Assembly: GCF_000425945.1 (NCBI RefSeq)
Contig: NZ_KE384481.1
Coordinates: forward strand, 573,704 to 637,703
DNA: 64,000 bases
Source of the DNA: Candidatus Solirubrobacter pratensis
GTDB lineage: Bacteria > Actinomycetota > Thermoleophilia > Solirubrobacterales > Solirubrobacteraceae
Direction: 5' to 3'
Both the position numbers and the translations under genes were made by a program. Each line of letters begins with the position of its first letter. The stretch's first letter is position 1. The notes under the pieces were generated by a model. That model was not told the DNA's origin. It saw only the letters and a program-made list of their open reading frames with translations, and searched no databases. Positions 1-64,000 of this stretch are shown here, in pieces.

Positions 1-4
1 ACAC

Positions 5-670
5 CTAGGTCGACGTCGCGCTCCACCCCGGCAGCAGCCGCTCGACCGCGCCGGGCAGCTCCGCCGGCGCCTCGGCGAACGCGTCCGCCGCCGCGAGCTC
101 GTCCGCGTCGCCGATCCCCCACGCCACGGCGATCACCGGGATGCCGTTGGCGCGCGCGCCCTCGATGTCGTGCGAGCGGTCGCCGACCATCACCGCGGGC
201 GGCCCGCCGACGCGCCCCAGCGCGTCGCGGACCGTCTGCGCCTTCGGCTCCATCTGCGAATCCAGCTCCGGGCCGGCGATCCACGCGAAGTGCCGGCTGA
301 GCCCGAGCACGTCGAGCAGCGGGACGGCGAACGCGCGCGGCTTGGACGTCGCGACGGCCAGCCTGTGCCGGGCGCCGAGCGCCTCCAGCACCGGCTCGAT
401 GCCCTCGACCATCAGGCTGTCGCGCAGCGAGGCGACGGCGTAGCGCTCCCGATAGGCGGTCACCAGCGCGGCGACCTCGGGCGACCCGACGGGCTCGCCG
501 GTCAGGTCCGAGAACGCCTCGAACAGCGGCGGGCCGATGTAGCGGTGCAGCAGCGCCTCGTCGCGCTCAGGATGGCCGCGCGAGACCAGCGCGTGGTTCA
601 TGCTCGCGCCGATCGCGGCGCGGGAGTCGACGAGCACACCGTCGAGATCGAACAGGACGGCGCCCGTCAT
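5..670 (-). CDS. HAD-superfamily hydrolase, phosphoglycolate-phosphatase-like
   Basis: Haloacid-dehalogenase phosphatase of about 221 residues. Motif I is LFDLDGVLVDS with both catalytic aspartates a few residues from the start; a helical cap follows (about 18-85); motif II is the Ser/Thr and Lys in VATSKP; motif III is VMVGDRSHDIEGA near the C-terminus. This is the layout of Gph/PGP-like enzymes that remove phosphate from small metabolites; the substrate cannot be read from sequence. I chose the ATG at 670, directly before the motif I strand, over an ATG six codons upstream. It runs in the same direction as the sugar-nucleotide genes behind it, 52 bases away, so it may share their transcript. 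Family call is firm, substrate is not. Confidence 0.85.
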   Translation of the reverse strand: MTGAVLFDLDGVLVDSRAAIGASMNHALVSRGHPERDEALLHRYIGPPLFEAFSDLTGEPVGSPEVAALVTAYRERYAVASLRDSLMVEGIEPVLEALGARHRLAVATSKPRAFAVPLLDVLGLSRHFAWIAGPELDSQMEPKAQTVRDALGRVGGPPAVMVGDRSHDIEGARANGIPVIAVAWGIGDADELAAADAFAEAPAELPGAVERLLPGWSATST

Positions 671-722
671 GGGTGAGCATTCCAGCATGCGCTCGGCGGC
701 GATCAGGTTCGACCGGCCTCGA

Positions 723-1769
723 CTAGCGCGACGCGAGCTGGGTCTTCAGCCAGGCGATCGGCTCGATCTCGACCGGGTCGGCGCCGCGCAGGACCGCGAC
801 GTAGAGCGAGACGAGGTCGCCGAGCATGACCAGCGAGACGAGGCGCTCGAGCCGCGTCTCGCCGCGCGCGCTGACCTGGATCACGACCTCCGCGCCGGCC
901 TCGGCGATCTCGGCCGTGAGCTCGGTGCGCAGCCGGTTGCGCGGCTGCGCCCCCGGATCATCGAGCAGGACCACGCCGAAGCGCCCGAGCTCGCGCGCCG
1001 CCGCCCAGCCGACGACCTCGTTGTGGCCGGCCTCCGGCAGCGCGAACGAGAACGCCGGCAGCGAGCTGTTCTCGTTGAACTGGCACTTCCAGCGATACGC
1101 CGCCGCGGCGGCGAGCTCGGCGCCGCCGATCACCGGCACGGTGCCGTCCAGCGCCCGCGCGAGCGCCTTGGCCTCGGAGTCCTCCGGGCCGTCCGGTCCC
1201 CACTCCGCCGCAAGCGTCTCGGCGAGGGCCGCCGCCGCCTCGACCTCGCCCTCCAGCCCAGGCGCGGCACCCGCCAGCGCGGCGGCCGCGAGCGCCGAGA
1301 CGAGCGCGTAGCCGACCGCCGCCCGCGGCTGGAAGCCGCCCGGGACCGGGATCACCGGCACGCGGTCGCGCCGCGCGCGCTCGGCGAGCGAGCCGCCGGT
1401 GGTGGCGACGATCCGCGGCGCGCCGCGCTCGGCCGCGTCGTCGTAGCAGGCCAGCGTCTCCTCGGTCTCGCCCGAGTAGCTCGAGCACAGCACGAGCGTC
1501 TGCGGGCCGGCCCAGGCGGGCAGCTCGTAGCCGTCGGCGATCGAGAACGGGCGTGTCAGCCGCGGGCCGAGCGCAGCGGCGGCGAGCCTGCCGCCGACCG
1601 CCGAGCCGCCCATGCCGGCGACGATCACGCCGTCCGGCGCGTCGACCCGCGCCGCGCCGGCGGACTCGACCCGCCACAGCGCGTCGCGCAGGTGCGCGGC
1701 GAGATCGAGGGCCTCTGCCATCTGCGCGGTGCTGTCCACGGCGGCGACGCTGTCGCGGTCCAGGTTCAT
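723..1769 (-). CDS. Bifunctional phosphoglucose/phosphomannose isomerase (SIS domain)
   Basis: About 348 residues. It carries an N-terminal sugar-isomerase fold with GMGGSAVGG and the phosphosugar loop SYSGETEETL, then the PGI/PMI C-terminal domain with WKCQFNENSSLPAF and LPEAGHNEVVGW. This family interconverts glucose-6-P, fructose-6-P and mannose-6-P in the cytosol. Its ATG (1769-1767) overlaps the TGA of the upstream nucleotidyltransferase by one base (TGATG), so the two are probably translationally coupled. With that partner it would supply mannose-6-P or glucose-6-P for activated sugars used in cell-wall polysaccharide. The longer open frame upstream of 1769 lies inside the neighbouring gene and was rejected. 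Confidence 0.88.
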   Translation of the reverse strand: MNLDRDSVAAVDSTAQMAEALDLAAHLRDALWRVESAGAARVDAPDGVIVAGMGGSAVGGRLAAAALGPRLTRPFSIADGYELPAWAGPQTLVLCSSYSGETEETLACYDDAAERGAPRIVATTGGSLAERARRDRVPVIPVPGGFQPRAAVGYALVSALAAAALAGAAPGLEGEVEAAAALAETLAAEWGPDGPEDSEAKALARALDGTVPVIGGAELAAAAAYRWKCQFNENSSLPAFSFALPEAGHNEVVGWAAARELGRFGVVLLDDPGAQPRNRLRTELTAEIAEAGAEVVIQVSARGETRLERLVSLVMLGDLVSLYVAVLRGADPVEIEPIAWLKTQLASR

Positions 1770-2869
1770 CAGAACAGCAGCGCCCGGTCGGGGAGCGTGA
1801 CGCCCGGGAACACGCGCGCGCCGTTGGACACGACGTTGCCCGCGCCGAGCGTGACGCCTTCGCCGAGCACGCTCATGCCGTCCACGACGCAGTGGTCGCC
1901 GATCCGCACGCCGCCCGCGACGATGCAGCCGCGCAGCGTGCAGTTGGCGCCGATCTCCGCGCCGCGCATGACGACCGCGCTCTCGATCGTCGTGTTCTCG
2001 CCGACCGTCACGCCGTGCTCGAGCACGGCGCGGCCGCCGATGCGCGCGCCGTCGGCGATCCGGCAGCCGCTCTCGACCAGCGCCGACGGGACGATGCGCC
2101 CCTCGTTCTCCACGCCGTGCTCCACGCACAGGTACGAGGAGCCCATGCGCTCGGCGACCTGCGTGCCGACCGATCCCTCGAGGATGTCGAACGTGCCCTG
2201 CAGGTAGCGCTCGGGGGTGCCGATGTCCAGCCAGTAGCCGCGCGAGACGCAGCCGTACAGGCCGTCGCCCACCAGCCGCGGGAACACGTCGCGCTCGATC
2301 GACGCGGGCTCGCCGGCCTCCAGCAGGTCCAGGACGGAGCGCTCGAGCACGTAGACGCCGGCGGAGATGTTGTTCGTGTCGATCTCGTCCGGCGCCGGCT
2401 TCTCGACGAACTCGGTCACCGAGTTGTCGTCCGCCAACCGCACGAGGCCGTAGGGCGTCGGGTCCTCGACCGGCGTGAGCGCCAGCGTCGCCACCGCGCC
2501 GGTGCGCGTGTGCTGGTCGATCTGGGCGCTGACGTCGAGGTCGGTCAGCGTGTCGCCGTTGAGCATCAGGAAGCGCTCGTCCAGCAGTCGCTCGGCGAAC
2601 TTCAGCGCACCGCCCGTGCCCAGGGGCCGCGGCTCCTCGACGTAGCGCAGGCGGATCCCCAGCGCATCGCCGTCGCCGAGCACGTTGCGCACGCCCGCGG
2701 CCAGGTGGCCGCACGACATCACGACGTCGTCGACGCCGTGCGAGCGCAGCCAGTCGATCATGAACGCGATGAACGGCCGGTCGACCAGCGGGACGACCGG
2801 CTTGGGCACCGTCGACGTGAGCGGTCGCAGCCGCGTGCCCTCGCCACCCGCCAGGATGAGCGCCTGCAC
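1769..2869 (-). CDS. NDP-sugar pyrophosphorylase (mannose-1-phosphate guanylyltransferase-like)
   Basis: 366 residues. The N-terminal nucleotidyltransferase domain (about 1-235) opens with the signature LILAGGEGTRLRPLT and includes PKPVVPLVDRPF, the metal-binding LNGDTLTDLD and the sugar-contacting EKPAPDEID. The C-terminal third is a left-handed beta helix of hexapeptide repeats (IGDHCVVDGM, LGAGNVVSNG). This architecture is typical of GMPPB-like mannose-1-phosphate guanylyltransferases and of glucose-1-phosphate nucleotidyltransferases. The adjacent PGI/PMI favours GDP-mannose, but UDP- or dTDP-glucose cannot be excluded. Upstream is UDP-glucose dehydrogenase, 5 bases away; downstream the isomerase overlaps by one base, which makes a three-gene operon. 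Confidence 0.87.
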   Translation of the reverse strand: MQALILAGGEGTRLRPLTSTVPKPVVPLVDRPFIAFMIDWLRSHGVDDVVMSCGHLAAGVRNVLGDGDALGIRLRYVEEPRPLGTGGALKFAERLLDERFLMLNGDTLTDLDVSAQIDQHTRTGAVATLALTPVEDPTPYGLVRLADDNSVTEFVEKPAPDEIDTNNISAGVYVLERSVLDLLEAGEPASIERDVFPRLVGDGLYGCVSRGYWLDIGTPERYLQGTFDILEGSVGTQVAERMGSSYLCVEHGVENEGRIVPSALVESGCRIADGARIGGRAVLEHGVTVGENTTIESAVVMRGAEIGANCTLRGCIVAGGVRIGDHCVVDGMSVLGEGVTLGAGNVVSNGARVFPGVTLPDRALLF

Positions 2870-2874
2870 GTGGC

Positions 2875-4197
2875 TCAGACCTCGCTGAGGTAGCTGACGG
2901 CGCGGCCCGCCGCCCGGCCGATCCCCTCATACACGAGTCCGGCTTCGCGCACGCGCTCGGGAGCGAGGAAGTTGCGCCCGTCGACCAGCAGGTTGCCGCG
3001 CATCGTGGCGGCCAGCTCGGCGAGGTCCAGCTCGCCGAACTCCGGCCATTCCGTGACCAGCACCAGCGCGTCCGCGCCCTCGGCGACCTCCGCGGCGGAG
3101 GACTTGAAGTCCACGCCGCGCGGGATCAGCTTGCGCGCCTCCTCCTCGGCCACCGGGTCATAGGCGCGCACGCTGGCGCCGACGCCCTGCAGACGGGCGG
3201 AGAGCACGAGCGAGGACGCCTCGCGCATGTCGTCGGTGTTCGGCTTGAACGCGAGCCCGAGCAGGCCGATCTCCTTGCCGACCAGCGTGCCAAGGTGCCG
3301 CTCCAGCTTGGCCAGCACGCGCCGCTTCTGCAGCTCGTTGACCTCGATCACCGAGTTGAGCAGCTGGAAGTGGTAGCCCGAGTTGCCGGCGAGCTGCTTG
3401 AGCGCCGTGACGTCCTTGGGGAAGCAGGAGCCGCCGAAGCCGATCCCGGCCTGCAGGAACCTCGGGCCGATCCGGGCGTCCAGCCCCATCCCCTTCGCGA
3501 CCTCGACGACGTCGGCGCCGGTCTCCTCGCACACGTTGGCGATCTCGTTGATGAACGAGATCTTCGTCGCCAGGAACGCGTTGGACGCGAGCTTGACCAT
3601 CTCGGCGCTGCGGATGTCGGTGCGCACCAGCGGCGCCTCGAGCGGCGCGTAGAGCTCCACCACCGCGTCGCCGGCCCAGTCGCCGTCGTCGCCCACGACC
3701 ACGCGATCGGGCTTGAGGAAGTCCGAGATCGCGGAGCCCTCCTTGAGGAACTCCGGGCAGGAGACGTAGCGGAAGCCCTTCTCCTGCTCGGCGAAGACGC
3801 GCTTGATCGTCTCGCCGGTGCCGACCGGCACGGTGGACTTCATCACCAGCGCGTGGGCGTCGGACGCGGGCATCGCGTCGACGACGGCGTGGACGGCCGA
3901 GAGGTCGGCGTCGCCGGAGTAGGTCGGCGGTGTGCCGACGGCCACGAACAGCAGCCGCGCGTGCTCCAGCGCGTCCGCGAGGTCGGTGGAGAAGTGCAGC
4001 CGGTCGCGATGGCGGGCGACCAGCTCCTCCAGCCCTGGCTCCCAGATCGGGATCCGGCCCTGCTTGAGACCCTCGATCTTGGCCTCGTCGATGTCGATGC
4101 AGTAGACCTCGTTGCCGAGCTCCGCGAAGCCGGCCGCGGTCACCAGTCCGACGTAGCCCGTCCCGATGACGCCGATCGGTTCTCGATTCGAGTTCAT
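2875..4197 (-). CDS. ugd: UDP-glucose 6-dehydrogenase
   Basis: 440 residues. The Rossmann NAD-binding motif GVIGTGYVGLVTAAGF is at the N-terminus, the central domain follows, and the catalytic thiol is C258 in GFGGSCFPKD. A C-terminal UDP-binding domain contains LAFKPNTDDMREA. The enzyme oxidises UDP-glucose to UDP-glucuronate with two NAD+. First gene of a minus-strand run with the pyrophosphorylase and PGI/PMI, so the cluster makes activated acidic and neutral sugars for surface polysaccharide. Divergent from the RTX-like gene across 42 bases. Length and all key residues are normal for the family; UDP-ManNAc dehydrogenase is a less likely alternative. Confidence 0.93.
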   Translation of the reverse strand: MNSNREPIGVIGTGYVGLVTAAGFAELGNEVYCIDIDEAKIEGLKQGRIPIWEPGLEELVARHRDRLHFSTDLADALEHARLLFVAVGTPPTYSGDADLSAVHAVVDAMPASDAHALVMKSTVPVGTGETIKRVFAEQEKGFRYVSCPEFLKEGSAISDFLKPDRVVVGDDGDWAGDAVVELYAPLEAPLVRTDIRSAEMVKLASNAFLATKISFINEIANVCEETGADVVEVAKGMGLDARIGPRFLQAGIGFGGSCFPKDVTALKQLAGNSGYHFQLLNSVIEVNELQKRRVLAKLERHLGTLVGKEIGLLGLAFKPNTDDMREASSLVLSARLQGVGASVRAYDPVAEEEARKLIPRGVDFKSSAAEVAEGADALVLVTEWPEFGELDLAELAATMRGNLLVDGRNFLAPERVREAGLVYEGIGRAAGRAVSYLSEV

Positions 4198-4239
4198 GAA
4201 GGCGGTTCAGGTTACTGCGACCGTGCCGATGACCGGGCC

Positions 4240-5433
4240 ATGCGCGCCCGGATCTCCGCTCTCACGGCCATGGTCGTGACGCTCCTGCTGCTCTCGACCG
4301 CCGTCGCGACCGCGAAGACGCCAACGAACGCGGCGGAGTCCCTCACGGGGACCGAGGGGGCCGACACGATCCACGGCCTCGGCGGCGCCGACCGGATCCG
4401 CGGCCTGGGCGGGAACGACGTCCTGACCGGCGACACGGGTCCCGACGACGTCGGCGGCGGGGCCGGGGACGACGACCTCGACGGCGGCTCGGGCGACGAC
4501 GTGCTCGACGGCGGCGACGGCAACGACAAGGCGGCCGGCGGCTTCGGCCATGACACGCTGAGCGGCGGCGCGGGCGACGACGAGCTCGACGGCGGCGCGG
4601 CTCCCGACCGCCTCGACGGCGGCGACGGCAGCGACATCCTGCACGGCGGCTCGGGCGCCGACGACATCGCCGGCGGCCCGGGGAACGACACGATCTTCTA
4701 CGACAGCGGCCCCGACCGGATCGACGCGGGCGACGGCGACGACGCGGTCTACGTCAACGGCGACACGGCGGTCGACACCGTCGACTGCGGCGCGGGCGTC
4801 GACACCCTCTACGTCCCGCCGGGGAACCTGCGTTACAACGCCAACCACCGGTACGGCGCCTACGACGGCCGGATCCGCAACTGCGAGAACGTCGTCGCGC
4901 AGGCGCCGGCGGAGGATCCGGCCAAGGGCATCAGCGACTCGGTCGGCGCCCACGGCGGCACGCGCCGCGGCACCGAGCGCAACGACAACCTGCGCGGCCA
5001 GCACGGCTCGGACACGATCTTCGGCCTCGGCGGCGACGACGTCCTGTGGGGCGACCAGAACCACGACAGCGGCGGCACGGCGGCCCGCCGGCAGCGCGAC
5101 AGGCTCGACGGCGGCGCGGGCAACGACACGATCTACGGCGGCCGCGGAACGAACGCGATCAGCGGCGGCGACGGCGACGACTACCTGCAGGGCGGCGGCA
5201 CGACCTCGAAGATCGCGGGCGGCGCCGGCAACGACACCATCCGCGTGACCTCAGGCGCCCGCACGACGGTCGACGCCGGCGCGGGCGACGACAAGATCAC
5301 CGCGGTGATCCTGCGCGGCGGCGCGACGGTCTCCTGCGGTCCGGGCGACGACACCGTGTTCGTCTCCAAGTGGCCCGGCAATCGCAAGCGGGTCAAGGTC
5401 GCCTCCGACTGCGAGCACCGCGCGAAGCAGTAG
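4240..5433 (+). CDS. Secreted RTX-like calcium-binding repeat protein
   Basis: About 397 residues. A signal peptide (MRARISALTAMVVTLLLL, then ATA-K) is followed directly by nonapeptide repeats of the GGxGxDxLx type (for example GGAGDDELDGGA), which bind Ca2+ in a parallel beta-roll in haemolysin-type proteins. The first repeat block covers about residues 35-180. A non-repetitive linker with two cysteines (VDCGAGVD, IRNCENV) follows, then a second block about 240-340. No toxin, protease or lipase domain is present, so a structural or adhesive surface role is more likely than lysis. In Gram-positive actinobacteria such proteins leave by Sec rather than by a type I system. The ATG at 4240 was chosen because it places the signal peptide at the N-terminus; in-frame sequence upstream is antisense to ugd. 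Confidence 0.8.
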   Translation: MRARISALTAMVVTLLLLSTAVATAKTPTNAAESLTGTEGADTIHGLGGADRIRGLGGNDVLTGDTGPDDVGGGAGDDDLDGGSGDDVLDGGDGNDKAAGGFGHDTLSGGAGDDELDGGAAPDRLDGGDGSDILHGGSGADDIAGGPGNDTIFYDSGPDRIDAGDGDDAVYVNGDTAVDTVDCGAGVDTLYVPPGNLRYNANHRYGAYDGRIRNCENVVAQAPAEDPAKGISDSVGAHGGTRRGTERNDNLRGQHGSDTIFGLGGDDVLWGDQNHDSGGTAARRQRDRLDGGAGNDTIYGGRGTNAISGGDGDDYLQGGGTTSKIAGGAGNDTIRVTSGARTTVDAGAGDDKITAVILRGGATVSCGPGDDTVFVSKWPGNRKRVKVASDCEHRAKQ

Positions 5434-5447
5434 CGCGCTACTGCTTC
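5424..5447. terminator. Perfect palindrome spanning both convergent stop codons
   Basis: GAAGCAGTAGCG (5424-5435) is followed without spacer by its exact reverse complement (5436-5447), giving a 24-base palindrome. The TAG stops of the RTX-like gene and the LCP gene both lie inside it, and both proteins consequently end in Lys-Gln. As RNA either strand would form a stem of about 10 base pairs with a CGCG loop. A bidirectional terminator is the simplest reading, although there is no U-tract. Confidence 0.6.
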
Positions 5448-6970
5448 AGGCGCTTCAGGGAGCCGGCGATCGCGATCAGGCGGCTGTTCGGGATCGACTG
5501 CGTCAGCGTGTTCGTGACCCAGTAGACCGCGTTGCCGGTGCGCCACGCGACCAGGCGCAGGTGCGAGCCGTCGTAGTAGAGCCGGAGCCGGCGCCCGTCG
5601 ACCCTGCGCGTGGCGTCGGGGTCGTCGAGCACCGGCGGGTCCTTCCAGGTCATCCCCTGGACGCCGTAGTACTCGCCGTAGGCGCCCGCGTAGAGCACGA
5701 GCCGGTAAGCCTGGTGCTTGTGCCCCTGCTCGTCCTCGATGTCGTAGAGCCGCGGCTCGTCGGACGCGTAGCGCGAGCCGGTCTTGCGCAGCGTGGGGTA
5801 GTAGAACGGGAAGTCGAGCTTCGGATCGGCGAGCACGGCCATGTTCTCGCCCTCGGTCGTGGTCTTCTCCAGCCCGGCGATCGAGGACGGCTTGTTGGTC
5901 TTGCGCTCGGACTTGCGGAACGGCGTGTCGGGCTGGCTCTTGGCCGCCTTGGGGCTCGCCGAGCCGGCGCCCGTCATGAACTCGCGATACGCCCGCTCGA
6001 TCCCGCTCTTCGTGTAGTACAGGTACGTGTCGACCGCGGGGTTGTCGCTCTCGGTGGCCGGGAAGCGCACCTCGTTGACCGGTGCCTTGGAGCCCATCAG
6101 GAACAGGCCGGTCTTCGCCAGCCCGATCAGGTTCGAGGTCTTCAGGAAGCTCTTGTCGACCTCGAAGTAATGCCCGAAGATCCGCGCCAGCTCGTCGCGA
6201 TTGCCGAAGTCCAGCAGCTTGCGCACGCCGTCCTGGTGGGAGATCTGGCGCAGGAAGTCCTGCTGGCGCGCGGCGCGGAAGAAGTCGCTGTCGCCGTGGC
6301 GGTAGCGGACGTAGTCCAGCGCATCCTGGCCCTTGAGCTTCTGGTAGCCGGGCTGCACGTCGATCGTCGCGTACTGCTCGCCTGGTCTGGCGGTCGTGTT
6401 GTCGTTGTAGTAGCGGCGGTCGACGTCGACGTAGACGCCGCCGACGTAGTTGACCGCGCGCCGGAAGCCGCCGAAGTTGACGTTGATCACGCCGTTGATC
6501 TCGAACGGCAGATCGGTCGCGTCGGAGAACAGCTTCTTGACGGTGGCGACCGTCTTGCGCGGCCCGCCGTCGGCGTAGGCGGCATTGATCTTGCCCGTCC
6601 CGATGCCCGGGATCGTCACCTTGAGGTCGCGCGGCAGCGACATCACGGCGACGCGCTTGGTGTCGGGGTCCACGCGGACGAGCATCAGCGTGTCCGAGCG
6701 CGGCTTGGCGCCGCTCTGCTTGTCGCTGTAGCGGGCGTCGGAGCCGAGGATCAGGAACGTGCGCGGGTCGCCGGCGTCGGCCGGCGAGATCTCCGGGATG
6801 GTGACGGCCGTGCGGCCGTCCTTGTTGAGGTTGTCCGTGAAGGACTTGACGTCCAGCAGCACCGCCGAGGCGACCGCGGTGGCCGACAGGCTGATCGTCA
6901 GCACGGCGGCGAGCAGCGCACGCCAGAGCACGCCGCGCCCGGGGCGCGGAGGACGATCGGGGTCTCTCAC
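5438..6970 (-). CDS. LytR-CpsA-Psr (LCP) family cell-wall polymer ligase
   Basis: About 510 residues. Short cytoplasmic N-terminus, one membrane anchor (about 12-35), then the extracellular LCP domain (about 60-290) with the conserved stretches LILGSDAR, RSDTLMLVRVD, SLPRDLKV and ALDYVRYRHGD. LCP enzymes transfer undecaprenyl-linked glycopolymers onto peptidoglycan. After a charged linker there is a further C-terminal domain of about 150 residues (from about 360) with no signature I recognise. The GTG at 6970 is chosen because GTGA overlaps the stop of the upstream M20 gene by four bases. Function matches the nearby nucleotide-sugar and WecA-like genes. Confidence 0.88.
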   Translation of the reverse strand: MRDPDRPPRPGRGVLWRALLAAVLTISLSATAVASAVLLDVKSFTDNLNKDGRTAVTIPEISPADAGDPRTFLILGSDARYSDKQSGAKPRSDTLMLVRVDPDTKRVAVMSLPRDLKVTIPGIGTGKINAAYADGGPRKTVATVKKLFSDATDLPFEINGVINVNFGGFRRAVNYVGGVYVDVDRRYYNDNTTARPGEQYATIDVQPGYQKLKGQDALDYVRYRHGDSDFFRAARQQDFLRQISHQDGVRKLLDFGNRDELARIFGHYFEVDKSFLKTSNLIGLAKTGLFLMGSKAPVNEVRFPATESDNPAVDTYLYYTKSGIERAYREFMTGAGSASPKAAKSQPDTPFRKSERKTNKPSSIAGLEKTTTEGENMAVLADPKLDFPFYYPTLRKTGSRYASDEPRLYDIEDEQGHKHQAYRLVLYAGAYGEYYGVQGMTWKDPPVLDDPDATRRVDGRRLRLYYDGSHLRLVAWRTGNAVYWVTNTLTQSIPNSRLIAIAGSLKRLKQ

Positions 6971-8088
6971 GCGAGGCCGCCGTCCACGGCGCGCAGGTCG
7001 GTCACGGTGTCCGCGAAGCGCTCCGGGACGCCGCGCGCGAAGTCCACCAGCGCCCGCCGGTAGAGCGCCAGGGAGTCGATCGAGACCCACTCGTCCGGGC
7101 CGTGATGGCCGCCGCCGGCGGGTCCGAACTCGACGGCCGGCACGCCGGCCTTCTGGAACGCGACGGCGTCCGACGCCCCGTCGCGGCCGACGCTCACAGA
7201 CTCCCCGTCGGTGAGCCGCGAGGCGGCCTGGCAGAGCGCCAGCACGTACTCGTTGCGCGGCGAGACGCGCGCGGGCGGCCAGATGAACGCGCGCGCGACA
7301 TTGACGTCCGGCAGCGCGCGGATCTGGGCCAGCAGCACGCCCGGGTCCTGCTCAGGGAGATAGCGGATGTCGACGTCCATGGCGCATTCCTCGGGCACCT
7401 TGTTCGGTGCGTCGCCTCCCACGATCCGGCCGAGGTTGACCGACGGCCGGTCGAACAGCTCCGAAGACTCCAGCGTGAACGGCATCGACTCGATTCGGCG
7501 GAAGACGTCGATCGCCTTCAAGACCGCGTTGTCCCCGAGCCAGGGCGTCGAGCCATGCGCGGAGGTCCCGAAGACCTGGATCCGGACCATCAGCACGCCC
7601 TTGGCCTGGACGCCGACGTGCAGGTCGGTCGGCTCGCCCGTGATCGCGAAGTCGCCGACGTGGCCGGCCTTCACGAGCGCGTCGGAGGTGCGCGAGTCGA
7701 TCTCCTCGGACTCCTCGTCGGGCACGCACATGAAGCGCACGCGGACCTCGTCCTGGTCGGTCAGGTCGTGCAGCGCGCACATCATCGCCGCGAGGCCGCC
7801 CTTCATGTCATACGCGCCGCGGCCGATCAGGCGGTCGCCCTGCACGCGCGGCTCGAACTGCTCCTCGCGCGCGGGGACGACGTCGTAGTGGCCGTGGAAG
7901 ACCAGCGTCGGCCCCTCCTTCGGCCCGACCTCGGCGGTCAGCGCGTACCGCTCGCCGTACTGGTGAGCGGTCACCGCGATCTCGCGGGCCTCCAGCCAGC
8001 CCTTGATGAACCCGGCCGCGCCGCGCAGGCCCTCGACGTTCGACGTGTCGTAGGTGATCAGCCGCTCCGCGAGGACCCGCTCGTCCAT
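6967..8088 (-). CDS. M20-family zinc amidohydrolase (ArgE/DapE-type deacylase)
   Basis: About 373 residues. All di-zinc ligands are visible: VFHGHYDVVPA (His and the flanking Asp), GRGAYDMKGG (bridging Asp), VPDEESEE (catalytic Glu pair), ITGEPTD (Glu) and GGGHHGPDEW (final His). A dimerisation/lid domain with the family motif SAHGSTPWLGDNA lies between the two catalytic halves. The family hydrolyses N-acyl amino acids or peptides: succinyl-diaminopimelate desuccinylase, acetylornithine deacetylase or carboxypeptidase; the exact substrate is open. No signal peptide, so cytosolic. Stop overlaps the LCP start by four bases. Confidence 0.85.
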   Translation of the reverse strand: MDERVLAERLITYDTSNVEGLRGAAGFIKGWLEAREIAVTAHQYGERYALTAEVGPKEGPTLVFHGHYDVVPAREEQFEPRVQGDRLIGRGAYDMKGGLAAMMCALHDLTDQDEVRVRFMCVPDEESEEIDSRTSDALVKAGHVGDFAITGEPTDLHVGVQAKGVLMVRIQVFGTSAHGSTPWLGDNAVLKAIDVFRRIESMPFTLESSELFDRPSVNLGRIVGGDAPNKVPEECAMDVDIRYLPEQDPGVLLAQIRALPDVNVARAFIWPPARVSPRNEYVLALCQAASRLTDGESVSVGRDGASDAVAFQKAGVPAVEFGPAGGGHHGPDEWVSIDSLALYRRALVDFARGVPERFADTVTDLRAVDGGLA

Positions 8089-8227
8089 CCGCAGGAGAGT
8101 AGAGATCTCCACGTTCGGCGAGTTGACACGGGCCCCGCCGCACCGGAAAGTACCGGACGGGGGTGTCCGCTCGCAGGCATGGCGGGCGAATCCCAGGGTT
8201 GCTGTCTCAAACGGAGGGTCAGGGCTT

Positions 8228-11194
8228 ATGAAGCCATGGATGGTCGCGCGCTCGCGAAGCGCGTGTCTCGGCGGAGCCGTCGCGCTCGCGCTGCTCGCGG
8301 CGCCGGCGATCGCGAGCGCCGACGACGGCTCCTCGGTGGTCACGTTCCGGCTTCCGAGCCGGGCCGCCATCGAGCAGCTCCAGAACCAGGGCGCGGATCT
8401 CACCGAGCGGGTGAAGCCGAACGCCGACGGCACCGTCGACGTCGACGCCGTCGTCTCGCCGGCGGAGCAGGCGCAGTTCGAAGCCCAGGGCTTCAAGGCG
8501 GTCGACACGATCGCCGGCCCGGACAACGGCGACGCGCTGCGCGCCGAGCGCAACGCGACGCTCGCGCAGGAGAAGGCCGCGCAGGAGAACGCCCAGGCGG
8601 GTCGCGCGGTCGCGAAGGTCAACGCCAAGAGCGCCGGCGCCACCGGCCTCGTCCGCGCCCAGCGCGCCGACTACTGGGAGAACTACGCCGGCCGCTTCCT
8701 CTCGATCGAGGGCTACTCGCCGGACGCGAAGTACACGAACTGCGTCGTCGCCAACGGCCGCGTCACGACATGCACCTACTCCGGCCCCTCGCTGTCGGCG
8801 AGCTGGCTGGACGCTGCGGGCAACGTGATCGGCACCACGAACATGAGCATCTTCCGCGACACGGACGCGAGCCTGAACCCGTGGGCGTACATGTACCACG
8901 ACGCGTTCGTCCGGCTCGGCGACCAGGGCAGCGGCACGATGCCCAAGACGGTCCGGATCGCGAGCTCCGACGGCAGCGTCGACGAGATCGCCGTCAAGCA
9001 GTGGGTCAGCAAGGACGGGAGCCACCCGTACCCGCAGGGGTTCATCAAGGACTTCAACACCCACTACGTGGACCCGCAGGAGGGCTACAAGAAGATCTCC
9101 GACCTGGCGGCCGAGTTCCCGAACATCGCCAAGGTCATGGATCTCCCGAACAAGACGCCGGGCTACCAGCGCAAGGCGATGGGCCTGCTCGGCCTCAAGA
9201 CCCCGTACGCGGGTGAGGTCGGCAGCCTCGCCGCGGTCGCCGGCAAGCCGGACGAGACCGCCGCGGCCCGCCAGGCGCAGGCCGTGGGCCTCACCACCAA
9301 GCTCTGGGGCCAGGACGGCGGCAACAACATCACCGCCCAGCTGAAGGACCCGGGCGCGCCCAGCTCGCCGCTGAGCGTGTCGGTCGCCGGCCCGGCCATC
9401 ACGGTCAACCTGGCCACCGACGCCACCGGCGCGATCACCAGCACGGCCGGCCAGGTCGTCGACGCCATCAACGCGTCGCCGGCGGCCTCGTCGCTCGTCA
9501 CGGCCCAGCGCTACCGCACCAACGCGGGCAACGGCGTCGTCGCCCCGGGCGCCGCGCCGGCCAAGCTGAGCGACTACCTGAAGGCCCCGGACACGTATCC
9601 GCGCGGTCCGCAGACGGTGAAGATGCTTCGCATCGGCACCCACCAGGACGGCTCCAAGACCGGCGTCTTCATCTACTGCCAGGAGCACGCCCGCGAGTGG
9701 GCCACCCCGCTGGTGTGCCTCGAGACCGCCGAGCGCCTACTGCGCAACTACGCGACCGATCCGGAGACGAAGAGCCTCGTCGACAACCTCGACATCTTCA
9801 TCATCCCGACCATCAACGCCGACGGCGCCGCGTACTCGATGTACGACTTCAACAACCAGCGCCGCAACATGGTCAACTACTGCGCGAGCAATCCGCAGGG
9901 CAACAACGACCCGCTGGCGCGCAACACCTGGGGCGTCGACCTGAACCGCAACTTCTCGGCCGGCTCCTACTTCGACGGCTTCGTCGGCGGCGGCAACAGC
10001 TGCACCGGCGACACCTACTCGGGCCCGTTCGAGTTCTCGGAGCCTGAGACGCGCAACGAGAAGTGGGTGCAGGACACGTTCCCGAACATCAAGTTCGCGA
10101 TGAACGTGCACTCCTCCGGCGGCCTCTTCATGTGGCCCCCGGGCGCCTACAAGCCGGGCGCGCGCGAGCCGCTGCCGTACCCCGCGTACGGCACCCTGAA
10201 GTACTTCGACCAGACCGCCGCCGGCGTGCTGGACCGGATCCAGAACTTCCGCGGCACCAGCATCCTGCCGTCCCAGACCGGTCCCGTGATCGACGTCCTG
10301 TACTCCGCCGCCGGCAACTCCGCCGACGAGGCGTACTACAACCACGGGATCATCGGCTACGACTTCGAGGTCGGCGCCGACCACTACTACTTCGACCAGG
10401 CCACGCAGACCTACAAGACGGCCGGACCGGGCTTCCAGCCGCCGTTCGCCGTTCCCGCAGCCGGCCAGAACCAGAACCTGCCCAACGAGGGCCATGACGA
10501 GGGGATGGAGTTCGCCAACGGCAACTACGCGCTGCTCGCCTCGGCTCTGGACTACCAGAACGACACCCAGGGCCCGCAGGTGGGCCTGACCGGCTCGGAC
10601 ATCTCGCCGACGCCGTTCGACGTCCGCTTCACCGAGAACGAGGCGGCGCAGATCTACTACACGACCGACGGCTCCACGCCGACGGAGAGCTCGACCGTCT
10701 ACCAGCCGCCGCGCCCGCGGGCGCTGCCCGAGCCGATCCACATCGGCGGCACGACCACGATCAAGTGGCTGGCGAAGGACTTCAAGGGCAACACGTCCAC
10801 GGGGTCCAAGACGATCACGATCGGCACGCGGGCCGACGGCGGCGTCGGCGGCACCGTGCCGCCGACCCTGTCGCTGACCCTGGGCGCGCCCGCCGCCTTC
10901 GGCGCGTTCACCCCGGGCAGCGACAAGTCCTACACGGCGCAGACCACCGCCAACGTCGTCTCGACGGCGGCCAACGCGGCGCTGAGCGTGTCCGATCCGG
11001 GCCATCTCACCAACGGCGCGTTCTCGCTCGCCGAGCCGCTGTCGGTGACCACGACCCCGTTCTCCTGGAACGCGCCGGTCTCCAACGCCACAGTCACGAT
11101 CGGGTTCAGCCAGCACATCGGCGCCAACGAGGCGCTGCGCACCGGCACCTACTCGAAGACGCTGACGTTCACCCTGTCCACGACCAACCCGTAA
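8228..11194 (+). CDS. Secreted M14 zinc carboxypeptidase with C-terminal Ig-like/appended domains
   Basis: About 988 residues. Signal peptide ends near IASA-DD. The M14 catalytic domain carries all hallmarks: H487-x-x-E490 in CQEHAREW, substrate-binding Arg in WGVDLNRNFS, third zinc ligand H628 in NVHSSGG, and catalytic E714 in DFEVGAD. An inserted domain rich in Thr/Val (about 385-470) precedes the catalytic part. After it come a chitobiase-like domain (IYYTTDGSTPTESS, about 815-875) and a final domain (about 880-988) ending KTLTFTLSTTNP that recurs in the next gene. It digests extracellular peptides, releasing C-terminal residues. GGAGGG-like Shine-Dalgarno at 8213-8218, nine bases before the ATG. 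Transcribed away from the M20 gene. Confidence 0.9.
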   Translation: MKPWMVARSRSACLGGAVALALLAAPAIASADDGSSVVTFRLPSRAAIEQLQNQGADLTERVKPNADGTVDVDAVVSPAEQAQFEAQGFKAVDTIAGPDNGDALRAERNATLAQEKAAQENAQAGRAVAKVNAKSAGATGLVRAQRADYWENYAGRFLSIEGYSPDAKYTNCVVANGRVTTCTYSGPSLSASWLDAAGNVIGTTNMSIFRDTDASLNPWAYMYHDAFVRLGDQGSGTMPKTVRIASSDGSVDEIAVKQWVSKDGSHPYPQGFIKDFNTHYVDPQEGYKKISDLAAEFPNIAKVMDLPNKTPGYQRKAMGLLGLKTPYAGEVGSLAAVAGKPDETAAARQAQAVGLTTKLWGQDGGNNITAQLKDPGAPSSPLSVSVAGPAITVNLATDATGAITSTAGQVVDAINASPAASSLVTAQRYRTNAGNGVVAPGAAPAKLSDYLKAPDTYPRGPQTVKMLRIGTHQDGSKTGVFIYCQEHAREWATPLVCLETAERLLRNYATDPETKSLVDNLDIFIIPTINADGAAYSMYDFNNQRRNMVNYCASNPQGNNDPLARNTWGVDLNRNFSAGSYFDGFVGGGNSCTGDTYSGPFEFSEPETRNEKWVQDTFPNIKFAMNVHSSGGLFMWPPGAYKPGAREPLPYPAYGTLKYFDQTAAGVLDRIQNFRGTSILPSQTGPVIDVLYSAAGNSADEAYYNHGIIGYDFEVGADHYYFDQATQTYKTAGPGFQPPFAVPAAGQNQNLPNEGHDEGMEFANGNYALLASALDYQNDTQGPQVGLTGSDISPTPFDVRFTENEAAQIYYTTDGSTPTESSTVYQPPRPRALPEPIHIGGTTTIKWLAKDFKGNTSTGSKTITIGTRADGGVGGTVPPTLSLTLGAPAAFGAFTPGSDKSYTAQTTANVVSTAANAALSVSDPGHLTNGAFSLAEPLSVTTTPFSWNAPVSNATVTIGFSQHIGANEALRTGTYSKTLTFTLSTTNP

Positions 11195-11216
11195 GCAAGA
11201 CGAACGTCAGTTGACG

Positions 11217-11252
11217 AAATCCGGCGCCGACGCAATAGTCGGCGCCGGGTTT
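11217..11252 (+). terminator. Strong terminator hairpin after the carboxypeptidase gene
   Basis: AAAT plus CCGGCGCCGAC (11217-11231), loop GCAATA (11232-11237), then GTCGGCGCCGG and GTTT (11238-11252). The arms pair over 15 bases with one G-U. The A-rich foot and T-rich end give it intrinsic-terminator character in both directions. It separates two plus-strand genes, so the second one probably has its own promoter or is reached by read-through. Confidence 0.75.
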
Positions 11253-11281
11253 CGGGTCACCAAGCAAGGGGTCGAAGGAAG

Positions 11282-12055
11282 ATGAAGAGGCCATGGATGG
11301 GCGTCGTGGGGGTTGCCGCGGTCTTCGCGGCGCTGCCGGCGGCGGGCGTCGCGCAGACCGCGCCGGCGGACACCACGCCGCCGGTCATCACGATCGTGTC
11401 CCCCGTCGAGGGCGCGACCTACGTGAAGGACTCGCCATTGGCGGCCTCCTTCAACTGCACGGACGAGACCGATCCGGTCGTCTCCGACTGCGCCGGCACG
11501 GTCGCCAACGGCGCCGCGATCGACACGTCGGTCGCCGGGCCGGGCACCTTCACGGTGACCGCGCACGACGCGGCCGGCAACGCGCAGACCAAGACCGTGC
11601 ACTACAGCGTCGTGGTATCGCAGCCGACCGACCCCGGCGGCGAGGCGCCGGCCACGCTGAACCTCACGCTCGGCGCCGCAACGCCGTTCGCGCCGTTCAT
11701 CCCGGCCGTCCCGCAGAGCTACACGACGAGCATGAGCGCGCGCGTGGTCTCGACCGCCGCCGACGCGACACTGACGGTCGCCGACCCGAGCCCGACCGCC
11801 ACCGGCCACCTGGTCAACGGCGCGTACGTGCTCCCGCAGGCGCTACAGGCCGCGGCCGCGAGCCAGAACGGCACGGGCTTCCCGTCCGCCGCGATCGGCG
11901 GCATCGCGAGCCCTACGAGCCTGCTCACCTGGAACGGGCCGGCCAACGACGACGTGACCGTCACGTTCACGCAGGCGATCGGCGCCACCGACGCACTGCG
12001 CAGCGGCGGCTACGCCAAGACCCTCACCTTCACGCTCTCGACGACCACGCCGTAG
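11282..12055 (+). CDS. Secreted protein with Ig-like (HYR-type) domain and shared C-terminal domain
   Basis: 257 residues. Signal peptide (to about VAQ-TA), then an Ig-like segment beginning DTTPPVITIVSPVEG with two cysteines (NCTDETDPV, DCAGTV), the pattern of HYR or bacterial Ig-like folds. Residues about 125-257 resemble the last 110 residues of the preceding carboxypeptidase: both start with TLxLTLGA, contain VVSTAA.A.L.V.DP and end KTLTFTLSTT(T/N)P. No enzymatic motif. Shine-Dalgarno AAGGAAG lies just before the ATG. A surface or matrix protein using the same anchoring or secretion module as its neighbour is the likeliest reading; real function unknown. Confidence 0.75.
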   Translation: MKRPWMGVVGVAAVFAALPAAGVAQTAPADTTPPVITIVSPVEGATYVKDSPLAASFNCTDETDPVVSDCAGTVANGAAIDTSVAGPGTFTVTAHDAAGNAQTKTVHYSVVVSQPTDPGGEAPATLNLTLGAATPFAPFIPAVPQSYTTSMSARVVSTAADATLTVADPSPTATGHLVNGAYVLPQALQAAAASQNGTGFPSAAIGGIASPTSLLTWNGPANDDVTVTFTQAIGATDALRSGGYAKTLTFTLSTTTP

Positions 12056-12065
12056 GCGCCGAGCC

Positions 12066-12093
12066 GCCGGGGCCTGGCCAACTAGCCCCCGGC
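12066..12093. terminator. Convergent terminator hairpin at the end of atpC
   Basis: GCCGGGGC (12066-12073) pairs with GCCCCCGGC (12085-12093) with one unpaired C and an 11-base loop. It sits between the stop of the secreted protein and the last codons of atpC and would end transcription from both sides. No U-tract. Confidence 0.5.
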
Positions 12094-12491
12094 GAGCTTG
12101 AGGAAGGCCTCGTAGCGGCGCTTGTCGCGTGCCGCCGCGCGGGCCTCCTCGGAGTTCTCCTCGGCGTTGGACAGCTCGTCCTCGGCGCGCTTGAGCCGGT
12201 CGCGCAGCTCGGAGGCGTCGAGGTCGTCGACCGCGAAGACCTCGTCGACGAGCACGAGGGCGCGCTCGCCGGTCATCTGCAGGAACCCCTCGCCCTGCGC
12301 ATAGCGGACGACCTCGGACTCCGACTTGTAGAGCCGCAGCTCCGTCGGGTTGAGCATCGCCAGCAGCGGCTGGTGGTGCGCGAGGATGCCGATGGAGCCC
12401 ACGGTCGTGATCGTGGACACCATCTCGACATCGTCGTTGAAGACCTCCCCCTCGGGGGTGAGGACCTCGACCTTGAAGGTCGTGCGCGCCA

Positions 12492-12492
<1 letters not shown>
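12082..12492 (-). CDS. atpC: ATP synthase F1 subunit epsilon
   Basis: 136 residues, normal length. N-terminal beta sandwich (VEVLTPEGEVFNDDVEMVS and GSIGILAHHQPLLAML) followed by two C-terminal helices rich in Glu and Arg (about 90-136). It connects gamma to the c-ring and in many bacteria its C-terminal helices inhibit ATP hydrolysis. The start is GTG at 12492, overlapping the TAG of atpD by one base. Last gene of the atp operon. Confidence 0.95.
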
Positions 12493-14873
<2,381 letters not shown>

Positions 14874-14921
14874 TCAGTGGTTCCTCTCGTGCGTCATGGC
14901 GTCCCTGGGCGGCCGCCGGCG

Positions 14922-14991
14922 CCGCCTGGCAAGGACGCAGTCCCGCAGGAAACCCTCTGGGATTTCAAGGGTCGAGGACGCCGCCAGGCGG
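14922..14991 (-). other. Candidate structured RNA in the atpA-atpG gap
   Basis: The gap 14870-15041 is the only long one in the atp operon. Inside it CCGCCTGGC (14922-14930) and GCCAGGCGG (14983-14991) form a 9-base inverted repeat that encloses a second hairpin (GAAACCC 14949-14955, loop TCT, GGGATTTC 14959-14966). A 7-codon frame (14874-14897) overlaps the atpG ribosome site. No larger coding frame looks real. It may tune gamma expression or stabilise the 3' part of the mRNA; this is inference. Confidence 0.4.
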
Positions 14992-15041
14992 TGATCAGCG
15001 GCCGATCCAGGGGCGTCAGGGCGTGCGGGTGGGGCCACAGG

Positions 15042-16676
<1,635 letters not shown>

Positions 16677-16684
16677 GAAGTTCC

Positions 16685-17215
16685 TTACGCTCGAGCGACC
16701 TGCTTGCGCAGGCTCTCCAGTCGGTTACGGATTGAGGCGTCGAGAATGGAGTTGCCGACGCGCACGACGATTCCGCCGAGGATGTCGGGGTCGACCTGCG
16801 ACGAGAGGTCGACCTTGCGGCCGGTCTGCTCGGCGATCCGGTCGCCGATCTGGTTCACGGTGCCCTCGTCGAGCTCGACGGCGGACGTCACGCGCACGGG
16901 CAGGAGCTGGTTCTCCTCCTCCCACAGCCGGTCGAGCTCCCGCCGCACGCGGAAGATGACGGGCATGCGGTGGTTCTCGATCAGGAGCTTGAGGAAGTTG
17001 ACGACCACCGGGTCGGCGTCCGTGACGGCGCGGTCCAGCCCGTCCTGCTTCTCCTGCGTGGAGAAGTAGGGCGAGAAGAAGAACACCTGGAGCTCGCGCG
17101 TCTCGTCGAGGGCGTCCGTGAACGCGCCCAGCTGCTCGCGTACGAGGTCGAGCTTGTCCTGCTCCTTCGCCACCTCGAACAGCGAGCGGGCGTAGACCGC
17201 GGCGATCTCCTCCAT
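16685..17215 (-). CDS. atpH: ATP synthase F1 subunit delta
   Basis: 176 residues, standard length. N-terminal six-helix domain opens with [20 protein letters not shown], and the conserved C-terminal segment [25 protein letters not shown] is complete. It links the peripheral b stalk to the top of the alpha/beta ring. Three bases separate it from the atpF stop upstream; 8 bases from atpA downstream. Note that some actinobacteria fuse b and delta; here they are separate genes. Confidence 0.94.
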
Positions 17216-17218
17216 GGC

Positions 17219-17770
17219 CTAGCCGCGCTCCTCGGAGGCGAGGGCGGCGAAGTCGAGCTCGGAGAGCGCCTCCTCGACGAGCCGCCTCTGGTCGGCGGAG
17301 TCGAGCGTCTTGCGCGTGACCTTCTCGGTCGCGAGCACGGTCAGATCCGCCACTTCGGCGCGGATCTCCTGGATGGCGCGGCGCGTCTCGGCCTCGATGT
17401 CGCGGCGCGTCTGCTCCATCATCTCCTCGCGCTTGCGGCGCGCCTCGGCGAGGGTCTCGGACTCGGCGACGTCCGCGGTGCGGCGGGCGCGGGCGACGAT
17501 GTCGTCGGCCTGGCCGCGCGCCTCCGACAGGCGCTCGCGGTACTCGCGCAGCAGCTCGTCGGCCTCCTGGCGCACCTTCGCCGCGTGGTCGAGCGACTCC
17601 TCGATCGCCCTCTGGCGCTTGTCCAGCGCCTCGGCGATGCGGGGGAACGCGACCTTCCAGAGGATGATCAGCGTGAGGCCGAAGATGATCAGCGTCCAGA
17701 TCATCACGCCCACGACGGGGCTGACGAGCTGGTTGCCGCTGCCGCTCTCGGCTGCAAGCAGGGGGTGCAT
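17219..17770 (-). CDS. atpF: ATP synthase Fo subunit b
   Basis: 183 residues. One N-terminal membrane helix (VSPVVGVMIWTLIIFGLTLIIL split over residues about 15-36) and a long charged amphipathic helix for the rest, with Arg/Glu-rich heptads (ALDKRQRAIEESLDHAA). It dimerises to form the peripheral stalk. ATG at 17770, four bases from the atpE stop. Confidence 0.94.
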   Translation of the reverse strand: MHPLLAAESGSGNQLVSPVVGVMIWTLIIFGLTLIILWKVAFPRIAEALDKRQRAIEESLDHAAKVRQEADELLREYRERLSEARGQADDIVARARRTADVAESETLAEARRKREEMMEQTRRDIEAETRRAIQEIRAEVADLTVLATEKVTRKTLDSADQRRLVEEALSELDFAALASEERG

Positions 17771-17774
17771 CGTC

Positions 17775-18050
17775 CTAGAGGAAGAAGGCGATCAGGCCCG
17801 CCACGAGGCCGTAGAAGAAGCAGGCCTCGGTGAGCGCGAACCCGAGCCACTGGATTGAAGTGATCTCGTCGCGCATCTCCGGCTGGCGGGTGACGGACTC
17901 GATCACCTTGCCGAAGATGATGCCGATGCCGACGCCGGCGCCCACGGCACCAAGGCCGCCGCCGACGCCGAGGGCGATCGCCCGGCCTGCCTTCTGACCG
18001 TCATCAGCGGCGGCGAAGATGAAGCTGAGGATCAGGGTCGCAGCGTGCAC
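17775..18050 (-). CDS. atpE: ATP synthase Fo subunit c (H+-type)
   Basis: About 91 residues with two membrane helices joined by the polar loop SVTRQPEMRDE. Helix 2 carries the ion-binding Glu in GFALTEACFF. In helix 1 the place of the Na+-ligating Gln of Ilyobacter-type rings is Ile (GVGIGIIFG), and the Ser after the Glu is Ala, so proton coupling is expected. The start is GTG at 18050, supported by AAGGAG eight bases upstream (complement of 18059-18064); the longer open frame upstream lies inside atpB. Confidence 0.93.
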   Translation of the reverse strand: MHAATLILSFIFAAADDGQKAGRAIALGVGGGLGAVGAGVGIGIIFGKVIESVTRQPEMRDEITSIQWLGFALTEACFFYGLVAGLIAFFL

Positions 18051-18064
18051 TGGGTGGACTCCTT

Positions 18065-18955
18065 CTAGTGGGACTCGGCGACCGCGCCGCCGAGGTAGAT
18101 CGCGGACAGGGTGGCGAAGATGAACGCCTGAAGCGTGGCCACCAGGCCGACCTCGAAGAGGTAGAGGATGAGGCCGAGCGGAAGCAGGAACACGCCGATG
18201 CCGGCGAGCCCGAGGAGCACGGCCAGACCACCGGCCATGAAGAGGATGATCAGGTGGCCGGCGAGCATGTTCGCGAAGAGACGAACGGAGAGCGAGATGA
18301 TCCGCATCACGTTCGACAGCAGCTCGAGTACGAAGATGAAGCCGGCCATCGCACCCGTCACCCCGGCCGGGATGAGGCTCTTGAAGTAGCCGCCGAGACC
18401 CTTGGCGCGGATGCCTTCGAACGTGTACGAGAAGAACACGATCAGCGAGAGCACGAGCGGGACCGACACGTTCGCCGTCGCCGCGTAGATCGCGAAGGTC
18501 GGGATGCGCAAGCCGAACAGCGAGAACTTCTCGTGCGACGTGGGCAGCGGTATGAACCCGATCAGGTTCGAGAACCAGATGAAGAGGAAGAGCGCCCCGA
18601 TGAACGGGAACCACTTCGCGGCCATCCGGTCATCCATGTTGCCGCGCGTGATGTTGTCGCGCATCAGCGTAAAGAGCGTCTCCACGGCGGTCTGCACGCG
18701 GTTCGGCCGCTGCTGCATCCGGCGCGCGACGTAGGTCATCGTCCAGCAGGTCAGGACGCCGGCGATGAAGAGGTAGAGGACCGCCTTGTTGATGTCCAGC
18801 GACCCCGGGAGGTTGATCCAGGTGTCGAGGTTGAACTCGTCCTGCGGCCTGAAGCTCTCGTTCTTGCCCGCGGAGCCGAAGACGATGAACGCGAGCGCCG
18901 TCAACAGCAGGTAGCCGAGGAGCGAGCCGAGGACGATCTTCCGGGTCTTGCTCAT
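18065..18955 (-). CDS. atpB: ATP synthase Fo subunit a
   Basis: About 296 residues with roughly six membrane helices. The essential Arg is in ISLSVRLFANMLAGH, and the C-terminal helix has EVGLVATLQAFIFATLSAIYL. It forms the proton half-channels facing the c-ring. The ATG at 18955-18953 overlaps the TGA of the upstream small membrane gene by four bases, which sets the start; the longer open frame is spurious. 14 bases separate it from atpE. Confidence 0.95.
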   Translation of the reverse strand: MSKTRKIVLGSLLGYLLLTALAFIVFGSAGKNESFRPQDEFNLDTWINLPGSLDINKAVLYLFIAGVLTCWTMTYVARRMQQRPNRVQTAVETLFTLMRDNITRGNMDDRMAAKWFPFIGALFLFIWFSNLIGFIPLPTSHEKFSLFGLRIPTFAIYAATANVSVPLVLSLIVFFSYTFEGIRAKGLGGYFKSLIPAGVTGAMAGFIFVLELLSNVMRIISLSVRLFANMLAGHLIILFMAGGLAVLLGLAGIGVFLLPLGLILYLFEVGLVATLQAFIFATLSAIYLGGAVAESH

Positions 18956-19350
18956 GAAGGTGGCGCGTTCCTCTCCATCGGGCGCAGAAGCAGCGAAGTT
19001 GCGAAATAGACCGTGAAGGCGACCAGGGTGAGCAGCGCAGCCATCAGGCCGTCCTCGCGCTCCCCCTTCAGGCCGACGAGCAGGATGGTAAGCCCGAGCA
19101 GCCAGACACGTGCCATGAGCACGGCGAAGCCGATGCCGACCTGCGCGCGCGCATCCTTGTTGGTGCGTGCCCAGCGCTCTACCCAGACGCCGAGTACGCG
19201 ACCCACGATCCAGGCGGCGCCGCCGGCGACATAGCCGAGCACGGGCGCGCCCATCAGGATCACGAACGGCGCCGCGAGCACGACGATCACGACGTCCAGA
19301 TAACGGACGGCGACCAATGGATCGGAAGTGGGCATCGCGGCAGAGCTCAT
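18952..19350 (-). CDS. Small membrane protein at the AtpI position (ATP synthase accessory)
   Basis: 132 residues, four predicted membrane helices (about 18-38, 40-58, 72-92, 103-121) and a short basic C-terminus. It starts the atp operon and overlaps atpB by four bases, which is where AtpI (c-ring assembly factor) is usually found. Sequence similarity to AtpI is not obvious by eye, so the role rests on position and topology. The Met at 19350 or the internal Met five codons later could both be used. Confidence 0.75.
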   Translation of the reverse strand: MSSAAMPTSDPLVAVRYLDVVIVVLAAPFVILMGAPVLGYVAGGAAWIVGRVLGVWVERWARTNKDARAQVGIGFAVLMARVWLLGLTILLVGLKGEREDGLMAALLTLVAFTVYFATSLLLRPMERNAPPS

Positions 19351-19442
19351 CGCTGGCGGAGTCGCCGTACCAGGCCATCCCCGCGCGGGCTCGCGCGGCG
19401 GGAGAGGGACGGAATTACTCCCCGGCCGGTTCGGCGACGGCC

Positions 19443-19472
19443 ATAGTAGCGGCTTCTCAGAGTTTGTAACAA
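19443..19472 (-). promoter_or_regulatory. Probable atp operon promoter with 11-base direct repeats
   Basis: On the minus strand TTGTTA (19472-19467) and TACTAT (19448-19443) are spaced by 18 bases, a fair housekeeping-type -35/-10 pair, about 93 bases before the first gene. Overlapping the -35 are two direct repeats GTCACAAA (19481-19474) and GTTACAAA (19470-19463) one helical turn apart. The repeat pair could bind a regulator; none is identified. Confidence 0.45.
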
Positions 19473-19591
19473 CTTTGTGACACCCGCCTCTAGCGGACGC
19501 CGGTGAGCGCCCGATGAGGTCGAACCGGACGACGCGCCGCAGAGGCTAGCCGTACAGTGGCCGCGCACGCAGTCCGACCCGGAGGAAAGAC

Positions 19592-20023
19592 ATGCCGACA
19601 CGGATCGCCAATGCCCATTGGGAGGGCGACTTCAAGCGTGGCGGTGGCACCGTCGCGCTCAGCTCGGGAGCGTTCGAAGGCCCGTACAACTTCAGCGGGC
19701 GGTTCGAGGACGGCGCCGGCACCAACCCGGAGGAGCTGCTGGGCGCCGCCCACGCCGCCTGCTTCGCGATGGCGCTGAGCGTCGGGCTCACGCAGGCGGG
19801 CAATCCGCCCGAGGCGCTCGACGTGGAGGCCAAGGTGACGATCGCGCAGGTCGACGACGGCTTCGCGATCACCCGGATCGACCTCGACCTGCGCGGCAAG
19901 GTGCCCGGTATCGACGAGGCGGCGTTCAGGGAGGCCGCCGACGCCGCGAAGGCCGGCTGCCCGCTCTCCAAGGCGCTTGCCGCGGTCCCGGAGATCAACC
20001 TGGAGGTCACGTTCGAGGGCTGA
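19592..20023 (+). CDS. osmC: OsmC/Ohr-family peroxiredoxin
   Basis: 143 residues. The two redox cysteines are C57 in GAAHAACFAMALS and C123 in AGCPLSKAL, and the family Glu is in TNPEELLG. OsmC-type proteins reduce organic hydroperoxides with the two cysteines as a cycling pair in a domain-swapped dimer in the cytosol. Good Shine-Dalgarno GGAGG (19581-19585) seven bases before the ATG. Single gene, divergent from the atp operon and convergent with the lipoprotein downstream. Confidence 0.92.
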   Translation: MPTRIANAHWEGDFKRGGGTVALSSGAFEGPYNFSGRFEDGAGTNPEELLGAAHAACFAMALSVGLTQAGNPPEALDVEAKVTIAQVDDGFAITRIDLDLRGKVPGIDEAAFREAADAAKAGCPLSKALAAVPEINLEVTFEG

Positions 20024-20034
20024 GCGGGCAGCCC

Positions 20035-20083
20035 GCGAGTTCACCCGGCGTTTCGCGCCCTGCGCGGCGCGCGTCGAACTCGC
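20035..20083. repeat. Inverted repeat between convergent genes (REP-like)
   Basis: GCGAGTTC (20035-20042) and GAACTCGC (20076-20083) are exact inverted copies enclosing a GC-rich core that can itself fold. It lies between the OsmC stop and the lipoprotein stop, so it may terminate both. A related CCCGCGAGTT core occurs near 21710 and 33836. Confidence 0.5.
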
Positions 20084-20092
20084 TCGAGATCC

Positions 20093-20740
20093 TCAGCGAG
20101 TCGCCGCAGGCGACTCCGCGAGGTATTTCGCGATCACCAGCGTGCGGTCGTTGCCCGAGCTCGCGTTGGCGACGGCCGCGATGATCCCGCGCATCGCCCG
20201 GTAGCCCGCCTTCGCGGTGGGCTGCGGGGCGCGGCCGAACGCAGCGCGGAAGCGGGCGTCGAAGTCCGGCGGCACGGCAGCCGGCGGGGGCGGCGCGAGC
20301 GTCGGGTGCCCGGACGGGTTCGCCTGCGCGTCGTGCGCGAGGCCGGTGTCGCCGGCCGGCGCGACCTGCAGGATCCCCGCGGCGTTGAACAGCGGGACCG
20401 TCACCGGCGTGGCGTCGGCGACTGCGGCGATGATCTGCGGGTCGTTGATCGCCCGCCGCGCGGCCGCGGCGGCCTGCTCGTCGGAGCCGTCGCCGGCGTC
20501 GAGCGAGCTGAAGTTGACGCTCAGCGCGCCGGCGCGCCCGTGCGCCTCCGACAGCGCGAGCTTCTCGCCGTCCACGAGGTCGCGCTGCGCACCTGAGGGA
20601 TCGGGCGCGATCGAGTACACGGTCACCGTGCGGCCGATCACCTTGCCGCCGCCGGAGATGCCCTCGTCCTTGCTGCCGCATGCGGTCACGGCGAGCGCGG
20701 CGGCCGCGAGCAGCGCTAGATGCCGAGCCGGGCGAGCCAC
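20093..20740 (-). CDS. Shortened LivJ-like (branched-chain amino acid binding) lipoprotein
   Basis: About 215 residues. Lipoprotein signal with lipobox LAVTACG. The first part (TVTVYSIAPDPSGAQRDLVDG ... NDPQIIAAVADATPVTVPLF) follows the N-terminal lobe of Peripla_BP_6 proteins and DFDARFRAAFGRAPQPTAKAGYRAM matches their late segment, but the roughly 150 residues normally between them are missing. It is therefore a miniature or remnant of a type I solute-binding protein and may not bind ligand. GTG start at 20740 lies inside the 3' end of the glycoside hydrolase-like gene (25-base overlap). No ABC transporter genes are nearby. Confidence 0.65.
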   Translation of the reverse strand: MARPARHLALLAAAALAVTACGSKDEGISGGGKVIGRTVTVYSIAPDPSGAQRDLVDGEKLALSEAHGRAGALSVNFSSLDAGDGSDEQAAAAARRAINDPQIIAAVADATPVTVPLFNAAGILQVAPAGDTGLAHDAQANPSGHPTLAPPPPAAVPPDFDARFRAAFGRAPQPTAKAGYRAMRGIIAAVANASSGNDRTLVIAKYLAESPAATR

Positions 20741-21633
20741 TTCTTGAGCACATCGTAGGCGGGGCGCGGGCGGTCGCGCGAGTCGACCAGGGCGGAGTCC
20801 CAGGTCGGGTTCGGGCCGGGCGGCGGCGTCCAGTGGTAGAGGTACACCCGCCGCACCCGCGAGGACAGCTCGGCGAGCCTGAAGACCTGGTTGGTCGCCT
20901 GCGCCGCGTGCCGCGTCGAGCCTGGGAACACGACGGTCGAGCCGTTGTTGCGACGCACCAGGCCGCCCGTCTCGGTGAACCACACGTCGCCCTTGACCGC
21001 CTTCAGCAGCGCCTTCGTCCCCCTGCTGCGGAAGCGGTTGGCGTCGATGTAGTTGTGCAGGCCCCAGATCACCTTCGTCGTTCCCACCGTGCTCGCGAAC
21101 CGCCGGACCCACCCGACCATCTTCGAGCCGTCCAGGACGTCGGCGGCCACGACCCGGCACCCCCGGCAGTGACGGCGGATCGCCTTGTAGAAGCTCGCGG
21201 CCCGCTCGGGATGGCGGCACGTCGGCTGGCTGCAGTGGTTGGCCTCGTTCCACGTCAGGTAGTCCTTCACCCACGGATAGCGGGCGCGGAATGCGAGGAA
21301 CTCGTTGGTGAACGTCGCCACCGTCGGCAGGTGGTGCTCCTTGCCGGGCATGCGCGAGTGGCCGAAGCCGAGCAGCACGCGGGCGCCGGCGGCGTGTGCG
21401 GCCGTCATGTAGGCGTCGAGGTCGGCGAGCTGCCACGGCGAGTGCAGCGCGTCGTAGGCGGCGACGACCCGGACGTCCTTGAGGCCGAGAGCCTTCCACT
21501 TGGCGTCGGAGAAGATCGACGGGTTCTGCTCGCCGATGCCGACGAGCGGCGGCGCGGCCGCCGCGGCCCGGGCAGGCCCGGCCACCACCGCGAGCGCGGC
21601 GCACACGAGCGAGATGACGAGGCGCGCGCGCAA
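20716..21633 (-). CDS. Secreted glycoside hydrolase-like TIM-barrel protein
   Basis: 305 residues. Signal peptide to about ARAAAA. The body looks like a clan GH-A barrel: E130 in YLTWNEANH at the end of strand 4 fits the acid/base and E221 in WFTETGG fits the nucleophile; YHWTPPPG near the end fits the conserved Trp of strand 8. Closest general resemblance is GH39/GH5-type enzymes but the family is not certain. Substrate unknown. It shares its 3' end with the following lipoprotein gene. Confidence 0.72.
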   Translation of the reverse strand: MRARLVISLVCAALAVVAGPARAAAAAPPLVGIGEQNPSIFSDAKWKALGLKDVRVVAAYDALHSPWQLADLDAYMTAAHAAGARVLLGFGHSRMPGKEHHLPTVATFTNEFLAFRARYPWVKDYLTWNEANHCSQPTCRHPERAASFYKAIRRHCRGCRVVAADVLDGSKMVGWVRRFASTVGTTKVIWGLHNYIDANRFRSRGTKALLKAVKGDVWFTETGGLVRRNNGSTVVFPGSTRHAAQATNQVFRLAELSSRVRRVYLYHWTPPPGPNPTWDSALVDSRDRPRPAYDVLKKWLARLGI

Positions 21634-21679
21634 GCGCGAAGACCATATCGGCAGGGTGCGCCGGGAATGTGAGGGCCAT

Positions 21680-21707
21680 CGACGGGCGCCCCTCAGGGCG
21701 CCCGTCG
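21680..21707 (-). terminator. 12-base-pair hairpin downstream of a small gene
   Basis: CGACGGGCGCCC (21680-21691), loop CTCA, GGGCGCCCGTCG (21696-21707): a perfect 12-pair stem. It follows the stop of the small ORF at 21736 and precedes the glycoside hydrolase-like gene on the same strand, so it is best read as a terminator, though without U-tract. Confidence 0.6.
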
Positions 21708-21735
21708 CAGGCGAACTCGCGGGTCGTGCTCGCGC

Positions 21736-21930
21736 TTAGACGACCGCGCGGCGCGCCATCTCGCGGTCCAGCCGGCGCGCCAGCCTTCCCGCGGCGTACG
21801 CGGCGCGGCCGCGCATGGGCGGCGAGGGCGGTCGTTCCGGCCTGCCGCGCCGCAACGCACGGCGCGTGGTCCGGCCTCCGCGCTCAGCGGCGGTGACGCT
21901 GGCGAGCACGGCGTGATTGAGCGAATGCAT
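21736..21930 (-). CDS. Small Arg-rich hypothetical protein
   Basis: 64 residues, no recognised family. The sequence opens MHSLNHAVLASVTAAER, is very rich in Arg and Ala and has a Pro-rich middle (RPERPPSPPMRG). The ATG at 21930 is preceded by GGGAG eight bases upstream; an ATG five codons further up is possible. It is followed by a strong hairpin at 21680-21707, which supports a transcription unit. Composition alone could arise by chance in DNA this GC-rich, so it may not be a gene. Confidence 0.4.
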   Translation of the reverse strand: MHSLNHAVLASVTAAERGGRTTRRALRRGRPERPPSPPMRGRAAYAAGRLARRLDREMARRAVV

Positions 21931-21960
21931 GGTGTTGGCTCCCATGTGGGTTGGATGGAA

Positions 21961-22014
21961 GCCGCCCGCGAGTCATTCGCGAGGGGAGATCGTCACGGGC
22001 GGCAGTTGACTGCC
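21961..22014. repeat. Adjacent palindromes upstream of the small ORF
   Basis: GCCGCCCG (21961-21968) and CGGGCGGC (21996-22003) form one inverted repeat; immediately after it GGCAGTTGACTGCC (22001-22014) is a 14-base palindrome with 6-base arms. Both lie in the noncoding stretch 21931-22226. The second has the size of a regulator binding site; the first could fold as RNA. No coding sequence longer than 45 codons is visible here. Confidence 0.4.
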
Positions 22015-22033
22015 CGCGACGGAGGGAGACGAC

Positions 22034-22171
22034 CTACGGCGCGAGCAGGGTGGCGCGATTGACCGCGCCGAAGGCGGGCAGGCGCCCGCGCGTCACGTGC
22101 CTATAAATCGTCATCAAAGCCCTGCTCACCTCCTCGAGGGGTCGTGTGGTCACGGCAAAGTACCAGCGCAC
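22034..22171 (-). CDS. Miniature helix-turn-helix-like ORF (possible excisionase/MerR-type remnant)
   Basis: About 45 residues from a GTG at 22171, or 26 from the ATG at 22114. The string PLEEVSRAL then TIYRHVTRGRLPAF resembles the core of excisionase/BldC-like DNA-binding domains (normally EEVAxxLGVSRxTVYRxVxxGRLPAxRxG), but the five residues of the turn and the wing after GRLPAF are missing. AGGAGGT (complement of 22128-22134) stands 13 bases before the ATG, a little far. It could be a leader peptide, a tiny real protein or a gene remnant. Confidence 0.35.
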   Translation of the reverse strand: MRWYFAVTTRPLEEVSRALMTIYRHVTRGRLPAFGAVNRATLLAP

Positions 22172-22226
22172 CCCGCGACGGCGCCAGTGCGGCTAGCCAC
22201 ACACCGGGTTCGAACCGCGCAATCTG

Positions 22227-23384
22227 TCAGCTCAGCGACGAGAACTCGCCGGTCTCGAGCTCCTTGCGCACCTGCTCGTCGATCTCGTGCTCGGACGTGC
22301 CGGGATCGGTGCGCCGCAACTGCCACGCGCGCAGCCGGCGCAGCTTGAGGATCTCGAGCACCCAGACGAGGTACACGCTGGCCGCGACGCCGAGCACCAG
22401 CAGCGCCGCCATCAGGGCGGCCCAGCCGGCGTTGAGGTGACCGCTCGTCTTCGAGTAGGGCACGAACCGCAGCGCGACCGCGTCACCCGCCATCACGATC
22501 GACCAGGCGTAGAGGTAGAGCACCGTCCGCCGCTGCGAGAAGCCGATCCGGTAGAAGCGGTGGTGGAAGTGGTTGGAGTCGCCACGGTAGATCGGCCGGC
22601 GGTACTTGATCCGCTTGGCGACCACGAAGCTGGTGTCCAGGAACGGCACGGCGAGCACGACCAGCGGGCCGACCAGCGCGATCAGGGCGTTCGTCTTGAG
22701 CGTGCCCTCGACGATCACGGCGCCGAGCAGCAGCCCGAGCAGGTTCGAGCCGCAGTCGCCCATGAAGACCGATGCCGGGTGGAAGTTGAACATCAGGAAC
22801 CCGAGCGCCGCGCCGCAGACGATCCCGGCGAGCACGCCGGCGGTGTCGCGCCCGAGGTCGAACGCGATGATCGCGAACGCGACCGCGGAGATCGCGCATA
22901 CCCCCGCCGCCAGCCCGTCGACGCCGTCTGAGAAGTTGACGACGTTCATCAGCAGCACGAGGCCGAGCACGGTGATCGCGCCGCCGAGCTGATCCAGGTC
23001 CACATGACCGACGAACGGGAACGTGAACGTGCTGACCTCGACGCCGGCGTTGACGAGGACGACCGCCGCGGCCGCCTGCCCGAGCAGCTTCACCAGCGGG
23101 TGCAGGTCCAGCGCGTCGTCGGCCGCGCCGACCACCGTGATCAGCGCCGCCGCCTCGAGGATCCCGCGCGTGCGCTCGTTGTCGGGGAGGAACAGCAGGC
23201 CGGCCACGAGCGCGCCGGCGAAGATCGCCAGGCCGCCGAGCAGCGGCGTCGCGTCGCGCGCGAGCCCGCGCGCCTTGATGTCGTCGACCGCGCCGATGCG
23301 GCGCGCGAGGCGCGCGACGACGGGCGTCAGCAGCGCCGCCACCGCGAACGCGACCAGCCCGGCGTAGACGGCTTTGAGCTCCAT
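22227..23384 (-). CDS. Undecaprenyl-phosphate sugar-1-phosphate transferase (WecA/TagO/MraY family)
   Basis: About 385 residues with ten or eleven membrane helices. Conserved cytoplasmic motifs are VNFSDGVDGLAAG (catalytic Asp), VFMGDCGSNLLG and NHFHHRFYRIG. The family moves GlcNAc-1-P or a similar sugar phosphate from a UDP-sugar to undecaprenyl phosphate and so starts lipid-linked polymer synthesis. A cytosolic tail of about 40 residues rich in Glu/Arg follows the last helix. ATG at 23384 preferred over an in-frame TTG four codons upstream. Its product is the kind of substrate that the LCP protein attaches to peptidoglycan. Confidence 0.9.
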   Translation of the reverse strand: MELKAVYAGLVAFAVAALLTPVVARLARRIGAVDDIKARGLARDATPLLGGLAIFAGALVAGLLFLPDNERTRGILEAAALITVVGAADDALDLHPLVKLLGQAAAAVVLVNAGVEVSTFTFPFVGHVDLDQLGGAITVLGLVLLMNVVNFSDGVDGLAAGVCAISAVAFAIIAFDLGRDTAGVLAGIVCGAALGFLMFNFHPASVFMGDCGSNLLGLLLGAVIVEGTLKTNALIALVGPLVVLAVPFLDTSFVVAKRIKYRRPIYRGDSNHFHHRFYRIGFSQRRTVLYLYAWSIVMAGDAVALRFVPYSKTSGHLNAGWAALMAALLVLGVAASVYLVWVLEILKLRRLRAWQLRRTDPGTSEHEIDEQVRKELETGEFSSLS

Positions 23385-23577
23385 GGCGAGACGCAAGGAT
23401 CGCAGGGGCGCGGGACGCCGCGCCCGTCAATACGGCGAGACACGCGATCGGCGCGACCCCCGCGGATCTCCGCCGCGCGCCGGTGCAGCCCGCGTCGCCG
23501 TCGCGTGAAACCTGATTGCGGTGCGGCTCCAGCGGGCATTCCCCCTCGCGACGCCGGCCGTACCCGTGCCGGTCCCC

Positions 23578-23793
23578 ATGACGTCCTCCCAGCCTCTTGC
23601 CCACGCCTTCCTGGCCCTCGCCGACGACGGTCGCGAGCCGACCAGGCGCTCCCCCGGAGTCGCCGTCGCCGCGGCGCTCGCCGCCGTGACGCTCGCGCTC
23701 GCCGCGCCGCTCGGCTGGATCGCGCAGCACCCGGTCGCGGTGCTCGGCTCCAAGACGCACGCCGCGCTGCTGCTCGGCGACGAGGCTTCGTGA
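23578..23793 (+). CDS. Small single-pass membrane protein preceding the kinase
   Basis: About 71 residues: a polar N-terminus (SSQPLAHAFLALADDGREP), one hydrophobic helix (VAVAAALAAVTLALAAPLGW) and a short tail. Its TGA overlaps the GTG of the kinase by four bases (GTGA), so the pair is probably coupled and the small protein may tether or regulate the kinase. No family recognised. A GTG at 23521 in frame would add 19 residues; no clear ribosome site for either. Confidence 0.6.
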   Translation: MTSSQPLAHAFLALADDGREPTRRSPGVAVAAALAAVTLALAAPLGWIAQHPVAVLGSKTHAALLLGDEAS

Positions 23794-24638
23794 GCCCCGA
23801 CGACTCGACGGTCGCCTTCGCGCCGCCGTGGGCGGCCCGCGACCGTCCGACGTGGGGCTTCGCCGAGGGCGACCCGATCGCGCCGGGGCGCACCATCCTG
23901 CGCCGCATCGGCGGCGGCCGGCGCTTCGAGACGTTCCTCGTCTGGGACGATCACCGGCTCGCCGTGCTCGTCGCGAAGGTCCTGCGTCCTGACCAGGCGA
24001 GCGACGGGGCGGCGCTGCGCGAGCTCGCGGCCGAGGCGGAGCTGCTCGCGCGGCTCGCGCACCCGGTCGTCATGCGCAGCTTCGGCGCGGTCACCGCGGG
24101 GCGCTTCCCCCACCTCGTCCTCGAGCACCTCGACGGCCCGACGCTCGCCGAGCTGCTGGAGCACCATGGGCCGCTCGCGCTCGAGCAGCTGCTGCCGCTC
24201 GGCATGCACCTCGCGTCGGCGCTGCACTACCTCGCCGCCGAGCGGGTCGTGCACCTCGACGTCAAGCCGTCCAACGTCGTCATGGGCGCGCCGCCGCGGC
24301 TGATCGACTTCAGCGTCGCGCGCACGCACGAGCAGGCCGGGCGCGTGCGCGTGCCGATCGGCACCGACGCCTACATGGCGCCCGAGCAGGCCGAGCCCGA
24401 CGGGCGCCTCGGCGCGCCGGCCGACGTCTACGGCCTCTGCGCGACCGTCTACACCGCGGCCGCCGGCGCCCGCGCGCCCACCCCGTTGCCGCGCCGCACG
24501 CCGCCCGCGCTGGCGGAGATCCTGCGCGCGGGGCTGGACCCGGACCCCGGGAGCCGGCCGGCAGCCGCCGACGTCGCCCTCGCGCTCGAGCCGCTCGTCG
24601 CCGCCCAGCCGCACAAACTCACGCTCGGCCGCCGTTAG
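23790..24638 (+). CDS. Hanks-type serine/threonine protein kinase, soluble, atypical motifs
   Basis: About 282 residues. Glycine-rich loop RRIGGGRRFETFLV, ATP lysine K63 in VAKVL, catalytic loop VVHLDVKPSNVV (HRD read as HLD, Asp157 kept), metal motif DFS (173-175) in place of DFG, and activation segment GTDAYMAPEQ. Lacks the transmembrane and PASTA segments of PknB. The unusual HLD/DFS pair still leaves the catalytic and metal aspartates, so activity is plausible. Four-base overlap with the small membrane gene upstream and a four-base tail-to-tail overlap with the histidine kinase downstream. Confidence 0.85.
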   Translation: MSPDDSTVAFAPPWAARDRPTWGFAEGDPIAPGRTILRRIGGGRRFETFLVWDDHRLAVLVAKVLRPDQASDGAALRELAAEAELLARLAHPVVMRSFGAVTAGRFPHLVLEHLDGPTLAELLEHHGPLALEQLLPLGMHLASALHYLAAERVVHLDVKPSNVVMGAPPRLIDFSVARTHEQAGRVRVPIGTDAYMAPEQAEPDGRLGAPADVYGLCATVYTAAAGARAPTPLPRRTPPALAEILRAGLDPDPGSRPAAADVALALEPLVAAQPHKLTLGRR

Positions 24639-26635
24639 GCGCCGCTCGAGGACCGGCGCAGGCCCTCGACCATCCCCGCCGGGGCGTCGAGCACCTCGCG
24701 CACCTTGCGCGCCAGCGCGCGCTCCGTGAACGGCTTCTCCAGGAACGCCGCCGTCGCGGTGATCTGGCCGTGGCGGTGGACGGCCTCGTCGGAGTAGCCG
24801 GACATGAACAGCACGCGCATCCCAGGCGCGAGCCGGCCCAGGCGCTCGGCCAGCGCGCGCCCGTTCACGCCGGGCATGACGACGTCGGTGAGCAGCAGGT
24901 CGACCCGATCCGGTCGCTCGGCGCACACGCGCGTCGCCTCGGCGGCGTCCTCGACGGTGAGGACCTCGTAGCCGTTGGCCTCGAGCATCAGCCGCACGAG
25001 CTCGCGCACCCCGGCGTCGTCCTCGACGACCATGATCGTCTCGCTGCCGCGGGCCGCCGCGCCGCCGGCGCCGTCGACCTCCGGCTCGGGCTGCGCGCCC
25101 GCCCGCGCCGGCAGGTAGATCTTGAACGTCGTCCCGCGCCCGGGCTCGCTGTAGACGTAGATCCCGCCGCCGCTCTGCTTGACGACGCCGAACACCGTCG
25201 CGAGCCCGAGGCCGGTGCCCTGGCCGGACGGCTTGGTCGTGTAGAAGGGCTCGAAGAGGTGGCGGCGGACGTCCTCGTCCATGCCGATGCCGGTGTCGCT
25301 GACGGCGAGCAGGACGTGGGGGCCGGCGGGGACGTCGCCATGGCCGGCGTCCAGCATCACGTCCGCCGTCTCGATCGTGAGCGCGCCGCCGGCGGGCATC
25401 GCGTCGCGCGCGTTGGCGGCGAGGTTGAGGATCACGCGCTCGATCTGCGCCCGGTCGGCCTCGACCGGCGAGAGCTCGTCGGCGAGCTTGACCGCGACGC
25501 AGATGTCGTCGCCGATGATGCGCTGGAGCATCCCCTCCATCCCGGCGACGATCTCGTTCAGGTCGAGCACGCGCGGGTGCAGCACCTGGCGGCGGCTGAA
25601 GGCGAGCAGCTGGCGCGTGAGCTGCGACGCCTGCTCGGCGGCGCGCGCGATCTCCTCCAGCTCGTCGCGGCCGCTCTGCTGCTGGAGCAGGATCTCGGCG
25701 TAGCCGCCGATCACGGTCAGGAGGTTGTTGAAGTCGTGCGCCACGCCGCCCGCGAGGCGGCCGACCGCCTCCATCTTCTCGGCCTCGCTCAGGCGCCGCT
25801 CGAGCCGCATGCGCTCGCTCACGTCGTTGGCGAGCACGAGCGCCGCGCGCCGGCCATCGAACTCGATCCGCCCGGCGGTGATCTCGACGTCGATCACGCG
25901 GCCGTCCTTGGTCAGGTGCCGCCATGTGCCCGGATTCGGGGAGCCGGGACCGCCGTCGCCCCGCACGTTGACCAGCAGCTGCGGGACGTCCTCAGGCGGC
26001 CGGATCTCGCGGAGCGTCATCCCGAGGAACTCCTCGCGGGAGTAGCCGTAGTGGCGGACCGCGGCGTCGTTGACGGCAAGGAAGGCGAGCGTCTCGGCGT
26101 CGTAGACCCACATCGGCAGCGGGCTCGCCTCGAACAGCATGCGGTAGCGCTCCGCCGAGCGCTCCATCTCGAGCGCGGACGCGGTGCGGCGGGCGAGCTC
26201 GCACGCCAGCTCGAGCTCTTCGCGCCCGTACGCGCGAATCGTCGAGAGCAGCGTGATCGCCCCGAGGACGCCCTCACGCGCGGTCAGCGGGACGGTCAGC
26301 GCGGACGTCAGGCCGAGCTGCCGGAGCTCGGCGAGCCGCTCCTGGTCGCCGCGGGCGGCGGCGAACAGCATGTCGTCGGTGACGCGCGGGAGCAGCTCGG
26401 GCTCGCCGGTGCGGACGACGATCGCCGAGCCGTGCGGCGCGTCAGGCGCGAACGGGAAGCCGCCGGGCTCGGCGATCTGGCGGACCACCGCGCCGCGCTC
26501 ATCCACGAGGTCGATCGCGCACCACGACGCCAGCGACGGGACCAGCAGCTTCGTCAGCCGCTCCAGCCGCGCGTCGCGGCTCAGGCCCGAGGACAGGATG
26601 TCCCCGGCGCGCGCGAGGAGCGTGACCCGTGCCAT
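24635..26635 (-). CDS. Hybrid sensor histidine kinase (GAF-PAS-HisKA-HATPase-REC)
   Basis: 666 residues, no membrane helix. GAF domain about 20-155, PAS about 160-275 (MWVYDAETLAFLAVND), HisKA with H300 in GGVAHDFNNLLTVIGG, HATPase with the N box ILNLAANARDAMP and G boxes DTGIGMDED and GQGTGLGLATVFG, then a receiver domain with D584 in LLTDVVMPG. Soluble hybrid kinase that passes phosphate from H300 to its own receiver. No partner phosphotransfer protein or output regulator adjacent. Ends tail to tail with the Ser/Thr kinase gene. Confidence 0.93.
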   Translation of the reverse strand: MARVTLLARAGDILSSGLSRDARLERLTKLLVPSLASWCAIDLVDERGAVVRQIAEPGGFPFAPDAPHGSAIVVRTGEPELLPRVTDDMLFAAARGDQERLAELRQLGLTSALTVPLTAREGVLGAITLLSTIRAYGREELELACELARRTASALEMERSAERYRMLFEASPLPMWVYDAETLAFLAVNDAAVRHYGYSREEFLGMTLREIRPPEDVPQLLVNVRGDGGPGSPNPGTWRHLTKDGRVIDVEITAGRIEFDGRRAALVLANDVSERMRLERRLSEAEKMEAVGRLAGGVAHDFNNLLTVIGGYAEILLQQQSGRDELEEIARAAEQASQLTRQLLAFSRRQVLHPRVLDLNEIVAGMEGMLQRIIGDDICVAVKLADELSPVEADRAQIERVILNLAANARDAMPAGGALTIETADVMLDAGHGDVPAGPHVLLAVSDTGIGMDEDVRRHLFEPFYTTKPSGQGTGLGLATVFGVVKQSGGGIYVYSEPGRGTTFKIYLPARAGAQPEPEVDGAGGAAARGSETIMVVEDDAGVRELVRLMLEANGYEVLTVEDAAEATRVCAERPDRVDLLLTDVVMPGVNGRALAERLGRLAPGMRVLFMSGYSDEAVHRHGQITATAAFLEKPFTERALARKVREVLDAPAGMVEGLRRSSSGA

Positions 26636-26671
26636 CGGGGCCGAGCGTACACCCGGCCCCGCGCGCCCGCG

Positions 26672-27958
26672 TCACACCGTGGCGGGCGAGCCCAGGTGCG
26701 TATAGAGCGGGTAGCGGTCGACGATCGCGCCGACGCGCTCGGCGAGCTCAGCGCGCGCGTCCTCGAAGCCCGGCTCGAGCGCCTTGGCGACGATCCGGCC
26801 GAGCTCGCGGAAGTCGTCCACCTGCAGGCCGCGCGTTGCCAGAGCGGGCGTCCCGATGCGCAGGCCGCTCGTCACCATCGGCGGACGCGGGTCGAACGGG
26901 ACGGCGTTGCGGTTGACCGTGATCCCGATCTCGTGCAGCCGGTCCTCGGCCTGCTGGCCGTCGAGCTCGGACTCGCGCAGGTCGGCGAGCACGAGATGGA
27001 CGTCGGTGCCGCCGGTCAGCACGTTGACCTTGTCCGCCGAGAGCAGCTCCTCGCCGAACGCCTTCGCCCCCGCGACGGTCCGCTCCTGACGCTCCTTGAA
27101 GAGGTCGGAGGCGGCAATCTTGAACGCGACCGCCTTGGCCGCGATCGCGTGCTCGAGCGGGCCGCCCTGCTGGCCCGGGAAGACCGCGCTGTTGATCTTC
27201 TTCGCGTACTCCTCGCGGCACAGGATCACGCCGGAGCGGGGGCCGCCGAGCGTCTTGTGCACGGTGCTCGTGACCACGTCGGCGTACGGCACCGGACTGG
27301 GGTGCACGCCCGCCGCGACGAGCCCGGCGAAGTGCGCCATGTCGACCATCAGCAGGGCGCCGACCTCGTCGGCGATCGCGCGGAAGCGCTCGAAGTCGAG
27401 GAAGCGCGGGTAGGCGCTCCAGCCGGCGAGCAGCAGCTTCGGACGATGCTCCTTGGCGAGCCGCTCGACCTCGTCCATGTCGATCCGGTGGTCCTCCGGC
27501 GAGACCTCGTACGGGACGATCTCGTAGAGCTTGCCGGAGACGTTGATCTTCATCCCGTGGCTGAGGTGGCCGCCATGGGCCAGCGCGAGCCCCATGATGC
27601 GATCTCCGGGGTTCAGCAGCGCGTGGTAGACGGCCGTGTTGGCCTGCGCGCCGGCGTGCGGCTGGACGTTCGCGTGCTCGGCGCCGAAGAGGGCCTTCGC
27701 GCGATCGATCGCAAGCTGCTCGATCACGTCGATCCACTCGCAGCCGCCGTAGTAGCGCTTGCCGGGATAGCCCTCCGCGTACTTGTTGGTCAGCACGCTG
27801 CCCTGGCACTCCAGGACGGCCTGGGGGACGAAGTTCTCGCTCGCGATCATCTCGAGCGTGCGCTGCTGGCGCTCGAGCTCCTTGCCGATCGCCTCCGCGA
27901 CCTCGGGGTCGACTTCAGCCAGCGGTCGCTCGAAGTAGTCGGGCTGCAGTGCGGTCAT
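26672..27958 (-). CDS. glyA: Serine hydroxymethyltransferase
   Basis: 428 residues, full length. PLP lysine K235 in [16 protein letters not shown], substrate motif SENFVPQAV and the ordered GGHLSHG loop. Converts serine and tetrahydrofolate to glycine and methylene-tetrahydrofolate in the cytosol. AGGAG stands about eight bases before the ATG. The 39-base gap upstream is too short for a glycine or folate riboswitch. Stands alone between a signalling gene and secreted-protein genes. Confidence 0.96.
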
Positions 27959-27997
27959 CGGCGTCGTCTCCTGGCGGGGGTAATTGACCGTAGCGAA

Positions 27998-28924
27998 TCA
28001 GCGCGCGCGGAACAGGTAGGCACGGCCGGCGTGGGTGTAGCCGGCGAAGACGCGCGTGCCGTCGGTGGCGAGCAGGGGTCCGCCGCCCGCGGCGATGCGG
28101 GCGCCGCCGAGGCGGACGGCGCCGTTGCGCGCGTAGGCGACGTAGGTGGTGCTCCCGGCCCGGGCGACCGCCGGGCGGCCGCTCGTGCCGCTCGCGATGC
28201 GGCGGGTGGTCCAGCCGTCGCCGCGCTGGGTGGCTAGCAGCGTGCTGCCGCCGATCGCGTAGGCGACGTAGGCGGTGTGCCCGGAGATCGCGAGCGACGC
28301 CTCGACGTCGGCGAGGCGCGAGACGCTGAGGATGGGGCGGCTCGGACCGCCGAGGAGCCGCAGCTCGGTGTGGGTGCGCTGCTGGTCGAGGTCGAGCACG
28401 AGGCCTCCGGCGGCGTCGAGCGGGAGGTGCCGGTGCTCCGGCGCGTCGTCCGTGAGCGGGCGGCCGGCGAGCGTGGCGTTGCCGACGCGGTCCGGGTACG
28501 CGAGCTCGCCCGCCGCGTCGAGCTGCGGCGGTCCGGTGCCGAAGCCGGCGCTCTCGGGATCGGCGAGGCGCTGCGCGGGGGCGACGAAGTACTCGAACGC
28601 CGAGCTGATCGTCCGCGACCACGCGATGCGGACGCCCTCGGCGCCCGCCGCCATGTCCACGTTCTCGGCGCCGGGACCCCCGAACGCGGCGGGGCGGCCG
28701 GCGGAGCTGCCACTGGAGCGCACGAGCGCGAGCGGCGTGGAGGCGCTGTCGCGCTCGAACACGACGAAAGCGGCGCCGCCGCGCGCGGCGAGCCCCAGCA
28801 GCGGACCGTCGCCGACCTTCACCGGGGCGGCCGCATCCGCCGCCGCCGGCACGGCGAGCGACACCAGCAGCACGAGCGCCCACCGCCACACGCGGCCGAA
28901 TCCTAGCCACCCAAACCACCTCAA
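27998..28924 (-). CDS. Secreted beta-propeller-like protein, function unknown
   Basis: 308 residues. Signal peptide (WALVLLVSLAVPAAADA-AA) followed by short repeated beta-strand pairs with Ala/Val/Gly and a recurring VAYA or AYVAY pattern, as in exo-sialidase- or WD-like propellers. No catalytic motif seen. One base-scale gap from the small lipoprotein upstream (19 bases), so they may be co-transcribed behind tsaC. Unknown role at the cell surface. Confidence 0.65.
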   Translation of the reverse strand: MRWFGWLGFGRVWRWALVLLVSLAVPAAADAAAPVKVGDGPLLGLAARGGAAFVVFERDSASTPLALVRSSGSSAGRPAAFGGPGAENVDMAAGAEGVRIAWSRTISSAFEYFVAPAQRLADPESAGFGTGPPQLDAAGELAYPDRVGNATLAGRPLTDDAPEHRHLPLDAAGGLVLDLDQQRTHTELRLLGGPSRPILSVSRLADVEASLAISGHTAYVAYAIGGSTLLATQRGDGWTTRRIASGTSGRPAVARAGSTTYVAYARNGAVRLGGARIAAGGGPLLATDGTRVFAGYTHAGRAYLFRAR

Positions 28925-28943
28925 CCGTCTGGAGCGTGCAGCC

Positions 28944-29348
28944 CTAGCGCGGGTCCTCGAGCAGCCACCGGCCGGCCTCGCGGACGGCGAAGAGCTGGAG
29001 GCGGGTCCGCTCGGCGCCGCGCTGGACCATGTCCACGCCGGCGCGATCGCCGTCGATCCGCACGCGGCCGGCGACGGTGCCGGAGAGCAGCGCGAGGTCC
29101 TTGCCCTTGAACGCGAGCTCGAGCGCGCGCTCGCACGTCCCGGCCTCGCGGGCGAGCGCGAGGTGGTCGTCGTAGGAGCGCGTCGCGCAGGCCGCCGCCC
29201 AGTCGTCGCGGCCGAGCGCGTGCACGAAGCGCTCGGCGACGTCGGCGACCTCGCGCTGGGCGGGCGTGAGCTCCGGCGCCGCCGGCTTCGGGGCCTCGGC
29301 GCCGCAGCCGGCCGCGAAGAGGAGCGCGAGCGCCGCTAGGACGCGCAC
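28944..29348 (-). CDS. Small lipoprotein, NTF2-like-fold candidate
   Basis: About 134 residues. Lipobox LFAAGC gives a mature protein starting at the cysteine. The body (VADVAERFVHALGRDDWAAA ... CERALEL ... GRWLLEDP) has the length and strand/helix pattern of SnoaL/NTF2-like or DUF4878-type lipoproteins. GTG start at 29348 overlaps the tsaC 3' end by 13 bases; the longer open frame is antisense/alternate frame of tsaC. Function unknown. Confidence 0.65.
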   Translation of the reverse strand: MRVLAALALLFAAGCGAEAPKPAAPELTPAQREVADVAERFVHALGRDDWAAACATRSYDDHLALAREAGTCERALELAFKGKDLALLSGTVAGRVRIDGDRAGVDMVQRGAERTRLQLFAVREAGRWLLEDPR

Positions 29349-29926
29349 GCCGCGATCTCCGCCTCCGGGACCGCGCCGTGCCGGACGATGCGCCACGCAC
29401 CTTGCTCGTAGCCGCGGAGGTCGATCACGGTCGACGGCGTGCCGCCGAGCTCGCCGCCGTCGAGCACGAGGTCGGCGGCCTCGCGGATCGTGGCCGGGAC
29501 CTCGTCGAGCCGCCGCGCGTCCGGGCCGCCGGCCACGTTCGCCGAGGACTGCAGCACGGGCCGCGCGACCGCGCGCAGGGCGGGGACGTCGGGCACGCGC
29601 AGGCCGAGCGTCGCGGGGTCCGGCCCACACGCCAGCGGGAACCGCCCGCGCGAGTTCGGCAGCAGCGCGGTCACGCCGCCGGGAAGCAGCCGCTCCAGCA
29701 GCGCGCGGGTCCGCGGTCCGAGCTCCGGCAGCGCGGCGAACGCGGCCTCGCGGTCGAAGAACATGACCGCCGCCGGCTTGTCCGGCGGGCGCCCCTTGAG
29801 CGCGTACAGACGCGCGACCGCCGCGGCGTCCTCGGGGTCGCACGCGAGCCCGTACACGGTGTCGGCGGGAAACACGACGACCCCGCCGGCGGCGAGCGCG
29901 CGCGAGAACGCCGCCGCGTCGCTCAC
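29336..29926 (-). CDS. tsaC: Threonylcarbamoyl-AMP synthase (Sua5/YrdC/TsaC)
   Basis: 196 residues. The YrdC fold is shown by VVVFPADTVYGLACDP, the nucleotide-binding KGRPPDKPAAVMFF and PVLQSSANVAGGPDA near the end. Makes threonylcarbamoyl-AMP, the first step of the t6A modification at position 37 of ANN-decoding tRNAs. Short form without the Sua5 domain. Start overlaps the prmC stop by four bases (ATGA), in the cluster rpmE-DUF1385-prfA-prmC-tsaC that groups translation factors. Confidence 0.92.
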   Translation of the reverse strand: MSDAAAFSRALAAGGVVVFPADTVYGLACDPEDAAAVARLYALKGRPPDKPAAVMFFDREAAFAALPELGPRTRALLERLLPGGVTALLPNSRGRFPLACGPDPATLGLRVPDVPALRAVARPVLQSSANVAGGPDARRLDEVPATIREAADLVLDGGELGGTPSTVIDLRGYEQGAWRIVRHGAVPEAEIAACAS

Positions 29927-30768
29927 GGTCTCCGCCCGGCCGGCGCGCGCCGCCCCAGCGCCACGCGCTCGATCCCCGCCAGGTCGCGGACGCGCTCCAC
30001 GTCGGCGAACCCCGCGTCGCGCAGGATCGCCTCGACGGCGTCGCCCTGGCCCTCGCCGTGCTCGAGCGCGAGCAACGGCGCCGTCGTCGCGGCCGTCAGC
30101 CGCCGGATCACGGCGAGGCCGTCGGGACCCGCGAAGAGCGCCTCATGCGGCTCGTAGCGGGACACCTCCGGCATGACCGGCTCGCCGTCCGCGATGTACG
30201 GCGGGTTGGAGACGACGGCGTCCACGTCCTCGACGCCCGCCAGCAGGTCGCCGAGCGCGAACGTCACGTCGAGGCCGAGCCGCGACGCGTTCCCGCGCGC
30301 GACGTCCAGGGCGCCGGAGGAGACGTCGGTGCCGAAGACGACCAGGTCCGGGCGTTCCTGCTTCAACGCGAGCGCGATCGCGCCCGAGCCGGTCCCGACG
30401 TCGACGACACGGGCGCCCGCCGGCAGGCCCAGCGCCGCCTCGACGACGTGCTCGGTCTCCGGCCGCGGCACGAGCACGCGGCGGTCGACCGCCAGCTCGA
30501 GGAAGCGGAAGCCCTTCGAGCCCACGATGTAGGCGACCGGCTCGCGCTCGCGCCGCCGCCGCACGGCGTCCTGGAACCACCGCGCCTCCGACGGCTCGAG
30601 CTCCCGCCCCGGGTGGGCGATCAGCATGCCGCGGTCGACGCCCAGGGCGTGAGCGAGCAGGACCTCGGCGTCGAGCCGCGGCGTGTCGACGCCCGCCGCC
30701 GTCAGCGGGATCGCGGCGGAGTCGAGCGCGTCGCGGACGCTGGTCGCCGCCAGCGGGCGGCGCGCCAT
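29923..30768 (-). CDS. prmC: Peptide chain release factor N5-glutamine methyltransferase
   Basis: About 281 residues. N-terminal helical domain (RLDAEVLLAHALGVDR), SAM-binding VVDVGTGSGAIALAL and catalytic NPPY in VVSNPPYIA. It methylates the Gln of the GGQ motif in release factors 1 and 2. The start (ATG 30768) overlaps the prfA TGA by one base, tying enzyme to substrate. End overlaps tsaC by four bases. Confidence 0.94.
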   Translation of the reverse strand: MARRPLAATSVRDALDSAAIPLTAAGVDTPRLDAEVLLAHALGVDRGMLIAHPGRELEPSEARWFQDAVRRRREREPVAYIVGSKGFRFLELAVDRRVLVPRPETEHVVEAALGLPAGARVVDVGTGSGAIALALKQERPDLVVFGTDVSSGALDVARGNASRLGLDVTFALGDLLAGVEDVDAVVSNPPYIADGEPVMPEVSRYEPHEALFAGPDGLAVIRRLTAATTAPLLALEHGEGQGDAVEAILRDAGFADVERVRDLAGIERVALGRRAPAGRRP

Positions 30769-31841
30769 CAGGCCTCCGCCTGATCCTCGAGGCGCTTGCG
30801 CTTCTCGGCGTCCTGCAGCGTCGCCGTGATCTCGTCGAGCGAGCCCGCGAGCACCTCGTCGAGGTTGTGCCACGTGACGCTCGCCTCGCGCGACGCCAGC
30901 CCACGCGAGCCGATGTGGTCGGTCACGCGCCGCTGCGGGAAGTTGTACGTGCGGATCTTCTCCGCGCGCTCGCCGGTGCCGACCTGCGACTTGCGGTCCG
31001 CCGACAGCGCCTCCTGCTGCTCGCGCACCTTGGCCTCGTAGAGCCGCGCGCGCAGCACCTTCATCGCCCGCTCGCGGTTCTGCAGCTGCGACTTCTCGTC
31101 CTGCATCGAGACCACGACGCCCGTCGGCCTGTGCGTGATCCGCACGGCCGAGTCGGTCGTGTTGACCGACTGGCCTCCCGGCCCGGATGAGCGGTAGACG
31201 TCGATCTGGAGGTCGTTCGGGTCGATCTCGACCTCCACGTCCTCGGCCTCGGGCAGCACCGCGACCGTCGCGGTCGACGTGTGGATGCGCCCCTGCGACT
31301 CGGTCTCCGGCACGCGCTGCACGCGGTGCGTGCCGCCCTCGAACTTGAACACCGAGTACGCGCCGTCGCCCTTGATCTCGAACGTGTAGGAGCCGTCGGA
31401 GGCCGCCATCGTCTCGGCCCTGTACCCCAGCCGCTCGGCGTAGCGGTTGTACATCCGGTAGAGGTCGCCGGCCCAGATGCCGGCCTCGTCGCCTCCCGCG
31501 CCGCCGCGGATCTCGACGATCACGTTCTTCTCGTCGTTGGGGTCGCGCTCGACCATCGCGAGGCGGATCTCCTCCTCGAGGCGCTCGATCCGCTCGAGCG
31601 CGTCGTTGAGCTCCGCGCGCATCTCGGGATCCTCGCCCTCGGCGAGCAGCTCCTCGGCGCCCTCGGCGTCCGACACCGCCCGGCGCCACTCCTCGGCCAG
31701 CTTGGCCGCCGGCGCGAGGTGGTTGAACAGCCGCCCGGCGTCGGCGAAGCGCTGCCGGTCCGAGATCACCTCGGGGTCGGCCATCTGCGCCTGCGCGTCG
31801 GCAAAGCGCGCCTCGATCTGCTCCACCAAAGACTCGATCAC
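30768..31841 (-). CDS. prfA: Peptide chain release factor 1
   Basis: About 357 residues. Domain order normal: helical domain 1, RNA-recognition part with the codon-reading region, and the catalytic GGQ in YRSSGPGGQSVNTTDSA. Recognises UAA/UAG in the ribosomal A site and releases the peptide. GTG at 31841 (VIESLVEQIEARFAD) fits the usual RF1 N-terminus; the open frame extends much further upstream only inside the DUF1385 gene. 20 bases after the DUF1385 stop. Confidence 0.94.
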   Translation of the reverse strand: MIESLVEQIEARFADAQAQMADPEVISDRQRFADAGRLFNHLAPAAKLAEEWRRAVSDAEGAEELLAEGEDPEMRAELNDALERIERLEEEIRLAMVERDPNDEKNVIVEIRGGAGGDEAGIWAGDLYRMYNRYAERLGYRAETMAASDGSYTFEIKGDGAYSVFKFEGGTHRVQRVPETESQGRIHTSTATVAVLPEAEDVEVEIDPNDLQIDVYRSSGPGGQSVNTTDSAVRITHRPTGVVVSMQDEKSQLQNRERAMKVLRARLYEAKVREQQEALSADRKSQVGTGERAEKIRTYNFPQRRVTDHIGSRGLASREASVTWHNLDEVLAGSLDEITATLQDAEKRKRLEDQAEA

Positions 31842-31861
31842 AAGGCGATCGAGTCTAGGAG

Positions 31862-32848
31862 TTAGGCGACGACCTCCATGCCGAGCAGGTCCTCGCCGGA
31901 CGCCTCGCGCGGGTCCTCGACGTCGAGCACCGCCTGCAACGCCGCGATCGCGACCGTCAGCTGCGCGAGATCGGGCTCGCGCGTCGTCAGCTTCTGCAAC
32001 TGCATCCCAGGCCACATGATCGCCTGCACCCAGCCCTTCGCGCGGTTGCGGCCGGCCCACTTGATCAGCTCGAACGAGATGCCGGCGATCAGCGGGACGC
32101 CGAGGATGCGCGTCGCGACGAGCAGGTACCAGGCCGGCAGACCGAGCGGGGCGAAGACGAAGATCGCGACGATCATGACGACGAGCAGGAAGCTCGTGCC
32201 GCAGCGCGGGTGCAGGCGGGAGAAGCGCCGGGCGGTCTCGGGCTCGAGCGCAAGGCCCGCCTCGTAGCAGGCGATCACCTTGTGCTCGGCGCCGTGGTAC
32301 TCGAACACGCGCCGCAGCTCGCGCTGGCGCGAGAGCACGGCGAGGTAGCCGAGGAAGATCCCAGTCCGGAGCACGCCCTCCACGAGCCAGAAGAGGAAGG
32401 CGGAGTCCAGCCGGTCCTTGATCAGGCTGGTCAGCGCGACGGGCACCACGAAGAACAGGCCGACCGCCAGTGCCAGGGCCGCCGCGATCGTCGCCGCCCA
32501 CGCCGCGCCGCCGAGCTCCTTCTGCTCCTCCCCCAGCTGCGCGTTGGCCGAGATCGAGAGCGCGTTGAAGCCGATGTTCAGCGACTGCCCGAGCGCGACC
32601 ACGCCGCGCACGACCGGCCGGCGCAGCACAGGCGACCGGCGCGTCCAGGACACGACCGGAAGGGACTCGACCGCGATCTCGCCCTCAGGAAGCGAAGAGC
32701 GCGGCAGCTTGCCGTCGACGAGCTGCTCCGGCGCCGGCTTGCGGACCGCGACCGCCCAGGTGGAGACGCCGCGCATCATCACGCCCTCGAGGACGGCCTG
32801 CCCGCCGACCGGGGCGTCGCGCTGTGCGGTCAGCGGGCTCTCGCTCAC
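31862..32848 (-). CDS. DUF1385 multi-pass membrane protein
   Basis: 328 residues. Family signature PVGGQAVLEGVMMRG at the N-terminus, conserved YHGAEHKVIACYEAG and HPRCGTSFLL, with about five membrane helices. The His/Glu/Cys motifs suggest a metal site but no activity has been established that I know of. The gene is commonly found between rpmE and prfA in Gram-positive genomes, and that order is kept here. Ends 20 bases before prfA. Confidence 0.9.
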   Translation of the reverse strand: MSESPLTAQRDAPVGGQAVLEGVMMRGVSTWAVAVRKPAPEQLVDGKLPRSSLPEGEIAVESLPVVSWTRRSPVLRRPVVRGVVALGQSLNIGFNALSISANAQLGEEQKELGGAAWAATIAAALALAVGLFFVVPVALTSLIKDRLDSAFLFWLVEGVLRTGIFLGYLAVLSRQRELRRVFEYHGAEHKVIACYEAGLALEPETARRFSRLHPRCGTSFLLVVMIVAIFVFAPLGLPAWYLLVATRILGVPLIAGISFELIKWAGRNRAKGWVQAIMWPGMQLQKLTTREPDLAQLTVAIAALQAVLDVEDPREASGEDLLGMEVVA

Positions 32849-32881
32849 GAGCTATGTAGTCGGCAGGGCCGACGGAATACT

Positions 32882-33091
32882 TCAGCCGCGGGCGCGCTTG
32901 GCGGCGCGACGCTGGAAGCGCTCGACGCGGCCGCCGGTGTCGACCAGCTTCTGCTTGCCGGTGTAGAACGGGTGGCAGTTCGAGCAGATCTCGACGTGCA
33001 GGTCGCCCTTCGTCGAGCGAGTCACGAACTCGTTGCCACACGTGCAGCGGACCGTCACGTCCGCGTACGCGGGATGGATTTCAGTCTTCAT
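32882..33091 (-). CDS. rpmE: 50S ribosomal protein L31
   Basis: 69 residues. Zinc-binding form with CTCGN and [13 protein letters not shown], so the C+ paralogue. Part of the 50S central protuberance and bridge region. First gene of the rpmE-DUF1385-prfA-prmC-tsaC series, all minus strand. No C- paralogue seen in the window. Confidence 0.97.
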
Positions 33092-33116
33092 GGTTCATCT
33101 CAGTGTAGGCAGCGGC

Positions 33117-33809
33117 TCAACACGTTACGCTCAGCACGTTTCCGTCCTCGTCGGCCTCGTCGACGGTGTCGAGCGAGTCGGCCTGCGCGGCGATCAGCTC
33201 CCCCGCCGTGCACGCCGGGGCCGACAGCGACGCGGTCGTGTGGCCGCCGGCCGCAAGGCCCTGCACGTCGACGCTTCCAAGCGGCTCGCCGTTGCGCGTG
33301 AACGCGACCTTGAAGGGCCCGGCGGCGCCGCGGCCGTCGTTGCTGACGACCGCGACGTAGCGGTCGCCGACGTTCAGCGAGGCGATCGCGAGGTCTGGGC
33401 GCGGATCGGGCTGGCGGCAGACCCTCGTGTACGCGCGGTCGCCGCGGACCGTGCGCCCGCGCGCGTCGCGCCAGCGGAACTCCACCAGCGCGCGGTACTC
33501 CCCCGGCGCCAGCAGCTGCTCGACGGTCTTGTCGTACAGGTAGCGGCCGGCCCGCGGCGCGGTGATCCAGGTCCTGAAGCCGGGCGCCGGCACGCGCGTC
33601 CACTCCGGGTCGTCAGGCGTGCGCGCCTGCAGCGTGAAGCGCAATTGCGTCCTGACGGCGCGCCGCAGCGGCGTCACGCGCCCCTCGAACGTCGCGACGC
33701 CCTGGTCGCAGCGCACGAGGACCGCCTGACCGAGCGTGGTCGCGGCGTGCGCGGGTTGGGCCGCCGCTCCCAGCGCGACGGCGACGATGACAAGGATCCA
33801 GCGCCACAT
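33117..33809 (-). CDS. Secreted CARDB-domain protein
   Basis: About 230 residues. Signal peptide (ILVIVAVALGAAAQPAHA-AT). The second half (about 135-230) is a CARDB-type beta sandwich: PDLAIASLNVG, VSNDGRGAAGPF, ending in ADSLDTVDEADEDGN, the usual form of this Ig-like surface domain. First half unrecognised, with paired cysteines. No enzyme motif. Upstream of rpmE on the same strand, 25 bases away, but of unrelated function. Confidence 0.7.
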   Translation of the reverse strand: MWRWILVIVAVALGAAAQPAHAATTLGQAVLVRCDQGVATFEGRVTPLRRAVRTQLRFTLQARTPDDPEWTRVPAPGFRTWITAPRAGRYLYDKTVEQLLAPGEYRALVEFRWRDARGRTVRGDRAYTRVCRQPDPRPDLAIASLNVGDRYVAVVSNDGRGAAGPFKVAFTRNGEPLGSVDVQGLAAGGHTTASLSAPACTAGELIAAQADSLDTVDEADEDGNVLSVTC

Positions 33810-33835
33810 CAGTGCGCAAAGAACCCCTCGACCGC

Positions 33836-33866
33836 CCGCGAGTTTCGCCCTCTGGGCGAATACCCG
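33836..33866. repeat. Hairpin with CCCGCGAGTT core in a divergent start region
   Basis: TTCGCCC (33844-33850), loop TCT, GGGCGAA (33854-33860) gives a perfect 7-pair stem; with the flanks GCGAGT and TACCCGC it extends as an imperfect 13-pair stem. It lies between the start of the CARDB gene and the start of the N-carbamoyl hydrolase gene, so it would be in a 5' leader rather than at a gene end. The loop and CCC/GGG closing pairs are the same as in the atpA-atpG gap hairpin. Confidence 0.45.
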
Positions 33867-33919
33867 CAGCGAGACGAGCGCGCAGCGCGGGGCCGCGACT
33901 TCGCCTATCGTTCCGCCCG

Positions 33920-35140
33920 GTGCCGGAATTCGATCCCCAGCGCCCGCTGGCCGACCTGCGCGAGCTCGCCGAGCTGACCGGCGGGGAGGGCGGCGCTCGC
34001 CGCCTCGCGTGGTCCGACGACTGGGCCAGGGCGCGCGAATGGCTGCTCGCGAAGATCGAACAGACGGGCGCCACCGTCGAGCGCGACGCCGCCGGGAACC
34101 TGTGGGCGACCAAGCCCGGCGAGAGCGACGAGGTGCTCGTCGTCGGCTCGCACATCGACGCCGTCCCGCACGGCGGCTGGCTGGACGGCGCGCTCGGCAT
34201 CGCCGCCGCGCTCGAGTGCCTGCGCGCACATGACGGCAAGGTCACGCTCAAGCTCGTCGACTGGGCCGACGAGGAGGGCGCGCGCTTCGGCCGCAGCCTG
34301 CTGGGCTCCTCGGCCGCCGCCGGGACGCTGGACCCCGACGCCGTCCGCACCCTCACCGATGCGCAGGGCACGACGCTCCCCGACGCGTTGAAGGCCCACG
34401 GCGTGGACCTGGACGCCATGGGCGAGGCGACGCTCGACGGCATCGACGCCTACCTGGAGCTGCACATCGAGCAGGGCCCGCGGCTCGAGGAGGCCGGCAA
34501 GCCCGCCGCCGCCGTGATCGGCTGCTACGGCGTCGAGCGCCACGCGATCGCGTTCACCGGCAGGGCCAGCCACGCGGGCTCGACGCCGATGGACCTGCGC
34601 CACGACGCGTTCCTCGCGGCCGCCAAGTTCGGCCTCGCCGCGCGCGACAGCGCGATCGCGCGCGGCGGGGTCGCGACGATCGGCACCGTGAAGGCGGAGC
34701 CCGGCATCCCGACGATCATCAACGAGCGCTGCGAGGTCACGCTCGACCAGCGCGCGTTCACGCCCGAGCAGCTGCGCGACATGCTCGCCGACGTCAAGGC
34801 CGCCGCCGACCGGATCGCGGCCGAGGAAGGCGTCGAGGTCGAGTGGACGCGGATCTGGCAGATCGATCCAGTGCCGTTCGACGAGCACCTGGTCGAGCTC
34901 GCTGCCCAGGCCGTCGCGGAGACCACCGGCGACGAGGCGCCGCGGCTGCCGAGCGGCGCGCTGCACGACTGCGCCGAGGTCGCGCGCGTGCTCCCCGCGG
35001 TGATGGTCTTCTCCAGCTCCACCGGCGGGGTCAGCCACTCGCCCGTCGAGGACACGCCGGAGGAGGACCTCCTGGTCGCGCTGCGGGCGTTCGGGCGGCT
35101 CTACGAGCTGGCGAGCGCCGGGATCACGTCGCGGCCGTAG
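33920..35140 (+). CDS. N-carbamoyl-L-amino acid / allantoate amidohydrolase (M20)
   Basis: About 406 residues. Metal ligands in VVGSHIDAVPHGGWLDGALG and DWADEEGARFG, substrate loop ELHIEQGPRLEEAG, dimerisation-domain motif FTGRASHAGSTPMDLRHD and C-terminal LPSGALHDCAEVA. This is the hydantoinase/carbamoylase group that splits N-carbamoyl amino acids, ureidopropionate or allantoate to release ammonia and CO2. It faces the dihydropyrimidinase operon and overlaps it tail to tail by 40 bases, which supports a shared hydantoin or dihydropyrimidine pathway. Start GTG at 33920; no clear ribosome site. Confidence 0.88.
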   Translation: MPEFDPQRPLADLRELAELTGGEGGARRLAWSDDWARAREWLLAKIEQTGATVERDAAGNLWATKPGESDEVLVVGSHIDAVPHGGWLDGALGIAAALECLRAHDGKVTLKLVDWADEEGARFGRSLLGSSAAAGTLDPDAVRTLTDAQGTTLPDALKAHGVDLDAMGEATLDGIDAYLELHIEQGPRLEEAGKPAAAVIGCYGVERHAIAFTGRASHAGSTPMDLRHDAFLAAAKFGLAARDSAIARGGVATIGTVKAEPGIPTIINERCEVTLDQRAFTPEQLRDMLADVKAAADRIAAEEGVEVEWTRIWQIDPVPFDEHLVELAAQAVAETTGDEAPRLPSGALHDCAEVARVLPAVMVFSSSTGGVSHSPVEDTPEEDLLVALRAFGRLYELASAGITSRP

Positions 35141-36105
35141 GCCTCGAGCGTCTCCTCCTGGTCGTGCGTCATCAGGTAGACGATCCACTCGTCTACGCCG
35201 ATCGACTCCAGCTCGCGCAGCTTCTCCGTCACCTGCGCGACTGAGCCGATCACGCAGAAGCGGTCGCAGATCTCGTCGGTCACGAACGAGCCGTGCTGCG
35301 CGCCCACCCGCGAGTGCTCGCTGTAGTCGTAGGAGTCCCGGTCGCGGATGTAGTCGGTCAGCGCGTGCGGGATGTTCCCGCCTTCGCCGTGCACGCGGAT
35401 GATGTCGGCGACGTGGTTGCCGACCATCGCGGGGAACCAGCGCACCTCGTCGCGCGCCTGCGCGATGTCGCCGGACACCTTCGAGGGCGCGCAGACCAGG
35501 CACTTCAGCGCGGCCGGATCGCGCCCGGCCTCCTCGGCGGCCTGCCGCGCCGTCGCCATCGTCCACTGGATGATCTCGGGGTCGGCGAGCTGGATGATCA
35601 CGCCGTCGGCGACGCGGCCCGCCACGCCCAGCGCGCGCGGCCCGTAGGCGGCGACGTACAGCGGCACCTCGGGCAGGCCGGCGGCCCACTTGAGCCTGAT
35701 CGGCGTGCCCTCCCACTCCACCTCGCGGCCGTTGGTGAAGTCCTTGATCATCGTCACCCGCTCTTCGAAGAGCTTGATCGGCGTCGGCTTGCGGCCCATC
35801 ACGCGCACGGCCGAGTCGCCGCGGCCGATGCCCATCAGCATCCGCCCGCCGGAGATGTCCTGCAGCGTCGCGTACGCGCTCGCGGTCACCGCCGGCTCGC
35901 GCGTGACCGGGTTGGTCACGCACAGGCCGAGCCGCATCCGCGAGGTCTGCTGGACCATCAGCGTCAGCAGCGGGTACGGCTCCTGCCACAGGATCGGCGA
36001 GTCGTACGTCCAGCCGCTGTCGAAGCCGTGTTGCTCGGCGAGCCCGATCAGCTCGACGACCCGCTGCCACGGCGGGTCGGGAAGGACCGTGACGCCGAAC
36101 CTCAC
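35101..36105 (-). CDS. LLM-class F420-dependent oxidoreductase
   Basis: About 334 residues. Luciferase-like TIM barrel opening RFGVTVLPDPPWQRVVEL, with RLGLCVTNPVTREP, LQDISGGRMLMGIGRGDS and YVAAYGPRALGVAGRVADG, the last two lining the deazaflavin site in F420 members. Reaction unknown. GTG start at 36105 overlaps the dihydropyrimidinase stop by four bases, so it acts in the same pathway, perhaps on a ring or its precursor. From memory it looks like the TIGR03842/CPS_4043-type subgroup; that needs an HMM check. Confidence 0.82.
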   Translation of the reverse strand: MRFGVTVLPDPPWQRVVELIGLAEQHGFDSGWTYDSPILWQEPYPLLTLMVQQTSRMRLGLCVTNPVTREPAVTASAYATLQDISGGRMLMGIGRGDSAVRVMGRKPTPIKLFEERVTMIKDFTNGREVEWEGTPIRLKWAAGLPEVPLYVAAYGPRALGVAGRVADGVIIQLADPEIIQWTMATARQAAEEAGRDPAALKCLVCAPSKVSGDIAQARDEVRWFPAMVGNHVADIIRVHGEGGNIPHALTDYIRDRDSYDYSEHSRVGAQHGSFVTDEICDRFCVIGSVAQVTEKLRELESIGVDEWIVYLMTHDQEETLEAYGRDVIPALASS

Positions 36106-37496
36106 GCCGGCACCGGCTGGCGTCCGGGGGGCGCGAACAGCGAGCGCTTGACGTAGCGCCCGTAGCCCGGCTTGGAGACCACCTCCCCGTCGTCGAAGAC
36201 CGTCGTCCCGCGGCACAGCACGGTTCGGGGCGCGCCGCGGACCTCCCAGCCCTCGAACGGGTCGTAGTCGACGTTCATGTGGTGCGTCGCGGCCGAGATC
36301 GTCTGCGTCCTCTCGGGATCGAAGATCACGATGTCGGCGTCGTAGCCGGGCGCGATCGTGCCCTTGCGATCCAGGCCGAAGATGCGCGCCGGGCCGTGCG
36401 AGGTGAGCGCGACCAGCTCGGTCTCGGAGAGCTTCCCGGTCCGCACGGCGCCGTCGTAGAGCAGCGAGAGCCGGTGCTCGATCGCGGGCAGTCCGTTCGG
36501 GATCTTCGTGAAGTCGCCCAGCCCGAGCTCCTTCTGGCCGCTGTAGTTGAACGGGCAGTGGTCGGTCGAGATGCCCTGCAGCGCGCCCTGGCGCAGCGCC
36601 TTGTAGAGGACCTCCTGGTGGCGCTTCTCGCGCAGCGGGGGCGAGCAGACGAACTTCGCGCCCTCGAACCCCGGCCGCGCCAGCTCGTCGACCGTCAGGA
36701 AGAGGTACTGCAGGCACGTCTCGCCGTAGATCGGCAGACCACGGTCGCGCGCCGCCTGGATCTCGACGACCGCGTCCTCGCAGGTGACGTGCACGACGAA
36801 CAGCGGTCGCTTGGTCCACTCGGCGAGCCGGATCGCGCGCCCCGTCGCCTCGCCTTCGACCTCCGGCGGCCGCGACCAGGCGTGGAATCGCGGGTCCGTG
36901 TTGCCCGCCTCCATGGCCTCCTTCTGGTAGCGCACGACGGCGTCGCCGTTCTCGCAGTGCACCATCACGAGGCCGCCGGTCCTGCCCGTCTGCTCGAGCA
37001 CGGCGAGGAACTGCTCGTCGTCGACCATCAGCGCGCCCTTGTAGGCCATGAAGACCTTGAAGCTCGACACGCCCTCGGCGACGCACCGCTCCATCTCGGC
37101 CACGACCTCCGGCCGGGCGTCGGTGATCGCGACATGGAAGCCGTAGTCGATGTGCGCGGCGCCGTCGGCGCGGCCGTGCCACTCCTCGAGCGCGTCGGCG
37201 AGCGTGCCGCCGACGTACTGGATGCAGAAGTCGACGATGCACGTCGTCCCGCCGGCCGCGGCCGCCGCCGTGCCCGTGTCGTAGTCGTCGCAGCTCCAGG
37301 TACCGCCGAACGGCATCGAGAGGTGCGTGTGGTTGTCGATCAGCCCCGGGAGGACCAGGCAACCGGAGGCGTCGATGACGTCGTCGGCCTCGAGGCCGGA
37401 GCCCACGGCCACGACGGACTCGCCGTCGATCAGCACGTCGGCGTCGAACGCGTCGGCGGCGGTGACGACCCGCCCGCCGCGGATGAGCCGTGTCAT
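36102..37496 (-). CDS. Dihydropyrimidinase / D-hydantoinase
   Basis: 464 residues. Amidohydrolase barrel with the metal pair HTHL (in LIDNHTHLSMPFGG), the carbamylated lysine in SSFKVFMAYKG, then HCENGD, HVTCEDAVVEIQ and the late Asp in GISTDHCPFNYSG. Opens cyclic diamides such as dihydrouracil or 5-substituted hydantoins to N-carbamoyl products, which the facing M20 enzyme could then cleave. Nine bases downstream of ETF-QO and overlapping the LLM gene by four bases. Confidence 0.9.
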   Translation of the reverse strand: MTRLIRGGRVVTAADAFDADVLIDGESVVAVGSGLEADDVIDASGCLVLPGLIDNHTHLSMPFGGTWSCDDYDTGTAAAAAGGTTCIVDFCIQYVGGTLADALEEWHGRADGAAHIDYGFHVAITDARPEVVAEMERCVAEGVSSFKVFMAYKGALMVDDEQFLAVLEQTGRTGGLVMVHCENGDAVVRYQKEAMEAGNTDPRFHAWSRPPEVEGEATGRAIRLAEWTKRPLFVVHVTCEDAVVEIQAARDRGLPIYGETCLQYLFLTVDELARPGFEGAKFVCSPPLREKRHQEVLYKALRQGALQGISTDHCPFNYSGQKELGLGDFTKIPNGLPAIEHRLSLLYDGAVRTGKLSETELVALTSHGPARIFGLDRKGTIAPGYDADIVIFDPERTQTISAATHHMNVDYDPFEGWEVRGAPRTVLCRGTTVFDDGEVVSKPGYGRYVKRSLFAPPGRQPVPA

Positions 37497-37505
37497 GGGC
37501 GGAGC

Positions 37506-39203
37506 TTACGTGATCTGGTAGACCGGGCCGTCGCCGCCCTCGGGGGGCGTGAGGCGGCCGCCCTTGGCCGTGATCGCCCCGCACTGCACGCAGTTGGACG
37601 GGTTCACGATCAGGTCGACGAAGCCGTCCTCCGGGGCGTCCTCGGGCAGCTCGTAGACGCCGGCCGGGCACATCCAGGCCCAGCCTTCGGCGATCTCGCG
37701 CGGCACCTTGCGCTCGATCCGGATGTGCGACGGCGCGTCGTCGCGCGTCGCGTTGCCGGTGAGGAAGACGCCCGAGAGCTTGTCGAACGTGTACTTGCCG
37801 TCGGGCTTCGGATAGCGCTTGTGGCGATCGCTCAGCGTCAGCGGCGCCTCGGAGTCGCGATGCGTCGCCCAGTGCCCGCCCGGGAAGCGGCCCTTCGTGA
37901 CCACCATCGCGTTGGTGATCGCGCCGCCGAGGACCAGGCCCTTGCCGAACGGCTGCTTCATGTTGCGCGACTCGTAGAGGTCCTTCCCGATCGGGGAGTT
38001 CAGGACGGAGGTCTCGTAGGACGAGAAGTCCGACGAGCCGGCCTTGAGCTGCCGGTAGATCGTGTCCGCGGCCATCCGGCCGGACTCGATCGCGTAGTGG
38101 ATCCCCTTCAGCCGCGGCACGTTGACCATGCCGCCCGCGTCGCCGGCGATCACCATGCCCGGCGCGTGCAGCCTGGGCAGCGCCCAGTAGCCGCCCTCGG
38201 GGATCGCCTTCGCGCCCCACGCGACGCGCTTGCCGTCGGCGAGGAACCTCCGGACGAGCGGGTGCAGCTTGAACTCCTGCAGGACGTCGTGGACGCTGAA
38301 GCGCGCGTCGGTGTAGTCGAGGCCGGTGACGAACCCGATCGACACCTTCGGCGCCTCGCCCTCGCGGTTCATGCCGTAGATCCAGGAGCCGCCGAACTCC
38401 TTCCACTTCGCCCCGCCGCGCAGCGGCCAGCCGAGCGTGTGGACGATCTTCTCGAACGGCTTCGGGACCTCCCAGACCTCCTTGACCCCGAGCGCCCACA
38501 CCTGCGGGTCCTGCGGCGCGAGCTCGAGCGCCTTCATCGCCGCGCCCGTGAGATGGCCCCAGCAGCCCTCGGCCAGCACGGTGGCCTGCGCGATCACGTC
38601 CGAGCCCGGCTCGAAGTTGGACTTCTCGCCGCCGTTCTTGTCGCGCCCCTTGTCGCCCGTGCGCACGCCGACGACCCTGTCGTCCTGCACGAGCAGCTTC
38701 TGCCCGACGGTCTCGGCGAGGATGTAGGCGCCCGCCTCCTCGGCCTTCTCCGCGAGCCAGCGGTTGAGCTCCGCGACGCTGACCACGTAGTTGCCGTGGT
38801 TGCGGAACGGCGGCGGCGTCGGCTTCAGCGGCACCGCGCGCTTGCGGTTGAGCATGAAGTAGACGGTCTCGCGCTTGACCTCGCCCCAGTGCGGCCACGA
38901 GTCGTCCTCGGGCAGCAGCGTGCGGATCGCCGACGGGTTCATCACGCCGCCGGAGAGCTGGTGCGCTCCGGCGACGCGGCCCTTCTCGATCACGGCGACC
39001 GGTACCTCGCCGAGCCGCTCCGCCAGCTCGGGATCGTCCTCGAGCAGCTGCATCAGGCGGATGGCGCACGCCATCCCGGCTTGGCCGCCGCCGACGATCG
39101 CGACCCCGACCTCGATGCGCTCGTCCTCGGCGTCCGCCGGCGGACCGACGAACTCGGCGGCCGAATCGACCGGCGGCGGGAACTGGCTCGGAGCGGCTGA
39201 CAT
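37506..39203 (-). CDS. Electron-transfer flavoprotein:quinone oxidoreductase, missing one Fe-S cysteine
   Basis: 565 residues. FAD-binding GxGxxG in VAIVGGGQAGMACAIRL, the quinone-site and membrane-dipping segments in the middle, and the ferredoxin-like C-terminus WMCPAGVYELP ... NPSNCVQCGAITAKGG. In the mitochondrial and proteobacterial enzymes this last part is CxxCxxC; here the third cysteine is Ile, so only three of the four usual 4Fe-4S ligands are present. Passes electrons from reduced EtfAB to the quinone pool. Three bases downstream of etfA. Confidence 0.9.
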   Translation of the reverse strand: MSAAPSQFPPPVDSAAEFVGPPADAEDERIEVGVAIVGGGQAGMACAIRLMQLLEDDPELAERLGEVPVAVIEKGRVAGAHQLSGGVMNPSAIRTLLPEDDSWPHWGEVKRETVYFMLNRKRAVPLKPTPPPFRNHGNYVVSVAELNRWLAEKAEEAGAYILAETVGQKLLVQDDRVVGVRTGDKGRDKNGGEKSNFEPGSDVIAQATVLAEGCWGHLTGAAMKALELAPQDPQVWALGVKEVWEVPKPFEKIVHTLGWPLRGGAKWKEFGGSWIYGMNREGEAPKVSIGFVTGLDYTDARFSVHDVLQEFKLHPLVRRFLADGKRVAWGAKAIPEGGYWALPRLHAPGMVIAGDAGGMVNVPRLKGIHYAIESGRMAADTIYRQLKAGSSDFSSYETSVLNSPIGKDLYESRNMKQPFGKGLVLGGAITNAMVVTKGRFPGGHWATHRDSEAPLTLSDRHKRYPKPDGKYTFDKLSGVFLTGNATRDDAPSHIRIERKVPREIAEGWAWMCPAGVYELPEDAPEDGFVDLIVNPSNCVQCGAITAKGGRLTPPEGGDGPVYQIT

Positions 39204-39206
39204 GGG

Positions 39207-40178
39207 TTACGCCCCCTTCTTCGCCTTCACGGCCTCCGTGAGCTTCGGGACGATCTTGTGCAGGTCGCCCACGACGCCCAGGTCGGAGAACTCGAAGATC
39301 GGGGCGTTGGAGTCCTTGTTGATCGCCACGATGTTCTCGGACGCCTGCATGCCCACCTTGTGCTGGATCGCGCCGGAGATGCCGGCGGCGAGGTAGAGCT
39401 TCGGCGCGACGGTCTTGCCCGTCTGGCCGATCTGGGCGGAGTACGAGTACCAGCCGGCGTCGACGACGGCGCGGGTGGCCGCGACGGCGCCGCCGAGCGC
39501 GCCCGCGAGCTGCTCGAGCTGCTCGAAGCCTTCGGCCTTGCCCAAGCCGCGTCCGCCCGCGACGAGGATGTCGGCATCTTCGATGTTCACGTCGGCGCCG
39601 CGCTGCTCGCCGCGCTGGACCATCGTGGCCTTCAGCGAGTGCGGGCGGAACTCGACGCTCAGGTCTTCGACGGTCGCGGTCCCGCCGGTCTCCTGCGCCT
39701 CGAAGGCATTGAGCCGGCCGATGATCACGCCCAGTCCGGAGCGGTAGTGCACGCTCGAGATCTGCGAGTCCTGCAGGATCGGGCGCTCGGCGACGAGCTT
39801 GCCGTCCTGGACGCGGACGTTGGTGACCTCCATGCAGACGCCGCCGTCCATCCGTGCGGCGAGGCCGGCGCCGATCTCGAAGCCGAGCAGGCCGCCGCCG
39901 AAGAGCGCGTAGTCGTGGCCGCCGGCCTCGATCGCCGCGGCCATCGCGTCGACGACCGGCTGCGCGAGGCCCTCGGGGCCTTCGACGCGGTAGACCTTCG
40001 AGGCGCCGTAGGTGCCGAGCTGGGCCGCGAGGTCGTCGCCGATGCCCTCGCCGACCACGATCGCGTGGCACTCGGTGCCGAGCTCGCCGGCCAGGCGGGC
40101 GCCCTCGGACACGGCGCCGAGCGAGTTCTTGTTGAACGCGCCCTCGTAGTGGAGCGCGTACACGAGGATGCCGCTCAT
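39207..40178 (-). CDS. etfA: Electron transfer flavoprotein subunit alpha
   Basis: About 323 residues. N-terminal adenine-nucleotide-like domain, then the C-terminal FAD domain with DILVAGGRGLGKAEGFE, AATRAVVDAGWYSYSAQIGQTGKTV and LYLAAGISGAIQHKVGM. Accepts electrons from acyl-CoA and other dehydrogenases and hands them to ETF-QO. ATG at 40178 overlaps the etfB TGA by four bases. Confidence 0.95.
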   Translation of the reverse strand: MSGILVYALHYEGAFNKNSLGAVSEGARLAGELGTECHAIVVGEGIGDDLAAQLGTYGASKVYRVEGPEGLAQPVVDAMAAAIEAGGHDYALFGGGLLGFEIGAGLAARMDGGVCMEVTNVRVQDGKLVAERPILQDSQISSVHYRSGLGVIIGRLNAFEAQETGGTATVEDLSVEFRPHSLKATMVQRGEQRGADVNIEDADILVAGGRGLGKAEGFEQLEQLAGALGGAVAATRAVVDAGWYSYSAQIGQTGKTVAPKLYLAAGISGAIQHKVGMQASENIVAINKDSNAPIFEFSDLGVVGDLHKIVPKLTEAVKAKKGA

Positions 40179-40969
40179 GCCAGGAGCTTCCTTTCGTCCA
40201 GCCAGGCGACGATCTTCTCGACCGTCTCGTTGGTGTCCTCGTCCTCGATGATCTGGCCCGCGGACTTGGCGGGCGGCGCGGCGAAGTCCGTGCAGTGCGC
40301 GCGGGCGTTGTCGTAGCCGACGCGGTCGGCCTCGATGCCGACGGCAGCGGCCGACTTGGCGTCGAGCGGCTTCTTCTTGGCGCCCATGATCGCCTTCAGC
40401 GACGGGTAGCGCGGCTCGTTGATCGCGTCGCCGACGGAGATGACGGCGGGAAGCTCGACCTGGACGGTGTCGTAGCCGTACTCGGCCTGGCGCTCGCAGC
40501 GCAGGCCGCCGTCCTGGACGTCGATCTTGATCACCTGCGTGAGCGACGGCATGCCGAGGTGGTCGGCGACGACGGCGCCGATCGTGTAGCACTCGCCGTC
40601 GTCGGACTGCTGGCCGAGCAGGACCAGGTCGGGCGACTCGCTCTCGAGCACCTTGGCCAGCGCGTAGCCGGTGCCGTTGACATCGGAGCCGGCCAGCGCC
40701 TCGTCGGTGAGGTGCACCGAGCGGTCGGCGCCCAGGGACACGGCCTTGGTCAATGCCCGGACGGCACTTTCGGGCCCCATCGTGACCGCGACCACCTCGT
40801 CGACGGCGAGCGCCCCGCCCTCCTTGAGCTGCATCGCCGCCTCGATGGCATGCGTGTCGAACGGGTTGAGGTTCTTCTCCCCGCTCCGGTCCAGGCGCCC
40901 CGTCGTGGCGTTGATGCGCTTCTCGACGGCGGCGTCCGGCACCTCTTTGACCAGGACGCAGATCTTCAC
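40175..40969 (-). CDS. etfB: Electron transfer flavoprotein subunit beta
   Basis: About 264 residues. ICVLVKEVPDAAVEKRI at the N-terminus, AMP-binding segment VTMGPESAVRALTKAVSLGADRS, LLGQQSDDGECYTIGAV and the recognition loop LPAVISVGDAINEPRYPSLKAIM. Partner of EtfA. Start GTG at 40969, supported by GAGGTG seven bases upstream; the longer in-frame ATG is in the promoter region. First gene of the etfB-etfA-ETF-QO-dihydropyrimidinase-LLM operon. Confidence 0.94.
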   Translation of the reverse strand: MKICVLVKEVPDAAVEKRINATTGRLDRSGEKNLNPFDTHAIEAAMQLKEGGALAVDEVVAVTMGPESAVRALTKAVSLGADRSVHLTDEALAGSDVNGTGYALAKVLESESPDLVLLGQQSDDGECYTIGAVVADHLGMPSLTQVIKIDVQDGGLRCERQAEYGYDTVQVELPAVISVGDAINEPRYPSLKAIMGAKKKPLDAKSAAAVGIEADRVGYDNARAHCTDFAAPPAKSAGQIIEDEDTNETVEKIVAWLDERKLLA

Positions 40970-41002
40970 TGAGTCACCTCTTCGCAAGAACGGACGTTCG
41001 AG

Positions 41003-41029
41003 ATCGTAGCGTGTTGACTGACGAGTCAA
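41003..41029 (-). promoter_or_regulatory. etfB promoter with overlapping palindromic operator
   Basis: Minus strand: -35 TTGACT (41029-41024), 15-base spacer, -10 TACGAT (41008-41003), 33 bases before the etfB GTG. TTGACT-GACG-AGTCAA (41014-41029) is an exact inverted repeat with 6-base arms covering the -35 and half the spacer; it also covers the stop codon of the tetR gene. A repressor of the TetR type is the natural candidate. Confidence 0.6.
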
Positions 41030-41541
41030 TCGCCAGGGCCGGCCAACTCGAGCAATCGGGTCAGCACCTGCTCCCGCAGCCTTCCCCGCGGGGGCGCCAT
41101 GCCCAGCAGCTCGGCGAGCCAGAGCCCGTCCGCGGCCAGCCGGGCCACGGTCGCGTCGACGGGATCGCTCCCCTCGCGCTCGACGCGATCCTGCCAGATC
41201 GCGTAGCGCTCGCGCACCGTACGCAGCACGGCGGGATCGGCGACGAGCGCCGCCAGCAGGCCGAGCTCGTCGGCGACCTCGCCCGCGGGGTCCGAGGCGC
41301 GTACGTACCCGCGCACGAAGTGGGGGTCGGCGGCGTCGATGTCGTGCTGGAAGTCGGCGAGCCAGCGGGCGACGAGCGCCTCGATCAGCTCCTGCTTGGT
41401 GCCGTAGTGGTACAGCAGGCCGCCCTTGGAGACGCCGGCCTCGGCGGCGACGGCGTCGAGCGTCAGCGCCTGCGGGCCATCGCGGCGCACGACGGCCCCG
41501 GCGGCGTCGAGCAGCTTGGACTTAGTGCGTTCCCGCGGCAT
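41026..41541 (-). CDS. TetR-family transcriptional regulator
   Basis: 171 residues. N-terminal HTH TLDAVAAEAGVSKGGLLYHYGTKQELIEAL is typical TetR; the C-terminal half is a TetR_C_6-like ligand domain with LADFQHDIDAADP. The start overlaps the SMR gene 3' end by 20 bases, so the two share a transcript. Its own operator is best assigned to the palindrome at 41857-41872 upstream of the pair; whether it also binds the different palindrome before etfB is uncertain. Confidence 0.9.
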   Translation of the reverse strand: MPRERTKSKLLDAAGAVVRRDGPQALTLDAVAAEAGVSKGGLLYHYGTKQELIEALVARWLADFQHDIDAADPHFVRGYVRASDPAGEVADELGLLAALVADPAVLRTVRERYAIWQDRVEREGSDPVDATVARLAADGLWLAELLGMAPPRGRLREQVLTRLLELAGPGD

Positions 41542-41842
41542 TCAGCCCGACCACGCCCAGCACGATGAGGCCGAGCGAGGCGATCTTGAGGGCGTTGGCC
41601 GTCTCGCCGTAGGCGATGACGCCGATGACCGCGATGGCGGCGGTCCCGACGGCCGACCAGACGGCGTACGTCGTGCCGACCGAGAGATGCTTGAGGACCA
41701 GCGCGAGCAGCCAGAAGGAGACCCCGTAACCCACGACGACGATCGCCGCGGGCAAGGGTCTGGACAAGCCGTCGGATGCCTTGAGGGCAAGAGTCGCGGC
41801 GACTTCGGAGGAGATGGCAAAGGCCAGGAGGAACGCGGTCAT
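41522..41842 (-). CDS. Small multidrug resistance (SMR) transporter
   Basis: 106 residues, four membrane helices, membrane-embedded Glu13 in ISSEVAATLALKASDG, and the signature YAVWSAVGTAAIAVIGV. Acts as an antiparallel dimer exporting cationic compounds or guanidinium against protons. First gene of an operon with tetR, preceded by a likely operator. Leader length from the predicted start point is only a few bases, so the message may be almost leaderless. Confidence 0.92.
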   Translation of the reverse strand: MTAFLLAFAISSEVAATLALKASDGLSRPLPAAIVVVGYGVSFWLLALVLKHLSVGTTYAVWSAVGTAAIAVIGVIAYGETANALKIASLGLIVLGVVGLNAAGTH

Positions 41843-41852
41843 GATGCCAGTA

Positions 41853-41872
41853 AGTATACCGTCCAGACGGTA
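41853..41872 (-). promoter_or_regulatory. Promoter/operator of the SMR-tetR pair
   Basis: -10 hexamer TATACT on the minus strand (41858-41853), ten bases before the SMR ATG. Overlapping it, TACCGTC-CA-GACGGTA (41857-41872) is an exact palindrome with 7-base arms, the size and form of TetR-family operators. It fits almost entirely in the 33-base gap after the B12-binding gene. Confidence 0.65.
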
Positions 41873-41875
41873 CAG

Positions 41876-42280
41876 TTACGGCGTCACCGCGCCCTTGATG
41901 AAATCGATGATGTCCTGGGTCGGGGCACCCGGCGTGAACACCGCGGCCACGCCGAGCTCCTTCAACTGCGGGATGTCCTGGTTCGGGATCGTCCCGCCGA
42001 CGGTGACGAGCACGTCGCCCGCGTCCTGCTCGCGCAGCAGCTCCACCACGCGCGGGACGAGCGTCATGTGAGCGCCGGAGAGGATCGAGAGCCCGACGGC
42101 GTCGGCGTCCTCCTGCAGCACCGTCTCGACGATCTGCTCCGGCGTCTGGTGCAGGCCGGTGTAGATCACCTCCATGCCCGCGTCGCGCAGCGCGCGGGCG
42201 ATGATCTTGGCGCCGCGGTCGTGGCCGTCGAGGCCGGGCTTGGCCACCACGACGCGGATCTTGCGGTTCGAAGTGGCCAT
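41876..42280 (-). CDS. Stand-alone cobalamin-binding subunit (methylmalonyl-CoA mutase C-terminal type)
   Basis: 134 residues. B12 base-off motif [10 protein letters not shown] with the Co-coordinating His, then the GLSILSGAH and GGTIPNQD loops of the Rossmann-like cobalamin domain. Corresponds to the C-terminal domain of the mutase large subunit or to separate small subunits of ICM/MCM-type enzymes. No substrate-binding mutase subunit is in the window; MeaB is 18 kb away. Predicted to be transcribed leaderless from the palindromic promoter upstream. Confidence 0.9.
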
Positions 42281-42288
42281 TGCCGCGG

Positions 42289-42310
42289 ATGATAGTCGGA
42301 CGTCCGACTA
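42289..42310 (-). promoter_or_regulatory. Promoter and 18-base palindromic operator of the B12-binding gene
   Basis: TAGTCGGACGTCCGACTA (42293-42310) is a perfect palindrome. On the minus strand the -10 TATCAT (42294-42289) overlaps its edge and lies eight bases before the ATG, so the transcript would start at or next to the start codon. The same palindrome is 59 bases upstream of the divergent histidine kinase and could affect it also. Confidence 0.6.
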
Positions 42311-42368
42311 AGTGGCGCGGAGAGCCACGCCGATCCGGCGTGCCCGGGCCGGATACGGTCTGCCTCCG

Positions 42369-44174
42369 ATGGCCCAAGCCGCCACGCTCTTGCGCACCCT
42401 CCAAGCGGTCGAGCACGTGCTCGCGCACGCCGAGAGCGAGGCGGACGCGTACCCGGCGCTGATCGCCGCGATCGGCGGCGCGCTGGGCTGGAGCACCGGG
42501 CTGTGGTGGACGCCGGAGCGCGACGGCCCGCAGGTCGCCGCGGGCGACGGCGTGACGGTGGTCGTGCCCGTGCGCGCGCACGGCCGCACGCTCGCGGTGC
42601 TCGAGTTCGCGGCGACCGAGCCCGACGAGGACACCTACGCCGCGCTGGAGACGATCGGCTCGCAGATCGGGCGCTTCGCCGCGCACTGCCGCGCCCGGCG
42701 CGCGCTGCGCGAGTCGGCGGCGCGGCGCGCGGCGATGCTCGACGTCGCGTTCGACTGCGTCTTCACGATGGACTCGAGCCGGCGCATCCTCGAGGTCAAC
42801 CGCGCCGCTGAGCGCACGTTCGGGCGCCCCGCCGCGGACATGATCGGGCGCGAGATCGGCGATCTCGTCGTCCCCCCGCGCGGCGGGCTGGTCGTCGGCG
42901 GCGGCGCGGAGCTGACCGCCAAGCGGGCCGACGGCAGCGAGTTCCCCGTCGAGCTCGTCGTCACGCGTCCCGAGCTGCCGGGGCCGCCGCTGTTCTACGG
43001 CTACCTGCGCGACGTCAGCGAGCGCCACGCGGTCGAGCGCCGGCTGCGCCGCCTGGCGGCCGAGCAGTCGGCGCTGCGGCGCGTCGCGACGGCGGTCGCG
43101 GCCGAGGCCGATCCGGCCGAGCTGTTCGGGATCGTGGTCGAGGAGGCGGCGCGCCTGCTCGAGGCGCAGACCGCGCACCTGGTCCGCTACGAGGGCGAAG
43201 GCGAGCGCGTGCTGATGGTCGCCGGCTGGGCGCGCAACCCCGATCACTCGATCGCGACGGGGACGGTGCTGCCGCTCGACAGCGAGTCCGCGACGCTCCG
43301 GGTCTGGCGCACCGGCCGGCCGGCGCGGGTCGACACCTACGAGGGGACCACCGGCGAGCTGGCCGAGACGCTGCGCTCGCTCGGCTACCGCTCGGCGATC
43401 GCGGCGCCGATCGTGCTCGGCGGCCGGCTCTGGGGCGCCGTGGCGCTCACCAGCGTCGACGTCGAGCCGTTCCCAGAGGGCGCCGAGCAGCGCGTCGGCG
43501 ACTTCGCCGAGCTGGCCGCGCAGGCGCTCGCGAACGCCGAGGCGCGCGCGCAGCTCGCCGCCTCGCGGGCTCGCATCGTGCAGGCCGGCGACGCCGCGCG
43601 ACGGCGGCTGGAGCGCAACCTCCACGACGGCGCGCAGCAGCGCCTCGTCTCGCTCTCGCTGACCCTGCGGCTCGCGGCGCGCCGCCACGGCGACGACGAG
43701 GAGCTCGTGCGCGCGGGCGAGGAGCTCTCGCAGGCGCTCGAGGAGCTGCGCGAGCTGGCGCGCGGCATCCACCCCGCGGTGCTGACCGAGTACGGGCTCG
43801 AGCCGGCGCTGCGCGCGCTGGCGGCCCGCTCGACGCTGCCGGTCGAGCTCGGCTACGGGCTCCAGGAGCGGCTTCCGCCGTCGGTCGAGGCCGCCGCCTA
43901 CTACGTCATCTCCGAGGCGCTGGCCAACGTCGCCAAGCATGCCGAGGCGAGCGCGGTGGGCGTGCGCGTGTTCGCCGAGGACGGCCGTGCGGTCGTCGAG
44001 GTCGCCGACGACGGCCGCGGCGGCGCCGACTCGGCCGGATCGGGGCTGCGCGGGCTCGCCGACCGCGTCGAGGCGCTCTTCGGCCGCCTCACGGTCACGA
44101 GCCCGGCCGGCGCGGGGACCACGCTGCGCGCCGAGATGCCGTGCGGCGAGGTCGCCCCGCCGCGCGCGGGGTGA
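42369..44174 (+). CDS. Sensor histidine kinase, PAS-GAF-HisKA_3 (copy 1)
   Basis: About 601 residues, soluble. Short GAF-like N-terminus (1-105), PAS about 120-225 (VFTMDSSRRILEVNRAAE), GAF about 235-390, HisKA_3 with H419 in RRRLERNLHDGAQQRLVSL, and HATPase with DDGRGGADSAGSGLRGLADR. NarX/DegS class. A near copy follows after 13 bases. ATG at 42369 preferred to an upstream GTG at 42312 that abuts the operator. Signal unknown. Confidence 0.9.
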   Translation: MAQAATLLRTLQAVEHVLAHAESEADAYPALIAAIGGALGWSTGLWWTPERDGPQVAAGDGVTVVVPVRAHGRTLAVLEFAATEPDEDTYAALETIGSQIGRFAAHCRARRALRESAARRAAMLDVAFDCVFTMDSSRRILEVNRAAERTFGRPAADMIGREIGDLVVPPRGGLVVGGGAELTAKRADGSEFPVELVVTRPELPGPPLFYGYLRDVSERHAVERRLRRLAAEQSALRRVATAVAAEADPAELFGIVVEEAARLLEAQTAHLVRYEGEGERVLMVAGWARNPDHSIATGTVLPLDSESATLRVWRTGRPARVDTYEGTTGELAETLRSLGYRSAIAAPIVLGGRLWGAVALTSVDVEPFPEGAEQRVGDFAELAAQALANAEARAQLAASRARIVQAGDAARRRLERNLHDGAQQRLVSLSLTLRLAARRHGDDEELVRAGEELSQALEELRELARGIHPAVLTEYGLEPALRALAARSTLPVELGYGLQERLPPSVEAAAYYVISEALANVAKHAEASAVGVRVFAEDGRAVVEVADDGRGGADSAGSGLRGLADRVEALFGRLTVTSPAGAGTTLRAEMPCGEVAPPRAG

Positions 44175-44187
44175 GAACCTTCTCGCA

Positions 44188-46041
44188 GTGCGCGCGCACG
44201 CCGTTCCCGATGCCGCGGTCCTGCTCCAGACCGAGCACGCGGTCGTCCGTGTCCTCGCGTCCACGGAGGGCGAGGAGGAGGTCTACCCCGCGCTGCTGAA
44301 GGCCATCGGCGGCTCGCTCGGGTGGACCGGCGGCGAGGTGCTCGAAGGCGCGATCCCGCGCGCGGTCGCGGAGAGCGGCACGGTCGCCTTCCCGGCCGGC
44401 GCGCGCACGCTGCGCTTCAGCGGGCCCGACCCGGGCCCCGCGACGCTCGCCACGCTCGACTCCCTCGGCTCTCAGATCGGCGTCTTCGTCGAACGCTGCC
44501 GCGCGCAGGCCGCCGTGCGCGCGAGCGACGCGCGCAAGGGCGCGATCCTCGAGGCCGCCTTCGACGCGATCGTGACGATGGACCACGAGGGCAACGTCGT
44601 CGAGGCCAACCGCGCGGCGGAGGCGATGTTCGGCTACACGTTCGCCGAGATGGCCGGCGGCGAGCTGGCCGAGCTGATCGTGCCGCCGAGCCTGCGCGAA
44701 GCGCACCGGCACGGCGTGCGCCGCTTGCTGGAGCTCGGCGAGCGCCACGTACTGAGCCATCCCACGGAGCTGACCGGCATGCGCTCGGACGGCTCCGAGT
44801 TCCCGGTGGAGGTGATCGTCACCCAGCCCGACCTCCCCGGTCCGCCGGTGTTCGTCGGGCACCTGCGCGACGTCACCGAGCGCCACGCCGCCGAGGCCGC
44901 GCTGCGCCGGCTCGCCGACGAGCAGGCGGCGCTGCGGCGCGTCGCGACCGCGGTGGCGGCCGAGACCGAGCCGCGCACGCTCTTCGGCCTCGTGATCGAG
45001 GAGGTCGGCCGGCTGATGGAGGCCCAGAGCGCGAACATGATCCGCTACGACGGCGAGGCGCTCGCGACGGTGATCGGCGCCTGGAACGCCGAAGGCGTGC
45101 GCAGCGTGCCGGTCGGCGCCACCGTGCGCGTCGACGGCGACACGGCGTCGGCGCGCGTGTGGCGCACCGGGCTCCCGTCGCGCGTCGACACCTATGAAGG
45201 GCAGGAGGGCGAGCTCGCCGACACGCTGCGCGAGCTCGGGTTCCGCAGCGCGATCGCCGCGCCGGTCGTCTTCGGCGGCCGCCTGTGGGGCGCGGTGATC
45301 GTCTCCAGCGTCGATCCCGAGCCGTTCCCCGAGGGCGCCGAGCAGCGCATCGCGGACTTCGCCGAGCTCGTCGCGCAGGCGCTCGCCAACGCCGAGGCGC
45401 GGGCCCAGCTCGCCGCGTCGCGCGCCCGCATCGTCCAGGCCGGGGACGCCGAGCGGCGGCGGCTGGAGCGCAACCTCCACGACGGCGCGCAGCAGCGGCT
45501 CGTCTCGCTCTCGCTCACGCTGCGGCTCGCCGCGCGCCGCCACGGCGGCGACCCGGAGCTCCTGCGCGCCGGCGAGGAGCTCGCCCAGGCGCTCGAGGAG
45601 CTGCGCGAGCTGGCCCGCGGCATCCATCCCGCCGTCCTGACCGAGTACGGGCTCGAGCCGGCGATCCGGGCGCTCGCGACGCGCGCGACGGTGCCCGTCG
45701 ACCTCGACGTCGAGCTCGACGAGCGCCTGCCGGCGCCGGTGGAGGCGGCCGCGTACTACGTCGTCGCGGAGGCGCTGACCAACGTGGCGAAGTACGCGCA
45801 GGCCTCCGGGGCGCACGTGCACGTGTTCCGCGACGAGCGAAGCGGTGACGAGGCCTCCGGCCGCGGCAGGCGCCGGGCGGTCGTCGAGGTGCGCGACGAC
45901 GGCGTCGGCGGCGCCCAGGAGTCGGGCTCCGGGCTGCGCGGCCTGGCCGACCGCGTAGAGGCGCTCGGCGGCGCGCTGTGGCTCAACAGCCCGGCCGGGG
46001 AGGGCACGACCCTGCTGGCGGAGATGCCGGTCGAGCCATGA
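44188..46041 (+). CDS. Sensor histidine kinase, PAS-GAF-HisKA_3 (copy 2)
   Basis: About 617 residues, same domain order as the preceding gene: PAS about 115-235, GAF about 245-405, H431 in ERNLHDGAQQRLVSL, and HATPase with DDGVGGAQESGSGLRGLADR. The stretch from NAEARAQLAASRARIVQAGDA through the DHp domain is nearly identical between the copies, while the N-termini have diverged, so this is a tandem duplication. It has an extra charged loop (DERSGDEASGRGRRR) in the ATPase domain. Its stop overlaps the response regulator start by four bases. GTG start at 44188. Confidence 0.9.
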   Translation: MRAHAVPDAAVLLQTEHAVVRVLASTEGEEEVYPALLKAIGGSLGWTGGEVLEGAIPRAVAESGTVAFPAGARTLRFSGPDPGPATLATLDSLGSQIGVFVERCRAQAAVRASDARKGAILEAAFDAIVTMDHEGNVVEANRAAEAMFGYTFAEMAGGELAELIVPPSLREAHRHGVRRLLELGERHVLSHPTELTGMRSDGSEFPVEVIVTQPDLPGPPVFVGHLRDVTERHAAEAALRRLADEQAALRRVATAVAAETEPRTLFGLVIEEVGRLMEAQSANMIRYDGEALATVIGAWNAEGVRSVPVGATVRVDGDTASARVWRTGLPSRVDTYEGQEGELADTLRELGFRSAIAAPVVFGGRLWGAVIVSSVDPEPFPEGAEQRIADFAELVAQALANAEARAQLAASRARIVQAGDAERRRLERNLHDGAQQRLVSLSLTLRLAARRHGGDPELLRAGEELAQALEELRELARGIHPAVLTEYGLEPAIRALATRATVPVDLDVELDERLPAPVEAAAYYVVAEALTNVAKYAQASGAHVHVFRDERSGDEASGRGRRRAVVEVRDDGVGGAQESGSGLRGLADRVEALGGALWLNSPAGEGTTLLAEMPVEP

Positions 46042-46688
46042 GCCTGCGGATCGTCATCGGAGAGGACCAGGCGCTCCTGCGGGAAGGGATCGTGCGGCTG
46101 CTCGAGGACGCCGGCTTCGAGGTCGTCGCCGAGGCGTCCGACGCGCGCGAGCTGGTGCGCCAGGTCGGCGAGCAGCGGCCCGACGTGGCCATCGTCGACG
46201 TGCAGATGCCCCCGGACAACACCGACGATGGACTGCGCGCGGCGCTCGCGATCCGCGCCGCGCAGCCCGGCGTCGGCGTGCTGGTCCTGTCGCAGTTCAC
46301 CGAGGAGCGCTACGCGATCGACCTGATCGGCGAGAGCGCGGAGGGCGTCGGCTACCTGCTCAAGGACCGCGTGACCGACTTCGCGGGCTTCGCCGACGCC
46401 GTGCGGCGCGTCGCGGCGGGCGGCTCGGTGCTCGACCCGGCGGTCGTCTCGAGCCTGCTCGGCCGCAAGCGCCGCGACGACCCGCTCGACGACCTCACGC
46501 CGCGCGAGCGCGAGGTGCTGGAGCTGATGGCCGAGGGCCGCTCCAACAAGGGCATCGCCCAGGCCCTCTTCGTCTCCGCCCCCGCGATCGAGAAGCACAT
46601 CACCGCGATCCTCGCCAAGCTCGGCATCAGTGCGGAGTCGGCCGACCACCGGCGCGTCCTAGCCGTGCTCGCGTTCCTGCGCCGGTAG
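46038..46688 (+). CDS. NarL/FixJ-family response regulator
   Basis: 216 residues. Receiver with acidic pair (IVIGEDQALLREG), phospho-acceptor Asp in VAIVDVQMPPDN and Lys in YLLKDRV; C-terminal LuxR-type HTH (DLTPREREVLELMAEGRSNKGIA). ATG at 46038 overlaps the kinase copy 2 stop (ATGA), so they form a two-component pair. It may also serve copy 1 and the convergent third kinase. Confidence 0.93.
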   Translation: MSLRIVIGEDQALLREGIVRLLEDAGFEVVAEASDARELVRQVGEQRPDVAIVDVQMPPDNTDDGLRAALAIRAAQPGVGVLVLSQFTEERYAIDLIGESAEGVGYLLKDRVTDFAGFADAVRRVAAGGSVLDPAVVSSLLGRKRRDDPLDDLTPREREVLELMAEGRSNKGIAQALFVSAPAIEKHITAILAKLGISAESADHRRVLAVLAFLRR

Positions 46689-48383
46689 CGGGATCGTCGC
46701 GCGCACGCGCGTCCCGGCGCCGGGCGGGCTGTCGACCCGCAGCGTGCCGTCGAGCGCGCCGACGCGGTCCTCGAGGCCGCGCAGGCCGGAGCCCGAGGCG
46801 GCGTCGGCGCCGCCGCGGCCGTCGTCGCGCACCTCGACGACCGCGGTCGTGCCCTCGACGCGGGCGCTGACCGCGGCGTAGGTCGCGCCGGCGTACTTGG
46901 CGACGTTCGTCAGCGCCTCGGCGACGACGAAGTAGGCCGCCGTCTCGACCGGCAGCGGCAGCCGCTCCTCGATCCGCGATTCGAGCTCGACCGGCAGCGA
47001 CGCGCGCGTCGCCAGCGTCTCCAGCGCCGCGTCGAGGCCGCGCTGGGAGAGCACGGCGGAATGGATGCCGGCGGCGAGGTCGCGCAGCTCCTCGACCGCC
47101 GCGCGCGCGTTGGCGAGCGCGGAGTCGACGAGCCGGAGCGAGAGGTCCGGGTCGGTGGCGAAGCGGTCGCGCGCGAGCTTGAGCTCGAGCGCGAGCGACA
47201 CCAGCCGCTGCTGCGCGCCGTCGTGCAGATCGCGCGTGAGGCGCCGGCGCTCCGCGTCGCCGGCCTCGACGATGCGGGCGCGCGACGCGCGCAGCGCCTC
47301 GAGCCGCGCGCGCAGCTCGACCTCGAGGCGGCCGTTCTCGATCGCCAGCGCCGCCGCCGCAGCCGCCTCGTCGAGCAGCTCCGGCGCCTCGCACACCGAC
47401 GGGTCGTGCACGAGCGCGCCGACGCGCCGGCCGCAATGGCTGATCTCGGTCGTCACGCGGCCCGCGGTCTCGGGCTCGCGGCCGTCGCGCTCGACATAGG
47501 CGCCGAGCTCGGGCAGCCAGTACGCGACCGTCAGCCGCGGGTCGTCCAGCGCGGTGCGCAGCGAGTCCTGCAGCGCGCCGGGGTCCAGGCTCAGCCGCTG
47601 GATCAGCCGGCCCACGGTGGACGCGCGGAAGAAGCGCGTGCGCACGAGGCCGGCCAGGAAGGCCCAGGGCAGCAGGGCGAACGTCGCGATGAACGCGTTC
47701 TGGACCGCCCCGCCGAGCGCCGTCTCGCGCACGACCGCCTGCACGATCGCGAGCACGAGGATCACGGCGCCCAGCCCCACGACGGGCTCCAGCCCCCGTC
47801 GCCGGACCCGGCTCGCCCGCAGCCGGCGGCGGACCAGGACGGTGACGGCCACGATCACGCCGGCGAGCAGCAGCAGCGCCTGGAGGGTGCCGAAGACGCC
47901 GGCGAGGACGTCGCTGCGGACGAGCAGCAGCAGGTTGCGCGGGCACGTCGCGCACGACTGGTCGTCGCTGACCATGATCACCGGGATCTGGAGCACGCCG
48001 GCCGCATAGATCAGCCCGACGCCGATCCGCGCCGCGCGCCCCTCGAGCCTCCCGGACGGGAACGCGAGCACGAGGTGCGCGAGCGGGCCGAGGATGAGCG
48101 AGTCCGTCGCCAGCCCGATCGTGTACAGCAGCGCCGTGTCGCTGAACTGCATGCCCGTCGCGAGCATGGTCAACCCGGTCAGCACCATCAGGGCGCCGGT
48201 GCGGCTCTCCGGCCGCCGCTGCCAGGCATAGGAGCCGACGCCGACGAAGCCCCAGCCGAGCAGCGTGCCCAGGATCAGCGTCGCGCGGCCGCCGACCGGC
48301 AGCCGCTCCGCCTGGTTCGGCCAGCCGAGCACCGCGATGCCGACGACGAGCGCGAGCGTGCGCGCGGCGATGACGCGGGTCAC
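46659..48383 (-). CDS. Membrane sensor histidine kinase (HisKA_3)
   Basis: 574 residues. N-terminal membrane part with about seven or eight helices (1-250) and a CATC motif in an external loop (SDDQSCATCPRN). A GAF-like linker (about 270-355) leads to HisKA_3 with H387 in TRDLHDGAQQRLVSL and HATPase with DDGRGGADAASGSGLRGLEDR. Converges with the response regulator and overlaps its 3' end by 30 bases. GTG start at 48383. Related in its kinase core to the two tandem kinases. Confidence 0.9.
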   Translation of the reverse strand: MTRVIAARTLALVVGIAVLGWPNQAERLPVGGRATLILGTLLGWGFVGVGSYAWQRRPESRTGALMVLTGLTMLATGMQFSDTALLYTIGLATDSLILGPLAHLVLAFPSGRLEGRAARIGVGLIYAAGVLQIPVIMVSDDQSCATCPRNLLLLVRSDVLAGVFGTLQALLLLAGVIVAVTVLVRRRLRASRVRRRGLEPVVGLGAVILVLAIVQAVVRETALGGAVQNAFIATFALLPWAFLAGLVRTRFFRASTVGRLIQRLSLDPGALQDSLRTALDDPRLTVAYWLPELGAYVERDGREPETAGRVTTEISHCGRRVGALVHDPSVCEAPELLDEAAAAAALAIENGRLEVELRARLEALRASRARIVEAGDAERRRLTRDLHDGAQQRLVSLALELKLARDRFATDPDLSLRLVDSALANARAAVEELRDLAAGIHSAVLSQRGLDAALETLATRASLPVELESRIEERLPLPVETAAYFVVAEALTNVAKYAGATYAAVSARVEGTTAVVEVRDDGRGGADAASGSGLRGLEDRVGALDGTLRVDSPPGAGTRVRATIPLPAQEREHG

Positions 48384-48406
48384 GTCGCGACACTACGCCT
48401 GCCGCG

Positions 48407-49528
48407 TCAGCCGCGCATTGCGTCCCCCAGCAGCGCCCGGGCGATGACGAGCCGCTGGATCTCGCTCGTGCCCTCGTAGATCTCCGTCACCTTGGCGTCG
48501 CGGTAGTAGCGCTCGGCCGGGAACTCCTTCGTGTAGCCGTACCCGCCGAGGATCTGGATCGCCTCCCCGGTCTGCCGCCGCGCGACCGCCGAGGCGAACA
48601 GCTTCGCCTGCGCCCCTTCGATCCCGTGCGGGAGCCCGGCCTGCTTGAGCCGCGCCGCGCGCCACGTCAGCGCCCGCGCCGCCTCGATCTCGGTGTGCAT
48701 CTCCGCCAGCTTCTCCTGGATCGCGCCGAGCCGCGCGATCGGGCCGCCGAACGCGTTGCGCTCCTTCGCGTAGCCGGTCGCCAGCTCGAACGCCGCCTGC
48801 GCGATCCCGACCGCCTGCGCCGCGATCCCGATCCGCCCGCCGTCGAGCGTCCGCAGCGCCACGCGCATGCCGTTGCCGGGCTCGCCGAGCCGCTCGGCCG
48901 GCGTCGAGTCGAAGGCGAGATCCGCGGTGGAGGAGGAGTTCAGCCCGAGCTTCTCCTCCTCGCGCGTGACCGCGAAGCCGTCGGCCCCCGCGCGCACGAG
49001 GAACGCGCTCGGACGCCCGTCCTCCTTCGCGAAGACGACGAACGACGACGCGTACGACCCGTTCGTGATCCACTGCTTGGCGCCGCTGATCCGCTCGTCC
49101 ACCGCGCGCGTGCGCATCGCGCCGGCATCCGAGCCCGAGCCGGACTCCGTGAGCGCGAACGCCGCGAGCTCCTCGCCCGACGCCAGCTTCGGGACGTGCT
49201 CGTCGATCTGGTCCTCGCGCCCGTGGTTGAGGATCGGCAGCGTCCCCGCGCTGGTATGCACCGCGACCGTGACGCCGACGCCCGCGTCGGCGCGGCTCAG
49301 CTCCTCGAGCACCAGCACGTAGGCGAGGAAGTCCGCGCCCGCGCCGCCGTGCTCCTCCGGCACGCACACGCCCATCAGGCCCAGCTCGCCGAGCTCGGTG
49401 AACAGCTCGCGCGGGAAGTGGTGCTCGCGATCCCAGCGCGACGCGTTCGGCACGATCCGCTCGTCGGCGAACCGGCGCGCGAGATCCCGGATCGCGCGCT
49501 GATCGTCCGTCAGCTCGTGGTAGCTCAA
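48407..49528 (-). CDS. Acyl-CoA dehydrogenase (short/branched-chain type)
   Basis: 373 residues. N-terminal helical domain (ELTDDQRAIRDLARRFADERI), FAD-binding ALTESGSGSDAGAMRTRA, and catalytic Glu352 in IYEGTSEIQRL. Oxidises acyl-CoA to enoyl-CoA and gives the electrons to EtfAB, encoded 8 kb away. The position of the Glu is that of SCAD/MCAD/SBCAD rather than IVD or LCAD. Substrate chain length not determined. Confidence 0.92.
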   Translation of the reverse strand: MSYHELTDDQRAIRDLARRFADERIVPNASRWDREHHFPRELFTELGELGLMGVCVPEEHGGAGADFLAYVLVLEELSRADAGVGVTVAVHTSAGTLPILNHGREDQIDEHVPKLASGEELAAFALTESGSGSDAGAMRTRAVDERISGAKQWITNGSYASSFVVFAKEDGRPSAFLVRAGADGFAVTREEEKLGLNSSSTADLAFDSTPAERLGEPGNGMRVALRTLDGGRIGIAAQAVGIAQAAFELATGYAKERNAFGGPIARLGAIQEKLAEMHTEIEAARALTWRAARLKQAGLPHGIEGAQAKLFASAVARRQTGEAIQILGGYGYTKEFPAERYYRDAKVTEIYEGTSEIQRLVIARALLGDAMRG

Positions 49529-49583
49529 CGGTGACCACCGCCGCTTGCGCCGAGGGCCGCGCTCACGGTCGCTTCGCGGATGG

Positions 49584-50396
49584 TCAACGGACGGCCCTCG
49601 CGCGCACCGCGACCGCCGACCCGACGCCGCTCAGCACCGCGGCGGCCGCCGCCACCCGCAACCGCCTGCCCAACCGCTCGAAGCGCATGATCTCCCACCC
49701 CTCCTCTCGCGCCACCCGCGCGAGCGCCGAATCCGGATTGACCGCGACAGGATGGCCGACGAGCCGCAGCATCGGCAGGTCGGACTCCGAGTCCGAGTAC
49801 GCGTAGGACGCGCTCAGGTCGATGTCCTCGCGCTGCGCGAGCTCGCGCAGCGCCTGCGCCTTGCCCTCGCGGTAGGTGAACGGGCCGCCGGGCCTGCCGG
49901 TGTAGACGCCGTCGACCACCTCCGCGACCGAGCCGACCGCGCCGTCGAACGTCAGCACGATCGCCATCAGCTCCGCCAGCTCCTGCGCCGCCGCGGTGCA
50001 GATGAACACGGGCCGGCCGGCGTCCTGATGCGCGTAGGCGATCTCGAGCATGCGCGGGTAGACGCGCGGCAGCACGCCCGCCAGCACGGCGGGCGAGAGC
50101 CGCTGCAGGTCGCGCACGCGCGCGCCCTCGAGCAGGGTGCCGATGCGCTCGCGCAGCGCGTCGGCGGTGGCGTCCGTCGAGCCGCGCAGGCGGAAGAGGA
50201 GGTTCTCGTACGCGTCCTGCGCGAGCCGGCGGCGGGAGATCATCCCCGCCCTGTAGGCGGCCCGGCCGAACTGGAACGTGCTCGAGCCGGCGATCAGCGT
50301 GCGATCGAGGTCGAAGAAGGCCGCGCCGCGGTCGTCGGCGCGGCGGATGGCGCCCCCGCCCGGAGGCGGGGGCAGAAGGTGGGGGCGTTCCGTCAC
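49584..50396 (-). CDS. HAD-IB family hydrolase (SerB-like phosphatase)
   Basis: About 270 residues. Motif I FFDLDRTLIAGSS, motif II Thr in VFICTAAAQ, motif III Lys in YREGKAQAL and YSDSESDLPML. HAD-IB hydrolases include phosphoserine phosphatase and acyltransferase-linked phosphatases; the hydrophobic/basic C-terminus (RLGRRLRVAAAAAVLSG) suggests membrane association as in the latter. GTG start at 50396 overlaps the thiolase TGA by four bases. Confidence 0.82.
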   Translation of the reverse strand: MTERPHLLPPPPGGGAIRRADDRGAAFFDLDRTLIAGSSTFQFGRAAYRAGMISRRRLAQDAYENLLFRLRGSTDATADALRERIGTLLEGARVRDLQRLSPAVLAGVLPRVYPRMLEIAYAHQDAGRPVFICTAAAQELAELMAIVLTFDGAVGSVAEVVDGVYTGRPGGPFTYREGKAQALRELAQREDIDLSASYAYSDSESDLPMLRLVGHPVAVNPDSALARVAREEGWEIMRFERLGRRLRVAAAAAVLSGVGSAVAVRARAVR

Positions 50397-51568
50397 ACGT
50401 GCACTATGACGGCGTCGCCCTGACCGCCGCCGGAGCAGATCGCCACGCAGCCGTAGCCGCCGCCGCGCCTGCGCAGCTCGAGCACGAGCGAGCCGAGGAT
50501 GCGAGCGCCCGACGCCCCGATGGGATGCCCGAGCGCGACCGCGCCGCCGTTGACGTTCACGCGCTCTTCGTCGATGTTGAGCATCCGGACGCTGTTGAGG
50601 GCGACCGAGGCGAACGCCTCGTTGATCTCCCACAGGTCGATGTCCGACGGCTGCAGCCCGGCCTTGTCGAGCGCCTTCAGCGCCGCGTTGGCGGGCGTGC
50701 GGGCGAGGTAGGCGAACTCGTCGGCGACCGCCGCCTGCGCGATGATCGTGGCGAGGATCTCCTTGCCGTTGCGCTCGGCCCAGTCCTCGGAGGCCAGCAC
50801 CAGCGCGCCGGCGCCGTCGTTGACGCCCGGCGAGTTGCCGGCCGTGTGGCTGCCGTCCTTGCCGGTCAGCCCCGGGAGCTTGGCGAGCGCCTCGAGGGTG
50901 GAGCCGCGGCGCGGCGCCTCGTCGACCTCGACGACGGTGTCGCCTTTGCGGCCGTTGACCGTCACGGGGACGATCTCCTCCGGCAGGCGGCCCTCGTCGG
51001 TCGCGGCGACCGCGCGCTCGTGGCTGCGCAGCGCCCACTTGTCGAGGTCCGGGCGGGTCAGCTCGAGCTCGTCGCCGACCTCGGTCGCCTCCTCGAACAT
51101 CTGCTTGCCGCTGAACGGGTTGCGCAGGCCGTCCTGGATCATCGCGTCGAGCGCCTTGACGTCGCCCATGCGGAAGCCGTCGCGCGCGCCGGGCAGCAGG
51201 TACGGCGCCTGCGACATCGACTCCATCCCGCCGCCGACCGCGACGTCGAGGTCGCCGGCGCGGACCGACTGGTCGATCATCCCGACCGCGCGCACGCTCG
51301 ACGCGCACACCTTGTTGATCGTCTCGGAGGTGACCTCGATCGGGATGCCGGCCTCGATCTGCGCCTGGCGCGAAGGGATCTGCCCCTGGCCCGCCTGCAG
51401 GACGGTGCCCATCACGACGTGCTCGACCTGCTCGGGGGCGACGTCGGCGCGCGACAGCGCCTCGCGGATCGCGATGCCGCCCAGGTGAGTCGCCGGCAGG
51501 GTGGAGAGGCCGCCGCCGAGCTTGCCGATCGGCGTGCGGGCCGCACTCAGGATCACGGTTCGAGGCAT
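50393..51568 (-). CDS. Acetyl-CoA C-acyltransferase (thiolase)
   Basis: 391 residues. Nucleophile C88 in [40 protein letters not shown] and the second catalytic Cys in [11 protein letters not shown]. Cleaves or forms 3-ketoacyl-CoA; fits with the acyl-CoA dehydrogenases on either side. ATG at 51568 chosen over a GTG one codon upstream. Four-base overlap with the HAD-IB gene. Confidence 0.93.
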
Positions 51569-51609
51569 CACCCGAGGATAGATGGCGCTGGGGTAACGTC
51601 CGCCGCCTT

Positions 51610-53049
51610 ATGCGTGTACGAGCGACTACTGAGGCCCCTCCGAGCACCGACGCCGACACGATCGTGGTCGGCGTGTTCGAGGACGAGGGGGTCGCGCACG
51701 ACTACCCCGGCGCCTTGCAGGCCCTTGTGGACTCCGGCGAGGCGCGCAGCGGCCTGCGCAAGCTCGCCGTCACGCACGCCGACCGGCGCCGGTACATCGT
51801 CGCCGGCCTCGGCGCCCGCGCGGCGTTCGACCCCGAGCGGGCGCGCGTCGCCGCCGCCACGGTGGCCGGGCGCGCCCGCGAGATAGGCACGAAGGTGCTG
51901 TGCTGGGAGGTGCCGCATCACGTCGGCGACGCGGTCGCCGGCGCGCTCGTCGAGGGCACGGTGCTGGCGTCGTACGCGTACACGGCCTACAAGAACGCCG
52001 ACGACGACGGGCCGGCGCTCGAGTCGCTGATCGTCTCCTCCCACCACGACGTCTCGACGCCGGTCGTCGAGGCCGCGCTGGTCGCCGAGGCGGTCAACTC
52101 CGCGCGCGACCTCCAGAACGCGCCCGCGAACGCGATGACCCCGACGCAGCTCGCCGAGCACGCGCGCGAGCTGGAGGGCGTGACGGTCGAGGTGCTCGAC
52201 CGTCACGGCATCGAGGCGGCCGGGATGGGCGCGTTCGCCGCCGTCGCGCGCGGCTCGGACGAGGAGCCGCGGCTGATCACGATCCGCTACGACCCGGTCG
52301 ACGTCGCCGGCCCGCTGCTGGGGCTCGTCGGCAAGGCGGTCACCTTCGACTCCGGCGGCATCTCGATCAAGCCGGGGGCGAAGATGGCGGACATGAAGTT
52401 CGACATGTCGGGCGGCGCGGCCGTGCTCGAGGCCACCGGCGCGATCGCCCGGCTCGGCCTGCCCGTGCGCGTGGTGGCGGTGATCGGCGCGACGGAGAAC
52501 CTGCCGTCCGGGCACGCCGTCAAGCCCGGCGACATCGTGCGCGCCAAGACCGGCACGACGATCGAGATCATCAACACCGACGCCGAGGGCCGGCTCGTGC
52601 TGGCCGACTGCCTCGCGCACGCCATCGACCTGGGAGCCGAGCGGCTCGTCGACCTCGCGACGCTGACGGGCGCGATCACGGTCACGTTCGGCAAGACCTA
52701 CGCCGGCCTGATCGGCAGCGACGAGGACTGGTGCTCGCACGTCGCCGCGGCCGGCGAGCGGACCGGCGAGCTGTGCTGGCGGCTGCCGCTTCACGAGGAG
52801 TACGCGAAGGCGATCGAAGGCAAGTACGCCGACATCGCCAACTCCGTCGAGACGCGCCTCGCGGGCTCGATCGTCGCGGCGGAGTTCCTCAAGCGCTTCA
52901 CCGGCGACGTGCCGTGGGCCCACCTCGACATCGCGGGCACGGCGTGGGACCTCGGCCGCGCGTACGCGGCCAAGAACGGCTCAGGCTGGGGCGTCCGCCT
53001 GCTCGTCGAGCTGGCCCGCGCCAACGGCGGCGCCCCGGACCTGCACTGA
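51610..53049 (+). CDS. pepA: Leucyl aminopeptidase (M17)
   Basis: 479 residues. Less conserved N-terminal domain (1-170), catalytic domain with GKAVTFDSGGISIKPG (first metal Lys/Asp), KFDMSGGAAVLE, and the family signature NTDAEGRLVLAD, plus LAGSIVAAEFLKRF. Cytosolic hexameric di-metal enzyme that removes N-terminal residues from peptides. Convergent with the broken chemotaxis receptor, 8 bases apart. Confidence 0.94.
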   Translation: MRVRATTEAPPSTDADTIVVGVFEDEGVAHDYPGALQALVDSGEARSGLRKLAVTHADRRRYIVAGLGARAAFDPERARVAAATVAGRAREIGTKVLCWEVPHHVGDAVAGALVEGTVLASYAYTAYKNADDDGPALESLIVSSHHDVSTPVVEAALVAEAVNSARDLQNAPANAMTPTQLAEHARELEGVTVEVLDRHGIEAAGMGAFAAVARGSDEEPRLITIRYDPVDVAGPLLGLVGKAVTFDSGGISIKPGAKMADMKFDMSGGAAVLEATGAIARLGLPVRVVAVIGATENLPSGHAVKPGDIVRAKTGTTIEIINTDAEGRLVLADCLAHAIDLGAERLVDLATLTGAITVTFGKTYAGLIGSDEDWCSHVAAAGERTGELCWRLPLHEEYAKAIEGKYADIANSVETRLAGSIVAAEFLKRFTGDVPWAHLDIAGTAWDLGRAYAAKNGSGWGVRLLVELARANGGAPDLH

Positions 53050-53057
53050 ACCGGTGC

Positions 53058-54433
53058 TCAGAGCCTGAACCCGCCGACGAGCTGGTCGAGCCGCTTCGCG
53101 GTCGCGGCCAGCCGCGTCGCGGAGGCGGCGATCTCCTGCGTCGAGGCGGAGGTCTCCTGCGTGGAGGCGGAGACCTCCTGGGCCGACGCCGACGACTGCT
53201 CGGCGACGGCGGCGACCTCGACGACGTCGGCCTGGATGCGGGCGGTGCCGTCGGAGATCTGCGCGGTCGCGCCCGCGATCTCCTGGATCCGCGCGGTGAC
53301 GTCGGAGACGGCCGCCTCGATGCGGGCGAACGCCTCGCGCGTCTGCTTGACGGTCTCGGTGCCCGCGGCGGTGCGCTCGGCGCCGGCCTCGACGACCGAG
53401 ACCACGCGCGCGGTCTCGGCCTGGATCTGCCCGATCAGCTCGGCGATCGACTGCGCCGCGGCCTGCGAGCCCTCGGCGAGCTGGCGGACCTCGTCGGCGA
53501 CGACCGCGAACCCACGGCCCTGCTCGCCCGCGCGGGCCGCCTCGATCGCGGCGTTGAGCGCCAGCAGGTTGGTCTGCGCGGCGATGCCGGAGATCGTCTC
53601 GACGATCGTGACGATCTCGCCGGAGCGCTGCGCGAGGTCGCGGATCGCTCCCGTGACGTCGCTCGAGGACTCCTGCACGGCCTGCATCGCCTCGAACGCG
53701 TCCTGCGCGGTGCCGGCGCCGTCGCGGGCGACGTCGCGCGCCTCGCCGGCGGCCGCCGCCGCGCCCTCGGCGCGCTCGGCGCTGTGGCGCGCCGTGCCGG
53801 CGGCGGAAGCGGCGGTCTCCCGCACGGCGTCGACGCTGCGAGCCTGGCGCTCGGCGCCCGCGGCGACCTCGCCGACCGCGGACGCGATCTCGTTGACGGC
53901 GTAGCCGGCGTCGGCCGAGCTGGAGGCCATGTGCTCCGAGGCCGAGGCCACCGTACGAGCCGACCCGGCGACCTCGCCGATCAGGCCGGAGAGCGATCGC
54001 GCATGCTGTTGTAGGCCTCGACGGAGCCGGCGATGCGGTCGCGGATCCCGTTGGTCGCGGCGGCGATCTGGCCGATCTCGTCGTGGCCGGGGTTCTCGAT
54101 CGGCGGCGTGCTCGCGACCACCTCGACCGTCAGGTCGCCGGCCGCGACGGCGTCGAGGCCGGCGCGCAGCTCGGTCGCGCAGCGCCGCTCGAGGGTGCGC
54201 AGGCGCTCGAGCACCGCGGCCGCCGAGCGGCGGATGCCGCGGCTGACCAGCACCGTGATGGCGATCGCCAGCAGGGAGCCGAGCAGGCCGGCGACGATGC
54301 CGGCGCGCGTGGCGCTCGCGGCGGCGGCGTTGGCGCGTGCCTCGTCCTTCTAGCACAGCATCACGGCGAGGACGCCGGCGAAGGCAAGCGCCAGCTTGGA
54401 TCCCAAGCTGAGGCGGAGGGCGGGAATGCGCAT
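53058..54433 (-). pseudogene. Disrupted methyl-accepting chemotaxis protein
   Basis: Reading from 54433: [20 protein letters not shown] plus a few residues (first membrane helix), then an in-frame TAG at 54352-54350. After it the same frame continues with the second helix ([19 protein letters not shown]) and a HAMP-like region to about 54000, where one base is lost (frame returns as [15 protein letters not shown]) and the signalling domain runs to 53058 with the conserved hairpin tip [20 protein letters not shown]. The roughly 150-residue extracellular sensor expected between the two helices is gone. Two independent lesions make this a pseudogene; the single-base shift could in principle be a sequencing error. 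Confidence 0.82.
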
Positions 54434-54533
54434 GGTGCCCGGCTGATCGGCACCGCGCCCGGCTTGTTGAGAACGGCACGAGCGGACCAGGTCGTCCGGC
54501 TCGAACGTCGCCGCCGGGCGAGCGGTCGCCACA

Positions 54534-55688
54534 ATGACCGCCATGGACTTCGATCTCTCCGACGATCACGAGCTGATCCGCCGCACCGTTCGCGACTTCG
54601 CGGAGAACGAGATCGCGCCGGTGGCCGAGGAGCTCGACAGGACCAAGTCGTTCCCCTACGCGATCGTCCGTCAGCTCGGCGATCTCGGGCTGATGGGCAT
54701 CCCCTTCCCTGAGGAGTACGGCGGCGCAGGCGGCGACACGCTGGCCTACGCGATCGCCGTCGAGGAGCTCACGCGGGTCGATTCGTCGGTCGCGATCACG
54801 CTGTGCGCGCACACGTCGCTCGGGACCCAGCCGATCTACCTGTTCGGCACCGAGGAGCAGAAGCGCGAGTGGCTCCCGGACCTCACCGCGGGACGCAAGC
54901 TCGGCGCGTTCGGCCTCACGGAGCCGGAGGCCGGCTCGGATGCCGGCAACGTCCGCACGCGGGCGCGGCTCGAGGACGGCGAGTGGGTCATCGACGGCGC
55001 CAAGCAGTTCATCACCAACGCGGGGACCGACATCTCCGGCGTCGTCTGCATCACCGCGAGAACAGGGCACCCCACCCACCCGGACGAGATCTCCAACCTG
55101 CTCGTGCCCAACGGCACACCGGGCTACGAGCAGGGCGAGCCGTACCGCAAGATGGGCTGGAACGCGTCCGATACGCGGCCCCTGAGCTTCGACGACTGCC
55201 GGGTGCCGGAGGAGAGCCTCGTCGGGCGGCGAGGCGACGGCTTCAAGCAGTTCCTGCGCGTCCTGGACATCGGCCGCATCGGCGTCGCGGCGATGGGCGT
55301 CGGGCTGGCGCAGGGTGCGCTCGACCAGGCGCTCGCCTACGCGAAGGAGCGCAAGGCGTTCGGGCAGCCGATCTCGAAGTACCAGGCGATCCAGGTCAAG
55401 CTCGCAGACATGGCGACCGAGATCGAGGCGGCGCGGCTGCTGACCTACAAGGCGGCGCGGCTCAAGGACGCCCAGCGCGACTTCACGCTGACGGCGGCGC
55501 AGGCGAAGCTCAAGACGGGGCGGCTGGCGGTGCGCTGCACCGAGGAGGCGGTCCAGATCCACGGCGGCTACGGCTACATCGAGGAATACCCCGTCTGCCG
55601 CATGTACCGCGACGCGAAGATCCTGACGATCGGCGAGGGCACCGATGAGGTCCAGCAGATGGTGATCGCCCGCGCGCTCGGCGCATGA
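54534..55688 (+). CDS. Acyl-CoA dehydrogenase
   Basis: 384 residues from the first ATG (381 from the second at 54543, equally likely since [14 protein letters not shown] is the family's normal start). FAD motif [18 protein letters not shown] and catalytic Glu368 in [11 protein letters not shown]. Second ACAD in the window; closest in form to butyryl/short-chain or isobutyryl types. Delivers electrons to EtfAB. Followed by a strong hairpin at 55724. Confidence 0.92.
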
Positions 55689-55723
55689 CGTGAGAGGCGA
55701 CGTCTCGCCAAGACGGCTCGCGT

Positions 55724-55757
55724 CGCCGGGAGCGATCGCCCAGGGGGCGATCCTCCC
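55724..55757 (+). terminator. Long terminator-like hairpin after the acyl-CoA dehydrogenase
   Basis: CCGGGAG-C-GATCGCCC (55724-55739), loop AGG, GGGCGATC-CTCCCGG (55743-55757): 15 pairs with a single bulged C. A smaller hairpin (GGCGA-CGTC-TCGCC near 55694) precedes it. It separates the dehydrogenase from the following membrane protein gene, whose GAGGTG ribosome site follows at once. Confidence 0.65.
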
Positions 55758-55772
55758 GGGCGAGGTGATGCG

Positions 55773-57170
55773 ATGAGGCTGGTGGCGCTCTGGCTGATCC
55801 TCTTCGCGGCCTACGCCGCGACGCTGGGCGTGCCTGCGCGCCCCGGACTCGACTACGCCGGCTCCGAGCCGCATCACCTGCTGGCGGCGGAGTCGATCGT
55901 CTCCGACCATGACGTCGACCTGCGCGACGACTACGCCGACCGCGCGTACGCGAGCTGGTACCCGCGCGAGCTCAAGACCGACGGGCGCGAGATCGGCGGC
56001 CGGCTGGTGGAGCCGCACGGCATCGGCTTCGCCGCGCTGATCGCGCCCGCCTACGCGCTCGGCGGCGCGCGCGCCGTCCAGGCCGAGATGGCGATGCTGC
56101 TGGCGCTCGCGTTCGTGTTCGCCGCGCTGCTCGCGCGCCGGCTGGTGCCCGAGCCGTGGGCGACCACCGGCGTGGCGCTCGCGGGCCTCTCCCCTCCCGC
56201 GCTGGCCGCGAGCACGACGATCGCACCCGGCGTCGCCGCCGCCGCGGCGCTGACCGGCGCGGCGGTCTGCGCGCTCGCGGTGCGCGAGCGCCCGCGCGTG
56301 CGCTACGTCGGCTGCGGCGCGCTGCTGCTCGCGGTGCTGCCGTGGCTCGGCTGGTCGTTCGCGATCCCCGGTCTCGTCGTCGCGTACGCGCTCGTGACGT
56401 GGACGATGCGCGAACGGCGCCGGCTCGCGGCGCTGATCGCGGGCGAGGCGCTGGCGGGCTCGCTCCTCTTCTACGCCACGCTCAACGACCGCTTCTACGG
56501 CGGGATCACGCCGCGGTCCGCGGGCGCGGGGGACGAGCCCAGCTTCCCGCTCGGCTACGCCGCCCGGATCCCGCGCCTCGCGTCGCTGTGGCTGGACCGC
56601 GACTTCGGGCTGCTGCGCTGGGCGCCGGTGCTGGGTCTCGTGTTCTTCGCCGCGTGGCTGCTGTACCGCTCGCGGCGCGACCAGCTCGCGCGCGTCGCGC
56701 CGGCCCGGCGCGAGACCGAGGCGGCGGCCAAGCTCGCGCTCGGCATCCTAGGCGCGCAGGTCGCCGTGACGGCGTTCGCGGGCATGAGCCCGCTGGAGGG
56801 CGCCGCCTTCCCCGGCGTCGCGCTGGTCGCCGCGCTGCCCGCCGCGGGCGCGCTCACGAGCTGGGGGCTGCGGCATGTGCCGCGTCCGCTCGCCGGCGTG
56901 CTGGCGGCGGTCACGCTCGGCACCGGCGCCTGGGTGGTGATCGCGGGGCGCGACGGCCACATCGGCGGCTGGCTCGACGTGCGCTCGGATGCCCCTTGGG
57001 GACCCCTCGTGAACGGGTTCCCCCACTTCGACGGCGCGCCGGTGTGGCCCGCGCTGGCGTGCGCGCTGCTGCTCGCCGGGCTCGCCGCGCTCGCCCTGCG
57101 CGAGCGCCGGGCGGCAGGGGAGTGGCGGCGCTCGGTCGCCGCCGCGCGCACCTCGCGCGCCCTCCACTAG
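55773..57170 (+). CDS. Multi-pass membrane protein, GT-C glycosyltransferase-like
   Basis: 465 residues with about ten membrane helices. After helix 1 there is a long first external loop holding [28 protein letters not shown], with acidic/His residues in the place where GT-C enzymes keep their catalytic Asp. It could transfer lipid-linked sugars onto surface polymers, but no diagnostic motif is seen. ATG with GAGGTG seven bases upstream. Neighbouring decarboxylase follows on the same strand. Confidence 0.65.
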
Positions 57171-57260
57171 CGGCGGGTGAACCGTCACTCGAGAAGGGCC
57201 GCACCCGGCGCCGGACGTGACGCGCCGGCTCGACGCCGCGCGGGCGGCCATGATGACGGC

Positions 57261-58682
57261 GTGACGACGCCGGAGTTCGTATCCGCAGACCCCGATTCCC
57301 ACGCCGCGCTGCGCGCGGCGACCGCCGCCGTGGTGGAGGCGCTCGCGCGCACCGCCTCGCTGCCCGGGCCGCGCACGCCGCTGCTGCCCGCCGAGCTCGC
57401 GGCGCTCGCCGACGCGCTCGATCCCTGCCCCGACGAGGGCGCGCCGCTCGAGCGCGTGCTCCAGGACGTCGACGGCGTGCTCGCCGGCGGCATCCGCGTG
57501 CCCGACGCGGGCTACGTCGCGCATCTGCATCCGCCGCCGCTGATCGCCGCCGCCGCGAGCGAGCTCGCGGTCGCGGTCACCAACCAGTCGCAGGACGCGT
57601 TCGACGGCTCGCCGGCCGGCACGTACGTCGAGGACCGGCTGGTGCGCTGGCTCGCGCGCCTGCACGGGCTCGGCGCCGAAGGCTCGGGCGTGATGACGAT
57701 GGGCGGGACCGCGTCCAACCTGCTCGGCCTGCTGCTCGCGCGCGACCGCGCCGGCGAGCACGTGCGGCGCGACGGCCTGCCGCCCGATCACCGCACGTGG
57801 CGGATCGTGGCGTCGGACTCCTCGCATGACAGCGTGCGGCGCTCGGCCGCGCTGCTCGGGCTCGGGCTCAACGCGGTCGCGGAGGTCGAGACCGACGCGC
57901 GCGGGGCGATGGACGTCGCGGCGCTCGACGCGCGCCTGGAGGAGCTGCGGGCCGCGGGCCTGCGGCCGATCGCGTTCGTGGGGACGGCCGGCACGACCGA
58001 TCTCGGCGCCATCGATCCGCTCGAGGCGCTGGCGGACCGCGCGCAAAAGCTCGGCGCGTGGCTGCACGTCGACGCCGCCGTCGGGTCAGGCCTGACGCTC
58101 TCGCCCGCGCTGCGCGGGCGCCTGCGCGGCATCGAGCGCGCGGACTCGGTGACGTGCGACCTGCACAAGCTGTGGTGGCAGCCGTTCCCGGCCAGCGCGC
58201 TGCTGGTCCCGGGCGTCGAGCGCCTGCGCGCGGTCCACCACGCGAGCGTCTATCTCAACCGGCCCGAGGACGAGGCCGAGGGGCAGCTCAACCTCGTCGG
58301 CCGCTCGCTCGACACCTCGCGCCGCTTCGACGCGCTGAAGGTCCTGATCGCTCTGCGCGCGACCGGCCGGCGGCGGCTCGCCGAGCTCGTGGAGCGCTGC
58401 GTCGGGCTGGCCGCGCACGGCGCCGCCGCGGTGCGCGCGCGGCCCGCGCTCGAGCTCGTCGCCGAGCCCTCGACGGTGATGGTGTGCTTCCGCATCCGCG
58501 GCGAGGACGCGCTCAACACGCGCGTGCAGCGGGAGCTGTTCGCCTCCGGCGAGGCGGTGCTCGGCCGCACCCGCGTGCGCGGCGCCGTCGTACTCAAGCT
58601 CACGCTCGTGAACCCGCTGATCGAGCCGGCGCAGATCGACGCGCTGCTCGACCGCGTGGTCAGCGCTTCAGCGGCTGTGTGA
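57261..58682 (+). CDS. PLP-dependent group II amino-acid decarboxylase
   Basis: About 473 residues. PLP lysine K303 in VTCDLHKLWWQP, MTMGGTASNLLGLLLARD, AFVGTAGTTDLGAIDP and LHVDAAVGSGLTLSP, as in aromatic-L-amino-acid, glutamate, or diaminobutyrate decarboxylases. Length matches. GTG at 57261 is the likeliest start (VTTPEFVSADPDSHAAL); an ATG 28 codons upstream would add an Arg-rich tail. Substrate not determined. Its 3' end overlaps the remnant on the opposite strand. Confidence 0.88.
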   Translation: MTTPEFVSADPDSHAALRAATAAVVEALARTASLPGPRTPLLPAELAALADALDPCPDEGAPLERVLQDVDGVLAGGIRVPDAGYVAHLHPPPLIAAAASELAVAVTNQSQDAFDGSPAGTYVEDRLVRWLARLHGLGAEGSGVMTMGGTASNLLGLLLARDRAGEHVRRDGLPPDHRTWRIVASDSSHDSVRRSAALLGLGLNAVAEVETDARGAMDVAALDARLEELRAAGLRPIAFVGTAGTTDLGAIDPLEALADRAQKLGAWLHVDAAVGSGLTLSPALRGRLRGIERADSVTCDLHKLWWQPFPASALLVPGVERLRAVHHASVYLNRPEDEAEGQLNLVGRSLDTSRRFDALKVLIALRATGRRRLAELVERCVGLAAHGAAAVRARPALELVAEPSTVMVCFRIRGEDALNTRVQRELFASGEAVLGRTRVRGAVVLKLTLVNPLIEPAQIDALLDRVVSASAAV

Positions 58683-58866
58683 AGGCGCGCGAGCGGCCGT
58701 CGGGGCCGCTCACGCTCCCGACGATCCGCGCGCTCGCCACCTTGCGCCGCGCGGGAAGCTCGCGCGGCCGTGACGGTCGAGCTTCGGCGCGCCGATCACC
58801 GTCAGCTTCGGCGCGGCCGGCTTCGGGGTGACGGTGATCGCGACCGTGACGAGGTTGGAGAGCCTA
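58660..58866 (-). pseudogene. Decayed C-terminal domain of a secreted protein
   Basis: The minus strand reads VTVAITVTPKPAAPKLTVIG, then APKLDRHGRASF, and after a frameshift ASARIVGSVSGPDGRSRAF to a stop at 58660. These fragments match, in order, the C-terminal domain of the neighbouring propeller protein (PYLSALSTPRLDGKGRG ... VRGTVKGEDGRKRSVRIPV), with the middle of about 40 residues missing. So this 207-base stretch, not otherwise explained, is a remnant. It overlaps the last codons of the decarboxylase gene. Confidence 0.5.
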
Positions 58867-58896
58867 AGTGATCAGCGCGTGTGCGTCCATTGATCC

Positions 58897-60114
58897 TCAC
58901 GCGATGGTCACCGGGATCCGGACCGAGCGCTTGCGGCCGTCCTCGCCCTTCACCGTCCCACGCACCCAGGCGCGCACGAGGCGCCGCCGCTCGGGCGCGC
59001 GCATGCGCAGCCGCATGACCGCCCGTGCGCGCAGCCTGCGCGAGAGCGGGCGGCCGTCGATCGTCCTGCCGCCGTGCAGCTTCACCACGAGGCGCAGCGA
59101 GACGGTGCAGTCGGCGTCGCAGCGCACGAGCAGCCAGCCGCGGCCTTTGCCGTCCAGGCGCGGCGTGGAGAGCGCGCTGAGGTACGGCGCGCGCGGCGGC
59201 GGCGGCGCGACGACGGGAACCGGGAGACGATTCACCGCGCCGGGCGGCGCGCTCGCCGGATCGGCCGGCGGCGGCGCGCCCCCGGAGCGGCAGCTGGTCG
59301 TGACGCCGGCCACGCACGGTTGCCAATCGGGCTCGGCCAGCACCGTCTGGCCGTCCGCGGGAAGGAGGACCGCACGCGTCGCGCCGCCGTCCACCGCGCT
59401 CACGCGCACGCCGCCGGCGAACGCGTAGACGAGCTCGCGGCCGTCGGGCGCCCAGTCGGGCTGGTCGCCGCCGGTGCGCGTGAGATCGAACGGGTCGCCG
59501 TCGCCGCCGGCGGGCGCTATGCGCAGCCGGGCGCCGTCGCGGTAGGCGATCCGCGCCGAGTCGGGCGACCAGGCGGGTTCGCCGAGGTCGGGCCCCGTCG
59601 CGAACGCGCGGTCGCCTGCGCCGTCGAGCCCGATCGTGCGCAGCATGCCCGACGTGCCGTAGGCCAGGCGCTCGCCGTCGGGCGACCAGCTGAGCCAGCT
59701 CAGCTGGCCGGAGAACGGGATCGGCAGCGGCTCCGCAGCGGTCCCGTCGAGGCGCATCGTGACCGCCTGCGACCCGCGCAGCAGCGCCAGCCGCGCGCCG
59801 TCGGGCGCCCACGTCGGGCCGGCCGCGCCCGGCTCGTCGAGCACGGTGCGGGCGGCGCCGGTGGCGAGCTCGAGCACCAGCACGCGCTGCCCGTCGACGA
59901 CCGCGATGAGGTTGCCGTCCGGCGACCAGCCGGGGCTCGAGAGCCGCTGCCCGGAGAGGATCGTCCGCACGCCGCCGCCGTCGGAGTTGAACGTCACCAG
60001 CCGGTCCCCCGAGGGCGTGCGGACGATCGCGATCAGCTGCCCGTCGGTGGCGGCGTCCGCGGGCGCGCACAGCAATGCGAGCGCGCAGCAGAGCGCGCCG
60101 ATGACCCGCGGCAT
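58897..60114 (-). CDS. Secreted TolB-like beta-propeller protein
   Basis: 405 residues. Signal peptide ends near ADAAT. Six or seven PD40/WD-like blades with the repeated SWSPDG, TWAPDG, AWSPDS and DWAPDG patterns (about 35-270), then a Pro-rich linker and a cysteine-containing C-terminal beta domain (VRCDADCTVSLRLV). No enzyme motif. A likely scaffold or carbohydrate/protein-binding surface protein. Stops at 58897, with a damaged copy of its last domain beyond it. Confidence 0.78.
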   Translation of the reverse strand: MPRVIGALCCALALLCAPADAATDGQLIAIVRTPSGDRLVTFNSDGGGVRTILSGQRLSSPGWSPDGNLIAVVDGQRVLVLELATGAARTVLDEPGAAGPTWAPDGARLALLRGSQAVTMRLDGTAAEPLPIPFSGQLSWLSWSPDGERLAYGTSGMLRTIGLDGAGDRAFATGPDLGEPAWSPDSARIAYRDGARLRIAPAGGDGDPFDLTRTGGDQPDWAPDGRELVYAFAGGVRVSAVDGGATRAVLLPADGQTVLAEPDWQPCVAGVTTSCRSGGAPPPADPASAPPGAVNRLPVPVVAPPPPRAPYLSALSTPRLDGKGRGWLLVRCDADCTVSLRLVVKLHGGRTIDGRPLSRRLRARAVMRLRMRAPERRRLVRAWVRGTVKGEDGRKRSVRIPVTIA

Positions 60115-60169
60115 GGCGCGGAATTAGATCCCGTCGCGCCGGCCGGCGCAACGAGGACTGGACGTTCGG

Positions 60170-61123
60170 CTATGGGTTGTGGGCCGACTCGCTGCGCGCG
60201 AGCACCGCGGTCGCCGCACTCGACGGATCCAGGCGGCGCGCGACGACCTCGTCGAGCAGCTCCTGGATCTCCGGATCCTGCTCCAGCGATGCCTCCAGCG
60301 CGCGCCGCATCCGCATCGTCGCGATGCCGAGCACCTCGCTCAACAGGTTGCGCCGGCGGCGCTCGGACAGCGTGCCCTCCGCCTCCACGTATGCGCGGTG
60401 CTCGGCGAGCTTGGCCGCCAGCTCCTCCACGCCCTCGCCGCGGGCCGCCTCGGTCTTGACGATCGGCACGCGCCACCCGTGCTGCGGCGCGAGCGAGAGC
60501 ACGCCGCGGATCTCACGCACCATCGTGTCGGTCAGCGGATGGTCGGCCTTGTTGACGACGATCACGTCCGGGATCTCCATCACCCCGGCCTTGAGCGCCT
60601 GGATCGAGTCCCCGGAGCCGGGGATGAGGACGAGCACGACGCTGTCGGCGTGATCGATCACGTCGACCTCGGCCTGGCCGACGCCGACCGTCTCCAGGAA
60701 CACGTCGTCCTTGCCGGCGGCGTCCATCAGCAGCGCGGTCTGCAGCGCCGCCTCGGCGAGCCCGCCGAGCGCGCCGCGCGTCGCCATCGAGCGGATGAAC
60801 ACGCCGGGATCGAGGAAGTGCTCGGAGAGCCGGATCCGATCGCCGAGCAGCGCGCCGCCGCGGAACGGCGAGGACGGGTCGATCGAGAGCACGGCGACCT
60901 GGCGGTCCAGCGCGCGCTGGTGGCGGATCAGCGCGCCGATCAGCGTCGACTTGCCCGCGCCGGGCGGCCCGGTGAAGCCGACGACGGCAGCCTTCCCGGT
61001 CCGTGGGTAGACCTCCTTCACGAGCGCCCAGCCCTCGGGGTCGTCGTCCTCGACGAGCGAGATCCCCCGCGCGAGGGCACGCTTGTCGCCCGCCAGGAGG
61101 CGCTCGGCCAGGGAGTCCGCCAT
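60170..61123 (-). CDS. meaB: Methylmalonyl-CoA mutase-associated GTPase MeaB
   Basis: 317 residues. Walker A GFTGPPGAGKSTLIGAL, switch/Mg region DPSSPFRGGALLGDRIRL, Walker B-like ETVGVGQAEVDV and NKAD for guanine. G3E-family chaperone that gates B12 loading and protects the B12-dependent mutase. No mutase gene in the window; the lone B12-binding subunit at 41876 is the nearest partner. Divergent from the acyltransferase by 36 bases. Confidence 0.95.
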   Translation of the reverse strand: MADSLAERLLAGDKRALARGISLVEDDDPEGWALVKEVYPRTGKAAVVGFTGPPGAGKSTLIGALIRHQRALDRQVAVLSIDPSSPFRGGALLGDRIRLSEHFLDPGVFIRSMATRGALGGLAEAALQTALLMDAAGKDDVFLETVGVGQAEVDVIDHADSVVLVLIPGSGDSIQALKAGVMEIPDVIVVNKADHPLTDTMVREIRGVLSLAPQHGWRVPIVKTEAARGEGVEELAAKLAEHRAYVEAEGTLSERRRRNLLSEVLGIATMRMRRALEASLEQDPEIQELLDEVVARRLDPSSAATAVLARSESAHNP

Positions 61124-61159
61124 GAAGGCGAGCAGGATAGGCGACTAGCATCGGGCGGG

Positions 61160-61825
61160 ATGGCGACGGTGACCCGTCCCGCCCCGCCGCCTGTCCACGG
61201 CGTCCCCGAGCCCCTCCACGGCGGCCCGCTCGCGCTGCTGCGGTTCATGCGCCGCAACGGGATGCTGAACACGAAGTACGCGCGGCTGCTGGTGCGCTGG
61301 GCGTGGCTGAAGCTGCGCTGGGGCAGGCGCCTGCAGACCGACGGCATCTGCTTCGTCGGCCCGGGCGTCAAGCTCGAGCTCGGCCGCGAGGCGGTGCTGC
61401 GGCTCGGGCGCTGGTCGTGGATCGGCCACGGGACGAAGATCCGCGTCCACGAGGGCGAGTGCGAGATCGGCGCGAAGACGGTGCTCGGGCAGGAGTGCAC
61501 GATCTCGGCCTTCCAGCACATCTCGATCGGCCGCGAGTGCATCGTCGCCGACCGCGTGATGCTGATCGACTTCGACCACGGCGTCGTCGAGGTCGAGCGC
61601 CCGATCCGCCACCAGGGGATCTACAAGCGCGACGTCGACGTCGGCAGCAACTGCTGGGTCGGCTACGGCGCCTGCATCCTGCGCGGCGCGCAGGTCGGCG
61701 ACAACGTCGTGATCGGCTCCAACACCGTCGTGACCAAGGACGTGCCGTCCAACGCCGTGGTCGCCGGCTCACCCGCGCGCGTTCTGCGCATGCGCGAGGA
61801 GCCGGCGACGCTGCGGTGGTCTTAG
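61160..61825 (+). CDS. Left-handed beta-helix acyltransferase
   Basis: About 221 residues. Hexapeptide repeats from about residue 65 onward (IGHGTKI, IGAKTVLGQ, VGDNVVIGSNTVV) with the catalytic His in DFDHGV and the typical end VPSNAVVAGSPARVLRM. Resembles WbbJ/maltose-O-acetyltransferase-like enzymes, probably acetylating a sugar in the cell envelope. Basic N-terminus (RLLVRWAWLKLRWGRR) may associate with the membrane. Four-base tail-to-tail overlap with the Rpf-like gene. Confidence 0.87.
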   Translation: MATVTRPAPPPVHGVPEPLHGGPLALLRFMRRNGMLNTKYARLLVRWAWLKLRWGRRLQTDGICFVGPGVKLELGREAVLRLGRWSWIGHGTKIRVHEGECEIGAKTVLGQECTISAFQHISIGRECIVADRVMLIDFDHGVVEVERPIRHQGIYKRDVDVGSNCWVGYGACILRGAQVGDNVVIGSNTVVTKDVPSNAVVAGSPARVLRMREEPATLRWS

Positions 61826-62484
61826 GCTCCGCAGACCGGCCAGGGGGCCGTGCCGCGGGCGGCGTAGAGCTTGGCCGCCATCGCGTCCTGCGTGGCCTCG
61901 TCGGCCTTCGCGGGATCGCCGGTGCCGCCGAGCGAGCGCCAGGTGGAGCGCGTGAACTGGTACTTGCCGCGGTAGTGACCGTCGCGCGAGACGGCGGTCG
62001 GGTCGCCGCCGGACTCGCACTGGGCGATCTTGGCGAGCGCCGAGGCGGCGTCGCCCGAAGCCGGCGCGGTGCCGGCGGAGTCGAGCGAGCGCGAGCCGTC
62101 CTGCGTGCCGCCGAGGCCGAGCGCCGCGATCGTGGCGGCGCCGGCGACGCCGTCGGCCTGCAGGCCGTGCGCGCGCTGGAAGCGCTTGAGCGCCCGGCGC
62201 GTCTGCGGGCCCGCGATGCCGTCGGCGGCGACACCGAGCGCGCTTTGGATCTGGGCGACGGTGGCGGTCGTCGCCGCGGCCGGCGTGGACGCCGTCGCGC
62301 CGCCGCTCTGGTCTTGCGCGAGCGCGCCGCCCGCGGCGATCGTCAGCGAGGCGAGTAGGACCCCGGCGCCCGTGCGGCCGGACCAGCGTCTGCGACGAGC
62401 GCGGTTGGCCGCGAAGCGGCGTGCCCGCGAGGCGCGCAGCGACTCGAGCCATGGGGCATGGGACGACAGATCGGTTGATGGCAC
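61822..62484 (-). CDS. Resuscitation-promoting-factor-like transglycosylase with peptidoglycan-binding domain
   Basis: 220 residues. Basic N-terminus, one signal-anchor helix (about 40-56), PG_binding_1 repeat (about 75-122: LGVAADGIAGPQTRRALKRF), linker, and a C-terminal Rpf fold with catalytic Glu157 in IAQCESGGDPTAV and the Rpf disulfide pair C156/C218. Cleaves peptidoglycan and aids growth restart. Preceded by a c-di-AMP (ydaO-type) riboswitch, the usual control of rpf genes in actinobacteria. Confidence 0.92.
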   Translation of the reverse strand: MPSTDLSSHAPWLESLRASRARRFAANRARRRRWSGRTGAGVLLASLTIAAGGALAQDQSGGATASTPAAATTATVAQIQSALGVAADGIAGPQTRRALKRFQRAHGLQADGVAGAATIAALGLGGTQDGSRSLDSAGTAPASGDAASALAKIAQCESGGDPTAVSRDGHYRGKYQFTRSTWRSLGGTGDPAKADEATQDAMAAKLYAARGTAPWPVCGA

Positions 62485-62494
62485 AGCGTGGAGC

Positions 62495-62655
62495 TCCCTT
62501 TGGTCTCATCACGCCTACGGGGTTAGCTGTCGGGCTCGCGCGATGACCTGCGCTACGCCGTCGCATGACGGCGATTCGCCCCCGGAGCCTTGACCATCGG
62601 CTCCTTTGGTTCCCCCGCTCCCCACCGCCTGAGCGGCGGGGACTCGGCTCTTTGA
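62495..62655 (-). ncRNA. c-di-AMP (ydaO/yuaA) riboswitch upstream of the Rpf-like gene
   Basis: Minus-strand leader of about 160 bases with the conserved blocks of the class in order: GAGCCGAGTCC, GGGGGAACC, GGGCGAATCGCC and GACAGCTAACCCCGTAGGCG, then GAGACCAAAGGGAG just before the start codon. These correspond to the pseudo-twofold three-helix junctions that bind two c-di-AMP molecules. In this class high c-di-AMP turns the downstream gene off. The rest of the 236-base gap (62485-62720) is promoter and linker. Confidence 0.85.
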
Positions 62656-62720
62656 AGGCGCCGTACCTTACACGCCCGCATCCCGGAACGATCGTCCGCG
62701 CCCCGGCCGGCGTTGAACCG

Positions 62721-64000
62721 TCACGGTTGGACGAAGGCCCACTTCGCCGGCCGCGGCGCGAGATTGCGCAGCTCAGGGGCGCCTTCTCCGGCCAGCGCGG
62801 CGAGGAACGCGGCGCGGTGTCCCTCGAAGCGCTCTCGCGGGTAATCGCCGGCGGTGCCGGCATCGATCAGGAAGGCCCAGTCGGAGCTCTGCAGGGCCAG
62901 CAGCTCGCGCAGCGCGCGCTCGGACGCGGCGCCGCCGAGCGCCGCCAGCTCGGCCGCGCGCTGGGCCCAGGCGAGCTCGCCGCTCCAGGTGCGCAGGTCG
63001 CGCCCATTGCCCCACGACGTCGGTGGCGGATCAGGCGCCGGGCGCGGGTCCTCGACGACCGGCGGCGCGAGCTCGACGCCGGCCGCGTCCGCCTGCTCGA
63101 GCACGGCGCGCAGGAACGTGACGCCCTCGTGCCAGTGGTGGCCGAACAGCTCGGTGTCGAAGGCGACGAGCGTGTCGCGCTGCAGGTGCCAGAGGAAGTC
63201 GCGCGCGTCGGCGGCGGCCTGCTCGGCCGCGCGATCGGGGTCATACGGCGTGCCGTCGACGGCCCATGCCTGGTGGGCGCGCGCGGTGAGGCGGCGGGTG
63301 TCGCGGTAGGCGCCGTGTGCCGGGTAGCCGTCCGGCGCCCACACGCGGTCGATCGCGGCGCGGTCGAGCGGGAGCAGCGCGATCCCCGCGGCGCTCAGCC
63401 GCGGCGCGTGGTCGTCGGGGCCCAGCACGTCGGTCCAGTCGACGCACGTGACATGGACGCCGGCCTCGGCGAGCAGCCGGTCCAGCCACGGCGCGTGCGC
63501 GCACTCGGGCAGCCAGAAGCCGCCGTCCCAGGTGCCGAAGCGCGTGCGGAACGCCTCCACGCCGGTCTCGACCTGCAGGCGCACGCCGGCGTCCGTCGCC
63601 AGGAGCGGGAGCACCGCGTGCGTCGCCGACGAGGTCCAGCTCACGTGCGGCGCGAACGCGTCCAGCAGGTCGCCGCGCCGCTCCAGCGCGGCAGCGGCCT
63701 GCGCGTACCGGGCGGCGGAGTACTCGAGCGCGGCGCTCGGCGCCTCGGCGAGATCGAGCGCGTGCGACGCGGGCCGGACGTCGCGCAGGAACGCGAGGCA
63801 GCGCTCCAGCACCCCGTCGGCCTCGAGCTGGTCGGCCAGCACGGGCGTGATCGAGAGCGTCATGCGCCCGGGCCGCTCGTCGAGCAGGTCCAGCAGCGGG
63901 AGGTAGCTCGTGGCGATCGCCTCCCACAGCCACTCCTCGCCGAACGGCCACGTGCCGAACCCCTCGACGTACGGCATGTGGGTGTGCAGGACGATGGAGA
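62721..64000 (-). CDS. GH57 1,4-alpha-glucan branching enzyme-like protein (N-terminus beyond window)
   Basis: At least 425 residues; the frame continues through the window edge, where the first GH57 motif HTHMPYVEGFGTWPFGEEW begins with VLHTH from bases past 63977, so the ATG at 63977 is not the true start. Catalytic nucleophile Glu in GGFWLPECAHAPW and acid Asp in LVAFDTELFGHHW are present (158 and 274 counted from that Met). Makes alpha-1,6 branches in glycogen or trims alpha-glucans. The C-terminal DUF1957 helical part is complete (ELAWAQRAAELAALGG). Upstream of the Rpf gene, same strand. Confidence 0.9.
   Translation of the reverse strand, partial: SIVLHTHMPYVEGFGTWPFGEEWLWEAIATSYLPLLDLLDERPGRMTLSITPVLADQLEADGVLERCLAFLRDVRPASHALDLAEAPSAALEYSAARYAQAAAALERRGDLLDAFAPHVSWTSSATHAVLPLLATDAGVRLQVETGVEAFRTRFGTWDGGFWLPECAHAPWLDRLLAEAGVHVTCVDWTDVLGPDDHAPRLSAAGIALLPLDRAAIDRVWAPDGYPAHGAYRDTRRLTARAHQAWAVDGTPYDPDRAAEQAAADARDFLWHLQRDTLVAFDTELFGHHWHEGVTFLRAVLEQADAAGVELAPPVVEDPRPAPDPPPTSWGNGRDLRTWSGELAWAQRAAELAALGGAASERALRELLALQSSDWAFLIDAGTAGDYPRERFEGHRAAFLAALAGEGAPELRNLAPRPAKWAFVQP

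What the first reader, a model, noticed from the sequence alone, without database searches (positions are those of the whole stretch)
62495..62655. c-di-AMP riboswitch controlling an Rpf-like enzyme with a peptidoglycan-binding domain
The class is known to precede rpf genes in actinobacteria; its presence here extends it to what seems a Thermoleophilia genome, and ties cell-wall remodelling to c-di-AMP. The terminal GGGAG of the switch lies about 14 bases before the start codon, so translation may be the step controlled.
Basis: partly seen in the sequence, partly recalled or inferred. Interest (0 to 1): 0.55.

Follow-up and report, generated by a model that had tools for sequence, protein, structure and literature searches.

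The report
c-di-AMP riboswitch before an Rpf gene
A known kind of RNA sensor for the signal molecule c-di-AMP sits just ahead of a cell-wall-cutting enzyme gene in an actinobacterium; it is one of nine such sensors in this genome, and comparison with relatives suggests that it shuts off translation through a pseudoknot next to the ribosome landing site.

Summary
Window 62659-62498 (-) matches Rfam RF00379 (67.4 bits, cut-off 38, E 1.8e-13) and ends 13 nt before the GTG of a 220-aa protein with a peptidoglycan-binding and an Rpf/transglycosylase domain. It is a member of a known class in its known actinobacterial setting. The genome holds nine such switches and one DisA. In the class survey 49 of 149 genomes had hits, including all 33 listed of the own order. 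Of 137 leaders fetched from that order (of 213 hits), 115 precede wall-related genes, 107 have the predicted start 8-40 nt after P1, and 1 has a terminator-like element. In family f9 of the same class, 12 of 12 fetched leaders have a terminator and precede genes that read as potassium transport. The loop-tail pseudoknot covaries strongly. Its 3' strand overlaps or abuts the Shine-Dalgarno in 77 of 87 scorable leaders, against 64 +/- 3 with swapped loops. Best mechanism: c-di-AMP stabilises the pseudoknot and blocks ribosome binding (OFF). The window copy is looser: its Shine-Dalgarno lies 3-7 nt beyond the pseudoknot. Ligand binding and direction are inferred.

The parts
62665..62670 (-). TAAGGT, candidate -10 box just upstream of the aptamer (no -35 box was examined)
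   Evidence: Sequence. TANNNT lies within 32 nt upstream of P1 in 121 of 137 order leaders against 36 +/- 5 (maximum 54 of 200) in shuffles.
62498..62659 (-). c-di-AMP (ydaO/yuaA) riboswitch aptamer
   Evidence: RF00379, 67.4 bits, model 1-134.
62538..62553 (-). last aptamer hairpin GCGC-AGGUCAUC-GCGC; its loop 62549-62542 holds the 5' strand of the pseudoknot
   Evidence: loop-tail covariation.
62502..62510 (-). tail GAUGAGACC, 3' strand of the pseudoknot in one of two registers (UCAUC/GAUGA or GGUC/GACC)
   Evidence: for GAUGA; the GACC register is read by eye, by analogy with L153 GGUCUU/GAGACC.
62494..62498 (-). Shine-Dalgarno GGGAG
   Evidence: Sequence; 9 nt between it and the start codon.
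62486..62514 (-). possible competing local hairpin GCGUG (62514-62510) / CACGC (62490-62486) that overlaps P1 and encloses the Shine-Dalgarno
   Evidence: In the predicted minimum-free-energy fold, positions assigned by eye; this kind of pairing is not in excess across 107 order leaders.
61822..62484 (-). rpf-like gene, GTG start, 220 aa, N-terminal basic stretch plus hydrophobic segment (by eye)
62119..62226 (-). PG_binding_1 domain (residues 87-122, best stretch of two)
   Evidence: PF01471 E 9.8e-17.
61831..62043 (-). Rpf / transglycosylase-like catalytic domain (residues 148-218)
   Evidence: PF06737 E 4e-18; PDB 2n5z RpfC E 6.5e-12.

Best explanation
A c-di-AMP riboswitch of the ydaO class, probably transcribed from its own promoter at the edge of the aptamer, controls an Rpf-type muralytic enzyme. 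When c-di-AMP is high the aptamer folds, including the pseudoknot between the loop of its last hairpin and the tail just after P1. That pseudoknot blocks 30S binding at the adjacent GGGAG/GTG, so the enzyme is not made. When c-di-AMP falls the tail is free and the gene is translated. Shown by computation: class membership, gene, short spacing, no terminator found, covariation of the pseudoknot, and closeness of its 3' strand to the Shine-Dalgarno in most scored relatives. Inferred: promoter, ligand binding, OFF direction, translational level, and steric blocking in this copy, where the Shine-Dalgarno lies 3-7 nt beyond the pseudoknot strand.
For: RF00379 full-length hit. Rpf and PG-binding domains. 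DisA (467.8 bits, cut-off 201) in the genome. In the order, 107 of 137 predicted starts lie 8-40 nt after P1 and 1 of 137 leaders shows a terminator, against 0 of 12 and 12 of 12 in family f9. Pseudoknot score 13.83 against 11.48 +/- 0.19 (maximum 12.08 of 200) with swapped tails, n 137; 14.22 against 11.57 +/- 0.23 on 96 distinct loops; 13.63 against 11.42 +/- 0.20 on the 107 near-start leaders. Two other pairings under the same test on those 107: anti-P1 11.67 against 11.37 +/- 0.20; Shine-Dalgarno with the 5' aptamer 11.39 against 11.34 +/- 0.16. The Shine-Dalgarno overlaps the pseudoknot strand in 65 of 87 and follows within 3 nt in 12 more; with swapped loops the sum is 63.6 +/- 3.2, maximum 71 of 200. 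The Corynebacterium glutamicum nlpC switch is reported as OFF and probably translational, with a CTCC/GGAG pseudoknot proposed (PMC9960051).
Against: Overlap alone is weak evidence: 65 observed against 57.7 +/- 3.5 (maximum 69) with swapped loops, because loops are pyrimidine-rich and Shine-Dalgarno sites purine-rich in all of them. The window's own Shine-Dalgarno is outside the pseudoknot. Its own loop-tail helix is only 5 bp, and 6 of 151 foreign tails fit its loop at least as well. A review reports that the Streptomyces rpfA switch works by premature transcription termination (PMC10117811). The whole leader does not fold better than shuffles (z -0.99; pseudoknots not modelled). A local hairpin exclusive with P1 is predicted for this leader, and such pairing scores 14.5 or more in 4 of the 7 Rpf-type leaders tested, of 12 known.
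Confidence: 0.7

Rival explanations
1. It is a c-di-AMP OFF switch acting on transcription: ligand binding stops RNA polymerase in or just after the leader without a canonical terminator, as reported for Streptomyces coelicolor rpfA.
For: PMC10117811 passages report termination for rpfA; PMC9960051 relays terminated transcripts in vitro with E. coli RNA polymerase and a lack of a canonical terminator there.
Against: No terminator-like hairpin with U-run in 136 of 137 order leaders, while the same scan finds one in 12 of 12 f9 leaders. The scan's reach is limited: it found none in 60 scored leaders outside the class, 18 of which have no near start codon. Only 13 nt lie between aptamer and start codon.
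Confidence: 0.18
2. Ligand binding turns translation ON: without ligand the P1 3' strand joins the local hairpin GCGUG/CACGC around the Shine-Dalgarno, and the folded aptamer disrupts it.
For: The hairpin is in the predicted fold; such pairing scores 14.5-17.5 in 4 of 7 Rpf-type leaders tested, two of which (L100, L134) are near-duplicates.
Against: No excess of such pairing in 107 order leaders. The Shine-Dalgarno would sit mostly in an open loop. The actinobacterial nlpC switch tested in PMC9960051 is OFF.
Confidence: 0.08
3. A decayed or chance aptamer look-alike with no function.
For: No expression data exist here.
Against: E 1.8e-13 with the core segments kept; gene-plus-switch pairs in two named MAGs and Rpf-domain genes behind 12 of the 137 order switches.
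Confidence: 0.02

Closest known systems
c-di-AMP riboswitch upstream of rpfA, Streptomyces coelicolor / S. venezuelae (St-Onge et al., as relayed in PMC10117811 and PMC9960051)
   Same: Same RNA class and same kind of target; no canonical terminator reported; seven and six wall hydrolases with the switch in the two species (PMC10117811).
   Different: Reported as transcriptional; another class of Actinomycetota; the window protein carries PG_binding_1 next to the Rpf domain (whether RpfA lacks it was not checked).
C. glutamicum nlpC riboswitch (PMC9960051)
   Same: Actinobacterial, cell-wall target, no canonical terminator, translation thought to be the step, pseudoknot with the ribosome site proposed.
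   Different: Target is NlpC/P60. There a CTCC is proposed to be released from a stem on ligand binding; here comparison points to the loop-tail pseudoknot of the aptamer itself.
ydaO aptamer of RNA-Puzzle 12 (PDB 4QLM/4QLN, sequence printed in PMC5393176)
   Same: Core motifs and a stable pseudoknot; CUCCUUCG in the last loop and CGAAGGAG in the tail can be read from the printed sequence.
   Different: A crystallised aptamer from outside the Actinomycetota (recalled); expression platform not treated in the passages seen.

Membership tests
RF00379 c-di-AMP riboswitch | Covariance-model score above the gathering cut-off over the full model | tested here: met
   67.4 bits against 38, model 1-134.
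RF00379 c-di-AMP riboswitch | Conserved core segments (GGGGAACC, GGGGCGAAUC, CAGCUAACC) | tested here: met
   Alignment.
RF00379 c-di-AMP riboswitch | Loop-tail pseudoknot (described for the solved aptamer) | tested here: inconclusive
   Strong across the order; only 5 bp in the window copy, matched or beaten by 6 of 151 foreign tails.
RF00379 c-di-AMP riboswitch | Located 5' of a gene on the same strand | tested here: met
   Ends 13 nt before GTG 62484.
RF00379 c-di-AMP riboswitch | Binds c-di-AMP | not testable with these tools
   Only indirect: the genome encodes DisA.
Actinobacterial translational c-di-AMP switch (C. glutamicum nlpC type) | No intrinsic terminator; aptamer close to the start codon | tested here: met
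   No terminator call for L005 (the window copy), start at +28 after P1.
Actinobacterial translational c-di-AMP switch (C. glutamicum nlpC type) | Shine-Dalgarno can pair with the aptamer | tested here: inconclusive
   Overlap in 65 of 87 scorable relatives, but 57.7 +/- 3.5 with swapped loops; in the window the site is beside the pseudoknot, not in it.
Resuscitation-promoting factor | Rpf catalytic domain | tested here: met
   PF06737 E 4e-18; RpfC/E/B structures.
Resuscitation-promoting factor | NCBIfam equivalog cut-off for Rpf or RpfC | tested here: not met
   59.1 against 200 (RpfC) and 35 against 180 (Rpf): a domain-level relative, not those named proteins.
Resuscitation-promoting factor | Muralytic or resuscitation activity | not testable with these tools
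   None.

The most novel reading that the evidence does not exclude
In Actinomycetota the c-di-AMP aptamer needs no separate expression platform: its own ligand-stabilised loop-tail pseudoknot carries or abuts the Shine-Dalgarno, a platform used for a cell-wall regulon of 2-10 switches per genome in one order, while another family of the same class keeps a terminator platform for potassium-uptake genes. The same RNA class would have split in both target and mechanism within one class of bacteria, and the reported Streptomyces rpfA termination would be secondary to translational control.
Probability: 0.45. Interest if true: 0.55.

Novelty: new member of a known kind. Interest (0 to 1): 0.4.

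Why it matters
The switch-rpf pair itself is expected from other Actinomycetota. What adds value is the comparison. An order with 2-10 c-di-AMP switches per genome, mostly on wall-related genes, makes c-di-AMP a plausible master signal for wall turnover there. The covarying pseudoknot next to the ribosome site gives a concrete, testable answer to the mechanism question that the C. glutamicum paper left open (PMC9960051, Discussion).

Tried and rejected
Conserved anti-P1 hairpin: no excess over swapped partners in 107 leaders, though some Rpf-type leaders score high. Ribosome site pairing with the 5' part of the aptamer (a literal reading of the CTCC idea of PMC9960051, for example the GGCUCC strand of the window's GGAGCC/GGCUCC hairpin): no excess, and that hairpin sequence is not kept in the other Rpf-type leaders printed. 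Terminator in the window leader: none found. Folding z-score of the leader: uninformative.

Limits of the survey: 152 of the 231 RF00379 hits counted were fetched, taken from its listing of the better-scoring hits plus the remaining copies of the own genome, so weak switches are under-represented (137 of 213 in the order, 12 of 13 in f9). One search drew 149 genomes from the class and did not list 80 negative genomes. Start codons, Shine-Dalgarno sites and reading frames come from a home-made script that prefers starts with a good Shine-Dalgarno; 30 of 137 order leaders gave a start further than 40 nt and some of these are surely miscalls. The pseudoknot was scored as the best contiguous helix, with the same freedom given to the swapped controls; swapping does not keep relatedness, and the two null pairings serve as a guard against that. 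Outside the class 63 loci were examined; 3 of them (family f33) failed the core motif and were not scored; no terminator was found in the other 60, though 18 have no near start, so the terminator scan may miss some. Two near-duplicate proteins (L024, L126) were left out of the Pfam tally. Pfam results there are tallies; which member is KdpA, permease or TrkH is my reading of the sequences.

Papers: PMC9960051 passages and the Discussion in full; PMC10117811, PMC5393176 and PMC7266159 passages only; all others as search listings only. Three papers on the ydaO structures and Streptomyces rpfA were asked for and are not held. Searches for c-di-AMP + riboswitch + Thermoleophilia gave 0 papers; Solirubrobacter + riboswitch gave 1, listing only, a Mycobacterium genome paper; c-di-AMP riboswitch + pseudoknot + Shine-Dalgarno gave 4, none with c-di-AMP in its title; ydaO + pseudoknot + riboswitch gave 24, 20 listed; c-di-AMP riboswitch + translation + ribosome binding site + Streptomyces gave 0. 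The library lacks most subscription papers.

Full report
What is there. One Rfam family is found in the 64-kb window above its gathering score: the c-di-AMP riboswitch RF00379 at 62659-62498 on the minus strand, 67.4 bits (cut-off 38), E 1.8e-13, full model. GGGAG at 62498-62494 and a GTG start at 62484 follow. The 220-aa product has an N-terminal basic stretch and hydrophobic segment (by eye), PG_binding_1 and the Rpf-type transglycosylase domain; the best solved matches are RpfC, RpfE and RpfB. It stays far below the NCBIfam equivalog cut-offs for Rpf and RpfC, so it is an Rpf-domain protein rather than those named proteins. Of 8 loci found in the named genome collection, one is 50% identical over residues 2-218 (a Thermoleophilaceae MAG) and one partial match lies in a Solirubrobacterales MAG; both have RF00379 5' of the match. 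The other six match only around the peptidoglycan-binding domain and come from other bacteria. The order name of the window's genome is inferred from this; its record is unnamed.

The regulon. The genome (6.64 Mb, 28 contigs) has nine RF00379 matches above the cut-off and one DAC-domain match, a clear DisA; DHHA1 proteins are present, one of 330 aa, but I did not assign a phosphodiesterase. Besides the Rpf gene the predicted targets are two NlpC-like proteins with a YGGGH..DCSG motif (one with a PG-binding domain; the motif part has no Pfam hit), two M23 peptidases (one with PG binding), an NlpC/P60 with PG binding, a DPBB (RlpA-like) protein, a GH16 protein and one small protein without any family. 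Of 149 genomes sampled in the class, 49 have hits; all 33 listed genomes of the own order are positive with 2-10 each (213 hits by adding the rows); no negative of the order is shown, but 80 negative rows were not listed. I fetched 152 of the 231 hits of that search. For the 137 in the order, 115 downstream proteins carry a wall-related domain by my script, 10 more belong only to the small-protein family, and 12 to neither; 28 of the 115 rest only on the YGGGH-type motif. The Pfam tally over 150 of the 152 agrees: PG_binding_1 41, M23 38, DPBB 19, Rpf-type 12.

Two expression platforms in one class. In family f9, 12 of 12 fetched leaders (of 13 hits) have a terminator-like hairpin with a U-run and the predicted start lies 87-279 nt after P1. 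The genes read as KdpA (4), permeases that I take for KimA-like (7) and TrkH (1), from the tally and my reading of the sequences. In the own order 1 of 137 leaders has a terminator-like element (inside a reading frame) and 107 of 137 predicted starts lie 8-40 nt after P1. One f8 leader (L093) precedes a similar permease with a start at +22 and no terminator, so platform and target are not strictly linked. L024, binned in another f8 genome of 76% completeness and 5% contamination, is nearly identical to f9 locus L023 and may be contamination.

The pseudoknot. The loop of the last aptamer hairpin pairs with the tail after P1 (for example CUCUUUC/GAAAGAG, CUCGUU/AACGAG, GUCUC/GAGAC, CUUUCC/GGAAAG, GGUCUU/GAGACC). 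Score 13.83 against 11.48 +/- 0.19 for swapped tails, maximum 12.08 of 200 (137 leaders); for 83 leaders without the common UCUUU loop 13.42 against 10.64 +/- 0.22; for 96 distinct loops 14.22 against 11.57 +/- 0.23. The same test on two other possible pairings gave no excess. Of the 107 near-start leaders 90 have a helix of at least 5 bp; 87 of these also have a scored Shine-Dalgarno, which overlaps the pseudoknot strand in 65, follows within 3 nt in 12, and does neither in 10. With loops swapped among the leaders the numbers are 73.7 with a helix, 57.7 +/- 3.5 overlapping (maximum 69) and 63.6 +/- 3.2 for overlap plus within 3 nt (maximum 71), so the joint count of 77 is above chance but overlap alone is not clearly so. 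The strong evidence is the covariation; the position of the ribosome site beside it is a fact of layout.

Outside the class. No swapped control was made for these. The terminator scan found none in the 60 scored, though 18 have no near start. The pseudoknot itself is not new: the RNA-Puzzles paper speaks of a stable pseudoknot in the ydaO aptamer and its printed sequence shows the same loop-tail match (PMC5393176).

The window copy. Loop AGGUCAUC can pair with the tail GAUGAGACC as UCAUC/GAUGA or GGUC/GACC. The first leaves 7 nt before GGGAG, the second 3 nt. Its own tail reaches a score that 6 of 151 foreign tails equal or beat. So the window is a weaker case than most relatives and blocking would be steric. 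The minimum-free-energy fold, which cannot contain pseudoknots, shows a competing hairpin GCGUG/CACGC around the ribosome site; I treat it as an open local feature. A -10-like TAAGGT at 62670-62665 fits the order-wide pattern: TANNNT within 32 nt upstream of P1 in 121 of 137 leaders, 36 +/- 5 in shuffles. The upstream GH57 gene ends 61 nt before the aptamer, so read-through from it cannot be excluded.

How it most likely works. High c-di-AMP folds the aptamer, its tail is held in the pseudoknot, the ribosome cannot reach GGGAG/GTG, and the Rpf-type enzyme is not made. The OFF direction and translational level rest on analogy with C. glutamicum nlpC (PMC9960051) and on the lack of detected terminators; a review places Streptomyces rpfA at transcription termination (PMC10117811), which is the main rival.

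Verdict. Observation confirmed, interpretation supported. As a thing it is a new member of a known kind. The comparative result, one RNA class with two kinds of target and two platforms inside one bacterial class and a covarying pseudoknot beside the ribosome site, is more interesting than the single finding and is stated as the novel case. In my literature searches, of whose listings I opened only four papers, the one precedent I saw for the ribosome-site pseudoknot is the proposal in PMC9960051; the library lacks most subscription papers.

Noticed in passing
L228 5556-2180 (-), own genome C3; L229-L234, L041, L133, L149, L150: One switch target (L004 family) is a small protein with no Pfam or NCBIfam hit and a C-terminal hydrophobic segment. 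A type I glutamine synthetase gene was found in 10 of the 11 loci searched (not in L233) and a carboxymuconolactone-decarboxylase-like gene in 6 of 11; in L015 the gap to glnA is 13 nt. In L012 the same N-part is fused to PG-binding and RlpA-like domains.
   Followed up: partly
L010, L011, L013, L014, L019-L021, L023, L025, L037, L060, L074: Family f9 of the same class uses the same riboswitch with terminators before genes that read as potassium transport, a Firmicutes-like arrangement.
   Followed up: yes
window 62721-63977 (-): GH57 / branching-enzyme-type gene ends 61 nt upstream of the aptamer on the same strand; co-transcription with the rpf gene is possible.
   Followed up: no
L155 (Bifidobacterium breve MAG contig end): A peptidoglycan-binding fragment 62% identical to the window protein over 55 residues at a contig end; origin unclear, possibly a binning artefact.
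   Followed up: no
L039 aptamer (G000 C4:66198-66329): The ninth copy matches only model positions 12-118, with a predicted start codon 67 nt after P1 and AAGGAGG before a GH16 gene: a decayed or differently built switch.
   Followed up: no
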